NCBI GenBank assembly: GCA_030680995.1 | Contig: JAUXUM010000154.1 | Location: 1-45,105, forward strand | DNA from: Devosia sp. | GTDB lineage: Bacteria > Pseudomonadota > Alphaproteobacteria > Rhizobiales > Devosiaceae | Direction of reading: 5' to 3' | Length of the DNA: 45,105 nt | Part shown: in pieces, positions 1 to 45,105 of the stretch | Layout of the letters: each line of letters starts with the position of its first letter | Position numbering within the stretch: the first letter of the stretch is position 1 | Notes under the pieces: generated by a model | The model's database searches: none | What the model was told of the DNA's origin: nothing | Seen by the model: only the letters and a program-made list of their open reading frames with translations | Position numbers and translations under genes: made by a program

Positions 1-371
1 CCGCAGCCGGTCCCTCTCCATTTTCGCGCCTGAGCCCTTGGTCGGCGACACTTCGTTCCGGCTGCCCGCGGCGTTGTGCGCTTCGAGGTTCGAATGGGTC
101 ATCACCTGGTGCTCGATCACCGAAGCGGCGTCGAAACCCTCCAGCGCCACATCGAGTTCGAGCGTTTGGGCGCCGTGCCGATTGACGGCAAAGAAGGTGA
201 CAGCTTGAGGATTTTCACCCGGACGGCAGAGGCAAGGCCCTTGAGCACCTCGAGGCCCTCCTCGGGGTCCACCACCGGAAAATTGCGACCCGTGAGAAAT
301 CCGGAACGGGATGATGGGGACCGGGCCAAACCGGGAAACAATTTCCGTATCAGATTTTCCGGTTTAATCAA
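1..371 (-). pseudogene. Fused remnant: ArsR-type regulator start joined to GH51 arabinofuranosidase end
   Basis: Read on the minus strand, about 290 to 205 encodes a stretch beginning VVDPEEGLEVLKGL and ending VRVKILKL, which resembles the N-terminal helix-turn-helix start of a Rhizobiales ArsR-like regulator family. At about position 201 this frame stops making sense. A different frame then gives VTFFAVNRHGAQTLELDVAL and, further on, VIEHQVMTHSNLEAHN, which resembles the C-terminal beta domain of GH51 alpha-L-arabinofuranosidases. The sequence runs off the left edge of the window before any stop. In related genomes a regulator of this kind can lie next to arabinofuranosidase genes, so a deletion that removed most of both genes is my preferred explanation. 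A frameshifted GH51 gene alone is the alternative. No convincing start codon or ribosome site was found; a TTG at 371 is possible. Confidence 0.5.
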
Positions 372-571
372 CCGCGAGCGAACCTCGAACGTAGAGAGTC
401 CGCGGCGTCAGCCTATTGCGTCGAAATCGGCTCGCGCGCAACGGCTTGGCCGGGACGGGGAGCAAAAGACAAAAAGATTTTGCCGAGCCAAGCTGCAATC
501 GGGATGCCCCGATCCGATATATCCGGGATGTCAGATCAAGACCCGGCCAAGGGCCGGAAAAGGAGGCCACC

Positions 572-1207
572 ATGGCAATTCTCATCGGCGATGCCGCGCC
601 GGATTTCGAAGCCGACACCAGCGAAGGTCACATCCGTTTCCACGACTACATAGACGGCCATTGGGCGGTGCTGTTCAGCCATCCGAAGAACTTCACCCCT
701 GTCTGCACCACCGAGCTGGGGTACACCGCGAAGCTGAAACCCGAATTCGACAAACGCGGCGTCAAGGTGCTCGGGCTTTCGGTCGATGAACTCAAGAACC
801 ACGCAGGATGGGCAGCCGACATCGAGGAGACGCAGGGGACGAGGCTGAACTTCCCAGTCATCGCCGACCCGAGGGGCGAAATCGCGCGCAAATACGACAT
901 GATCCACCCCAATGCGGACAATACGCTGACGGTGCGTTCGGTGTTCGTCATCGGGCCGGACAAGAAGGTCAAGCTCAAGATCGAGTATCCCGCGTCGACC
1001 GGCCGCAATTTCGATGAAGTGCTGCGGGTGATCGACAGCCTGCAGTTGACCGCCAGGCACCAGGTGGCCACGCCGGTCAACTGGAAGAACGGCGAGGACG
1101 TGATCATCGTCACCTCCGTGACCGACGAGCAGGCCAAGGCCAAATATCCGGAAGGCTGGAAGGCGGTGAAGCCCTACCTGCGCATCGTGCCGCAGCCGCG
1201 CGGCTGA
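572..1207 (+). CDS. 1-Cys peroxiredoxin (Prx6/AhpC-TSA type)
   Basis: A 211-residue thiol peroxidase expected to reduce hydrogen peroxide and organic hydroperoxides in the cytoplasm. The peroxidatic site PxxxTxxC is intact in HPKNFTPVCTTE, with Thr42 and Cys45. A long C-terminal region (PVNWKNGEDVIIV, then a KAVKPYLR end) is typical of the Prx6 subfamily, and no resolving cysteine is visible near the C terminus. The start at 572 is chosen because AGGAGG lies seven bases upstream; a longer reading frame upstream has no family similarity. It stands alone, with a small membrane protein convergent to its 3' end. Family assignment is firm; the physiological electron donor cannot be read from the sequence. 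Confidence 0.93.
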   Translation: MAILIGDAAPDFEADTSEGHIRFHDYIDGHWAVLFSHPKNFTPVCTTELGYTAKLKPEFDKRGVKVLGLSVDELKNHAGWAADIEETQGTRLNFPVIADPRGEIARKYDMIHPNADNTLTVRSVFVIGPDKKVKLKIEYPASTGRNFDEVLRVIDSLQLTARHQVATPVNWKNGEDVIIVTSVTDEQAKAKYPEGWKAVKPYLRIVPQPRG

Positions 1208-1242
1208 CCTGCGGACCGCGTTTCCCTGAAGTCGGCGGCGTG

Positions 1243-1512
1243 CTAGTTCTGGCCGCGCAAGCTGCGGTTGATGGCGCTCAACAGCATGATGACGCGACCG
1301 AACCCCATCAGCGCGAGGCCGACAATCACCGGCCAGCTCGCCCAGGCAAGCCCGCGCGCCAGCTCGCCGATGATTTCGAACACATTGGCGTCGCCCACAT
1401 CCATCGCCGCGGTGAAGCTCGTGATCATGGCCGGTGCGCTGTAGCCGGCAATAGCGACAGAGACCAGCACTGCAACCAAACCGATCAGATAAAGAAGTCC
1501 TGCAACCATCAT
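1243..1512 (-). CDS. Small membrane protein of unknown function
   Basis: An 89-residue protein with two clear hydrophobic segments, roughly residues 3-28 and 55-80, separated by a short polar stretch with acidic residues (MDVGDANVFEIIGE). The end is basic (INRSLRGQN). The layout suggests a two-helix inner-membrane protein. I recognise no domain and assign no function. It is convergent with the peroxiredoxin gene and divergent from the large membrane protein at 1646, with which it may share a promoter region. Confidence 0.6.
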   Translation of the reverse strand: MMVAGLLYLIGLVAVLVSVAIAGYSAPAMITSFTAAMDVGDANVFEIIGELARGLAWASWPVIVGLALMGFGRVIMLLSAINRSLRGQN

Positions 1513-1645
1513 CGCCCCCCGATCTCGATAGTCGCAGTAAATGGGGCCGCGCGACCTTCGTCAACGGTCCCGATACAGGTCTGCTGGGACTTCAGGCGAT
1601 CTTAAGGGGCCTGCGGTAAGGAGGCGTCGACGCGGGGGATCGGGC

Positions 1646-3478
1646 GTGGTGGCCGAGGAAGAGGAATTGCGAAGGCTTTTCAATCGGCCGTCGGAAATCG
1701 GTCGCGACGCCGGGCGCTCCATCTGGACGCCGGTCTGGCTCGCCTTCGGGCTGGCTGCCGCGGTCCTGCTCGCGCGCGCGATCTATGAGTTGCCCACCGG
1801 CCCGCTCTTCGCCGATACCGACGATGCAATGCGTCTCACCGTGGTGCGCGATCTGCTGGCAGGTCAGGACTGGTTCGATCCGGCCCAGCACCGGCTCAAC
1901 ACCCCCTATGGCGCCGAGATGCACTGGTCGCGGTTGATCGACCTCCCGGTCGCGGGGCTCATCCTGCTTTTGCGCCCGCTTGCCGGCACGATGGCAGACG
2001 TGATCGCCGTCCATGCCTGGCCACTGATCCTGTTGTTCTGCCTTTTGGCGCTGAGCGCGACAATCACTGTCAAACTCGTCGGGCGGGAGGGATTGCTGCC
2101 GGCGCTCGCCCTGCCAGCCTTTTCGCTCGCCACCCTGGTCGAATTCGCTCCCGGCCGCATCGATCACCATTCGGTGCAGATCCTGCTGGCCCTGCTGATG
2201 CTTTATTGCGGCATGGAAGCGTTGACCCGACCCCGATTCGCCATTGGCGCGGGGCTGGCGGCTGCTACCGCCCTCGCGATCGGCATCGAAAGCCTGCCCT
2301 CGGTGGCCGCCGCCATCCTCGCCTTCGGTCTGATGTGGGTTCTCGTGCCCGGACGGGCCGACGCACTGCGCGGCTTCGGGCTGGGCTTTGCAGTGGCAAC
2401 GCTCGTGCACGCGGCACTGGCGCTGTCGCCCGATCGCTGGCTGCTGCCGGCCTGCGATGCCCTCTCGCTGGTCTACGTCGCGCTCGCCGTCGGCGTCGGC
2501 GCCGGCTTCGCAGCGCTATCCCTGCTGCCGGTGAGGCAGGCCCGGGTGCGGCTGCTGCTGGGCGTGCTTGCCGGCGGCGTTCTGGTGACGGTTCTGATCC
2601 TCGCCTTTCCCGATTGCCGCCGCGGCCCCTATGCGGCGCTCGACCCGTGGCTCGCCGAGCACTGGATCGGCCGCGTCAGGGAAGCGGTGCCGCTCTGGGA
2701 GAGCATTGCCGCCAACCCGGTCCACGGAATCGCGGTCGCGCTGCCGCCGCTCTTCGCCCTCGCGGTCACGGCGTACCGGGTTCAGTTCGGCCGCTTGGAG
2801 GTTCGCGGCGAATGGCTGATCTACGCGCTCTTTCTCACGCTTTCGATCGTGGTCATGCTGGTCCAGATCCGCGGTTCGCGCATGGCGGCAGAGCTGGCGG
2901 TACCGGCAGGGGCATGGCTGATCGTCAAGGCGCGCGAGCACTACCTCGCCCGGCGCAAGCCGCTGCAGATCCTGGGCCTGCTGGCCAGCTGGATCGGCTT
3001 TGCCGGCCTTGCGGTAGGCGTGATCGTCAACGTCATCTTCCTCGCAGTGCCCGGCTACGCCGCAACGCAAGCCGAGCGCGGCATAGATCTGCGCCGGAAG
3101 TGCCTCATGGGTTCGTCCTTCGATACGCTGGCTGCCCTGCCGCCGGCGCGCGTCATGAGCTTCATCGACCTGGGCGCGCATGTTCTGGCCTATACTCCGC
3201 ACGCGGTGGTGGCGGCGCCGTATCACCGCAACCAGCAGGGGCTGCGCGATGCCCTGGAGTTCTTCAGCCGGTCACTGGACGAGGCGCGTACCACTCTCGA
3301 CCAGCGCGGCATCTCGCTGGTGGTGATCTGCCCGCAAATGCCGGAGATGAAGGGGCTGCCGGACGCAGCCGAAGACTCGTTCGTCAAGCTCCATGCCCGG
3401 CGCGAGTTGCCGATCTGGCTGGTCGAGCGGAGTGACGACGGCGCGCCGGTCGAGGTGTTCGAGGTCCTGCCACGCTGA
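1646..3478 (+). CDS. Polytopic membrane protein resembling GT-C / STT3-like glycosyltransferases
   Basis: About 610 residues: a short polar N terminus (AEEEELRRLFNRP), then many hydrophobic helices up to about residue 480, then a soluble C-terminal domain of about 120 residues. Just after the first helix it has LFADTDDAMRLTVVRDLL and later HRLNTPYGAEMHWSRLIDLP. An acidic pair in this first periplasmic loop is the hallmark of GT-C enzymes that use polyprenyl-phosphate sugars. Homologues I recall are mostly labelled hypothetical or, wrongly, AcrB/AcrD/AcrF family. The start is uncertain: tandem GTG codons at 1646 and 1649 follow a GGGGGA run, and the first ATG-initiated reading at 1541 would add a non-hydrophobic, unlikely leader. 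Function as a transferase is inference. Confidence 0.6.
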   Translation: MVAEEEELRRLFNRPSEIGRDAGRSIWTPVWLAFGLAAAVLLARAIYELPTGPLFADTDDAMRLTVVRDLLAGQDWFDPAQHRLNTPYGAEMHWSRLIDLPVAGLILLLRPLAGTMADVIAVHAWPLILLFCLLALSATITVKLVGREGLLPALALPAFSLATLVEFAPGRIDHHSVQILLALLMLYCGMEALTRPRFAIGAGLAAATALAIGIESLPSVAAAILAFGLMWVLVPGRADALRGFGLGFAVATLVHAALALSPDRWLLPACDALSLVYVALAVGVGAGFAALSLLPVRQARVRLLLGVLAGGVLVTVLILAFPDCRRGPYAALDPWLAEHWIGRVREAVPLWESIAANPVHGIAVALPPLFALAVTAYRVQFGRLEVRGEWLIYALFLTLSIVVMLVQIRGSRMAAELAVPAGAWLIVKAREHYLARRKPLQILGLLASWIGFAGLAVGVIVNVIFLAVPGYAATQAERGIDLRRKCLMGSSFDTLAALPPARVMSFIDLGAHVLAYTPHAVVAAPYHRNQQGLRDALEFFSRSLDEARTTLDQRGISLVVICPQMPEMKGLPDAAEDSFVKLHARRELPIWLVERSDDGAPVEVFEVLPR

Positions 3479-3501
3479 TGGACCGGGGTTGAGTTTCGAC
3501 C

Positions 3502-3846
3502 CTAAAGGCCCAACTCCGCGCGAACTTTCCTGGTCAGTTTCGCGGCGATCAGCCGGTGCGCTTCCTCAAGATAGGCGCCGAGCGTCGCCTCCTCCAGCGC
3601 GCCGCGCTGCACCACTACCCATTGTCCCTTGGCAAAATAGGGTGCCTGGCCGATCCCCGGCGATGCCGTCAGCCCAACGAACGAGGTTTCGGACACCTTG
3701 AAGGCGATGCTCCCGTCGCCGGGCCCGAACAGGCAGAATACCTTGCCGCCGACCTTGGCGACGACCGATTCCCACTGTTCGACAAGGCTCGTGCCGGGGA
3801 GGCTGGAAACGAAATCCTCGAAGCCCGCCCGGCTCCACAGGCTCAA
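3502..3846 (-). CDS. MmcQ/YjbR family DNA-binding-like protein
   Basis: About 114 residues with the compact YjbR fold signature: an N-terminal helix ([14 protein letters not shown]), then [20 protein letters not shown], then an ending with [20 protein letters not shown] and a basic helix. The family is named for a double-wing DNA-binding-like fold; its biological role is not established. The TTG at 3846 overlaps the msrA stop codon by four bases (TTGA), so translational coupling to msrA is likely. The longer open frame further upstream reads through msrA in another phase and is rejected. Confidence 0.8.
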
Positions 3847-4499
3847 TTGGCCGCTTCCCGGGCCGGGATCGGGCAGCTCACGCCGGTGCCCCTGAGGCCG
3901 CAATAGCCCATCGGGTTCTTGGCCAGGTACTGCTGATGATAGGTCTCGGCATAGTAGAAGGGCCTGGCCGGGCCGATTTCGGTGGCAATCCGGCCCATGC
4001 CGCGCAATCTGAACGCCTTCCGGTACATGTCGCGGCTCGCCTCGACCCGCGCCGCCTGTTCGGGCGAGGTGGTGTAGATCGCCGAGCGGTACTGCGTACC
4101 AACGTCGTTGCCCTGCCGCATGCCCTGGGTCGGATCATGCTCCTCCCAGAAGGTCTTGAGCAGTTCCTCGAGGGCGAGCGCCTTTGGGTCGAACACCACC
4201 TTTACCGCCTCGGTGTGGCCGGTGCGGCCCGAACAGACTTCCTCATAGGTCGGATTGGGCGTGTGCCCGCCCTGGTAGCCGACGGCGGTGACATGGACGC
4301 CGGGCAGTTTCCAGAACAGCCGCTCGGCGCCCCAGAAGCAGCCCAGCCCGAAATAGATGGTTTCGAGACCCCGCGGGTAGGGACCCTTGAGCGGCTGGTC
4401 GTTGACGTAATGGCGCTCGGCCACCGGCATCTCCGCGCCGCGTCCCTTGAGCGCCTCCTCCGGCGAGGGAATATCCATGGGTTTGGTGTTGGAAAACAT
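3843..4499 (-). CDS. msrA: Peptide methionine-S-sulfoxide reductase MsrA
   Basis: A 218-residue enzyme that reduces the S epimer of methionine sulfoxide in proteins. The catalytic motif GCFWG is present with Cys54, followed by [18 protein letters not shown] and the substrate-site stretch TYHQQYL. A further cysteine lies in the C-terminal tail (GVSCPIP), a plausible resolving residue. The start at 4499 gives the usual long N-terminal extension for this subfamily ([19 protein letters not shown]). It is the first gene of a short minus-strand unit with the yjbR-like gene. Together with the nearby peroxiredoxin it makes a small oxidative-damage cluster, although the two are on opposite strands. 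Confidence 0.95.
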
Positions 4500-4531
4500 C
4501 TCTGCGCTACTCCTTGTTGAAGGTGCGCGGT

Positions 4532-4855
4532 TCAGAATTGGTCCTGCTTCACAAACACGCGCATGCGCTTGGACCGGCCCAGCCAGGCGATAAAAAGGCC
4601 GGGGACTCCCAGCACCGCCCAAGCCGGAAATGTCAGCAATGCGGTGACCACGATGTCGAGCAGGGGTCCGAAGAACCGGGTGGCGAGAAAGGCACGAAGC
4701 TGTTCGAGGCTCTGGGCGTGCAACGCGGTCCAGGTCTCCCCGAGCGAGGTCAGCACAATGGTATTGGCTCCCAGCGACTTGGTGCCGTCGATGATGAGCA
4801 GGATCAGCGCAACGCCGACAAGCCAGGTACCCAATAGCCGCAGAATGAGCCGCAT
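4532..4855 (-). CDS. Small membrane protein of unknown function
   Basis: A 107-residue protein with an N-terminal hydrophobic helix (about residues 4-24) and a second hydrophobic region (about 63-92), ending in a basic, polar tail ([14 protein letters not shown]). The central loop contains [18 protein letters not shown], likely helical. It starts at ATG 4855 and stops 32 bases before msrA begins, so it may be the first gene of the msrA unit. No family recognised. Confidence 0.6.
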
Positions 4856-5085
4856 GTTCCTTCTGTGTCGCGCCCGGCCCCGAGCAATGGACCGGCGCAT
4901 CTGCCGAGGCCGAACAAGAGTCCTTTTTGCATGCTGCTCGCACCGAGCACAAGGTAGGCGTTGCTCCTGGCCAAACAATGCCCCTCGCGGGCTTCTGATC
5001 ACTTGCGGTCGGAACGCCCATGAGTATAGTGCGCGCGCTTGCGAAGGGTCTGACCTCCCTTTGGCCCTTCGGGCCGCTGGCACCG

Positions 5086-5116
5086 CGGAGAGATGGCCGA
5101 GTGGTCGAAGGCGCAC
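5086..5116 (+). repeat. 31-nt duplicate of the 5' part of tRNA-Ser
   Basis: These 31 bases are identical to 5201-5231, covering the 5' acceptor strand, D-arm and first bases of the anticodon stem of the complete tRNA-Ser that lies 115 bases downstream. The match stops abruptly within the anticodon stem. It is not a functional tRNA. It could be a leftover of integration and excision at the tRNA or a slipped tandem duplication. Confidence 0.9.
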
Positions 5117-5201
5117 CCGAATGGCTTGGTCATTCGGTCTTCCCCTGGGGGAGATGCGTGCGCCTTGGATCGACGCCGGACAGCCGGATCGGACTAAAGA
5201 C

Positions 5202-5291
5202 GGAGAGATGGCCGAGTGGTCGAAGGCGCACGCCTGGAAAGTGTGTAGGCGGGTAACCGTCTCGAGGGTTCGAATCCCTCTCTCTCCGCCA
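5202..5291 (+). tRNA. tRNA-Ser (anticodon GGA)
   Basis: Acceptor arms GGAGAGA (5202-5208) and TCTCTCC (5281-5287) pair fully, followed by discriminator G and an encoded CCA (5289-5291). The D-arm reads GCCGAGTGGTCGAAGGC, the anticodon loop CTGGAAA gives GGA at 5236-5238, and the T-arm contains GGTTCGAATCC. The long variable arm and 90-base length are those of a class II serine tRNA. It decodes UCC and UCU. Confidence 0.95.
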
Positions 5292-5546
5292 TTTCTTCTT
5301 CATAATCAGTGCCTTAGGATGTTGCTAACTGCCGCGTGGCAGCGGCACAATCGCCGAGCCTTCGCGGGGGTTTGGCACCGGTTGCGGAGTGCAGACGCCG
5401 GCGAAATGATCATAAGTGCCCAGTTGCCGCGGTAGACGCGATTTTCTCAACCGTCTGTCCGATCGTCTGTCCGTTCGAGGCGCACACTGGACTGTCGCCA
5501 GCAGCAGAGCGGTTGTCCGGTCGTCATAACCAACGGCCTGGACGCC
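5292..5546. other. Spacer between tRNA-Ser and integrase relic
   Basis: I see no gene here. Open frames lack family similarity. Its position, between the 3' end of a tRNA and an integrase start, is where an attachment site and integrase promoter would be expected, but I cannot identify a core repeat. Confidence 0.4.
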
Positions 5547-6150
5547 ATGACTTCGCCACGTGCCCTCACCGCCCGCAAGATCGCCGCGCTGACAAAGCAC
5601 AGCGTGCATCGCGTCGCTCCGTCCCTCTATGTGCAAATCCGGTCGCAGGGCACGCGCAGCTGGTTGTTCCGCTATAGCAGGAACGGCGAAAACCAGTGGA
5701 AGGGCGCACTCAGCCACCTGCTGCCGGCGATCTCCAAGGCGCAGGCGATCGTGCACCACAAGGCGATGCCCTACCGCGACGTTCCTGTTCTGATGGCCGA
5801 ACTGCTCGACAACAGCAGCGAGAGCGCCAAGGCGCTGGCCTTCACCATCCTCACGGTGGCGCGCACCGGCGAGACGATCGGCGCCACGCCATCGGAGATC
5901 AGCCTCGACCAGAAGCTATGGGTCGTGCCGGCAGAGCGCATGAAGGCGGGACGCGAGCATCGCGTGCCGCTCAGCGACGCGGCCCTTGGCCTGATCGGCA
6001 CTCCATCGCCCGAGAACAGGTTCGTGTTCACCGGCAGCAAGCCGAACCGCGGGCTGAGCAACATGTCCATGCTGATGCTGCTGCGTGGCCTGCGCGGCGA
6101 CGGCCTCACGGTCCACGGCTTCCGCTCGGCCTTCTCGACCTGGGCCCGCC
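5547..6150 (+). pseudogene. Decayed tyrosine integrase (P4-type)
   Basis: The N-terminal part (ALTARKIAALTKHSVHRVAP, then SWLFRYSRNGE) matches the arm-binding domain of P4-like integrases. At about 5700 it jumps directly to the catalytic domain: VARTGETIGATPSEISLDQK with the first catalytic Arg, then VVPAERMKAGREHRVPLSD and HGFRSAFSTWA with the His-x-x-Arg box. About 150 residues that normally lie between are missing, and the sequence diverges after TWA, before the catalytic Tyr. The product cannot be an active recombinase. Orientation and closeness to the 3' end of tRNA-Ser fit a former tRNA-integrated element. Confidence 0.85.
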
Positions 6151-6312
6151 TTGTTGCGCCTACGACCGCTTTGGAGAGGCTACCGGTAACGATCCCCACC
6201 CTCGACCAGCCCTCCCCTGCCAATGGGCGATGTGTGGGTGGTGGAGGCGCTTCGCTGGGTCGGGTCGGGATTGACCGATCCTTCCCAACTCCGTCTCAGG
6301 ACCCTCAAAACT
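6151..6312. other. Junction between integrase relic and IS5-type transposase
   Basis: No gene. It includes the 3' untranslated end of the transposase and a stretch around 6190-6232 (CCCTCCCCTGCCAATGGGCG) of a style I associate with intergenic repeats. The left terminal inverted repeat of the insertion sequence should lie here, but I cannot place it with confidence. Confidence 0.4.
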
Positions 6313-7259
6313 CTATGAGCAATGGCAATGTCTTGCGAGGCGCGTGGTGGGGACGCGGATGTGGGCGATGAGGATCCAGGCCTGTGCGCTTGCGATGGTC
6401 TGCTCCCAGTCCTTGGCCAGCCTTCGACAGCGGCCGAGCCAAGCGAATGTTCGCTCGCCCCATCGGCGCGGCAGAAGCTCGAAGCCTCTTGCGGTATCGG
6501 AGCACTTGACGATCTGCAGTTTCCAGTCGCCGATTTTGCGCAGCGCGCCGCGCAACTTTGGCCCGGCATAGCCGCCATCTGCAAAGACATGGCGGAGCCA
6601 GGGGAAACTGGAACGGATTGAGCCGAGCACTTTGACAGCGCCGTCGCGGTCCTGGATGCCGGCGCCGTGCACCACCAGACCCACCAGCAAGCCAAGTGTG
6701 TCGGTGACGATGTGGCGTTTGCGGCCCTTGATCTTCTTGCCGGCGTCCCCCGGGTCCGGCCATATGCCGGCCCGAGGACAGGCTCCGCCCCGTGGCCCGC
6801 CGCTTTCGGTGGTTTCACACTCTGGCTGTCGATGATGCCGGCTGAGGGAGATGCCTCGCGACCTTCGAGTTCGCGGACCATCATCACCAGATGGTGGTTG
6901 ATCGTCCGCGACAGGCCGCTGTCGCGCCAGTCATAGAAATAGCGCTGCACGGTCGAGGGCGGCGGAAACTCGCGCGGCAGCATGGCCCATTGGCACCCGC
7001 TCGAAGCCATGTAGAGGATGGCGTCGAGAACCGCTCGAAGGTCCGTCGTCCGGGGACGGCCAGTGAGCCGGGCCGGCGGCAGGAACGGCGCAACCAGCGC
7101 CCATTCCCGATCGGTCAGGTCACTTGAATAGCGGCGGCCACGTCGCGCATACTCGCGCCTGGCGGTTTCGGTCCAGGCCATGATGATCTCCGTTCAGTCC
7201 AGCAACCGAACTGAACCACAACCTGCTGAAACTGCTCAACTCTTTTCGGGTTGGGCTCT
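6313..7259 (-). mobile_element. IS5-family insertion sequence, transposase in two frames
   Basis: The transposase begins at ATG 7181 (MAWTETARREYARRGRRYS) and runs through DREWALVAPFLPP and GCQWAMLPREFPPPSTVQRY to IIDSQSVK near 6815. There the frame changes: the expected continuation TTESGGPRG is one base back. From there the second frame is open to the stop at 6313, through KKIKGRKRHIVTDT, the VFADGGYAGPKL acidic site region and ERTFAWLGRCRRLAKDWE. The two parts together make a complete DDE transposase of the IS427-like group. The right end near 7259 is judged from the start of foreign istA sequence; the left end is unresolved. Whether the frame change is programmed slippage at GAAACC or a one-base deletion is open. 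Confidence 0.8.
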
Positions 7260-7262
7260 AAC

Positions 7263-7364
7263 GTGCAGATCGAGGGTTTGAGCCATCGCGAGGCGGCACG
7301 CCGGTTTGGGATCGACCCACGGCCCGTGCGCAAGATGATGATGTTCTCGGTGCCGCCCGGTTAG
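7263..7364 (+). pseudogene. istA fragment (IS21-family transposase N terminus)
   Basis: The frame encodes VQIEGLSHREAARRFGID followed by RPVRKMMMFSVPPG and a stop, which corresponds to the N-terminal helix-turn-helix of IS21-type IstA (family pattern: VEGMSRREAARLFGIDRKTV, then SVPPGY). Only about 33 residues remain. It starts right after the IS5-type element and ends against an istB fragment of opposite strand. Confidence 0.8.
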
Positions 7365-7621
7365 CCGAGTTCCTCGATGATCAACAGTTTGTAGCCGGCA
7401 AGTTGGCGCTGCAAACGGAAGAGCCGCTTCTCATCGCGGGCCTCGATCAACTGGTGGACCAGCGCCGCGGCGGCAATGAAGCCGACCGACAGACCCTTCT
7501 GGCAGGCGGCGAGGCCAAGCCCGAGCGCGATGTGGCTCTTGCCGGTGCCCGAGTTGCCGACCGCGATGATGTTCTCGCGACGGGCGACATACCCGGATCG
7601 GGCCGCGGCGGCCATGCGGCA
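7361..7621 (-). pseudogene. istB fragment (IS21-family helper ATPase)
   Basis: The central part of an IstB ATPase: RRENIIAVGNSGTGKSHIAL contains the Walker A box GNSGTGKS, followed by GLAACQKGLSVGFIAAAALV and LAGYKLLIIEELG at Walker B. A TAA at 7361 ends it where the family continues with FVPLS. The N-terminal third is absent or scrambled. It lies tail to tail with the istA fragment, so the two pieces do not form a normal istA-istB order and must be rearranged. Confidence 0.85.
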
Positions 7622-7625
7622 GATT

Positions 7626-8519
7626 CTAGCCTGCGAATTCAAAGCTCGGCCGTCCTGCTCCGGCCATGCGGATCGACCATAGTCCGCCCTCTTGGGGCGT
7701 CTTTGCCAGCTCCGCGTCACCCATGCCGAAGCGGGCCGAGGTGACGTAGAGCGTGCGAAAGTCGGCGCCGCCGAAAGTGCAACTCGTAGGCGAAGAACAG
7801 GGCATCGCGATACTTGCCTCGGGGGTGCCGTCAGCCCCAAGCAGCGCGATCGCCGCCCCACCGGCGACGCGGGCATTGTAGACTTTGCCGGCAGCGTCTC
7901 GTGTCGAACCGTCGGGCAGACCGAGGCGCAGCTCCGGGCCAAAGGGCTGGCGGTTGGTGAGCGTTTGCAGACCGTCATCATAGTCATAGCGATAGAGCGC
8001 GTTACGCAGTGTGTCTGCTGTAATGAAGCCAAAGTCGTCGGTCCACACCATGGTGTTGGTGATGCCGAAATCGGCGCCGGTCAGACGCGTGACAGCGCCA
8101 TCAGGCGCGATGCGATAGATCGCGCCGCAATGGGCGGTAATCGGCTGCGGCGACCCATCGGCGGCGATATTGTCCTGCATCGTGCCGACCCAGAACGCCC
8201 CGTCCGGCGCAACCACGCCCTCGTTTAGCCGATTGCGAGGCAGGTCCGGCTCAGGAACCGCAAAAGTCTCAAAGGGCCCGCCCGGGTACCAGAGGACGAC
8301 GCGCCGGCGCAGTCCAACGATGAAGCCGCCCCGGCCGCGCAAGCCGATTGATGTCGGCAGTTCCGGTGTCTCCCAAGAGGTGTGCCCGCCGCTCTGCGGG
8401 TCGAGGCGATGGATGGCGCCGCCGACAATGTCGACCCAATAGAGGGCCTGTTCGGACACGGACCAGATGATGCTCTCGCCGACAATATTACGGACATCCA
8501 ACACAAGTTCGACGGTCAT
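7626..8519 (-). CDS. SMP-30/gluconolactonase/LRE family sugar lactonase
   Basis: A 297-residue six-bladed beta-propeller protein. SMP-30 landmarks in order are the N-terminal metal-ligand Glu in VGESIIW, WVDIVGGAIHRLDP, RNRLNEGVVAPDGAFWVGTM, TNTMVW and GLPDGSTRDAAGKVYNARV. The family opens sugar lactones (for example gluconolactone or arabinolactone) to the free acid with a divalent metal. It is transcribed away from the GntR/enolase operon and shares a 213-base control region with it, so it is probably in the same regulon and supplies sugar acids to the enolase-superfamily dehydratase. Exact lactone unknown. It ends only five bases from the IS21 scrap, so its 3' flank is a rearrangement point. 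Confidence 0.88.
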   Translation of the reverse strand: MTVELVLDVRNIVGESIIWSVSEQALYWVDIVGGAIHRLDPQSGGHTSWETPELPTSIGLRGRGGFIVGLRRRVVLWYPGGPFETFAVPEPDLPRNRLNEGVVAPDGAFWVGTMQDNIAADGSPQPITAHCGAIYRIAPDGAVTRLTGADFGITNTMVWTDDFGFITADTLRNALYRYDYDDGLQTLTNRQPFGPELRLGLPDGSTRDAAGKVYNARVAGGAAIALLGADGTPEASIAMPCSSPTSCTFGGADFRTLYVTSARFGMGDAELAKTPQEGGLWSIRMAGAGRPSFEFAG

Positions 8520-8708
8520 ATCGTTCACCTCAGGTGGGCGGAAATCAAAATCGGCGTGTGTCCCTCGCGCCTTCAGGGCCCAGCGCCGGCGAACGTTCGG
8601 CACGGGTAGAAGGATCGCATCGGCAAGACCCGTCTGCCTGCTTGCCTGTTGCCATTTAGAAAATCTCCCGGCAATTGACAACAGGTTGGCGCTATGCTGT
8701 TTGCACAA

Positions 8709-8735
8709 CATAAACTAGCTATCATATAGGTTATG
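8709..8735. promoter_or_regulatory. Dyad at the GntR gene start, candidate autoregulatory operator
   Basis: CATAAACTA (8709-8717) and TAGGTTATG (8727-8735) form an inverted repeat with 8 of 9 pairs matching around a 9-base centre. It overlaps the start codon at 8733 and lies in the divergent region between the lactonase and regulator genes. FadR-type GntR proteins often bind dyads of this size near their own promoters; binding here is inference. Confidence 0.5.
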
Positions 8736-9476
8736 ATGAAAACGACTTCCTATTTGCGAGCCGTCGATGCGTCGGACGAGGATGAGGCCCCGGGCAGCCT
8801 CGTCTCCAAAGTCATCCACGGCACTCGGCAGATGATCCGCTCGGAGGGGCTCAGGGTCGGCGATGTTCTGCCGAGCGAGTCTGCAATCGGAGAGCAGCTT
8901 GGCGTTTCCCGCGCCGTCGTCCGCGAAGCGTACCGCTCAATGGCCGCGCTCAAACTGATCAGCGTCGGCAACGGGCGCCGGGCGCGGGTATCGGCGGTCG
9001 ATCACGAGGTTCTGGCGCTGGTGATCGACCACGGCGTGCAGACCGATCAGGTGTCGGTGCAGCAGATTCTTGATGTGCGTCGCACAATTGAGATGCGCAC
9101 GGTGGGCTTGGCGGCGCTGCGACGCACAGACAAGGAAGCGCGCGAGATCAAGGCGCTGGCGGCAGGAATGCGCGCCGATTTCTTCGACATGGACAAGGTG
9201 ATGCAGCACGACATCACCTTCCACGAAACGATCGCGCGCGCGTCCCGCAACCCGATGTTCGCGCTCATCGTCGGCTCGTTCCACGTCGTCACGCGCCAGA
9301 CCTGGCGCATCGGCTGGGTGGCGCGCGAGACCGATGCCGACCGCTCCGACAATGTCGCCTGCCATGAAGCGATCGCCGCCGCCATTGAGGTAGGAAACCG
9401 CCCGGTCGCGGAGGCACAGATGGCAGCCCATTTCGACAATACGGTCAAGATGCTGCTCGCCAGCGGCATCAACTGA
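8733..9476 (+). CDS. GntR family regulator, FadR/FCD subfamily
   Basis: A 247-residue transcription factor. The winged helix occupies about residues 22-95 (GDVLPSESAIGEQLGVSRAV, then VREAYRSMAALKLI). The C-terminal FCD ligand domain contains the metal-site pattern DITFHETIARASRNP and a late CHEAIAAAIEVGN. This subfamily usually senses an acidic metabolite such as a sugar acid. It is the first gene of the cassette A plus-strand unit, 17 bases before an enolase-superfamily gene, so the likely ligand is that enzyme's substrate or product. The ATG at 8733 lies inside the candidate operator with no good ribosome site, so initiation may be weak or downstream. Confidence 0.9.
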   Translation: MMKTTSYLRAVDASDEDEAPGSLVSKVIHGTRQMIRSEGLRVGDVLPSESAIGEQLGVSRAVVREAYRSMAALKLISVGNGRRARVSAVDHEVLALVIDHGVQTDQVSVQQILDVRRTIEMRTVGLAALRRTDKEAREIKALAAGMRADFFDMDKVMQHDITFHETIARASRNPMFALIVGSFHVVTRQTWRIGWVARETDADRSDNVACHEAIAAAIEVGNRPVAEAQMAAHFDNTVKMLLASGIN

Positions 9477-9493
9477 GTTCTGGAGCCCTTGCC

Positions 9494-10690
9494 TTGAAGA
9501 TCAAGAAGATCGAAACGATCCGCATCGACGAGCATGCCAATCTCTGTTGGGTGCAGGTGCATACCGACGCGGGGCTGGTGGGGCTCGGCGAGACATTCTT
9601 CGGCGCCAAAGCCGTCGAAGCCTATATTCACGAGACCGCCGCGCCGCTGCTCCTCGGCAAGAATCCCCTGGAGATCGACGGTATCTCCAGGGCGCTCACC
9701 GGCTACCTGGGTTTTGCCTCGACCGGGGTCGAAATGCGCGGCAATTCGGCCATCGATATCGCGCTTTGGGACCTGTTCGGGAAGGTCACGAGCCAGCCGA
9801 TCGCGCAGCTCCTCGGCGGCTTCACCCGCAAGGAGATCCGCACCTACAATACCTGCGCCGGTACCGCCTACATGAAGGAGGGCGGCCAAACCGTCTCCAA
9901 CTACGGCCTCAACACGGGCCGGAATCAGTACGCCGACCTCGACGCCTTCCTCCACCGCGCCGATGATCTCGCCGAGGAACTGCTTGCCGAGGGCATCACG
10001 GCGATGAAGATCTGGCCATTCGACGTCGCCGCCGAAAAAGCCAACGGTGCCTATATCAGCGCCGCGGACCTGAAATCGGCTCTGTCGCCCTTCGAGAAAA
10101 TCCGCAAACGCGTTGGCGACCAGATGGACATCATGGTCGAGTTTCATTCGATGTGGCAGCTCTTGCCGGCCATGCAGATTGCCCGCGAACTCGCCCAGTT
10201 CAAGACCTTCTGGCACGAAGACCCCATCAAGATGGACTCGCTGGGCGACCTCCGGCGCTATTCCGAGGCGTCGCGGGCACCGCTCTGCGCTTCCGAGACG
10301 ATGGCCACCCGCTGGGCCTTCCGCGACCTGCTGGCAACCGGCGCCGCGGGCATCGTCATGCTCGATCTGTCCTGGTGCGGCGGCATCTCGGAAGCCCGCA
10401 AGATCGCTTCAATGGCGGAGGCCTGGCATCTACCCGTGGCGCCCCATGACTGCACCGGGCCGGTGGTTCTGGCTGCCTCAACTCATCTTTCACTGAACGC
10501 GCCAAACGCGCTCGTTCAGGAAAGCGTGCGGGCCTTCTACCGCACCTGGTACGGCGATCTGGTGACTGCACTGCCCAAGGTCGAGAACGGGACGATCACC
10601 GTCCCGCCCGGCCCGGGGCTCGGCATGGCGCTTCATCCAGATCTCGATACGCGGTTTTCGGTCACCAGGAAGGTGAGCGAGCCCGGCTAG
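9494..10690 (+). CDS. Enolase-superfamily (mandelate racemase/MLE) sugar-acid dehydratase
   Basis: A 398-residue enzyme with the N-terminal capping domain and a C-terminal barrel. Likely catalytic residues are Lys172 in AMKIWPFD, metal ligands Glu216 (MVEFHS), Glu242 (WHEDP) and Glu268 (ASET), and the Asp291-His318 dyad (VMLDLSW and PHDCTGP). Such enzymes abstract a proton alpha to a carboxylate, and most sugar-operon members dehydrate aldonic or aldaric acids to 2-keto-3-deoxy acids. The first metal ligand being Glu and the KxW instead of KxK pattern place it outside the classic mandelate racemase site; specificity cannot be read. It starts at TTG 9494 with GGAG upstream. Confidence 0.87.
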   Translation: MKIKKIETIRIDEHANLCWVQVHTDAGLVGLGETFFGAKAVEAYIHETAAPLLLGKNPLEIDGISRALTGYLGFASTGVEMRGNSAIDIALWDLFGKVTSQPIAQLLGGFTRKEIRTYNTCAGTAYMKEGGQTVSNYGLNTGRNQYADLDAFLHRADDLAEELLAEGITAMKIWPFDVAAEKANGAYISAADLKSALSPFEKIRKRVGDQMDIMVEFHSMWQLLPAMQIARELAQFKTFWHEDPIKMDSLGDLRRYSEASRAPLCASETMATRWAFRDLLATGAAGIVMLDLSWCGGISEARKIASMAEAWHLPVAPHDCTGPVVLAASTHLSLNAPNALVQESVRAFYRTWYGDLVTALPKVENGTITVPPGPGLGMALHPDLDTRFSVTRKVSEPG

Positions 10691-10717
10691 CTCAACGTTT
10701 CAACAGGGAGGACTACA

Positions 10718-11704
10718 ATGAGGAAGCTTCACAAACTGCTGGCTATCGGGGGCGCCATCCCGGCGATGCTGACTGTGCCCGCTCTGGCGCAGGACGCGCC
10801 GCTCAACATCGCGTTCACGATCCACTCGTCCGCATCGAACACGTTCTGGCAGGCGGTCAAGAAGGGGTTCGAGGATGGTTGCGGCAAGGTAGCAGCCAAC
10901 TGTCAGATGATTTTTACCCAGACCGAAGGGGCGGTAGAACAGCAGGTCGCCAATATGCAGGCGGCAATCGCCGGCAAGCCCGACGCGCTGATCACCTCGA
11001 TCGTCGACAACCAGGCGTTCGACCAGATCATCGCCGACGCGCGCGCCCAGGGCATCATTGTCATCGCCAGCAACGTCGATGACCTCGAAGGCGCCGCCGG
11101 CAATGCGCGGCAGGCTTTCATCGGCCAGGGCTTCACTGCGGCCGGCTACGCGCTGGCCCAGGCGCAGGCGAAGAACTTCCCCGCGGATGGTCCCATCCAT
11201 GTGCTGGTGGGCATATCGGCACCCGGCCAGAATTGGTCAGAGCAGCGAGGGGGAGGTGTGATGAAGTTTCTCGAAGAATTCAAGACCGCCAATCCGGATC
11301 GCGAGATCGCGTTTGAACGCATCGACTCGGGTACCGATCTCGCCGTGACCGGCGATCGCGTCGGCGCGTATCTTAATGCGCATCCCGAGACCACTGCCTA
11401 TTTCGATACCGGGTTCTGGCACGCCGCCGTGGCCCGCGTGCTTCGCGACCGCGGTGTTGCGCCGGGCACGGTGCTGCTCGGCGGCTTCGATTTGGTCCCC
11501 GAAGTGCTCCAGGAAATGAAGTCAGGTTATGTGCAAGTTCAGGTCGACCAGCAGCCGTACATGCAGGGCTTCATGCCGGTCATGGAAGTTTATCTCTCCA
11601 AGAAGGTCGGCCTCGCTCCTGCCGACATCAACACCGGCTTGGGCATTGTCACCCCGGACATGGTTGACGGCATCATGGCGCTCTCCACCCAGGGTGTCCG
11701 CTAG
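10718..11704 (+). CDS. Ribose-type ABC transporter periplasmic binding protein
   Basis: A 328-residue type I sugar-binding protein. The signal peptide is residues 1 to about 25 (ending VPALA before QDAP). The mature protein has two Rossmann-like lobes, with NIAFTIHSSASNTFWQAVKK at the start and GKPDALITSIVDNQAFDQII in lobe one. The second lobe contains TAYFDTGFWHAA and LGGFDLVPEVLQEMKSG. AGGGAGGA lies just upstream of the ATG. It is followed by a strong hairpin and then permease and ATPase genes, the B-C-A order of fructose/ribose-type importers. The ligand is unknown; neighbours suggest a monosaccharide or its acid. Confidence 0.92.
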   Translation: MRKLHKLLAIGGAIPAMLTVPALAQDAPLNIAFTIHSSASNTFWQAVKKGFEDGCGKVAANCQMIFTQTEGAVEQQVANMQAAIAGKPDALITSIVDNQAFDQIIADARAQGIIVIASNVDDLEGAAGNARQAFIGQGFTAAGYALAQAQAKNFPADGPIHVLVGISAPGQNWSEQRGGGVMKFLEEFKTANPDREIAFERIDSGTDLAVTGDRVGAYLNAHPETTAYFDTGFWHAAVARVLRDRGVAPGTVLLGGFDLVPEVLQEMKSGYVQVQVDQQPYMQGFMPVMEVYLSKKVGLAPADINTGLGIVTPDMVDGIMALSTQGVR

Positions 11705-11723
11705 GCATCGATAGGTCTTCCGG

Positions 11724-11750
11724 GCGCGGGGGCTCCGTCTTCTCCCGCGC
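11724..11750 (+). terminator. Hairpin after binding-protein gene (attenuator/mRNA stabiliser)
   Basis: GCGCGGG at 11724-11730 pairs with CCCGCGC at 11744-11750, followed by TCCTTTCCTT. Its place between a binding-protein gene and its permease is the usual one for a structure that protects the upstream message and lowers downstream expression. Confidence 0.6.
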
Positions 11751-11771
11751 TCCTTTCCTTGTGCAAAGAAG

Positions 11772-12758
11772 GTGACCGTCCTGAAAAACCTGCTCAAGAT
11801 CTATATGGAAAAGCCCGAGGTCGCCGGCGTCGTGCTTCTCATATTGCTGGCCATTGTGTTCCAGATCCGCTCCGACGGGGTGTTCCTCAATACCGAGAAT
11901 ATCCGCGGGGTCATGGGTATCCTGCCTGAGGTTGGGCTCGTCGCTATCGGGGTCACCATCCTGATGATCTGTGGAGAGTTTGATCTATCGGTCGGCTCAG
12001 TGTTCGCGCTGATGCCGATGTCGGTCGCCATAATGCTCAACAACGGAATACCGTTCTGGCCCGCGGTGCTGATCGGCCTCGTGATCTGTGCAGTCATCGG
12101 CTTCACCAACGGCCTCATTACGCTGCGATTCTCCATCCCGAGCTTCATCACCACCCTTGGTATGCTGTTCCTCGCCCGCTCGCTGACCGTTGTCATCTCC
12201 GGCGGCTTTCCCCCGCTGCTGCCCGTCGACATTCCCAGCGCCATGTTCACCCAGTATGTCGGGCCCGGCGGGCTGTTCCGCATGTCGTTCATCTGGTTCT
12301 TGGTGATTGCCATGCTGGCCGCCGGCCTCATGAGCCTTACCAATGTCGGCAACTGGATCAGGGCGACCGGCGGGTTCCAGGAGGCGGCCGCGTCCATGGG
12401 CATCCCGGTCAACCGCGTCAAGATCGGCTGCTTCATGCTGTGCTCCATGCTGGCGGGTTTTGCCGGTCTCATCCAAGTGCTGCGCCTCGGTTCGCCGCTA
12501 CCCTCGATCGGTGAGGGGCTCGAGCTACAGGCCGTGGCAGCCGCGGTGATCGGCGGCGCGGCGCTAACGGGTGGCATCGGCACCGTTACCGGTGCCATCG
12601 TCGGAGCGCTGCTGATCCGGGTTATCGACAATGGCCTGGTTCTTTCGCAGGTCGATGCCAACTGGTTCAAGTTCGCCGTTGGTGGCCTTCTGATCCTCGC
12701 CGTCATCGGCAATTCCTGGCTGCGCCGCACCGCGCGCCGCATCAAGGTGGAGTCTTGA
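11772..12758 (+). CDS. Ribose-type ABC transporter permease (RbsC/FrcC-like)
   Basis: A 328-residue inner-membrane permease with about eight to ten hydrophobic helices. Family landmarks are GEFDLSVGSVFAL, TNGLITLRFSIPSFITTLGM and, near the C terminus, AVAAAVIGGAALTGGIGTVT, the cytoplasmic loop that contacts the ATPase. The start is GTG 11772, preceded by AAAGAAG. Its stop overlaps the spacer directly before the ATPase start, so the two are cotranscribed. It moves the ligand captured by the 10718 product. Confidence 0.93.
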   Translation: MTVLKNLLKIYMEKPEVAGVVLLILLAIVFQIRSDGVFLNTENIRGVMGILPEVGLVAIGVTILMICGEFDLSVGSVFALMPMSVAIMLNNGIPFWPAVLIGLVICAVIGFTNGLITLRFSIPSFITTLGMLFLARSLTVVISGGFPPLLPVDIPSAMFTQYVGPGGLFRMSFIWFLVIAMLAAGLMSLTNVGNWIRATGGFQEAAASMGIPVNRVKIGCFMLCSMLAGFAGLIQVLRLGSPLPSIGEGLELQAVAAAVIGGAALTGGIGTVTGAIVGALLIRVIDNGLVLSQVDANWFKFAVGGLLILAVIGNSWLRRTARRIKVES

Positions 12759-12760
12759 TC

Positions 12761-13492
12761 ATGGCCGCCCCGCTGGTATCGCTGCGCGGACTGCACAAAT
12801 GGTATTCTGGCGTCCATGCCCTCAACGACGTCTCGCTCGACATCATGCCGGGGGAAGTCGTCGGCCTGGTCGGGGACAACGGCGCCGGAAAGTCGACACT
12901 GATCAAAATTCTATCGGGCGTGCACGGACCTGACAAAGGTAAGATCATTTTCGACGGTCGTCCCGTGCGGATCAGATCGCCGCGGGATGCCATGAACCTC
13001 GGCATCGAGACCATCTATCAATACAATTCAATGGTCCCCTCGATGTCGATCTCGCGCAACTTGTTTATCGGGCGTGAGCCGCTAAAATTCGCCATCTGCG
13101 GCTTCGGCCTGCTCGATCAGAAGCGCATGCGCGAGGAGAGCGTCAAAGCCGTTGCCGATGTCGACCTGCACCTCCGCTCCCCCGACGCGCTGGTCGGCGA
13201 ACTCTCTGGCGGTCAGCGCCAGGGCGTCGCAATCGCCCGCGCCATGCACTTCAAGTCGCGCCTGCTCGTCCTCGACGAGCCTACCAATCACCTCTCGGTC
13301 AAGGAAACCAACAAGGTTATCGGCTTTGTCCAGGGTCTCAAGGCGCAGAATCTCACCGGCATCTTCATTTCCCACAATATGCACCACGTCTTTCAGTCGT
13401 GCGAAAGGATCGTCGCAATGGCGCGCGGCGAAGTGGTTTTTGACCGGCCAACCGCCGAAACGAGCATCGACGAAGTTCATGGCTATCTCTGA
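12761..13492 (+). CDS. Ribose-type ABC transporter ATPase, single nucleotide-binding domain
   Basis: A 243-residue ATPase. Walker A GDNGAGKST is at 38-46, the signature LSGGQ at 148-152, and Walker B LLVLDEPT at 168-175, followed by NHLSVKE and the switch His in IFISHNMHHV. Unlike RbsA, which has two fused ATPase domains, this has one, as in FrcA of fructose importers, so it should act as a homodimer. The first ATG at 12761 lies two bases after the permease stop. Twelve bases separate it from the next gene. Confidence 0.93.
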   Translation: MAAPLVSLRGLHKWYSGVHALNDVSLDIMPGEVVGLVGDNGAGKSTLIKILSGVHGPDKGKIIFDGRPVRIRSPRDAMNLGIETIYQYNSMVPSMSISRNLFIGREPLKFAICGFGLLDQKRMREESVKAVADVDLHLRSPDALVGELSGGQRQGVAIARAMHFKSRLLVLDEPTNHLSVKETNKVIGFVQGLKAQNLTGIFISHNMHHVFQSCERIVAMARGEVVFDRPTAETSIDEVHGYL

Positions 13493-13504
13493 TCGGGGAA
13501 CCAA

Positions 13505-14731
13505 ATGCCGGGCGGCATACTCAAGCTTTATCAGGAACACTGGTTCCCATTCGCCAACCTGCCTGCCGCGCTCGCCGAGTTTACGCGCAGCACCAGTATC
13601 AAGACCGAGCTGGTCTGGGACCAAGTAGGCATCGGCACCATCGAGCGCATGTTCGATCAGATGATCGGCTCCTTCACCAAGCCGAATCCGGTATATGATC
13701 TCATCTGCACCGATGAGATCATCCTTCAAGAAATGGCACGCAAGGGCCTGGTCGAGGACTTGAGTGCTCGCATGGTGCGCGACGCCCTGACGCTCGACAA
13801 CGTCTCCGACGCGACGCGTCATGCAGTGACTTATGGGAGTGCGATTGTCGGCCTGCCCTGCGTAAACGTCTCCTCAATGGTGATGTATCGCGCCGATCTT
13901 CTGGAGAAATACTGTCTGCCGGTGCCCAGCGACTGGGCGGAACTCAAGGAGGTCGCCGCGAGCCTGCAGAATGCCGCGCGGCGCGACGGACGTGCCGAGT
14001 TTTACGGCTTCGAAACGCGCGGCGCCGCGGGCGGCGGCCATTCGGTCTTTACCTTCGGCTCCTTCATCGGCTCCTTCGGCGCCCGCTGGCTGACTCCCGA
14101 CGGTGAGGTCGAAGCAATTTCAGACGGTCACCGCCAGGCCATGGCGATCTATGTCGACCTGCTGCGAACAGTAGCGCCCCCGGATCAGGGCGACATCAGC
14201 TTCGTTGAAATGCGTCGCGACATGGCTTCGGGCCGTGTCGGCATGATCATGGACGTCGGCATGGAATATGCCCACGCGATCAAGAACGTCCCCGAGGTCG
14301 GCGACAAGGTGGGCATCGCGCTGGTTCCGGCGGGGCCGGCGGGCCGCGCCCCCAACCTCTACGCGCCGCCCTGGGCGATCCCAGCGAATTCCGACATGAA
14401 GGAGGAGGCTTGGGAACTCTGCAAGTACCTGACCTCAGACCGGCAACTGCTCGAGGACGGCCTAATGGCGAACGCCATCGAAACCGCCTCGCTCCCCGCG
14501 CTCTACTCACCCGAATTCGACCGGCATTTCCGCGAGGACATCCTGGCAGTCACGCGAGCCTGCCGTGCCATCCAGAAACAGGAACGGCCTTTCAGCGCAA
14601 TGGGGGTCGACGCCTGCACCGTGGTGGGCGATGCTGTCAACGCCGCCCTCGTCGGCAAGCTCTCCGAGGAGGATGCCTTGCAATCGATCTACGCCGGCCT
14701 CGCCACCCTTCGCCGGAGGAACCGACGATGA
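13505..14731 (+). CDS. Family 1 solute-binding protein lacking a signal peptide
   Basis: A 408-residue protein with the two-lobe fold of family 1 extracellular solute-binding proteins: a start like a mature protein (MPGGILKLYQEHWFPF), FTRSTSIKTELVWD, PVYDLICTDEIILQEMARKG, and later PPWAIPANSDMKEEAWELCKYL. There is no signal sequence or lipobox. The in-frame codon upstream is the stop of the ATPase gene at 13490, so none can be added by moving the start. No cognate family 1 permeases lie nearby. The gene overlaps the next SDR gene by four bases (ATGA). It could be a cytoplasmic ligand carrier or sensor, or a binding protein that lost its leader. Confidence 0.85.
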   Translation: MPGGILKLYQEHWFPFANLPAALAEFTRSTSIKTELVWDQVGIGTIERMFDQMIGSFTKPNPVYDLICTDEIILQEMARKGLVEDLSARMVRDALTLDNVSDATRHAVTYGSAIVGLPCVNVSSMVMYRADLLEKYCLPVPSDWAELKEVAASLQNAARRDGRAEFYGFETRGAAGGGHSVFTFGSFIGSFGARWLTPDGEVEAISDGHRQAMAIYVDLLRTVAPPDQGDISFVEMRRDMASGRVGMIMDVGMEYAHAIKNVPEVGDKVGIALVPAGPAGRAPNLYAPPWAIPANSDMKEEAWELCKYLTSDRQLLEDGLMANAIETASLPALYSPEFDRHFREDILAVTRACRAIQKQERPFSAMGVDACTVVGDAVNAALVGKLSEEDALQSIYAGLATLRRRNRR

Positions 14732-15468
14732 CCGATCTTTCCGGCAAGCGCGTTCTTCTGACCGGCGCCCTCGGCACGCTCGGCCAAGCCCAGGCCGCAG
14801 CCTTCACCGCCGCCGGTGCGGAAGTGGTGCTTCTCGATCGCCCCGAACTCGCCGAAAAGGGTGCCGCCTTTTCTGCGACCCTCGACGGCTCGACCTATGT
14901 TGGGTTGGATCTCAATGATCTTCACGCCGCCGAGACACGCATCAAAGCGGTCTCCGGCGAGCGCCCGGTCGATATCCTCATCAACAATGCGGCGCTGATC
15001 ATCAACAAGCCGTTCGAGAACTTCTCGATCGAGGAGTACGAGGACCAGATCCGCGTCAATTCCTCGGCGGCCTTCGTGCTGACCCGCGCCGTGGCACCAG
15101 GGATGAAGGCCAAGGGCTACGGCAAGATCGTCAATTTCTGCTCGGTCACGCTCAACGGGCGCTGGGATGGATACGTGCCCTATGTCGCTTCCAAGGGCGC
15201 CATGCTGGGTCTGACCAAGTCACTGGCGCGCGAACTCGGGCCGCACGGCATCAGGGTCAATGCCGTATCGCCTGGCGCCGTGGTCTCGGAAGCGGAGGCG
15301 AGGGTGTTTGCGGATCGTTTGCAGCAATACAACGACTGGATTCTCGAGAACCAGTGCCTCAAGGAACGCATCCAGCCCCAGGCCGTGGCTGACCTCGTGC
15401 TTTTCCTGGTGTCCCCTTCCGCAGACATGATCACCGGACAGAACTTCCACGTCGACGGGGGCTGGTAA
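14728..15468 (+). CDS. SDR family oxidoreductase, probable sugar dehydrogenase
   Basis: A 246-residue classical short-chain dehydrogenase. The cofactor site TGALGTLG begins at residue 12, Asp37 in LLDRPE after strand two favours NAD over NADP, and the catalytic set is Ser139 (NFCSV), Tyr152 and Lys156 (YVASK). The C terminus ITGQNFHVDGGW is typical. The likely role is oxidation of an aldose to its lactone or of a sugar acid hydroxyl. It overlaps the signal-less binding protein gene by ATGA and is five bases from the epimerase-like gene, so the three are translated as a block. Confidence 0.9.
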   Translation: MTDLSGKRVLLTGALGTLGQAQAAAFTAAGAEVVLLDRPELAEKGAAFSATLDGSTYVGLDLNDLHAAETRIKAVSGERPVDILINNAALIINKPFENFSIEEYEDQIRVNSSAAFVLTRAVAPGMKAKGYGKIVNFCSVTLNGRWDGYVPYVASKGAMLGLTKSLARELGPHGIRVNAVSPGAVVSEAEARVFADRLQQYNDWILENQCLKERIQPQAVADLVLFLVSPSADMITGQNFHVDGGW

Positions 15469-15472
15469 TTCC

Positions 15473-16348
15473 GTGCAAGCCGTCACGATCCGCAGCGGCC
15501 CCCTCGTCGCCGAGATCGCGCCCCGGCTTGGCGCAGGCATGCTGCGCTTCGAATGCGACGGCGTTCCACTCTTCCGCGGCACAGGCGCAGACGCCCAGGG
15601 GATGGATCTCGCCAGCATTATCCTCGTGCCGTGGTCGAACAGGATTTCCGGCGGCGGCTTCAATTTCGAGGGCAGGTTCCATGCCCTTGCACCCAACGTG
15701 CCCGGCGAGACATATCCGATCCATGGCAACGGTTTTCAGCTTCCATGGACCGTTACGGCCGCCACAGGCGATGCGGTCGAACTGGCCCTCGAGTCGGAGG
15801 GACCGAACCCCTACATTTATGTCGCCCGCATGCGCTATGCGTTGACCAACGACGCGCTGTCGATGGAATTGACGGTCACCAATCGCGCCGTCATCCGCCT
15901 CCCATTCGGCCTCGGCTTCCACCCCTATCTGGCGCGCACGCCCGACACCGAAATTCGTGCGGACTTCGGGCAGGTCTGGCTCGAAACGGCCGACCATTTG
16001 CCCGCAGCGCTGGTCGATATTTCCGCCCGGCCCGACTGGAATTTCCGGCAGGGCAAAGCCCTTCCCGCCGACTGGATCAACAATGCCTTTCCCGGTTGGG
16101 ATGGCCGGGCGCTCGTCACGTGGCCAAGCCGCCATTTGACCCTCGCGATCGAGGCGTCCGCCGCCTTGTCCTGCGCTATCCTCTACTCACCCTCGAAAAC
16201 CGCAGAGTCTTTCTGCTTGGAGCCAGTCACCCATGCGGTCGATGCTATCAACGGTCCCGGTGGGGCCGAGGCCAACGACATGGCCGTGCTCGATGCAGGC
16301 GAGTCGCAGACGGTCTCCTGCAGATTTCGAGTCGGCGACGCGCAATAG
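15473..16348 (+). CDS. Aldose 1-epimerase-like protein (galactose mutarotase fold)
   Basis: A 291-residue protein starting at GTG 15473. Fold landmarks are YPIHGNGFQLPWTV with a conserved His, GFHPYLAR with the second catalytic His, and CLEPVTHAVDAIN with the catalytic Glu. It should interconvert anomers of a free sugar or sugar acid so that the dehydrogenase receives the right one. It is the last gene of the cassette A operon and has a counterpart in cassette B at 25779. Confidence 0.87.
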   Translation: MQAVTIRSGPLVAEIAPRLGAGMLRFECDGVPLFRGTGADAQGMDLASIILVPWSNRISGGGFNFEGRFHALAPNVPGETYPIHGNGFQLPWTVTAATGDAVELALESEGPNPYIYVARMRYALTNDALSMELTVTNRAVIRLPFGLGFHPYLARTPDTEIRADFGQVWLETADHLPAALVDISARPDWNFRQGKALPADWINNAFPGWDGRALVTWPSRHLTLAIEASAALSCAILYSPSKTAESFCLEPVTHAVDAINGPGGAEANDMAVLDAGESQTVSCRFRVGDAQ

Positions 16349-17062
16349 TGCAATAGCAAGGATACAACCCGACCGCGTTACCGAATTCCAGTCACTTCGC
16401 CGCGATGTCCGATGTTGCCGCATGCAACGGTCACCGAGCGCGCCGGGAGTTACGGTCGGATACCCTCGATTGAGATGTCAGCCAATGGAGTGGCTACATT
16501 GGGGTCACGAGTGCACTCGCTGGGTTATCGACCGCGGGCCCAGCCGGCGACGTCCCGGTCAACGTGAATCCAATAGCTTCAGCACTCATAGGAAAGCGGT
16601 CGCCGCGATCCCCGGAGCCGTCAAGGACTGTCGGGGAAATCCTTCAAGGGGGTCGTCCTACACGATACGAGCAATGCGAAGCCAAGGTGCGGTGGCTTTG
16701 CGCCTTGGACAGCCGCGGACTTTGGCGGTAGCCGATTGACGTGACGCCGCTAATCCTTTCTCGTTTTTTGGGTGGAATGCCTGGTCAACAATGGTCGCGA
16801 AACCGCGGTAGAGCCGCGCCAGGCGGTCAGGACCATCGGCGTCGAGCGTCAACGGCGCGGCATTGCCGGCAATCATCGCCAATTGTAGCGCGACCGCGGC
16901 GGCGGTGCGGGTGCTGGGCAAGGCGCGTCGGCACCTGCAGTGATTCCCGCTGCGCCACGGCCGTGTCTATGCTGGAAAGAAGGGCAGGACGTAGGCCTAA
17001 CGGCGCTGGCTGACAACGCTGCGGTTGGACCATGTAGTCCAGGAGTATAAACTGGCTCGTCA
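16349..17062. other. Gap between cassettes A and B, no supported gene
   Basis: About 710 bases with frames broken by stops on both strands. One minus-strand frame (16658-16921) has a protein-like stretch, LQLAMIAGNAAPLTLDADGP followed by DRLARLYRGFATIVDQAF, but no start signal and no family I recognise. It could be a decayed gene from the joining of two cassettes. No clear terminator was found after the epimerase gene. Confidence 0.5.
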
Positions 17063-17090
17063 TTGACATACAGTATACCGTATGCATAAC
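17063..17090 (+). promoter_or_regulatory. Promoter with embedded GTATAC-centred operator for the cassette B operon
   Basis: TTGACA at 17063-17068 is a perfect -35 box; CATAAC at 17085-17090 could be a weak -10 with a 16-base spacer. Between them the 18-base sequence CATACAGTATACCGTATG (17067-17084) is a palindrome with one mismatched pair. A repressor bound there would block the polymerase. A near-copy occurs at 26693-26715. The probable binder is the GntR protein encoded at 23078 in this operon. Confidence 0.7.
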
Positions 17091-17138
17091 GTTGCCCAGC
17101 CTGCAACTTGATCAGCGGGCGTACACTGGGGAAACGAG

Positions 17139-18707
17139 ATGAGCCAAAATCCGATCGATGAGACTGAGCCGTCCGACTTCGCAGCGACCCGCCGGTCGTT
17201 CCTGAAATCCGCGATGGCAGCCGGCCTCGCCGGCACTGCTCTTGCAGGCCTTTCGAGCATCATGCCGCTGCGTGCCTTCGCGCAGGACGGCGCGCCTACC
17301 GGCACCATCACCTATGGCAATGCCGAGCCTCCGACCTCCAACTACTGGGACCCGGCGGCGGGCTTCGGCCTCGTGGACGAGCAGGTCGCGTCGCTGGTCC
17401 ATGATACCCTCATCGCCTTCGACGAGGCAGGCAACATGGTGCCCTCGATCGCGACCGCCTGGGCGCTCGTGAGCGACACCACAGTGGCACTGACCCTCCG
17501 CACCGACGCCAAATTCCATGACGGCACGCCCGTCACCGCCGACGACATCAAGGCCAGTATCGACCGCCTGGGTGAAGGCAAGCTGGCACAGTCGATGGTC
17601 GCTACCCCTGGTATTTCGGTGACCGTCAAGTCACCGACCGAGATCGAAGTGGTCTCGCCAACCGCCTTCGGCGTGGTGCTTAACGCGCTCGCCTTCGTCA
17701 AGATCCTGCCTAAGGCCAACATCGACAACCCCGACAACTTCAAGGTCGGCGCGCTCGGTTCGGGCCCCTACAAATTCGTGTCGTACACGGGCAATGACGT
17801 CACCCTCGAAGCCAACGCGGACTACTGGGGCGGCGCGCCGAGGATCAAGACCGTGATCTTCCGCTACATCGAGGACGCCCAGGCCCGCATCAACGCGCTG
17901 CTTTCCGGCCAGGTCGACATCACCACCCGCGTTTCGTCCGAAGACCTGGCGCGTGTGGAGGGCAACGCCGATTTCTACATCAACAAGCAGACCCCGCCGG
18001 CCCAGATCATCGCCATCTACCAGCACAACGGCCCGCTCGGCGACCTGAAGCTGCGGCAGGCGGTCGCGCATGCGATCGATCGCGAGGGCATCGCCAAGTC
18101 GATCATGCGCGGCGTCAACCCCGTGGGCTTTTCGAGCCTGCCGACGACGTCGCCGTTCTACACCCCGCTCGAACCCAAATTCGAGTTCGACATCGAGAAG
18201 GCCAAGGCTCTGCTCGCCGAGTCCGCCTATCCCGATGGGGTGACGCTGCGCATGTCGACCTCGACCCTGGTGCCCAGCCAGATCGAGATCGACCAGGTGA
18301 TTGCCGCCTCGCTGCAGCAGATCGGCATTCAGGTGGAAGTTGAGCGGCTGGAAGTGGGTGCGTTCCGCTCGTCCTACAACACCTACGACATCAACCTGAA
18401 CACGCTCGGCGTATTCAACAACGACCCGGACTTCCTGCTCGGCTTCTATGTCGGCGGCACGGCCGAGGCGGTGTTCCACTACAAGGATGACGCCTACGCC
18501 GCATTGCATTCCGCGCAGCGGGCCGCCACCCCGGAGCAGCGCCCGGCTGCCGTTACCGCCGCCGCGCAATACCTCTGGGACAACCAGGTGACACTCTATC
18601 TCTCCGATGAAATCTGGTATTTCATCGTCAACAAGCGTGTCCTGGATTACGTTCGGGCCCCACTGGTCGGCGAAAACCTGCTGCCGAAAGTCTCGGTAGC
18701 CTCCTGA
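17139..18707 (+). CDS. Dipeptide-type ABC transporter binding protein (family 5), Tat-exported
   Basis: A 522-residue family 5 solute-binding protein. The N terminus has a twin-arginine signal (TRRSFLKSA, Arg18-Arg19) with likely cleavage after AFA at residue 48. The mature part shows VALTLRTDAKFHDGTPVTAD and later LGSGPYKFVSYTGND, both standard for the family, then LRQAVAHAIDREGIAKSIM. Family 5 proteins bind peptides, but many in alphaproteobacteria bind oligosaccharides or glycosides; the catabolic neighbours favour a sugar-containing ligand. It is the first gene of a ten-gene operon behind the 17063 promoter and is followed by a hairpin. Confidence 0.93.
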   Translation: MSQNPIDETEPSDFAATRRSFLKSAMAAGLAGTALAGLSSIMPLRAFAQDGAPTGTITYGNAEPPTSNYWDPAAGFGLVDEQVASLVHDTLIAFDEAGNMVPSIATAWALVSDTTVALTLRTDAKFHDGTPVTADDIKASIDRLGEGKLAQSMVATPGISVTVKSPTEIEVVSPTAFGVVLNALAFVKILPKANIDNPDNFKVGALGSGPYKFVSYTGNDVTLEANADYWGGAPRIKTVIFRYIEDAQARINALLSGQVDITTRVSSEDLARVEGNADFYINKQTPPAQIIAIYQHNGPLGDLKLRQAVAHAIDREGIAKSIMRGVNPVGFSSLPTTSPFYTPLEPKFEFDIEKAKALLAESAYPDGVTLRMSTSTLVPSQIEIDQVIAASLQQIGIQVEVERLEVGAFRSSYNTYDINLNTLGVFNNDPDFLLGFYVGGTAEAVFHYKDDAYAALHSAQRAATPEQRPAAVTAAAQYLWDNQVTLYLSDEIWYFIVNKRVLDYVRAPLVGENLLPKVSVAS

Positions 18708-18720
18708 ACGCAGTATTTGT

Positions 18721-18745
18721 GACCGGCGCGGCTGGCGCGTCGGTC
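18721..18745 (+). terminator. Hairpin after family 5 binding-protein gene
   Basis: GACCGGCGCG (18721-18730) pairs with CGCGTCGGTC (18736-18745) with one mismatch and a five-base loop. There is no following T-run, so it is more likely a message-stabilising or partial attenuating structure than a full terminator. Confidence 0.55.
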
Positions 18746-18767
18746 CGTTGTTCTCCCGGAGCCGGTC

Positions 18768-19694
18768 GTGGGTTCGTTTGCACTCAGAAGAATCCTGCAG
18801 TCGATCATCATTGTGGTGTTGATCGCCATCATGGTCTTCATTGTGCTGCGCCTTTCGGCCGGCGATCCGGCACGCATCCGCGCCCCGGTATTCGCCCGGC
18901 CGGACGTCATCGAGCAGTATCGTCGCGACTTCGGCATCGACCGGCCGCTGCTCGACCAACTGGGCTCGTTCCTGCTCGGCGCGCTGCGCGGCGATTTTGG
19001 GCAATCCTTCCGGTTCCAGGCGCCGGTGATGAACCTCATCCTTGACGCCCTGCCGAGGACGCTGCTGCTCGCCGGCGTGTCGCTCTTCACCTCGCTCGCC
19101 ATCGCCGTTGGGCTCGGCAGCATGGCGGCGCTCAGGCCGCGCTCGATCTGGGGCTGGCTGAGTTCAGGCCTCGCGGCGCTGGGGCAATCGGCGCCGGTGT
19201 TCTGGTCGGGAGCGATCCTCGTCCTCGTCTTCGCCGTCGGTTTCCGCTGGTTGCCGGCCGGTGGCTTCACCGGCCCCGAAAGTCTGGTGCTGCCGGCGAT
19301 CGCGGTGACGCTGTCGATCCTGCCCACGCAGCTACGGGTGCTGCGCGCCTCGATGGAGGCGGTGCTGAAGGAGGAATATATCCGCACCGCGGAAGCCTTC
19401 GGGCTCAAGCAGCGCCGCATCACCTTCGTCTATGCGTTGAAGAACGCCTGCCTGCCGCTGCTCACGGTCATCGGCGTCGATATCGGCTACCTGCTCGGCG
19501 GTGTCATCGTCGCCGAAGTGGTCTTCGCCTTCCCCGGCATCGGTGAGCTGGCGCTCGTCGCCCTCAATGCCCGCGACTACCCGCTTATCCAGGGCATTAC
19601 CGTTGTCACGGCGAGCACCTTCGTCGTCGTAAACCTCTTGATCGACCTGCTCTATGGCCGGATCGATCCCCGCATACGCTTGGAGCGATCATGA
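18768..19694 (+). CDS. Dipeptide-type ABC transporter permease (DppB-like)
   Basis: A 308-residue permease with about six helices. It has the DppB N terminus (FALRRILQSIIIVVLIAIMV), the RDFGIDRPLLDQ loop, and the ATPase-contact segment EYIRTAEAFGLKQRRITFVY before LKNACLPLLTVIG. Start GTG 18768. Its stop overlaps the deacetylase start by ATGA (19691-19694), so the deacetylase is made in fixed proportion with the permease. Confidence 0.93.
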   Translation: MGSFALRRILQSIIIVVLIAIMVFIVLRLSAGDPARIRAPVFARPDVIEQYRRDFGIDRPLLDQLGSFLLGALRGDFGQSFRFQAPVMNLILDALPRTLLLAGVSLFTSLAIAVGLGSMAALRPRSIWGWLSSGLAALGQSAPVFWSGAILVLVFAVGFRWLPAGGFTGPESLVLPAIAVTLSILPTQLRVLRASMEAVLKEEYIRTAEAFGLKQRRITFVYALKNACLPLLTVIGVDIGYLLGGVIVAEVVFAFPGIGELALVALNARDYPLIQGITVVTASTFVVVNLLIDLLYGRIDPRIRLERS

Positions 19695-20410
19695 ATATTC
19701 TCGCCATCGGAGCCCATCCCGACGACATCGAAATGCAGTGCGCCGGCACTCTCGCGCTTTACGCCCGGGCTGGACACAGGGTCATCATGGCCGTCGCCAC
19801 CAATGGCAATGTCGGATCGCCCACGCATACCCGCAAAGAGATCGGCGATATCCGCAAGAAGGAGCAGAAGGCCTCCTGTGCGCTGATCGGCGCCGAGCTG
19901 ATCTGGATGGATTTCGACGACGAGTGGCTGTTCGACACCCGCGAGACGCGCGTCCGTTTCATCGACGCGATCCGCGAGGCCAACCCGGATGTCATGATCA
20001 TCCACGGGCCGACCGACTACCACCCCGACCATCGCATTTCCGGTCGGGTCGCCGAGGACGCGCGCATTCCCGCCTCCGTGCGGCTGGTCGAAACCAGCCT
20101 GCCCTACATCAAGAAGATTCCTCATATCTTCTACATGGACAACCCGGTCGGGCTCGACTTCGAGCCCGAAGCCTTCGTGGACATTTCGTCGACCTTCGAG
20201 ACCAAGCGGGCGATGCTGCTCAAGCATGAGAGCCAGGACACCTGGATGCGCGCCGTCTATGGCGAGCACACCTCGATCGCCGACATGATGACGCAGAACG
20301 CCGCGCTGCGCGGCAGCGCCTCGGGCGTCGCCTATGCCGAGGGCTTTCGCGAAGTGAAGACCTATCCACGCACCGGCTCCTTTGCGCGGCTCCCGGGATT
20401 CGGCGGGTGA
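19691..20410 (+). CDS. PIG-L/LmbE family zinc deacetylase inside the transporter operon
   Basis: A 239-residue deacetylase of the PIG-L family (MshB, GlcNAc-PI de-N-acetylase, LmbE relatives). The zinc motif AHPDD is at residues 8-12 and the second motif HPDH at 111-114, following HGPTDY. There is no signal peptide, so it acts in the cytoplasm. Family enzymes remove acetyl groups from N-acetyl-sugar derivatives. It overlaps the upstream permease by ATGA and the downstream permease by GTGA, so it is inserted between the two permease genes with no spacer. The simplest reading is that the imported ligand carries an N-acetyl or other acyl group removed straight after entry. The ligand itself is unknown. 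Confidence 0.9.
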   Translation: MNILAIGAHPDDIEMQCAGTLALYARAGHRVIMAVATNGNVGSPTHTRKEIGDIRKKEQKASCALIGAELIWMDFDDEWLFDTRETRVRFIDAIREANPDVMIIHGPTDYHPDHRISGRVAEDARIPASVRLVETSLPYIKKIPHIFYMDNPVGLDFEPEAFVDISSTFETKRAMLLKHESQDTWMRAVYGEHTSIADMMTQNAALRGSASGVAYAEGFREVKTYPRTGSFARLPGFGG

Positions 20411-21291
20411 GCATGGCCTTGACCGATCCCATCATATTGGCAAACCTGCGCCCCGGCTTGTTCCGGCGGCTGCGGGTGAACCTGGCGCTCGGCACGGGCG
20501 CGGCGCTGTTTGGCGTCATGGTGCTGTCGGCAGTGCTCGCGCCGCTCCTTGCGCCCGCCGCGCCGACGACGGTCGACCTGACGGCCGTACGCTTGCCACC
20601 TTCGGCGGAGCACCTGTTCGGCACCGATCCGGTTGGCCGCGACCTGTTCTCGCGCGTGCTTTACGGCGGGCAAGTATCGCTGCTGGTCGCCGGCGCCGGC
20701 ATGGTCGGCTCGCTCCTGCTGGGGACACTCATGGGCATGCTCGGCGCTTTCGGTTCCTTCTGGGTCCGCGCCGTCGTCGACCGCGCCATCGATATCCAGC
20801 TCGCCTTTCCCTATGTGCTGCTCGCCATAGCGATCACCAGCGCGGTGAAACCCTCGATCCCTGTGCTGATCCTCTTGATGGTGCTCGCCGCCTGGGCCGG
20901 TGCGGCGCGCGTCGTCCGCTCGATTGCGCTGCAGGAGCGCGGCAAGGACTACGTCAAGGCCGCCGACGTGATCGGAGCCTCGCCGTTCCGCATCGCCATG
21001 TTCCATGTCTTCCCCTCGGTAGTGCCGAGCCTTGTCGTGCTGGCCGCCATGCAGATGGCGGCGATGATCGTCTTCGAGGCGACGCTGTCTTTCCTCGGCA
21101 TGGGTGTGCAGCCCCCGACCCCGAGCTGGGGCGGCATCATGCTCGACGGCAAGAACTACATCACTTCGTCCTGGTGGCTGACCGCGCTGCCCGGCCTCGC
21201 CATCGTCCTCACTTCGCTCAGCCTCGTCCTCATTGGCGATGGCCTCCAGACGCGTCGCGATGCGCTCCGCTCACGCGAGGGAGACGCCTAA
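20407..21291 (+). CDS. Dipeptide-type ABC transporter permease (DppC-like)
   Basis: A 294-residue permease. It has the short DppC N-terminal soluble part, the conserved periplasmic segment HLFGTDPVGRDLFSRVLYGG, and the ATPase contact KDYVKAADVIGASPFRIAMF. The end GDGLQTRRDALRSREGDA is typical. GTG 20407 overlaps the deacetylase stop; ATG 20413 two codons later is the alternative. Its stop overlaps the next gene's start (TAATG). It pairs with the 18768 product to form the membrane channel. Confidence 0.93.
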   Translation: MSMALTDPIILANLRPGLFRRLRVNLALGTGAALFGVMVLSAVLAPLLAPAAPTTVDLTAVRLPPSAEHLFGTDPVGRDLFSRVLYGGQVSLLVAGAGMVGSLLLGTLMGMLGAFGSFWVRAVVDRAIDIQLAFPYVLLAIAITSAVKPSIPVLILLMVLAAWAGAARVVRSIALQERGKDYVKAADVIGASPFRIAMFHVFPSVVPSLVVLAAMQMAAMIVFEATLSFLGMGVQPPTPSWGGIMLDGKNYITSSWWLTALPGLAIVLTSLSLVLIGDGLQTRRDALRSREGDA

Positions 21292-22283
21292 TGCCATGCG
21301 CGCTCAACGTGGAGAACCTTTCGATCCGTTTCTCCGGCCGCGACGGCGACATCGCCGTTGTCGACGACGTGTCCTTTCGCCTCGAGGCGGGTGAAAGCCT
21401 CGTCATCGCCGGGGAATCCGGCTCGGGCAAATCGATGGTCTGCCAGGCGCTGCTCGGCATCGTGCCCAAGGCCGCCAAGGTCTCGGGCACGCGCATCGAC
21501 TGGAACGGCCGCGATCTTCTTGCCACCACGGGCGAGGCTTGGCGCGCAGTCCGCGGCGCCGAGATCGCCATGATCTTCCAGGACCCGACCGCCGCGCTCA
21601 ACCCGCTGATCACCGTCGAGCACCAGATCACCGACGCGATCCGCGCGCACCGCAAATGCACCAAAGACGAGGCCCGGGCCCGGACCATCGAAGTGCTCGG
21701 CATGGCTGGGTTCCCCGAGCTCGAACACCGCATGAAGAGTTATCCCAGCGAACTGTCCGGCGGGCTGAGGCAGCGCGTCGCCATCGCGCTCGCCCTCTCC
21801 TGTGCTCCCTCCCTCATCATCGCCGACGAGGCGACGACCAATCTCGACGTGTCTATTCAGGCCCAGATCGTCACATTGCTGCGCCGGCTGAAGGACCAGC
21901 TCGGGCTAGCGTTGATCTTCGTCACCCATGACCTCGGCCTCGCCGCCGAGATCGGCGGCAAGCTGATGGTGATGTACGCCGGCCATGCCGTCGAGCAGGG
22001 ACCGGTGCTCGACGTGCTCGCCGATCCCTGCCACCCCTACACGCACGGGCTGCTGCGCTCGGCGCCAACGCTCAAATCGAGCCGCACCAACCCGCTGCAG
22101 CCGATCCCGGGGCAGGCGCCGAAGCCCGGCTCGATCGGCAAGGGCTCGCCCTTCCGCTCGCGCTGCCCGGTGGTGGTGGGAGGCGTCTGCGCCGCGACCC
22201 GCGCCGGGTGGACCTCGGCGGGCGAAGATCATCAGGTCGCCTGCCACCGCTTCGCGCTGGATGGCCGGGAGGGCGTGCGATGA
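21291..22283 (+). CDS. Dipeptide-type ABC transporter ATPase (DppD-like)
   Basis: A 330-residue ATPase with Walker A GESGSGKS at 41-48, a Q-loop in MIFQDPTAALNPL, signature ELSGGLRQR, and Walker B LIIADEATTNLDVS (Ala instead of the usual Pro after Glu). The C-terminal oligopeptide-transporter domain contains three cysteines (SRCPVVVGGVC and VACHR) in the pattern of the family's cysteine cluster. It overlaps the next ATPase gene by ATGA. Confidence 0.93.
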   Translation: MPCALNVENLSIRFSGRDGDIAVVDDVSFRLEAGESLVIAGESGSGKSMVCQALLGIVPKAAKVSGTRIDWNGRDLLATTGEAWRAVRGAEIAMIFQDPTAALNPLITVEHQITDAIRAHRKCTKDEARARTIEVLGMAGFPELEHRMKSYPSELSGGLRQRVAIALALSCAPSLIIADEATTNLDVSIQAQIVTLLRRLKDQLGLALIFVTHDLGLAAEIGGKLMVMYAGHAVEQGPVLDVLADPCHPYTHGLLRSAPTLKSSRTNPLQPIPGQAPKPGSIGKGSPFRSRCPVVVGGVCAATRAGWTSAGEDHQVACHRFALDGREGVR

Positions 22284-23074
22284 CCGGCGTTCTCGAAGCC
22301 CGCAATATCGTCAAGACCTTCATCGTCCGCCGCGAAGGCAAGCCGCATGAACTGCGCGCCGTCGGCGACGTCAGCCTGTCGGTCGCGCCCGGCGAGATCG
22401 TCGGCCTCGTCGGCGAGAGCGGCAGCGGCAAGACCACGGTCTCGCGCATCATGATCGGCATCGAGCGGGCGACCAGCGGCACCGTCACCTATAATGGCAA
22501 GCCGGTCGAAACGCGTGCCGACTGGCGGGCGCTCCGGCGCTCGGTGCAATACGTGTTCCAGGACCCGTTCACGGCGCTCTGCCCGACCATGCGGATCGGC
22601 GACGCGCTGGCCGAACCCCTGATCATCCATAACATGTGCCCAAGGGGCGAGGTCCCCGGGCGGGTTACGAAGATGCTGGAGACCGTCGGCCTTCATCCCG
22701 ACGTCGCCCGCCGCATGCCGAACCAGCTCTCGGGCGGGCAGCGGCAGCGCGTCAACCTCGCACGGGCGCTGATGCTTGAACCCAAGGCGCTGATCTGCGA
22801 CGAGATCGTGTCCGGCCTCGATGTCTCGATCCAGGCGCAGGTGCTGCGCCTGCTCGTCGAGCTTCAGGAAAGGCTTGGACTGTCGCTGATCTTCATCTCC
22901 CACGACCTGCGCATCGTCCGCTACCTGTCGAGCCGCGTGCTGGTGATGTATCTGGGGCAGATCGTCGAACAGGGGCCGACCGAGGCGGTGTTCGACAACC
23001 CGCAGCACGACTACACGCGAGCCCTGCTCGCCGCCATTCCCGATCATTCCCGCGTCCTTGCGGGCGCGGCCTGA
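22280..23074 (+). CDS. Dipeptide-type ABC transporter ATPase (DppF-like)
   Basis: A 264-residue second ATPase with Walker A GESGSGKT at 45-52, YVFQDPFTALCPTMRIGDAL, signature LSGGQRQRVNLARAL and Walker B ALICDEIVSGLDVS (Ile replaces the usual Pro). It is shorter than typical DppF because the C-terminal oligopeptide domain is reduced; that domain is present in the partner at 21291. The two ATPases form the heterodimer that powers the importer. Three bases separate it from the GntR gene. Confidence 0.92.
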   Translation: MTGVLEARNIVKTFIVRREGKPHELRAVGDVSLSVAPGEIVGLVGESGSGKTTVSRIMIGIERATSGTVTYNGKPVETRADWRALRRSVQYVFQDPFTALCPTMRIGDALAEPLIIHNMCPRGEVPGRVTKMLETVGLHPDVARRMPNQLSGGQRQRVNLARALMLEPKALICDEIVSGLDVSIQAQVLRLLVELQERLGLSLIFISHDLRIVRYLSSRVLVMYLGQIVEQGPTEAVFDNPQHDYTRALLAAIPDHSRVLAGAA

Positions 23075-23077
23075 ACC

Positions 23078-23818
23078 ATGAAACAGAATTCCAGCAAACG
23101 GACGGATATCACCGAGATGGCCCGCGCTCCAGGACGAGACACCCCCGCCGGCGGTGCCCCGCTCAGCCCCATCCGGAGGGGCAAGACGACCGCTGACGAG
23201 GTGGAGGAGCGGCTGCTGATGGCGATAGCCCGCGGCGACAAGGCAGCGGGCGAGCGCATCACCGAAGCCGAACTCGCGTCAGCTCTCAACGTCAGCCGCG
23301 TTCCGGCGCGCGAGGCGATGCAGAAACTGCAATTGCGCGGTGTCCTCGTTGGCGGCAAGCAACGCGGCATGCGCGTCTCCGACTATTCCGAGCGGCGCAT
23401 CGCCGAGCTCTTCGAGCTCCGCTTCGCCATCGAGAAGATCATCTTCCAGCACGTCATGCGCGAGGGTCACGACCGCGCGCCGCTGATCGCCGAGCTCGAG
23501 CAGATTGTTGCCAATATGCGTGAGATGTCCGGTTCGGGAGACCCGGTGGCGCTGAGCTCGGTCGACCTCGATTTCCACCGTACGGTCGCCCGCCATTCGG
23601 GCAACGAGCTTGCGGCGCAGATTTGGGAAGGTCTGGCTCAGCATATGATCATCGTCTTCTGCCGCGACTGGTCGAGCGCGGCGGATCGGACAGGCGAGGT
23701 GCGACTGCACGAGGCGCTGACCGAGTACCTGCGCCACGGCTCGCTCGACGACATCGACAGCGTGCTCGCCAACCACTTCTCCGAGCCGGCTTCACTTCCG
23801 GCCGAGAGCAAGAACTAG
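23078..23818 (+). CDS. GntR family regulator, FCD subfamily, of the cassette B operon
   Basis: A 246-residue transcription factor. The winged helix lies at about residues 40-105 (ERITEAELASALNVSRVPAR, then EAMQKLQLRGVL). The FCD domain follows with the metal-ligand pattern VDLDFHRTVARHSGN and a late LHEALTEYLRHG. A 35-residue polar N-terminal tail precedes the DNA-binding domain. Being encoded in the operon, it probably binds the GTATAC-centred dyads at 17067-17084 and 26702-26715 and represses until a catabolic intermediate arrives. That link is inference from position and from the usual operator form of the subfamily. Confidence 0.9.
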   Translation: MKQNSSKRTDITEMARAPGRDTPAGGAPLSPIRRGKTTADEVEERLLMAIARGDKAAGERITEAELASALNVSRVPAREAMQKLQLRGVLVGGKQRGMRVSDYSERRIAELFELRFAIEKIIFQHVMREGHDRAPLIAELEQIVANMREMSGSGDPVALSSVDLDFHRTVARHSGNELAAQIWEGLAQHMIIVFCRDWSSAADRTGEVRLHEALTEYLRHGSLDDIDSVLANHFSEPASLPAESKN

Positions 23819-23830
23819 AGGAGGCATCCT

Positions 23831-24631
23831 TTGGATGCGGACATGAAAGCGACCGGCCGACTGGCCGGCCGGGTGGCTGTCGTTACGGGCGCGGCGCGCG
23901 GCATCGGCGCGGCGATCGCAACGAAACTGGCGCATCAGGGTGCCGCAGTGATGCTCGCCGACCGCGACGTCGGGCCGGCGCAGGCTGTCGCCGCCGAACT
24001 CTCCGCCGCCGGTTACGACGCCACCGCAATCGCCACGGACATCACCGACGAAGCGAGCGTCGCCGGCCTCGCTGCCGCCGTCGCCGCCCGCTGGGGTCGG
24101 CTCGACATCCTCGTCAACAACGCTGCAATCCTCGATGCCACCCCGCTCGAAGAACTGACCCGCCCGCGCTTCCGCGCCGTGCAGGAGGTCAACCAGAACG
24201 GCGCGCTCTGGACCGTGATGAGCCTGCTCGACCTCCTGAAGCGTTCCGGGCACGCGCGCGTGGTCAACATCGCCTCGATCCTTGGCGTCCGCGGCTGCGC
24301 CGACAGTGTGTCCTACGGCACCGCCAAAGGCGGCTTGGTCAACCTGACGCGGCTGCTCGCAGTCGACCTCGCGCCGCACGGCATCCTCGTCAACTGCATC
24401 TGTCCCGGCTTCGTCGACACCCGCATGGCGCTCCTGCCCGACGGCAGCGGCCACGAGCACGAGACCGACTGGTTCCGCGACATCTACATCAAATACGGCC
24501 GCATTCCGTTGCGCCGCCCGGCCGAAGCCGCGGACATCGCGGCGGCCACGAGCTTCTTCTACGGCGATGACTGCCGTTACGTCACCGGTCAGGTGCTGCT
24601 GGTGGATGGCGGCCTGTCCGCGACTTTTTGA
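23831..24631 (+). CDS. SDR family oxidoreductase, probable sugar dehydrogenase
   Basis: A 266-residue classical short-chain dehydrogenase: cofactor site TGAARGIG from residue 19, Asp44 in ADRD favouring NAD, NNAAILD, and catalytic Ser149 (NIASILG), Tyr162 and Lys166 (YGTAK). The C terminus VTGQVLLVDGG is standard. TTG 23831 is chosen as start because AGAGGAGG lies six bases upstream; ATG 23843 is an alternative. It is the cassette B counterpart of the 14728 enzyme, although the two are not close in sequence. Confidence 0.9.
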   Translation: MDADMKATGRLAGRVAVVTGAARGIGAAIATKLAHQGAAVMLADRDVGPAQAVAAELSAAGYDATAIATDITDEASVAGLAAAVAARWGRLDILVNNAAILDATPLEELTRPRFRAVQEVNQNGALWTVMSLLDLLKRSGHARVVNIASILGVRGCADSVSYGTAKGGLVNLTRLLAVDLAPHGILVNCICPGFVDTRMALLPDGSGHEHETDWFRDIYIKYGRIPLRRPAEAADIAAATSFFYGDDCRYVTGQVLLVDGGLSATF

Positions 24632-24645
24632 ATAGGAACAACGAT

Positions 24646-25779
24646 ATGAAAATCCAATCCGTCGATTGCCTGGGCCTGTTCGGCAAGTCGCCCAAGGGCG
24701 GCTGGAGCAACGAGATCCAGCCCGACGATTCCATCCACGCGCTAGTGGTTGTCCGCACCGACGAGGGTCATGTCGGCATCGGCAGCGTGTTCACCGATGC
24801 GCGGCTGGTCGAGGCGGCGCTGGCGGTGCTCAGGCCGCTGCTGATCGGCGAGAGCATCGAGCCCATGCGCGTCTCCGAGAAACTGCACCAGAACACCTTC
24901 TGGATGGGACGCGGCGGCAGCCTCACGCACGCTATTTCCGGCATTGACTTCGCGCTGTGGGACATCTTCGGGCAGGTCTGCGGCCAACCGATCGGCCGGC
25001 TGCTGGGCGGCACCTATCGCACCAGGGTGAAGGCCTATGCCTCGATCCTGATGGAGATGCCGGACCTGATGCGCGAGCGAACGGCGTTCTATCGCAACGA
25101 AGGCTTCCGAGCGATCAAGATCGGCTGGGGCCCGTTCGGCCGGGTGTCGAATAAACTCGATGAGGAAATCATCCGCGCCGCCCGCGAGGGCTGCGGCGAC
25201 GAATGCCTGCTGATGGTCGATGCCGGCGCCTCGGACGCCTATTGGGCGCAGGGGTTGAACTGGGCGGTGAACACGGCCGAGATGCTCAAGGACGTCGATG
25301 TCCACTGGTTCGAGGAAGCGCTGGTGCCGGACGCGATCGACGACTTCAAGGCGCTACGCGAGCGGAGCCCGGTACCAATCGCCACCGGCGAATGCCTGAC
25401 CCGCCGGCAGAGCTACCTGCCCTGGTTCGAAAAGCGCGCGCTCGACATCGTCCAGCCCGACGTCACCAAGGTGGGTGGCATTTCCGAGCAGATCCAGATC
25501 GCCCGCATGGCGAACGCCTTCGGCATCCGCTACATCGGCCACGGCTGGAACACCGCCGTCGGTCTCGCCGCGGACCTGCAACTGGCTTCCGCCATTCCCA
25601 CCGCCGACCTGGTCGAATATATCGGCGGCTCGCCCTATATCGACGAGATCACGGTGGGCGGCTGGTCGCTCGATGCCGACGGCATGATTGCCATTCCGGA
25701 CAAGCCGGGCCTCGGCATCACCCTCGACCGCGACGCGCTGCGCGAAGTGACGCGCAATTCCGACGCCGTGCTCGGCTGA
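24646..25779 (+). CDS. Enolase-superfamily (mandelate racemase/MLE) enzyme
   Basis: A 377-residue barrel enzyme. Candidate catalytic residues are Lys158 (AIKIGWGPFG), metal ligands Asp192 (MVDAG), Glu223 or Glu224 (WFEEA) and Glu249 (TGEC), and the Asp272-His299 dyad (VQPDVTK and IGHGW). The KIGWGPFG strand is shared with the enzyme at 26804 and differs from the KIWPFD of the cassette A enzyme. Expected chemistry is dehydration or epimerisation of a sugar acid. ATG 24646 has AGGAA upstream; an in-frame start at 24628 would overlap the SDR stop. Its stop overlaps the next start (TGATG). Confidence 0.88.
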   Translation: MKIQSVDCLGLFGKSPKGGWSNEIQPDDSIHALVVVRTDEGHVGIGSVFTDARLVEAALAVLRPLLIGESIEPMRVSEKLHQNTFWMGRGGSLTHAISGIDFALWDIFGQVCGQPIGRLLGGTYRTRVKAYASILMEMPDLMRERTAFYRNEGFRAIKIGWGPFGRVSNKLDEEIIRAAREGCGDECLLMVDAGASDAYWAQGLNWAVNTAEMLKDVDVHWFEEALVPDAIDDFKALRERSPVPIATGECLTRRQSYLPWFEKRALDIVQPDVTKVGGISEQIQIARMANAFGIRYIGHGWNTAVGLAADLQLASAIPTADLVEYIGGSPYIDEITVGGWSLDADGMIAIPDKPGLGITLDRDALREVTRNSDAVLG

Positions 25780-26696
25780 TGTCGGGGGCCGCAGACATGC
25801 TGACGCTGCGCGCCGGCCGGCTCAGTCTCGAACTGAGCCCGGCGCTAGGCGGATCGGTGTCGAGCTTCCGGCTCGCCGCCCCGTCGGGTCCCTTCGACCT
25901 GATGCGGCCGATGACGGTGCCAGCCGGCGCAGCGCCACACGCGCTCCATTCGGGCATGTTCCCGATGCTGCCCTTCGCCAACTGCATCCGGGACAACGCC
26001 TTCACTTTCGACGATCGCCCCTTCGCGGTCGGCCCAAACATGGTGGGCGTCCGGCTCAACTATCATGGCTCCGGCTGGCAGCTGCCGTGGCAAGTCGCCA
26101 CCGCCGGGCCGGACCGGGCCGAACTCGTCCTCGATGACGTGGTGGTCGACGCCGCCTATCGCTACGCCGCGGCCCAGCGCTTCCGCCTCACCGCGGATGC
26201 GCTGCACGTCGAAACCGAGGTGACGAACCGCGCCGACATCCCGATGCCGTTCAGCTTCGGCCAGCACCCCTGGTTCCTCCAGCACGGTGGCGCCGAGGTC
26301 AGTTTCGCGGCGACGGGTCTCTGGTTCGAAGATAGCGCTGGCCATGCCGAGCGGTTGATCCCCATCACCGCCGATCGCGACTACAGTCACGGCCGCCGGC
26401 CGCCGCCCAGCTACCAGAACAATTGCTATGCCGGCTGGTCCGGCACCGCCGCGATCGCCTGGAAGCAGCGCGACATCGGGCTGACCATCGAGGCCGGTCC
26501 CGAGTTCGGGCACCTGATGTTCCACGTCCCGGCCCACAGTCCGCGTGTGTTCTGCCTCGAACCCCAGTCCAATGCCCCATGCGCCTTCGACGGGCTGGAG
26601 CAGGGTCTCGTCGCGCCGGGCGTCCACATCCTCCGTCCGGGCCAATCGGTGCGCGGCACGCTGCGCTTCGTGGTGTCAAGCGGGGTGCGTGATTGA
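25779..26696 (+). CDS. Aldose 1-epimerase-like protein
   Basis: A 305-residue mutarotase-fold protein with LNYHGSGWQLPWQV (His), FGQHPWFLQHGG (His) and CLEPQSNAPCAFDG (Glu). A longer N terminus begins MSGAADMLTLRAGRLSLEL. Last gene of the ten-gene cassette B operon. Its stop codon at 26694-26696 lies within the TTGACA of the next promoter, so one gene's end and the next unit's start share bases. Role: anomer interconversion for the imported sugar. Confidence 0.86.
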   Translation: MSGAADMLTLRAGRLSLELSPALGGSVSSFRLAAPSGPFDLMRPMTVPAGAAPHALHSGMFPMLPFANCIRDNAFTFDDRPFAVGPNMVGVRLNYHGSGWQLPWQVATAGPDRAELVLDDVVVDAAYRYAAAQRFRLTADALHVETEVTNRADIPMPFSFGQHPWFLQHGGAEVSFAATGLWFEDSAGHAERLIPITADRDYSHGRRPPPSYQNNCYAGWSGTAAIAWKQRDIGLTIEAGPEFGHLMFHVPAHSPRVFCLEPQSNAPCAFDGLEQGLVAPGVHILRPGQSVRGTLRFVVSSGVRD

Positions 26697-26721
26697 CACA
26701 TAGTATACCGTATGCGATTTG
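26693..26721 (+). promoter_or_regulatory. Second copy of the TTGACA plus GTATAC operator
   Basis: TTGACA at 26693-26698 is followed by AGTATACCGTATGC at 26702-26715, identical over 14 bases to 17072-17085 and at the same distance from the -35 box. The left half is less symmetric than in the first copy. A -10 at the expected place (26716-26721, GATTTG) is poor. It probably places the 26804 gene under the same regulator. Confidence 0.68.
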
Positions 26722-26803
26722 AGCTACCGACCTGACACGCAATGCGTTCCGGCGCCCCGAGGGCGCGACGCGACCTGCCCCGAAACCCAAGCAGAACTGA
26801 TCC

Positions 26804-27976
26804 ATGAAGATCGATAGCGTAGACTTCTTCTATCTCGCCATGCCCGAGATCACGACCGCCGCCGACGGCAGCCAGGACGCCTTGGTCGTGCGCGTCACGG
26901 CCGGCGGCCATACCGGCTGGGGCGAGTGCGAAGCCGCGCCACTACCGTCGATCGCGGCATTCGTCGCGCCGATGTCGCATGGCGCCTGCCGGCCGGTATC
27001 GGACTCGGTGCTGGGCCAGACACTCGATGGGCCGGACGACATTTGGCGCATGGCCGTTGCCGTCGCCTACAATAGCATGGACCTGCTGCAGGCTGCCCAT
27101 ACTTGGTCGGGCATCGAGATGGCGATGTGGGATCTGCTCGGCAAGGCCCGCGGCGTTCCTGCCTGGAAGCTGCTTGGGTACGAGCGCAGCTATCCCAAGG
27201 TTCCTTATGCCTCAGTGCTGTTCGGCGAGACCGCTGACGTCACGCTGGCGCGGGCCAAGGCCATTCGCGACGACGGTTTCCGGGCCGCGAAGTTCGGCTG
27301 GGCGCCGTTCGGCTCATCGCTGGAAGGCGATATCGCCCAGCTTGACGCAGTGCGCGAGGGGCTCGGTCCCGATGGCCTGCTGTTGATCGACGCCGGCCAG
27401 ATCTTCGGCGAAGACGTCGATGCGGCGGCGCTCCGCCTCGACGCAATGGAACGCAACCGCGTCACCTTCTTCGAAGAACCGTTCCACGGCTCGGCCTACC
27501 TCGCCTATGGCGGCCTCGGCCAGCGGGCGAAGACGGTGCGGACGGCAGGTGGCGAATCCGCGCATAATCGGCACATGGCCGAGCACTTGATCGACTTCGG
27601 TAAGGTCGGTTACATCCAGATCGATTGCGGCCGCATCGGCGGGCTGGGGCCGGCCAAGCAGGTGGCGGACTATGCCGTGAAGCGCGGCGTCACCTACATA
27701 AACCACACCTTTACGTCGAACCTTGCGCTCAGCGCCTCGCTCCAGCCTTTCGCCGGGCTTAGGGACCATGCGATCTGCGAATATCCGACCACCCTGCGGC
27801 AGCTGGCAGTCGATCTCACCACCAGCCACCTGGTGCGTGACGCCAACGGCGAGATCGGCGCGCCGGATGCACCGGGGCTGGGCATCGAGATCAACCCGGC
27901 GGCGCTCGAGCTCTACAAGGTCGACGTCGAAATCATCGTCAACGGCAAGTCGATCTTTCGAAGCAAGGCGATCTGA
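26804..27976 (+). CDS. Enolase-superfamily (mandelate racemase/MLE) enzyme, paralogue of the 24646 product
   Basis: A 390-residue barrel enzyme. Candidate residues: Lys163 (AAKFGWAPFG), metal ligands Asp196 (LIDAG), Glu224 or Glu225 (FFEEPF) and Glu251 (AGGES), and the Asp274-His301 dyad (IQIDCGRIGG and INHTF). It shares the KxGWxPFG strand with the 24646 enzyme, which suggests an old duplication and a related substrate. Transcribed from its own copy of the operator, 107 bases after the epimerase gene; 51 bases separate it from the decayed aspartoacylase-like gene. Confidence 0.88.
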   Translation: MKIDSVDFFYLAMPEITTAADGSQDALVVRVTAGGHTGWGECEAAPLPSIAAFVAPMSHGACRPVSDSVLGQTLDGPDDIWRMAVAVAYNSMDLLQAAHTWSGIEMAMWDLLGKARGVPAWKLLGYERSYPKVPYASVLFGETADVTLARAKAIRDDGFRAAKFGWAPFGSSLEGDIAQLDAVREGLGPDGLLLIDAGQIFGEDVDAAALRLDAMERNRVTFFEEPFHGSAYLAYGGLGQRAKTVRTAGGESAHNRHMAEHLIDFGKVGYIQIDCGRIGGLGPAKQVADYAVKRGVTYINHTFTSNLALSASLQPFAGLRDHAICEYPTTLRQLAVDLTTSHLVRDANGEIGAPDAPGLGIEINPAALELYKVDVEIIVNGKSIFRSKAI

Positions 27977-28027
27977 CGGCCGCGCGGGGCCACCGCTTTA
28001 TACAATTCTATCAGAGGGAGGCTGCCG

Positions 28028-28345
28028 ATGGGCGAGTTGCAGGTTGAACGCAGCCGGATCACCAGTCCGATCGACGTCGACAAGAACGGCCGGCAGGCGG
28101 GTTATCTGCGGGCGCCGTTGTCGCGGAACAACGCCGGATAGGGCGTCGTCGAAATTCCGATCATTTCGATCAAGAACGGTTCCGGCCCGATTGTCCTCCT
28201 CACCGGCGGCATTCGGGGCGCCCTATGATGCGATGTTCTGGGGCGTCGATGAAGGCGCAGCCTTCACGTCCCGCGTCGAGCGCCGCGGCATCGTCTCGCT
28301 CGGCACCGAGCTTGGCGGGGGGGGCCGCGTCAATATCGAAGGCGC
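28028..28345 (+). pseudogene. Decayed succinylglutamate desuccinylase/aspartoacylase-family gene
   Basis: A good ribosome site (GAGGGAGG) precedes ATG 28028. The first 37 codons give ITSPIDVDKNGRQAGYLRAP and then SRNNAG, followed by TAG (28139-28141) where the family has Trp. The frame resumes with GVVEIPIISIKNGSGPIVLL and TGG, the start of the zinc-binding domain, then about 150-250 residues are missing. In the next frame the C-terminal part appears: FGAPYDAMFWGVDEGAAFTS and IVSLGTELGGGGRVNIEG. So it has a nonsense mutation and an internal deletion and cannot be active. Intact relatives are zinc amide hydrolases, which would match an acylated ligand. Confidence 0.85.
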
Positions 28346-28399
28346 GCTCTTGATGCTGTGGACGGCTCCTCCACCGGCATCGCGATGTGCCACCTTGCA

Positions 28400-28510
28400 A
28401 TGTTTGAGGAGCAGCATGAGAGGAGCCGCCCAACGGAAAAAATTGGCACGATTGGCCTCGACATCGCGAAGTCGGCGTTCCAGGTCCACGACATCGACGA
28501 TTGCGCCTGA
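28400..28510 (+). mobile_element. IS110-family transposase N-terminal fragment
   Basis: A 36-codon frame, MFEEQHERSRPTEKIGTIGL followed by DIAKSAFQVHDIDDCA, ends in TGA. It matches the start of IS110-family DEDD transposases, with the first catalytic Asp in GLDIAKS. The rest of the transposase is not found downstream. It truncates the aspartoacylase-like gene end and marks the right side of the island. Confidence 0.82.
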
Positions 28511-28943
28511 CGTTGGCCGTGTGCTGCGATCCAGGCGTTATGGCGCTGCCACCAGCCTTCGACCCTGACGAGGGGCCACACGGGCCGAACGTGGCGCTTC
28601 GATTCCAGGAAGTTGACCTGCGCGCGGCGAGCAGCGCCCCGGCCCGGTCGGAGCGATATAGTAGCGGCGCGCATTGTTGCGCGCTGATCAACATACATGC
28701 TCTGTTCCGAACGGAAGTCCAGCGCCGGTGCGGCGAGGGCTGTCGGTTCGCATCCCGATGCTCTCCAACCTCCCCCTGCTGCTGCCGGACATGGCTGGCG
28801 CTGTTGTCGGCCGCATAGTCCCCATCGTGATGAACCGGAGCCTCCTGGGCGAGGAGGACATCACCCTGACCGACAAGCTCATGGTGGAACTCCTCCGGAT
28901 CTTCAACTGGGCGGCCGGGGGGCACAGATGACCGCCCTGTCCC
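28511..28943. other. Unassigned sequence between IS110 fragment and dnaA
   Basis: About 430 bases. A plus-strand frame (28674-28931) has a protein-like end, MAGAVVGRIVPIVMNRSLLG followed by EEDITLTDKLMVELLRIFNW, that I cannot assign and that lacks a ribosome site. The rest has broken frames. It is probably rearrangement debris. Confidence 0.45.
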
Positions 28944-30470
28944 CTACTCTTCGAGCATGCGTTTCAAGAGTTCGATCTCCTGGGCGAGATCGCCGTCGTC
29001 CTTCATCATCTGCTCGACCTTGCGCACCGAGTGCAGCACCGTGGTGTGATCGCGGCCGCCAAAGCGCCGGCCGATCTCGGGCAGCGAGCGCGAGGTCAGG
29101 GATTTTGCCAGATACATGGCGATCTGGCGCGGCCGCACCACGTCGCGCGAGCGCCGCGCCGACAACAGATCGTTGCGCGGCACCTTGTAGTGGCGCGAGA
29201 CGATACGCAGGATGTCCTCTATGCGGACGCGCCGGGCTTCGCGCGAGCGGACCAGATCGGCCAGTGTCCGCTCGGCCAGTGTCACGGTGATCGGCTCGTG
29301 CGTCAGCTGGTTGGCGGCGACCAGACGGTTGACCGCGCCGTCCAGATCGCGGCCGTGGCTCACCACCACGCGGGCGATGTAGTCGATCACCGCGGGCGGG
29401 AAGTGCACGCCGGCGAAACGGCTCGAGGCCTGTTCGGCGCGGCGGGTGACGATGGCCCGCCGCAGGTCGAGGTCGAAGCCGGCGATCGGAACCACCAGCC
29501 CGCCCGACAGCCGGGAGCGGACCCGCTCGTCGAGCATATCGAGGTCGCGCGGGGGCGCATCGCCGGCCACCACCACCTGCTTGGCGCCGGTCAGCAACGT
29601 TCCCAGCGTGTGGCCGAATTCGGTCGCGGACTTGCCCTGCAGGAACTGCATGTCGTCGATCAGCAGCAGGTCCACCCGGCGCAGCCACTCCTTGAAGGCG
29701 AGCGCCGACTGGCGCTGCACGGCGGTGATAAAATGGTACATAAAGTGGTCGGCCGTCAGATAGACGATGTGGCGCGAGGAATCCGCCGCGCCGGCGGCCC
29801 AGGCGATAGCGTTGAGCAGATGCGACTTGCCGAGCCCGACCGTGGAATGGATATAGATCGGATTGAAGCTCACGGTATTGTTGAGCGCCGCATGGGCGAC
29901 CTGGCGGGCGACGCCGAGCGCGATCTCGTTGGGCGCGCCGGCCACGAAGGTATCGAAGGTCATTTTCGGATCGATGGCGCTGCCCGACAGGGCGTCGGCG
30001 CGTTGCGGAGCGGCCGACTCGCGTGAAGGGCGAGTCGCCACCGGCGTCGCCTCGGCCTCGGGTTCGGCGGGCTGGTGGGCCAGCGGGGTCAGACGCGGAC
30101 GCGCCTGGCCGTTGATGCGTACGGTGAAATGCAGCCGCGTGACCGCCGCGAACTCGGCCTTGAAGGCCTCGAGGATCTTCTCGGCATAGTTGGATTGAAC
30201 CCAGGAACACAGGAACCGGGTGGGCACCGACAGGTGCGCGAGATCATCGACGATCTCCTCGAGCTCCAGACGCGCGAACCAGGAGTTGAAGACGTCCTCG
30301 CCGACCGCGGCCTTCAGCCTTGCCCGCACCCGGATGAAGAGTTCGTGCTCGCTGGTATTTCCTTCCTTGCCCATGATCACTACCACCGCATCGCCGTTCT
30401 CCTGTTGTTGTTTGTGAAGTCCCGCCATGCCACCCTGACCGGCACGCTCCGTCGCTGCGATGTTCGCCAT
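28944..30470 (-). CDS. dnaA: Chromosomal replication initiator DnaA
   Basis: A 508-residue initiator that binds DnaA boxes and opens the origin. Domain I is at about residues 40-120 (HELFIRVRARLKAAVGEDVF, then NSWFARLELEE), a Pro/Ala-rich linker follows to about 165, and the AAA+ domain begins at PKMTFDTFVAGAPNEIALGV. Walker A is STVGLGKS at 209-216; the first position is Ser rather than Gly, which I recall as common in this order. Domain IV ends with GGRDHTTVLHSVRKVEQMM, the DNA-recognition signature. ATG 30374 would give 476 residues starting just before domain I and is a credible alternative start. The stop is only about 13 bases from island debris, so the normal downstream flank is gone. 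Confidence 0.96.
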   Translation of the reverse strand: MANIAATERAGQGGMAGLHKQQQENGDAVVVIMGKEGNTSEHELFIRVRARLKAAVGEDVFNSWFARLELEEIVDDLAHLSVPTRFLCSWVQSNYAEKILEAFKAEFAAVTRLHFTVRINGQARPRLTPLAHQPAEPEAEATPVATRPSRESAAPQRADALSGSAIDPKMTFDTFVAGAPNEIALGVARQVAHAALNNTVSFNPIYIHSTVGLGKSHLLNAIAWAAGAADSSRHIVYLTADHFMYHFITAVQRQSALAFKEWLRRVDLLLIDDMQFLQGKSATEFGHTLGTLLTGAKQVVVAGDAPPRDLDMLDERVRSRLSGGLVVPIAGFDLDLRRAIVTRRAEQASSRFAGVHFPPAVIDYIARVVVSHGRDLDGAVNRLVAANQLTHEPITVTLAERTLADLVRSREARRVRIEDILRIVSRHYKVPRNDLLSARRSRDVVRPRQIAMYLAKSLTSRSLPEIGRRFGGRDHTTVLHSVRKVEQMMKDDGDLAQEIELLKRMLEE

Positions 30471-31186
30471 CTCTATTGAGCCCCAATTTCCGCCTGGAAC
30501 GCCTCTTTCTTGAGCACGTTGCCGTCAACTTAATGCCCGATGCTGCGAGCAAACCGCTCTCGTTCCGCAAATACACCGCGGACGAACGCTAGACTTTTGA
30601 TATTTGAACCGGACTGAAATTAGTCCCGGATGTATTTATCTCTTACGCCAACGCAAGACGATAACACTCTAACCGCAAATCAAATAAGGCGAACGAATAT
30701 GATCATGACTACAGGTTCAGCGACGCCGACCCTGCACATCCATTTTTGACTGCCATCCGATCGCCTGTTCGAGCAAGATCGCGTTTTTGTGTGCCGCGTT
30801 TCTTGTTCCAACGGGAGGCATCTTAGACAGGCGGAAATCGGCAATCAACCGGGGTTTTTCGCTGGAAGGGGCTTGACTCGCAAGTTCGCAAAAAGGTTTC
30901 AGAGCCTTCACAAAGATGCCGCAATCCAAGGCGCTGTGACTCCACGCTGAATCGTGGTTTCGCGCCCTTGCCCACCGGCCGCGCCGTACGGCACTTCTCC
31001 CTCGGTTACGAGGATTTCATTCCAGCACGACGCCGAAATTAGCCTTGTAATCTGCTGTCAACCCTTTGAAATTGCTTGCAAACTGTCACACGGATTGGTG
31101 GCGGCGGAATCGCTCGGACTGTCGCAATCCTGTCACACCGGGCGCGCTCACCGCGGCAGAAGGATGCACAGAATCACCAAAAGCAG
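30471..31186. other. Long non-coding gap between dnaA and rpsT, visibly AT-richer
   Basis: About 716 bases without a convincing gene; a 70-codon frame at 30717-30929 lacks coding character. The stretch 30500-31100 has many AT runs compared with its neighbours. There is a small hairpin GGACT...AGTCC near 30611-30626 and two copies of CTGTCACAC about 50 bases apart near 31085 and 31130. It must hold the dnaA promoter. I could not find consensus TTATCCACA boxes, so an origin is not claimed. Confidence 0.5.
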
Positions 31187-31209
31187 AGGGCCTCCGCAAC
31201 GGAGGCCCT
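31187..31209 (-). terminator. Intrinsic terminator of rpsT
   Basis: AGGGCCTCCG (31187-31196) and CGGAGGCCCT (31200-31209) form a perfect ten-pair stem with a three-base loop. On the minus strand it is followed by a short T-run (CTGCTTTT), as expected for termination of rpsT transcription. Confidence 0.88.
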
Positions 31210-31241
31210 TGAGCAGTGAGACGACGGTCTTGGGCGGGCGA

Positions 31242-31508
31242 CTACGCCTGCAGCGACTTGATCCGGCTGTTGAGACGCGAGACCTTGCGGGCTGCCAGAT
31301 TGGCGTGCACGATGCCCTTCTGGGCGGCGCGATGGATTTCCGGTTCAGCGGCCTTGAGGGCCTCGACGGCGATCTTGTGATCGCCGGCGATGATGGCTTC
31401 CTCGACCTTGCGGATGAAGGTGCGCATGCGCGAACGGCGCGACTTGTTGACTTCGGTGCGAGCCGCGATCTTGCGCGTTGCCTTTTTTGCCGAGGCGGTA
31501 TTGGCCAT
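31242..31508 (-). CDS. rpsT: 30S ribosomal protein S20
   Basis: An 88-residue, highly basic helical protein, [20 protein letters not shown] followed by [19 protein letters not shown], ending [15 protein letters not shown]. It binds 16S rRNA in the small subunit. AAGAGGA lies seven bases before ATG 31508, so this start is preferred to one seven codons upstream. It has its own promoter at 31610-31638 and terminator at 31187-31209, so it is transcribed alone between mutM and dnaA. Confidence 0.96.
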
Positions 31509-31609
31509 GAAATCCTCTTGGCGCTTCAATCGATCAGGGGCGCATGACGCCTGTCGGGATCGGGCGATTAAATGAAATCGGCGGCAAACCGGGCCGCCAA
31601 GTTGGGCGC

Positions 31610-31638
31610 TGTATAGTGCGAAGGGGACCTGGCGTCAA
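31610..31638 (-). promoter_or_regulatory. Sigma-70 type promoter of rpsT
   Basis: On the minus strand TTGACG (31638-31633) and TATACA (31615-31610) are separated by exactly 17 bases. This is one of the best promoter matches in the window and suits a ribosomal protein gene. The leader is about 95 bases. Confidence 0.8.
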
Positions 31639-31693
31639 CTGGATTCGGGGCGGTGGGGAGGTGGTGAGCTGCCGTATCGCGCACCTGGCCAAA

Positions 31694-31732
31694 CCTCCGT
31701 CATCACCCGGCTTGGCCGGGCGACGACGGAGG
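31694..31732. repeat. 39-bp nested palindrome after mutM
   Basis: CCTCCGTC (31694-31701) pairs with GACGGAGG (31725-31732); inside, CCCGGC and GCCGGG pair around TTG. The core ATCACCCGGCTTGGCCGGGC has the style of dispersed palindromic repeats in Rhizobiales, and a looser relative lies at about 40133-40163. It could also stop mutM transcription. Confidence 0.7.
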
Positions 31733-31749
31733 AAGAGTGTGGAGGCCGT

Positions 31750-32634
31750 TCATTTTCGCTGACACACCGGACAATAGAAGGTGGAGCGTCCCGACTGCAC
31801 GATGCGCCTGATCGTCCCGGCGCAGAGCGGCGTCGGGCAAGGCTGGCCTTCGCGGTCATAGACGGCGAAGCGGTGCTGGAAATAGCCCGGCCCGCCGTCC
31901 GCGGCGCGGAAATCGCGCAGTGTCGAGCCGCCCGCCTCCACCGCCTCGATCAACACGGTTCGTACCCCGGCGGCGAGATCGTCGAGGCGCTTGGACGCCG
32001 CGCCGCTCTTGAGGACCAGGGTCCGCGCCTCGACGTCCGGCCGGATATGGGCGCGGTGCAGGGCCTCGCTGACATAGATATTGCCCAGTCCGGCCACCAC
32101 GCGCTGATCGAGCAGGGCGGTCTTGACCGGCGCCTTCTTGGCTTTGAAGCGCGCGGCCATTTCCTCGGCGCTGAAATCCTTGGAGAGCGGTTCGGGCCCC
32201 AGGCCGGCGAGATAGGGGCTTTCCTTTTCATTCTCGAACAAGTCGACGAAGCCGAAGCGCCGCGCGTCGTTGTAGATGAGCCGCAATTTACCGCGCTCGG
32301 GATGGGAAAGATCGAGCACCAGATGGTCGTGCTTTTCCTCCGGCCTGGGCTCGTGGTAGCGGCTCGGTTCCTTGAACGTGAAAGCCTCGAAGCGATAGGT
32401 GCCGGTCATCCCCAGGTGGCTGAGCAGGGTCTTGCCGTTGGAGAGACGGAAGAGGAGATATTTGGCGCGGCGGCCGATGCTTTCGATGGTCTCCCCGGTC
32501 AGCACCTTGACCAGGCCCTTGGGGAAGGGAAACCGCAAATCCTTGCGGTTGAGCGTCACCGCCTCGATGCGGGCGCCTTCCACATAGGGCGCGAGGCCGC
32601 GGCGAACAGTCTCGACTTCCGGCAGTTCAGGCAA
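31750..32634 (-). CDS. mutM: Formamidopyrimidine-DNA glycosylase (Fpg)
   Basis: A 294-residue base-excision repair enzyme that removes 8-oxoguanine and cuts the strand. TTG 32634 is chosen because it gives PELPEVETVRRGL directly after the initiator, and Pro2 must be the N-terminal nucleophile; starts further upstream would bury it. Other landmarks are LSHLGMTGTYR, the helix-two-turn-helix region DQRVVAGLGNIYVSEALHRA, and the C-terminal zinc finger CPTPLC...FYCPVCQRK. It is divergent from ubiE with about 95 bases between. Confidence 0.95.
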   Translation of the reverse strand: MPELPEVETVRRGLAPYVEGARIEAVTLNRKDLRFPFPKGLVKVLTGETIESIGRRAKYLLFRLSNGKTLLSHLGMTGTYRFEAFTFKEPSRYHEPRPEEKHDHLVLDLSHPERGKLRLIYNDARRFGFVDLFENEKESPYLAGLGPEPLSKDFSAEEMAARFKAKKAPVKTALLDQRVVAGLGNIYVSEALHRAHIRPDVEARTLVLKSGAASKRLDDLAAGVRTVLIEAVEAGGSTLRDFRAADGGPGYFQHRFAVYDREGQPCPTPLCAGTIRRIVQSGRSTFYCPVCQRK

Positions 32635-32729
32635 AACCGGCCTCAACCATGCGCGGCTTTGTATGATGGAATGTAGACAATGCTTTCGGTATGGTGCGCG
32701 CCAATTGCAGAAGGCGTCGGAGAGCGCTC

Positions 32730-33494
32730 ATGATCAAAGCCCGCGAGACGACCCATTTCGGGGAACGGCAAGTAGCGCTAGAGGACAAACAGGACCTCGT
32801 CAACGCGGTGTTCCACGGCGTGGCGGATCGCTACGATTTGATGAACGACCTGATGAGCGGCGGCATCCACCGGCTCTGGAAGGACGCGATGGTCGCCCGG
32901 CTCGCGCCTCCCAGGAAGGGCAGCCGGCCCTACCGTGTCCTCGACATGGCGGGCGGCACTGGCGACATCGCCGAGCGCATCATCAACGCCTCGGTCGGGT
33001 TTGCGGAGGTGACGGTCGCCGATATCAACGCCGACATGCTGCGGGTCGGGCAGGAGCGGGCCAGGAAGTGGCGCTTCCCCGCCCAGGCCAGATTCGTCCA
33101 GGCCAATGCCGAGGCGCTGCCGTTCGATGACGAGAGCTTCGACGCCTACACCATCGCCTTCGGCATCCGCAATGTGCCGCGCATCGACAAAGCGCTCAAG
33201 GAGGCCCATCGCGTCCTCAAGCGCGGCGGAAAATTCCTCTGTCTCGAATTCAGCCAAACCGATCTGCCGGTGCTCAGCGACATCTACAAGGCGTTTTCCG
33301 ACCGGGTCATCCCGCCGATGGGACGGCTGGTGACCGGCGATGCCGAGCCCTACCGGTACTTGGTCGAGAGCATCCGCAAATTTCCCGGGCCGGAGCAGTT
33401 CTCGGCGATGATCGCGGGTGCCGGCTTCAAGCGGGTGACGCACACGGCCTATGCCGGCAATATCGCGGCCCTGCACGCGGCCTGGAAGCTTTAG
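32730..33494 (+). CDS. ubiE: Demethylmenaquinone/ubiquinone methyltransferase UbiE
   Basis: A 254-residue SAM-dependent C-methyltransferase of ubiquinone synthesis. UbiE signatures include [20 protein letters not shown] and HRLWKD, SAM motif [16 protein letters not shown], and [20 protein letters not shown]. The end [20 protein letters not shown] is conserved. Start ATG 32730, with GGAGAG upstream. Three bases separate it from ubiB, so they form an operon. The order mutM, ubiE, ubiB beside dnaA is typical of alphaproteobacteria. Confidence 0.96.
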
Positions 33495-33497
33495 CGC

Positions 33498-35036
33498 ATG
33501 GGGCTGGGGGCTTATTTCCGTCTGGCGCGGGCGGGTTACGTGCTGGCGCGCGAGGGCGCGTTGTCGATCGTGGACCAACAGGCCCTGCCCTCCGGGCTAC
33601 GCTTTTTCGTCGGTGCCGGGCGCCTGCTCGAGCGGCCGGCGGTCAAGCGCACCGGACAGGTGGAACGGCTGACCCGCGCGCTCAACCGGCTCGGTCCCAC
33701 CTACGTGAAGTTCGGACAGACGCTGGCCACGCGCCCCGACATCGTTGGCGCCGACATCGCCGCCGAACTCGCGGTGCTGCAGGACGCGATGGAGCCCTTC
33801 GACAGCGCGCTGGTTCCGGCCTTGCTGGCCGATGCCCTCAAGGAACGGGCCGCCGACTTGACGGAACTGTCGCCGCCGATCGCGGCCGCCTCCATCGCGC
33901 AGGTGCACAAGGCCGTCCTGGTCGGCGCCGACGGCAGGCGCCAGCAGGTTGCGGTCAAGATCCTGCGGCCAGGCATCAAGCAGCGGTTCCGCGCCGATCT
34001 CGAAAGCTACTATTCCGGGGCGCGGCTGGCCGAGCGGATGGTCCCCGCCCTGCGCCGGCTGCGGCCCGTCGATGTGGTCAATACGCTCGACCGCTCGGCC
34101 CAGATCGAACTCGACCTGCGGCTCGAGGCCGCGGCGATCTCGGAAATGGCCGAAAACATCAAGGCGGACCGCGGCTTCGTCGTTCCGCAGATCAGCTGGG
34201 ATCATACCACCGAGACGGTGCTGACCACCAACTGGGTCGAGGGCATCCCGATCCGTGAGGTGGCGGCGCTCGACGCGGCGGGGCTCGATCGCGGGGAACT
34301 GGCCAGGAACCTGCTCCAGAGCTTCCTCCGCCACGCCATCCGCGACGGCTTCTTCCACGCCGACATGCATCCGGGGAACCTGTTCGCCGAACCGCGGAGC
34401 GGCGACATCATCGCCGTCGATTTCGGCATCATGGGGCGGATTTCGCGGAAGGAGCGGCGGTTCCTCGCCGACATCCTCCACGGCTTCATCACCCGCAATT
34501 ACCGGATGATCGCCGAGCGGCATTTCGAGATCGGCTACGTGCCGCGGACGCAGTCGGTCGACGATTTCGCCTCGGCGCTGCGCGCGATCGGGGAACCATT
34601 GCAGGGCCGCAAGGCCAACGACATCTCGATGGCCAAGGTGCTCGGCCAGCTTTTCGCCACCACCGAGATGTTCGACATGCGGACGCGGCCCGAGCTGGTG
34701 CTCCTGCAAAAATCCATGGTGCTGGTCGAGGGTGTGGCCCGGGCGCTCGATCCCGAACTCGACATCTGGACCATCGCCGAACCGGTGGTGGGCGACTGGG
34801 TGCGGCGCGAGGCGGGGCCGCTGGGCCGGCTCGAGGACCTCAAGGACAATCTGAGCACCGCCGCCGAGGCGATGTCGCGGCTGCCGGCGATCATCATCAA
34901 GGCGGAGGCCGCGCTCGACGATTACGACGCCGGGAGGCGGTCGCCCGGGCGCGGCTTCAACCGGTTCATGGTGGTCGCCGGGTTCTGGCTGCTGGCGATC
35001 GCATCCTTGCTGCTGATCTGGCGTTTGTGGGGCTGA
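33498..35036 (+). CDS. ubiB: Ubiquinone biosynthesis kinase-like protein UbiB
   Basis: A 512-residue ADCK/UbiB protein-kinase-like ATPase required for ubiquinone synthesis. It has the KxGQ motif at residues 71-74 (VKFGQTLATRPDIV), the Ala-rich loop AAASIAQVHKAVL, lysine in VAVKILRPGIK, HADMHPGNLF and the DFGIMG metal-binding loop. A C-terminal hydrophobic segment (about 491-509) anchors it to the inner membrane. Second gene of the ubiE operon. Confidence 0.95.
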   Translation: MGLGAYFRLARAGYVLAREGALSIVDQQALPSGLRFFVGAGRLLERPAVKRTGQVERLTRALNRLGPTYVKFGQTLATRPDIVGADIAAELAVLQDAMEPFDSALVPALLADALKERAADLTELSPPIAAASIAQVHKAVLVGADGRRQQVAVKILRPGIKQRFRADLESYYSGARLAERMVPALRRLRPVDVVNTLDRSAQIELDLRLEAAAISEMAENIKADRGFVVPQISWDHTTETVLTTNWVEGIPIREVAALDAAGLDRGELARNLLQSFLRHAIRDGFFHADMHPGNLFAEPRSGDIIAVDFGIMGRISRKERRFLADILHGFITRNYRMIAERHFEIGYVPRTQSVDDFASALRAIGEPLQGRKANDISMAKVLGQLFATTEMFDMRTRPELVLLQKSMVLVEGVARALDPELDIWTIAEPVVGDWVRREAGPLGRLEDLKDNLSTAAEAMSRLPAIIIKAEAALDDYDAGRRSPGRGFNRFMVVAGFWLLAIASLLLIWRLWG

Positions 35037-35154
35037 ATATCGGTTCAGCTTCGGTTCATCATTCTGGCCTTAGTGCGGCAAGGGTGCCTTGCGGTCATGG
35101 GGACCGGAACATAGATTGGCGCCGAAGCGGCGGGCGCCGCACAGGGAGATATCG

Positions 35155-35757
35155 ATGACACTGCAGTTTTTCGGCCGGCTCGCCGGCGTGCTGACGCTGA
35201 CCGCGGGTCTCGCCGGCTGCATCGACATGACCATGGACATCGAGGTGCTGTCGGAAACCACCGGCAGGGCCACGACCACCTCGGTGATGGGTTCCGATTT
35301 CTATGCCATGGCCAAGGCCGGAGCGGCCAGCGGCGATAACAGCCAGGAAGGTTTCTGCCAGGAAGACGGCGCACAGCTCACCGAGAACGCGGATGGCAGC
35401 GCCACCTGCGTACTCACGGTCGAGGGCAGTTTTGCCGATCTCAAGCTCGATGAAGGCGATGACGGGGCAAGCTTCACCGTAGTAAGCCCGGGCGTCGTGC
35501 GTGTCGCGTTCAAGACCGACGACATGAAGAGTGAACTGGGCGCCGGCGCCGAGGACGAGCAGACCAAGCAGATGATGCAGGCCTTCTTCGAGGGCCATGC
35601 GATCACCATCCGTATCGGCGGCAAGGCCGTGACCGACACCAACATGACGCTTAGCGACGACAAGAAATCGGCCGAGATCGTCATCCCCTTCCTCGACCTG
35701 ATCAACGGCACGCTCAAGTTGCCCGACGAGCTCTATGCCGTCGTCAACACGAATTGA
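35155..35757 (+). CDS. Putative lipoprotein of unknown function
   Basis: A 200-residue protein with a lipoprotein signal: a basic/hydrophobic start ([15 protein letters not shown]) and lipobox LAGC with Cys22. The mature part, starting [20 protein letters not shown], is acidic and looks like the LppM-like domain of secreted proteins, but I do not assign it. ATG 35155 follows AGGGAGA. It sits between ubiB and dut, where coaBC (dfp) is found in many relatives. Confidence 0.75.
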
Positions 35758-35761
35758 CGCC

Positions 35762-36220
35762 ATGGCCGATCGCGTCGGCATCGCCTTTCGCTGGCTCGAT
35801 CACGGCGAGGGGCTCGAAGCCCCGCGGCAGCGGACGGCGGGCGCGGCTGGAGTAGATCTCCCGGCCGCGCTGGCCGCCGGTCGGGATCTGGTGCTCGCGC
35901 CGGGGGCGCGCGCGATCGTGCCGACCGGGTTCTGCATCGCCTTGCCGGCGGGGTACGAGGCCCAGATCCGCCCGCGTTCCGGCCTTGCCGCCAAACATGG
36001 CGTGACTGTGCTCAATGCGCCCGGTACCATCGACGCGGACTATCGCGGCGAGATCAAGGTCATCCTCATCAACCACGGCGAGGAGCCCGTTCCGATCCGG
36101 CGCGGAGACCGCATCGCCCAAATGGTGGTGGCGCCGGTGCTCGCGGTGCAATTCACTCTGGTGGAGGTTCTCGATGAAACCGAACGTGGCACTGCGGGGC
36201 ATGGGTCCACGGGCCGCTAG
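35762..36220 (+). CDS. dut: Deoxyuridine 5'-triphosphate nucleotidohydrolase (dUTPase)
   Basis: A 152-residue trimeric dUTPase that hydrolyses dUTP to dUMP. The five motifs are visible: [10 protein letters not shown] (1), [11 protein letters not shown] (2), [17 protein letters not shown] (3), [11 protein letters not shown] (4) and [10 protein letters not shown] (5, with His in place of the usual Phe). It starts four bases after the lipoprotein stop and its last 47 bases overlap the next gene's start in another frame. Confidence 0.95.
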
Positions 36221-36908
36221 TTTCGTTGTCCTGCTCGGCGCAATGACGGCCCCGGCCTTGGCGGGCGACCGGGCGCTGATCGGTTTCATCGGCTATTCGC
36301 CCGACGGGCGTTATTTTGCCTTCGAGGAATACGGCGTGCAGGACGGCTCGGGCTTTCCATACGCGACCGTCTACGTCATCGACCTTGCTGCCGACAAATG
36401 GGTGCCCGGCTCGCCTTATCGTACAGCGCTCGGGAGCGACGATGCCACGGTCGCCGCGGCGCGCAAGGCGGCCCAGGAACTGGCTGCGGCAAAGCTCACC
36501 GCGCTCGACGTCTCGACGCCAGCCCATCTGGTTGCGCTCAACGGCGACGGGGAGACCGGCGGCGACGGGCACAGGCTGGATTTCGGCAAGCCGGGCTACG
36601 GCCTTGAGGAGCCGCCGGACGTGCAGAGCCTCTCGATCGAAACCTTCCCGGCCGATTCGTCCACACCTTGCGAAAGCTATATCGGCGAGAAAGGGCTCGG
36701 CTATGCGCTGTTCCTCGACGGCGAGGAACTGCATCGGGACGGCAGACTGCCGCAATCGCGCGGATGCCCGCTCGACTACGGGATCTACGGCGTCGTCATG
36801 CCGGCCGATTGGTCCGGCGCCGAGGCCGCCGTGGCGATCATTGCCACCTATCCCTTCGGATTCGAAGGGCCGGACCGGCGCTTCCTCGCCGTACCGCTGG
36901 ACAAGTAG
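36174..36908 (+). CDS. Predicted secreted protein, DUF2259-like
   Basis: A 244-residue protein with an N-terminal signal ([16 protein letters not shown], cleavage near residue 30) followed by [20 protein letters not shown] and [20 protein letters not shown], which I associate with DUF2259. Two cysteines (STPCESY and SRGCPLDYG) may form a disulfide. Function unknown. It starts inside the 3' end of dut and abuts the moeB-like gene with no spacer, so it belongs to the same operon. Confidence 0.75.
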
Positions 36909-37634
36909 GTGCCGCTCTCACCCGAAGAAACCCGCCGCTACGCCCGTCACCTGGTGCTCCGCGGCGTCGGCGGCGAGGGCCAGCAGAAGCTCAAGGCGGC
37001 GCGGGTGCTGGTGGTGGGCGCGGGCGGGCTGGGGAGCCCGGTGATCGCCTATCTGGCGGCCGCCGGCGTGGGGACGCTCGGCATCGTCGACCACGACCGG
37101 GTCAGTCTCTCCAACCTGCAGCGCCAGATCGTGCACACCACCGCCGCCGCCGGGACGCCGAAGGCCGAGAGCGCCGGAGCTTTCGTCGCCAGCCTCAACC
37201 CGCATGTGCGGTCTGTTGCGCACAATGAGCGGTTCACCGATGCGAACAGCTCGGCGCTGGTCGCGGCCTACGATCTGGTCATCGACGGCACCGACAATTT
37301 CGCCACAAGGCTTGCCGTGGCCGAAGCGGCGGAGACGTTCGAGAAACCCTTGGTTTCGGGCGCCGTCTCGATGTTCGACGGGCAGGTGACGGTGTTCATG
37401 TCCGGCGGGCCGCGCTTCCGCGATCTCTACCCCACCGACCCCGACGAGGCGGACCTGCCGGCCTGCGAGATCGTCGGCGTGCTCGGCGCGGTCACCGGCG
37501 TCGTCGGCACGCTGATGGCGATGGAGGCGATCAAGCTGATCACCGGGCTGGGAGAGCCGCTGGTTGGCCGGCTGCTGCTCTACGACGGCAGGGCAGCGCG
37601 GTTCACGGAACTCGCCTACGACGGCCAAGCGTGA
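36909..37634 (+). CDS. HesA/MoeB/ThiF family adenylyltransferase
   Basis: A 241-residue E1-like enzyme that adenylates the C terminus of a small sulfur-carrier protein (MoaD or ThiS type). It has SPEETRRYARHLVLRGVGGE, the nucleotide site VLVVGAGGLGSPVIAYLAAAG, the arginine segment DRVSLSNLQRQIVH, and DGTDNFATR. The two CxxC zinc pairs of E. coli MoeB are absent; a single Cys is in ADLPACEIVGVLG. GTG 36909 follows the previous stop directly. MoeB or ThiF cannot be separated without the partner. Confidence 0.88.
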   Translation: MPLSPEETRRYARHLVLRGVGGEGQQKLKAARVLVVGAGGLGSPVIAYLAAAGVGTLGIVDHDRVSLSNLQRQIVHTTAAAGTPKAESAGAFVASLNPHVRSVAHNERFTDANSSALVAAYDLVIDGTDNFATRLAVAEAAETFEKPLVSGAVSMFDGQVTVFMSGGPRFRDLYPTDPDEADLPACEIVGVLGAVTGVVGTLMAMEAIKLITGLGEPLVGRLLLYDGRAARFTELAYDGQA

Positions 37635-37686
37635 TCCGCAAAAGTCGCGACTCCGATCACGCAACCAAACACTAGACTTGGAGTCC

Positions 37687-37706
37687 CGCTCCGATACGTC
37701 GGAGCG
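37687..37706. terminator. Hairpin between convergent moeB-like and fabB genes
   Basis: CGCTCCGA (37687-37694) pairs perfectly with TCGGAGCG (37699-37706) around TACG. It lies in the 81-base space where two convergent genes end, so it can serve both, although no T-run follows. Confidence 0.6.
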
Positions 37707-37715
37707 GAGCAGGCT

Positions 37716-38939
37716 TCAGGCATCCGGGTGCTTGAACACCAGCGTGGCGTTGGTGCCGCCGAAGCCGAAAGAGTTGGAGAGGGCGACGCCAATGTCGGCA
37801 TTGTCGCGGCGTTTCCTCAAGATCGGCATGTCCTCGAAAGCCGGATCGAGGTTCTCGATATTGGCGCTCTCGCAAAGGAAGCGGTGCCGCATCATCAGGA
37901 TGCAATAAATCGATTCCTGCACCCCGGTAGCGCCCAGCGAATGGCCGGTCAGCGACTTGGTGGCCGAGATCGGCGGACACTTGTCGCCGGTGCCGAAGAC
38001 GGCGCGGATGGCCTCGGTTTCCTTGGCGTCCCCGATCGGGGTCGAAGTCGCGTGCGGGTTGATGTAGTCGACCGGGAGCTTGACCGTCTCGAGCGCCAGG
38101 CGCATGCAGCGCTCGGCGCCTTCGCCGGAGGGCGCGACCATGTCATAGCCGTCAGAGGTGGCGCCGTAGCCGACGAGTTCGGCGAGGATTTTGGCGCCGC
38201 GGGCCTTGGCATACTCGAGTTCTTCGAGCACCAGCACCCCGGCGCCGCCGGCGATGACGAAGCCGTCGCGGTCGCGGTCATAGGCGCGCGACGCCTTCTC
38301 GGGCGTAGCGTTGAAATCGGTCGACATGGCGCCCATGGCGTCGAACAGGTTGGAGAGCGTCCAGTCGAGATCTTCGTGGCCGCCGGCGAAGACGATATCC
38401 TGCTTACCCATTTGAATCTGCTCGTAGGCATTGCCGATGCAGTGCTTGGACGTCGCGCAGGCCGAGGAGATGGTGTAGTTGACACCCTTGATGCCGAAGG
38501 GCGTCGCCAGCGTCGCCGAGGCGGTTGAACTCATGGCCTTCGGAACGGCCAGCGGACCGATGCGCCGGGGACCCTTGTCGCGGGTGATGTCGGCGGCTTC
38601 GACCACCGTGCGGGTGGAAGGTCCGCCCGAGCCCATGATGATGCCGGTGCGCGGGTTCTGGATGTCCTTTTGCTCGAGCCCGGAATCGGCGATCGCCTCC
38701 TGCATGGCGATGTAGTTCCAGGCCGCGCCCTTGCCCATGAAACGGGTGGTGCGGCGGTCCAGCACGGCGAACGGGTCGAGCTTGGGGGCGCCATGCACCT
38801 GGCAGCGGAAGTTGAGATCGGCGTATTCCTGCGCGAACACGATGCCGGGCGTGGCGTCCTTGAGGCTCCGCAGCACTTCGGCGATGTTGTTGCCGATAGA
38901 GGACACGATCCCCATGCCGGTAACGACGACTCGTCTCAT
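37716..38939 (-). CDS. fabB: 3-oxoacyl-[acyl-carrier-protein] synthase I (FabB)
   Basis: A 407-residue condensing enzyme of fatty-acid elongation. The nucleophile is Cys in [12 protein letters not shown], with active-site His in [11 protein letters not shown] and [12 protein letters not shown]. The N terminus [17 protein letters not shown] and end [15 protein letters not shown] are standard. Pairing with fabA marks it as FabB, which elongates the cis-unsaturated intermediate. An AGGAGG lies before the ATG; 40 bases separate it from fabA upstream. Confidence 0.96.
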
Positions 38940-38979
38940 CGTTTGTACCTCCTCGGACCCTGGCCGGGCCTCGTTCCGG

Positions 38980-39486
38980 TCAGATATCGGTGAACAGGCC
39001 GACCCGCAAATCCTTGGCCTCGTAGATGACCTTGCCGTCGGCCTTGACCCAGCCGTCGGCGATGCCCAGCGCCAAGCGCGAGCGCATCACCCGCTTCAGA
39101 TCGATACCGTATTCGACCAGCGCAATGTCGTCGGTCACCTGGCCGGAGAATTTGATCTCGCCACCCAGCGCCCGGCCCTTGCCGGCCGACCCGCCCCAGC
39201 CCAGGAAAAAGCCCAGCATCTGCCAGAGCGCATCCAGCCCGAGGCAGCCGGGCATCACCGGGTCGCCCTCGAAGTGGCACTTGAAGAACCAGAGGCCGGG
39301 ATTGACGTCGAGTTCCGCCCGCACCATGCCCTTGCCGTGCTCGCCGCCCTTGTCGTCGATCTGGGTGATTCGATCGAACATCAGCATCGGCGGCAGCGGC
39401 AATTGCGGGTTTCCCTTGCCGAACAACACGCCCTTGCCGCAGGCGATCAGATCGTCATAACCGTAAGCGTTCTGGCGATCTGCCAT
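38980..39486 (-). CDS. fabA: 3-hydroxydecanoyl-[ACP] dehydratase/isomerase (FabA)
   Basis: A 168-residue enzyme that dehydrates beta-hydroxydecanoyl-ACP and isomerises the trans-2 to the cis-3 product, starting unsaturated fatty-acid synthesis. Active-site His is in [14 protein letters not shown] and Asp in [17 protein letters not shown]. First gene of the fabA-fabB unit, divergent from irr, with its own promoter at 39518-39546. fabI, often third in this operon in Rhizobiales, is not present. Confidence 0.97.
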
Positions 39487-39517
39487 CAGTAGCCTTACCT
39501 GTTGTTGGGTCCGTCAG

Positions 39518-39546
39518 TTAGTAGAGGTGGGGGAGATAGGGGTCAA
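39518..39546 (-). promoter_or_regulatory. Sigma-70 type promoter of fabA-fabB
   Basis: On the minus strand TTGACC (39546-39541) and TACTAA (39523-39518) are 17 bases apart, giving a leader of roughly 25 bases before ATG 39486. Confidence 0.7.
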
Positions 39547-39609
39547 TATGGCTTGGCTTTCCCATCCCCGGTCCTTTTGGTCGCATGGGCGGAGGCCGGC
39601 GTGCGTCGC

Positions 39610-39638
39610 TTGTACCGCAAGAGACGCAAAGCTATAAG
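39610..39638 (+). promoter_or_regulatory. Sigma-70 type promoter of irr
   Basis: TTGTAC (39610-39615) and TATAAG (39633-39638) are 17 bases apart. The expected transcript start near 39645 supports ATG 39673 as the gene start with a leader of under 30 bases. Confidence 0.7.
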
Positions 39639-39672
39639 TTCGGCCTTGATGCCTCGTGTTTCCAAGGATCCC

Positions 39673-40116
39673 ATGCTCGACCGTATATTTCCCGTCCGAT
39701 CCGTCCCGTCGCGCAAGCCATGCCTCACGGCGGTGCTGCGCATGGCCGGCCTGCGGCCGACGCGGCAGCGCGTGGCGCTTGCGGAGCTGCTGTTCGGCGG
39801 GCCGCACCGGCACGTCAGCGCCGAGCAACTGCAGGGCGAGGCCAGCATCGCACGGGTCAATGTGTCCCTGGCTACAATCTACAACACCCTGCATCAGTTC
39901 CGCGAGGCGGGGCTGCTGCGTGAAATCGCGGTCGACGCATCGCGTTCCTATTTCGACACCGATACCTCGGACCACCACCATTTCTATCTCGAGGACGAGC
40001 AGTGGGTGATCGACATCCCCTCCTCGGCGATCGTGATCCAGAACCTGCCGGAACCGCCCAAGGGCATGACCGTCACGCATGTCGATGTGGTGGTTCGAGT
40101 GAGGAAGCAGGCATAG
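39673..40116 (+). CDS. irr: Iron response regulator Irr (Fur family)
   Basis: A 147-residue Fur-family regulator that in Rhizobiales represses or activates iron and haem genes and is degraded or inactivated on haem binding. The winged helix is LRMAGLRPTRQRVALAELLF to ATIYNTLHQFREAGLLREIA, and the histidine run SDHHHFYLED matches the Irr haem-sensing HHH motif. AAGGA lies six to seven bases before ATG 39673; ATG 39649 has no such site. The divergent fabA-fabB neighbour is a typical Rhizobiales arrangement. Confidence 0.92.
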   Translation: MLDRIFPVRSVPSRKPCLTAVLRMAGLRPTRQRVALAELLFGGPHRHVSAEQLQGEASIARVNVSLATIYNTLHQFREAGLLREIAVDASRSYFDTDTSDHHHFYLEDEQWVIDIPSSAIVIQNLPEPPKGMTVTHVDVVVRVRKQA

Positions 40117-40310
40117 CGACGCGCGCTCCCCCCTCATCACCTGCTTTGTGCGGGCGACCCAGCCGCGCGAAGTCCATCGCGCGGATTGACTTACTTTGCG
40201 CCGCCGTCCTTCGGCCGGCCCAGGATGAGGGCGGCGCTGTTGCCCGAACAAGTCGGGCAATAACGGCGTGGACGCGGCGGGCCCGACCCATCGGCCCCCA
40301 GGCGGCCAAC

Positions 40311-40904
40311 TCAGTTGAACGCCTCGCCCTGATAGACACCCCAGAGCTCGGATTGCGGCAGGTAGCCCGAATAGGTCGAAGCGCCGCTCTCCGGACGGGA
40401 GGTGGCGCTTACCTCGCACCAGGCGCCGTCGCATTTGAAGATGTCGACGCGGAAGCCCGGCCCCAAATAGGCCCGCACGCCGCCGTCGGGATTGCGGCCG
40501 GTCAGCAGAGGGATCTGCTCGCCGCTGCGCCAGGGCGCCGCCAAGCCCGCCCGCTTGCCCGACAAGAGGTTCTGGTGGACCCAGCCCTCGGAACCGTCAT
40601 AGTCGCGAATCTTCCGCCAGGTGTCGAACTCCTGCACGATTTCGACCGGCGTCCCCGCCTTCACATAGACCCAGGCGACGCCATATTTGATTCCCGGTCC
40701 CACCCGGACATTGATCGGGGTGGAGCGCGTGGTGGCGAAACGCGGCAGCGGCAAGCCGCTCGGGCCTTCGGCGGCCAGCGCGAAGGTGGCGGTGAGGCCG
40801 AGGACGAGCAGCAGCGAGATCAGAAGCAGCACGCGCAGAACCGCTGCCTCTTCACGGCGCAGCAGACGTCTTGCGGGGGGCAATGAGGAGTGGCGCTCAA
40901 ACAT
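40311..40904 (-). CDS. Exported SH3-domain protein
   Basis: A 197-residue protein with one N-terminal hydrophobic segment (residues 23-46, VLRVLLLISLLLVLGLTATF) that is a signal peptide or anchor. The body has the bacterial SH3-like pattern INVRVGPGIKYGVAWVYVKA, GTPVEIVQEFDTWRKIRDYD and GSEGWVHQNLLSGKR, followed by a second, weaker repeat with VRAYLGPGFRVDIFKCDGAW. Such proteins usually contact the cell wall. Unlinked to its neighbours on the opposite strand. Confidence 0.85.
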   Translation of the reverse strand: MFERHSSLPPARRLLRREEAAVLRVLLLISLLLVLGLTATFALAAEGPSGLPLPRFATTRSTPINVRVGPGIKYGVAWVYVKAGTPVEIVQEFDTWRKIRDYDGSEGWVHQNLLSGKRAGLAAPWRSGEQIPLLTGRNPDGGVRAYLGPGFRVDIFKCDGAWCEVSATSRPESGASTYSGYLPQSELWGVYQGEAFN

Positions 40905-40971
40905 CACTTTGCAGGCTTCGGGTTTTTTCCTATCACTAAACAGTAGACCTTAATGGTCGCTGAAAGGGTCC

Positions 40972-41991
40972 TTGTTGACGCTCGTCAGGCCGAAAATCTT
41001 CGTCACGCGCCGCCTGCCCGCACCCGTCGAGGCACGCATGGCGACGCTGTTCGATTCCTCGTTCAACTGCGATGATTCGCCGCTCGCCGCGGACGCGCTT
41101 GTGTCCGGACTCCCGGACAAGGATGTGCTCGTCTCCTCGATCACCGACCGGATCGACGCCGATCTGATCGCGCGGCTGCCCAGCAGTGTCAAGCTCATCG
41201 CCCAGTTCGGCAACGGCTTCGACAACATCGACATTGGAGCGGCATACGCGGCAGGGCTCACAGTCACCAACACTCCCAGCGTCCTGACCGAGGATACGGC
41301 GGATATGGCGGTGATGCTGATGCTGGCGCTGCCGCGGCGGTTGGTCGAGGGCGCCGGGGTGCTGCCGCGGGACGGCACCTGGCCGGGCTGGTCGCCGACC
41401 TGGATGCTGGGCCGCCGGCTGCGCGGCAAGGCGCTCGGAATCGTCGGCATGGGCCGGATCGGCACGGCAGTCGCGAGCCGGGCCCGCGCCTTCGGCCTCA
41501 ATATCCATTATTTCTCGCGCAGCCGCCGGCCACCCGCGGTCGAGGAGCCGCTCGAAGCCACCTACTGGCCCTCGCTCGACGCGATGGTGCCGGAGGTCGA
41601 CATCATCAGTCTCCACACGCCCCACACCCGCGACACTTTCCATATCCTGAGCGCGGCGCGGCTCGCTCGCATGCGGCAGGACGCCTTCGTCGTCAATGTC
41701 TCGCGGCCCGAACTGATCGATGAAGAGGCGCTGGTCGCGGGCATCGAGCGCGGCCACCTTTCCGGCGCGGCGCTCGACGTATTCGAGAACCGGCGCGGCA
41801 TCAACCCGAAGCTCCTCCAGCTGGCGCGTGCGCACAAGGTGGTGCTGACCGCCCATATGGCCTCGGCGACGCTCGAAAGCCGCATCGAGATGGGCGAGGC
41901 GGTGATCGTCAACATCCGCGCCTTCGTCGACGGCCATCAGCCGCCGCACCGGGTGCTGCCCGAAGCCAAGGGCATGGTGGCGCGGGGCTAG
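40972..41991 (+). CDS. D-isomer 2-hydroxyacid dehydrogenase (glyoxylate/hydroxypyruvate reductase type)
   Basis: A 339-residue NAD(P)-dependent dehydrogenase. It has FGNGFDNIDIGAAYAAGLTV, the cofactor site GIVGMGRIGTAVASRA, catalytic Arg in VVNVSRPELIDEEAL, the SGAALDVFEN region with its Glu, and catalytic His in VVLTAHMASAT. Closest in style to D-glycerate dehydrogenases. The SxPELID form (Arg-Pro instead of Arg-Gly) is a small departure. TTG 40972 or 40975 starts the frame after GAAAGGG. Confidence 0.88.
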   Translation: MLTLVRPKIFVTRRLPAPVEARMATLFDSSFNCDDSPLAADALVSGLPDKDVLVSSITDRIDADLIARLPSSVKLIAQFGNGFDNIDIGAAYAAGLTVTNTPSVLTEDTADMAVMLMLALPRRLVEGAGVLPRDGTWPGWSPTWMLGRRLRGKALGIVGMGRIGTAVASRARAFGLNIHYFSRSRRPPAVEEPLEATYWPSLDAMVPEVDIISLHTPHTRDTFHILSAARLARMRQDAFVVNVSRPELIDEEALVAGIERGHLSGAALDVFENRRGINPKLLQLARAHKVVLTAHMASATLESRIEMGEAVIVNIRAFVDGHQPPHRVLPEAKGMVARG

Positions 41992-42015
41992 GGTCGAAAA
42001 CTCGAGCCTAAAGCC

Positions 42016-43038
42016 TCACCACTCCAGCACAATCTTGCCGGCCTCCCCGCCTGCCGCGCGCTCGAAAGCTTCGGCATAGTCCTCGGCCCTCATGCGCCGG
42101 GTGATCACCTTGCGGACGTCGAGCCCGCTTTCGAGCATGGCCAGCATCTTGTGCCAGGTCTCGAACATCTCGCGCCCATAGATGCCCTTGAGCGTGATCA
42201 TCTTGAACACGACCTTGCCCAGATCGAAGATGAAAGGACGGGCCGGCACCCCGAGCAGCGCGATGCGCCCGCCCATCACCATATGGTCGATCATCTGGTC
42301 GAGCGCCGCGGGCGCGCCGCTCATTTCGAGGCCTACGTCGAACCCCTCGCGCATGCCCAGCCTGTCCATCGCCGTGCGCAGATCCTCGGTCGCGACATTG
42401 ACCGGCACCACGTCGGCCACCTCGGCGGCGAGGTTCAGCCGATCGGCGTTCAGGTCGGTGATGACCACGTGACGGGCGCCCACGTGCCGGGCGACGGCCG
42501 CGCCCATGATGCCGATCGGGCCGGCCCCGGTGATCAGGACGTCCTCGCCGACGATATCGAAGGAGAGCGCTGTATGGACGGCGTTGCCGAGCGGATCGAG
42601 GATGGCGCCGATGTCGTCATCGATCGAATCAGGCAGCGGCACGATATTGAAGGCGGGTATACGCACATATTCGGCGAAGGCGCCGGGCAGGTTGACTCCG
42701 ATCCCCTTGGTGTCGGGATCGAGATGGTACTTGCCCGCCCGACTGGCGCGGCTCTTCATACCGACGACGTGGCCCTCGCCGGAGACGCGCTGGCCGACCC
42801 GGAGGTTGCGGACATCGGCGCCGACCGCGACGATTTCGCCGGCATATTCATGGCCGGTGATCATCGGCACCGGCACGGTCTTCTGGGCCCAGTCGTCCCA
42901 ATTGTAGATGTGGATGTCGGTACCGCAGATGCCGGTCTTGCGGACCTTTACCAGCACGTCGTCGGGGCCGATTTCGGGGACTGGCCGCTCTTCCATCCAG
43001 ATCCCCGGCTCGGCCTTCGCCTTGACCAATGCGCGCAT
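42016..43038 (-). CDS. tdh: L-threonine 3-dehydrogenase, structural zinc site lost
   Basis: A 340-residue medium-chain dehydrogenase that oxidises L-threonine to 2-amino-3-ketobutyrate. Catalytic zinc residues are Cys38 (GICGTDIHIY), His63 and Glu64 (TGHEYAG), and the NAD site is ITGAGPIGIMGAAVARHVGA. The structural zinc loop that carries four cysteines in E. coli (93, 96, 99, 107) keeps its length but reads GHVVGMKSRASRAGKYHLD, giving Gly93, Ser96, Ser99 and Asp107. Second gene of a kbl-tdh operon, 14 bases after kbl, which supplies the next step of threonine breakdown. Confidence 0.95.
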   Translation of the reverse strand: MRALVKAKAEPGIWMEERPVPEIGPDDVLVKVRKTGICGTDIHIYNWDDWAQKTVPVPMITGHEYAGEIVAVGADVRNLRVGQRVSGEGHVVGMKSRASRAGKYHLDPDTKGIGVNLPGAFAEYVRIPAFNIVPLPDSIDDDIGAILDPLGNAVHTALSFDIVGEDVLITGAGPIGIMGAAVARHVGARHVVITDLNADRLNLAAEVADVVPVNVATEDLRTAMDRLGMREGFDVGLEMSGAPAALDQMIDHMVMGGRIALLGVPARPFIFDLGKVVFKMITLKGIYGREMFETWHKMLAMLESGLDVRKVITRRMRAEDYAEAFERAAGGEAGKIVLEW

Positions 43039-43052
43039 GGAACTCTCCAGGT

Positions 43053-44243
43053 CTAGATGATGCCGAGCGACTTGCCGGCGTCGGTGAAGGCGTCGATCGC
43101 GAGGTCGACACCGGCAGGGGAAAGCGCCGCCGACATCTGGGTGCGGATGCGGGCCTTGCCCTGCGGTACCACCGGATAGAAGAAACCCGCGACATAGATG
43201 TCGCGCCGGTCGAGCGCCGCGGCCATCTCTTGGGCGACCCGCGCCTCGCCCAGCATGACCGGAATGATCGGGGTTTCCCCTGGCAGCAGGGCGAAGCCGG
43301 AGCGCGCCAGGCCAGCCCGGAGGCGTCGCGTATTCTCACTCAATTTCGTCCGTAGATCATCGGCCGCTTCGGCGATCTCGATGGCCTTGAGCGACCCCGC
43401 TACGACCGCCGGCGCGAGACTGTTGGAGAAGAGGTAGGGCCGCGCGCGCTGGCGCAGCAGATCGACAATTGGCTGGGCCGCAGCGATGAAGCCGCCCATC
43501 GCCCCGCCCAGGGTCTTGCCGAAGGTGCCGGTGACGATATCGACGCGGTCGCGGACGCCGGTGAGCGCCGGGGTGCCGCGCCCCTTCTCACCCAGATGCC
43601 CGGTGGCGTGGCAATCGTCGACCGCGACGAGCGCGCCGTAGCGCTCGGCCAGCGCGCAAATCGCCGGCAGATCGGCAACGTGTCCATCCATCGAGAACAC
43701 CCCGTCGGTGACAATGAGCCTGAAGCGCGTGCCATCAGCCACCGCCTGCCTGAGCTGGGTTTCGAGTTCATCCATGTCGCTTGCCGCGTAGCGGTAGCGC
43801 TTGGCCTTCGAAAGCCGGACGCCATCAATGATGGAGGCATGGTTCAAGGCATCGGAGATGATCGCATCCTCGGGCCCGAGCAGCGTCTCGAACAGGCCGC
43901 CATTGGCATCGAAGCAAGACGCGAAGAGGATAGCGTCGTCCTTGCCGAGATAGGCGGCCACCGCCCGTTCGAGTTCTCGATGCAGGGTCTGGGTGCCGCA
44001 GATGAAGCGCACCGAGGCCATGCCGAAGCCGAAGTCATCGAGCGCGGCTTTGGCGCTGGCGATGATCTCTGGATGGTTGGCGAGCCCCAGATAATTGTTG
44101 GCGCACAGATTGATCATATCGCGCCCGGCGACCGCGATATGCCCGCCTTGCGGCCCGGCGATCTCCCGCTCGCGCTTATGGAGGCCATCGGCCTCGATGC
44201 CGGCGAGCACGCCCTTCAGATGTTCGGTGAAGCCCTGGTTCAC
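43053..44243 (-). CDS. kbl: 2-amino-3-ketobutyrate coenzyme A ligase
   Basis: A 396-residue PLP enzyme of the alpha-oxoamine synthase family that splits 2-amino-3-ketobutyrate with CoA to glycine and acetyl-CoA. It has [39 protein letters not shown], the PLP Asp/His region [13 protein letters not shown], and the PLP lysine in [18 protein letters not shown] 44243 is preferred since GGAGG lies six bases upstream and it gives the standard length. First gene of the kbl-tdh unit. Confidence 0.96.
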
Positions 44244-44438
44244 GGCAGCCTCCGCGCAAGCGATTTGCGCCCTTGAATATGGCGGAAACCGCTGCGCCGC
44301 CAGAGGCCAATTCTGGCCCTGCCGGCGGCCGCCTAATCGGCAAAGCGGCCAAAGCCGCAAACGGAAGTGTGCGCATAATGACCTCCCCTGCCCGCCAAGC
44401 TCGGGATCGGGTGGACACGGCGCAAGTCAAACGCTCGA

Positions 44439-44473
44439 CAAAGGGCCCGGATCATCGCTGATCCGGGCCTTTG
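44439..44473. terminator. Hairpin downstream of pnp (distal)
   Basis: CAAAGGGCCCGGATCA (44439-44454) pairs with TGATCCGGGCCTTTG (44459-44473) with one bulged G. Fifteen pairs make it a strong transcription stop between pnp and the kbl-tdh operon. Confidence 0.75.
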
Positions 44474-44530
44474 AATTTGTCGGCAATGACCGCCTGCCCT
44501 ACGAGCGCAGCTCTTCGGGCGTTCGGCTCC

Positions 44531-44555
44531 CAAAACGATCCACCGGATCGTTTTG
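44531..44555. terminator. Hairpin downstream of pnp (proximal)
   Basis: CAAAACGATCC (44531-44541) and GGATCGTTTTG (44545-44555) form a perfect eleven-pair stem with loop ACC, 18 bases after the pnp stop. On either strand the closing A/T run resembles an intrinsic terminator. Confidence 0.75.
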
Positions 44556-44572
44556 CCCTACGGGGACGAGCC

Positions 44573-45105
44573 TCACTCGGCCGCTTCGGACTTTTCCAGC
44601 TCCTTGCCGGTCGCCTGATCGACGACCTTCATGGAGAGGCGGACCTTGCCGCGCTCGTCGAAGCCCAGGAGCTTGACCCAGACCTTGTCGCCTTCCTTGA
44701 CCACGTCGGTGGTCTTCTGCACGCGTTCGGCGGCAAGCTGGGAGATGTGGACGAGGCCGTCCTTGGCGCCGAAGAAGTTGACGAAGGCGCCGAAATCGGC
44801 GGTCTTGACCACGGTGCCCTGGTAGATTTGGCCCATCTCGGGCTCATCGGTGATCGAGCGGATCCACTTGATGGCCGCTTCGATCGCCTTGCCGTCCGAG
44901 GACGAGACCTTGACCGTGCCATCGTCGTTGATGTCGATCTTGGCGCCGGTCTTTTCCACGATCTCGCGGATCACCTTGCCGCCCGAGCCGATCACTTCGC
45001 GGATCTTGTCGGTCGGGATCTTGAACATCTCGATGCGCGGCGCGTGCTCGCCGATCTCGGCGCGGGCCGAGGTCAGCGCCTTCGACATTTCGCCGAGGAT
45101 GTGCA
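44573..45105 (-). CDS. pnp: Polyribonucleotide nucleotidyltransferase, C-terminal part
   Basis: The last roughly 177 residues; the gene runs off the right edge. The KH domain reads [20 protein letters not shown] followed by [20 protein letters not shown], and the S1 domain [20 protein letters not shown] to [20 protein letters not shown] and [20 protein letters not shown]. PNPase degrades RNA 3' to 5' with phosphate and is part of degradosome complexes. The tail after S1 is short and acidic ([11 protein letters not shown]). Two hairpins follow the stop. Confidence 0.96.

Follow-up and report, generated by a model that had tools for sequence, protein, structure and literature searches.

Family 1 (CUT1-type) binding proteins such as MalE3 (6dtq), a trehalose/maltose-binding protein (1eu8), SmoF (7yzs) and a polyol-binding protein (4rya) are the closest described relatives of the protein considered here, which we call SBP1. 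A second point of comparison is AmiC of the Pseudomonas amidase operon, a cytoplasmic sensor with a binding-protein fold of type I (the amide/branched-chain type), which acts on the antiterminator AmiR.

SBP1 is encoded in a 45,105-nucleotide stretch of Devosia sp. DNA (contig JAUXUM010000154.1), referred to throughout as the window. It resembles the CUT1-type proteins in its SBP_bac_1 family match, in its two-lobe fold and in starting at the mature N terminus, at 20-26% identity to 6dtq, 1eu8, 7yzs and 4rya, but differs from them in having no leader, no CUT1 permease in the window and more cysteine, and in being linked to a CUT2-type transporter that has a binding protein of its own. With AmiC it shares a binding-protein fold without a leader and a place in a catabolic gene cluster, and the two may work in a similar manner. 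SBP1 is not a member of the AmiC group, however, since the AmiC fold is of type I, and whereas AmiC is paired with AmiR, no AmiR-like antiterminator is present among the eight window genes scanned, in which a GntR protein is the sole regulator. We suggest, with a probability of roughly 0.5, that SBP1 is a cytoplasmic ligand-binding accessory (a sensor or modulator, or a buffer) of a sugar or sugar-acid pathway; that it is leaderless, cytoplasmic and pathway-linked appears very probable.

The available part of PMC9602780 notes that SBP profiles also pick up cytosolic single-domain proteins with other functions, gives around 1% of the automatically retrieved proteins as predicted to be cytosolic, and cites the AmiC-AmiR work for cytosolic single-domain proteins of other function, so that proteins of this kind are known in outline. 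Among the matches listed in a search of full-text literature, with subscription papers mostly outside its range, no leaderless family 1 protein in a sugar-acid operon is described, and neither of the two leaderless families treated below is described in those matches or in the available parts of PMC9602780 and PMC2953401. The first-pass annotation had called such a use of this fold seldom described, which is borne out for the SBP1 family in the literature searched but goes too far for leaderless proteins with SBP folds as such, for which AmiC and the available part of PMC9602780 provide precedents.

The SBP1 gene and its surroundings

The DNA across the end of the upstream ATPase gene and the start of SBP1 reads TGA TCG GGG AAC CAA ATG (Table 1). 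As the first-pass annotation had noted, the ATPase stop lies upstream in the SBP1 frame; with four sense codons between it and the start, which follows the stop by 12 bases, no in-frame leader can be encoded. The overlap with the SDR dehydrogenase gene that it had reported is likewise present, as ATGA at 14728-14731.

Table 1. Features of the window around the SBP1 gene.
Feature	Position	Strand	Basis or remark
SMP-30/gluconolactonase family protein (SGL), divergent from GntR gene	7626..8711	-	profile match
GntR/FCD regulator	8733..9476	+	Pfam
Sugar-acid dehydratase, enolase superfamily (MR_MLE)	9494..10690	+	Pfam, NCBIfam
SBP4, the transporter's own binding protein (Peripla_BP_4), ordinary leader MRKLHKLLAIGGAIPAMLTVPALAQ by eye	10718..11704	+	Pfam
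CUT2-type permease (BPD_transp_2)	11772..12758	+	Pfam, NCBIfam
CUT2-type sugar ABC transporter ATPase, one cassette only	12755..13492	+	Pfam, NCBIfam
TGA stop of ATPase gene	13490..13492	+	in frame with SBP1, four sense codons ahead of SBP1 ATG
SBP1, leaderless family 1 solute-binding protein, 408 aa	13505..14731	+	ORF, Pfam, predicted fold, orthologues with same start
SDR dehydrogenase, start overlapping SBP1 stop	14728..15468	+	ORF, Pfam
Aldose 1-epimerase family protein	15473..16348	+	Pfam

SBP1 matches the Pfam family SBP_bac_1 over nearly the whole profile (positions 12-305 of 307; E 8e-26; 92.2 bits against a cut-off of 26), while NCBIfam returned no family for it at E <= 0.001 and neither collection returned an enzyme family. 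Two predicted structures of moderate confidence, with mean pLDDT values of 66 and 71 and weakest at residues 173-182, 283-285 and 322-365, fall in the same fold class. The second and better of these matches whole mature sugar-binding proteins: among the 50 PDB matches listed, it has their two-lobe fold with Z of 25.4-30.0 over 348-375 residues and is aligned from residue 1-5 to residue 402-408. Its residues 3..407, for example, align to 3..405 of the 6j9y chain (Z 28.6), and residues 3..403 to 19..409 of the 6dtq chain (Z 29.8). This end-to-end alignment indicates that SBP1 begins at the processed N terminus, and together with the Pfam match it agrees with the earlier description of a full-length family 1 protein that starts where the mature protein should.

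The neighbouring genes look like an oxidative sugar-acid route, to judge from the families of the SDR, the SMP-30 lactonase, the dehydratase and the epimerase-family protein. In such pathways generally, an SDR converts the sugar to a lactone, an SMP-30 lactonase acts on it, and a dehydratase follows. In the longest lactonase frame the SGL match covers residues 77-327, so the gene probably starts within that frame. The ATPase, a single cassette of 245 aa, is short beside its best-matching NCBIfam sugar ATPase models of about 490-510 positions, and its orthologues in SBP1 operons are also 243-264 aa long.

The only permease among the eight window genes scanned around SBP1 is the CUT2-type protein, and tblastn with two CUT1 permeases as queries gave no hit of that type in the window. 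A second transport cluster lies downstream (17139-20410), in which a family 5 binding protein (17139-18707), its leader Tat-like by eye, is followed by a permease of the BPD_transp_1 family (18768-19694) and a protein of the PIG-L deacetylase family (19691-20410). Since that permease goes with the family 5 protein, the view that SBP1 has no partner permease holds for the window. On its other side the operon adjoins mobile-element debris (5547-8032), comprising a phage-integrase-family fragment (5547-6371, +), an IS4/5-type transposase split across two frames (6180-7181 and 6313-6690, -) and, adjoining the SMP-30 gene, part of an IstB-like ATPase (within 7361-8032, -).

The missing leader in orthologues and relatives

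The orthologue search covered 101 relatives, the contigs of GTDB (searched with six short peptide patterns from the window SBP1), 397 genomes of the order, 385 of the class and two families (11 and 28 genomes). Twelve distinct orthologues were kept, the window included, the other 11 being 53-62% identical to the window SBP1. Repeats were merged (L006/L020, L007/L021, L022/L030, L024, L025 and L026 equal L008, L019, L009, L028, L029 and L031, respectively), and L014-L017 from Terribacillus and Virgibacillus (21-23%) and the partial L018 (31%) were dropped as non-orthologues. L010 comes from a MAG labelled Rhodobacteraceae and L011-L013 from MAGs labelled Alphaproteobacteria; the weakest of the twelve is L027, on a 3 kb contig from a genome with 8% contamination.

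All twelve share a common start, in which M and a short run of residues lead into the first strand (mostly RVYQE.W); ahead of the start, most have a Shine-Dalgarno-like stretch rich in purines. By eye and by upstream hydropathy, none has an export signal. An in-frame stop lies 25 codons or fewer upstream in six (the window, L008, L009, L012, L029 and L027). In the remaining six the frame stays open for 37 to 644 codons upstream, and over the 40 codons before the start the highest ten-residue mean hydropathy lies only between -0.97 and 0.78; leadered proteins of the window's own genome reach 1.73-2.91 where the script placed the start correctly. Two hydrophobic stretches upstream of SBP1 tell against this pattern, one in L027 that is in frame (ten-residue mean 1.93) and has no ATG, GTG or TTG preceding it, and one in L019 (2.07) that is in a different frame from SBP1. 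The first-pass annotation had proposed that orthologues be checked for a normal in-frame leader, and none of the 11 others carries one; with the same leaderless start in all of them, loss of a leader by frameshift in a single copy is ruled out. In three orthologue pairs dN/dS was 0.024/0.485, 0.133/0.862 and 0.122/1.231 (ratios of 0.05-0.15), and with dN so far below dS the leaderless SBP1 is under purifying selection.

The suspicion that the gene has simply decayed, has been given a wrong start or reflects a fault of assembly or annotation draws on the closeness of the SBP1 start to the ATPase stop. It is, however, scarcely credible given the start common to twelve orthologues and the selection seen in the three pairs, and given that an ATPase gene lies directly upstream in only five of the twelve loci (the window, L010, L011, L013 and L031), something else taking that place in the other seven.

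SBP1 proteins are also richer in cysteine, with 3 to 9 residues (mean 5.5) in the 12 orthologues compared to a mean of 2.1 in leadered SBP_bac_1 proteins (p 5e-5), although the 12 are not independent and in some counts the leader, or a few residues ahead of the true start, is included. The leadered set comprised 26 of the 30 such proteins of the window's own genome, without L035 and L056 (start misplaced) and L105 and L106 (uncounted). The higher content lends mild support to a reducing compartment for SBP1.

Those 30 proteins, leadered by eye, belong to 33 SBP_bac_1 matches in that genome; the remaining three are leaderless and consist of SBP1, one protein on contig 206 (L104 5932-7092, -) and one on contig 8 (L107 78-about 1200, -). 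The distant relatives L014-L017 all have lipoprotein-like leaders. The contig 206 and contig 8 copies adjoin CoA-transferase genes and resemble a larger family, labelled HPRGYDP after the motif W.HPRGYDP that stands near the N terminus in four of the five members examined (the contig 8 copy, L108, L109 and L110). The contig 206 copy reads WDHRRCWGP at this position, yet groups with the family at 100/100. Its neighbours are a CoA transferase (Pfam CoA_trans), an IclR regulator, an RraA-like protein, an MR_MLE enzyme and a divergent SDR; the ORF adjoining the contig 8 copy reads by eye as a CaiB/BaiF CoA-transferase. With the contig 206 copy as query, tblastn found relatives in 143 of 72,556 plasmid records at E <= 1e-20. 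In three annotated plasmid neighbourhoods a CaiB/BaiF CoA-transferase adjoins the gene in all three, a MaoC protein in two, and a sugar ABC transporter lies in the stretch in all three; the three proteins there begin at the motif itself or no more than about ten residues away. Public records name plasmid members 'extracellular solute-binding protein' or 'ABC transporter substrate-binding protein'.

Both families are thus leaderless family 1 binding proteins in catabolic clusters, but the HPRGYDP family has a CoA-transferase neighbour and none occurs among the eight window genes scanned around SBP1. In a tree of 31 sequences, which did not include the contig 8 copy, SBP1 and HPRGYDP form separate clades, each at 100/100, and the tree does not support the two as one clade. 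For each of them a leadered protein is nearer than the other leaderless clade, with weaker values (85/78 and 91/84), in a part of the tree where deep support is modest and long branches meet. The separate clades suggest that the leader was lost more than once, although a single origin of both families is conceivable.

Genomic company and divergence

Across the order, SBP1 occurs in 5 of 397 genomes and SBP4 (at E <= 1e-80) in 20, and all five lie within the twenty. The hypergeometric probability of this overlap is 1.9e-7 by genomes, which is too strong because of kinship, and 2.6e-4 by genera, all 3 SBP1 genera being among the 10 SBP4 genera of 142. Of the 385 genomes sampled across the class, SBP1 was found in just one, that of the window. 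Among viral contigs, 173 candidate stretches were examined and none encodes a relative, and no plasmid record matched SBP1 at 60% or more.

In the eight whole genomes that contain SBP1, the association is with the dehydratase and the CUT2-type transporter. All eight have the transporter, with SBP4 at E <= 1e-60 and 43-100% identity (lowest in G823), and a dehydratase orthologue (best match 68-100%), including the three in which SBP1 is on a different contig. A GntR orthologue was found in five at E <= 1e-30 and an SDR orthologue in only four at E <= 1e-50, the four without it all belonging to one genus (g30); a further genome of that genus, G822, has the dehydratase and the transporter without SBP1. 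The SDR is thus not what SBP1 goes with. The coupling to the SDR proposed in the first-pass annotation does not extend beyond some loci, since half of the whole genomes have no SDR orthologue and the SDR gene does not directly follow SBP1 in 8 of 12 loci; as an obligate partner it is ruled out. A common regulator also fails as a partner, GntR not being universal, and with no regulator common to all SBP1 genomes a fixed pairing of the AmiC kind is weakened.

The position of the gene varies considerably. SBP1 lies between the ATPase and SDR genes in four loci (the window, L010, L011 and L013), after the ATPase in L031 and after the dehydratase in L012; it is divergent from the operon in L008, L028 (where an SMP-30 lactonase gene sits between SBP1 and the GntR gene) and L029, and away from it in L009, L019 and L027. 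In L019 (6493-8214, genome G074) the detached SBP1 adjoins an IlvD/Edd-family dehydratase gene, of another class than the dehydratase of the operon. A CUT1-type permease is found in 3 of the 12 loci (L011, L028 and L029) within the fetched stretches, which extend 1 to 9 kb either side, and a transport role is conceivable there; the CUT1 transporter of L028 has its own leadered binding protein (MRKLPRIATALVATLSLSPAALAA).

Conversely, SBP4 occurs without SBP1 in 15 of the 20 genomes. In 11 of these the stretch shows GntR, dehydratase and SDR, and in 10 of the 11 the ATPase and SDR genes are immediate neighbours, in that order. Among the remaining four, G162 shows no SDR in the stretch, G299 breaks off where its contig ends, and G393 and G311 have a different arrangement. 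SBP1 is thus optional to the operon.

Identity matrices for 11 loci reveal two transporter types, with SBP4 38-53% identical between types, and two SBP1 types that are mismatched to them: in L028 and L029 an SBP1 of one type accompanies a transporter of the other, and G354 and G074 show the converse. In a mirror-tree comparison SBP1 correlates with the transporter subunits at r of only 0.26-0.32, compared to 0.96 for the transporter subunits among themselves, and with the dehydratase at 0.42 (10 loci). The weak correlation with the transporter disfavours SBP1 as one of its fixed subunits, and points to a shared small molecule more than to a fixed protein complex.

Possible roles of SBP1

We propose that a family 1, CUT1-like sugar-binding protein lost its export signal before the known SBP1 orthologues diverged, and that the product is kept in the cytoplasm. 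There it would most likely bind a small metabolite of the pathway (the imported sugar, its lactone or its sugar acid) and would serve as an accessory, acting as a sensor or modulator under ligand control or as a buffer holding the metabolite. Between these we place sensor or modulator slightly ahead of buffer; the first-pass annotation had likewise suggested sensing or buffering, besides delivery of substrate.

SBP1 might instead have become an enzyme, with a cleft that catalyses a step such as isomerisation, epimerisation or hydrolysis of the sugar, lactone or acid. The loops RGA.GGGH, PPDQ..ISF.EM and DVG.EYA are strongly conserved in the 8 of 12 orthologues that were aligned, in which C119, H179, D227 and E235 are invariant; beyond these eight, the last loop reads EVG.EYA in L028, L029 and L031 and the second reads PPEQ in L027. 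SBP1 is made alongside pathway enzymes in four operons, and binding-protein folds have turned into enzymes elsewhere, as in the NMT1/THI5-like proteins and MqnA/MqnD. However, SBP1 is missing from three-quarters of the genomes with the transporter, most of which show the GntR, dehydratase and SDR genes, and no enzyme family in Pfam or NCBIfam claims the protein; we consider an enzyme rather unlikely. Less likely than this is a dedicated subunit on the inner face of the transporter, for instance a brake that senses imported sugar. The constant presence of the transporter and the placement of SBP1 directly after the ATPase gene in five loci would suit such a subunit, but the shuffling of SBP1 types against transporter types, with its low correlation, would not.

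That SBP1 is still a transport protein, reaching the periplasm by another route or docking on a distant CUT1 permease, seems quite improbable. Its model has the full transport-type fold and CUT1 permeases lie near it in three loci; against this stand the lack of a leader in all twelve orthologues, of a CUT1-type permease in the window, the separate leadered protein of the L028 transporter, and the cysteine content above that of leadered relatives.

With the HPRGYDP family in mind, one may tentatively extend this suggestion: ABC importers may have yielded sugar-binding proteins to the cytoplasm, probably on more than one occasion, where they would handle metabolites of catabolic pathways and recognise a pathway intermediate, whether as soluble carriers, as modulators under ligand control or as a new type of enzyme. 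If such leaderless proteins stay inside, supposed parts of transport would belong to metabolism or to its control, and would be misread in ligand screens aimed at transporters. The SBP1 family is small, clearly bounded and tied to the dehydratase and the transporter, so few tests might suffice to find its ligand. Across a group of related bacteria, a protein with the shape of a sugar catcher is maintained without an export signal, together with genes for the uptake and breakdown of a sugar or sugar acid.
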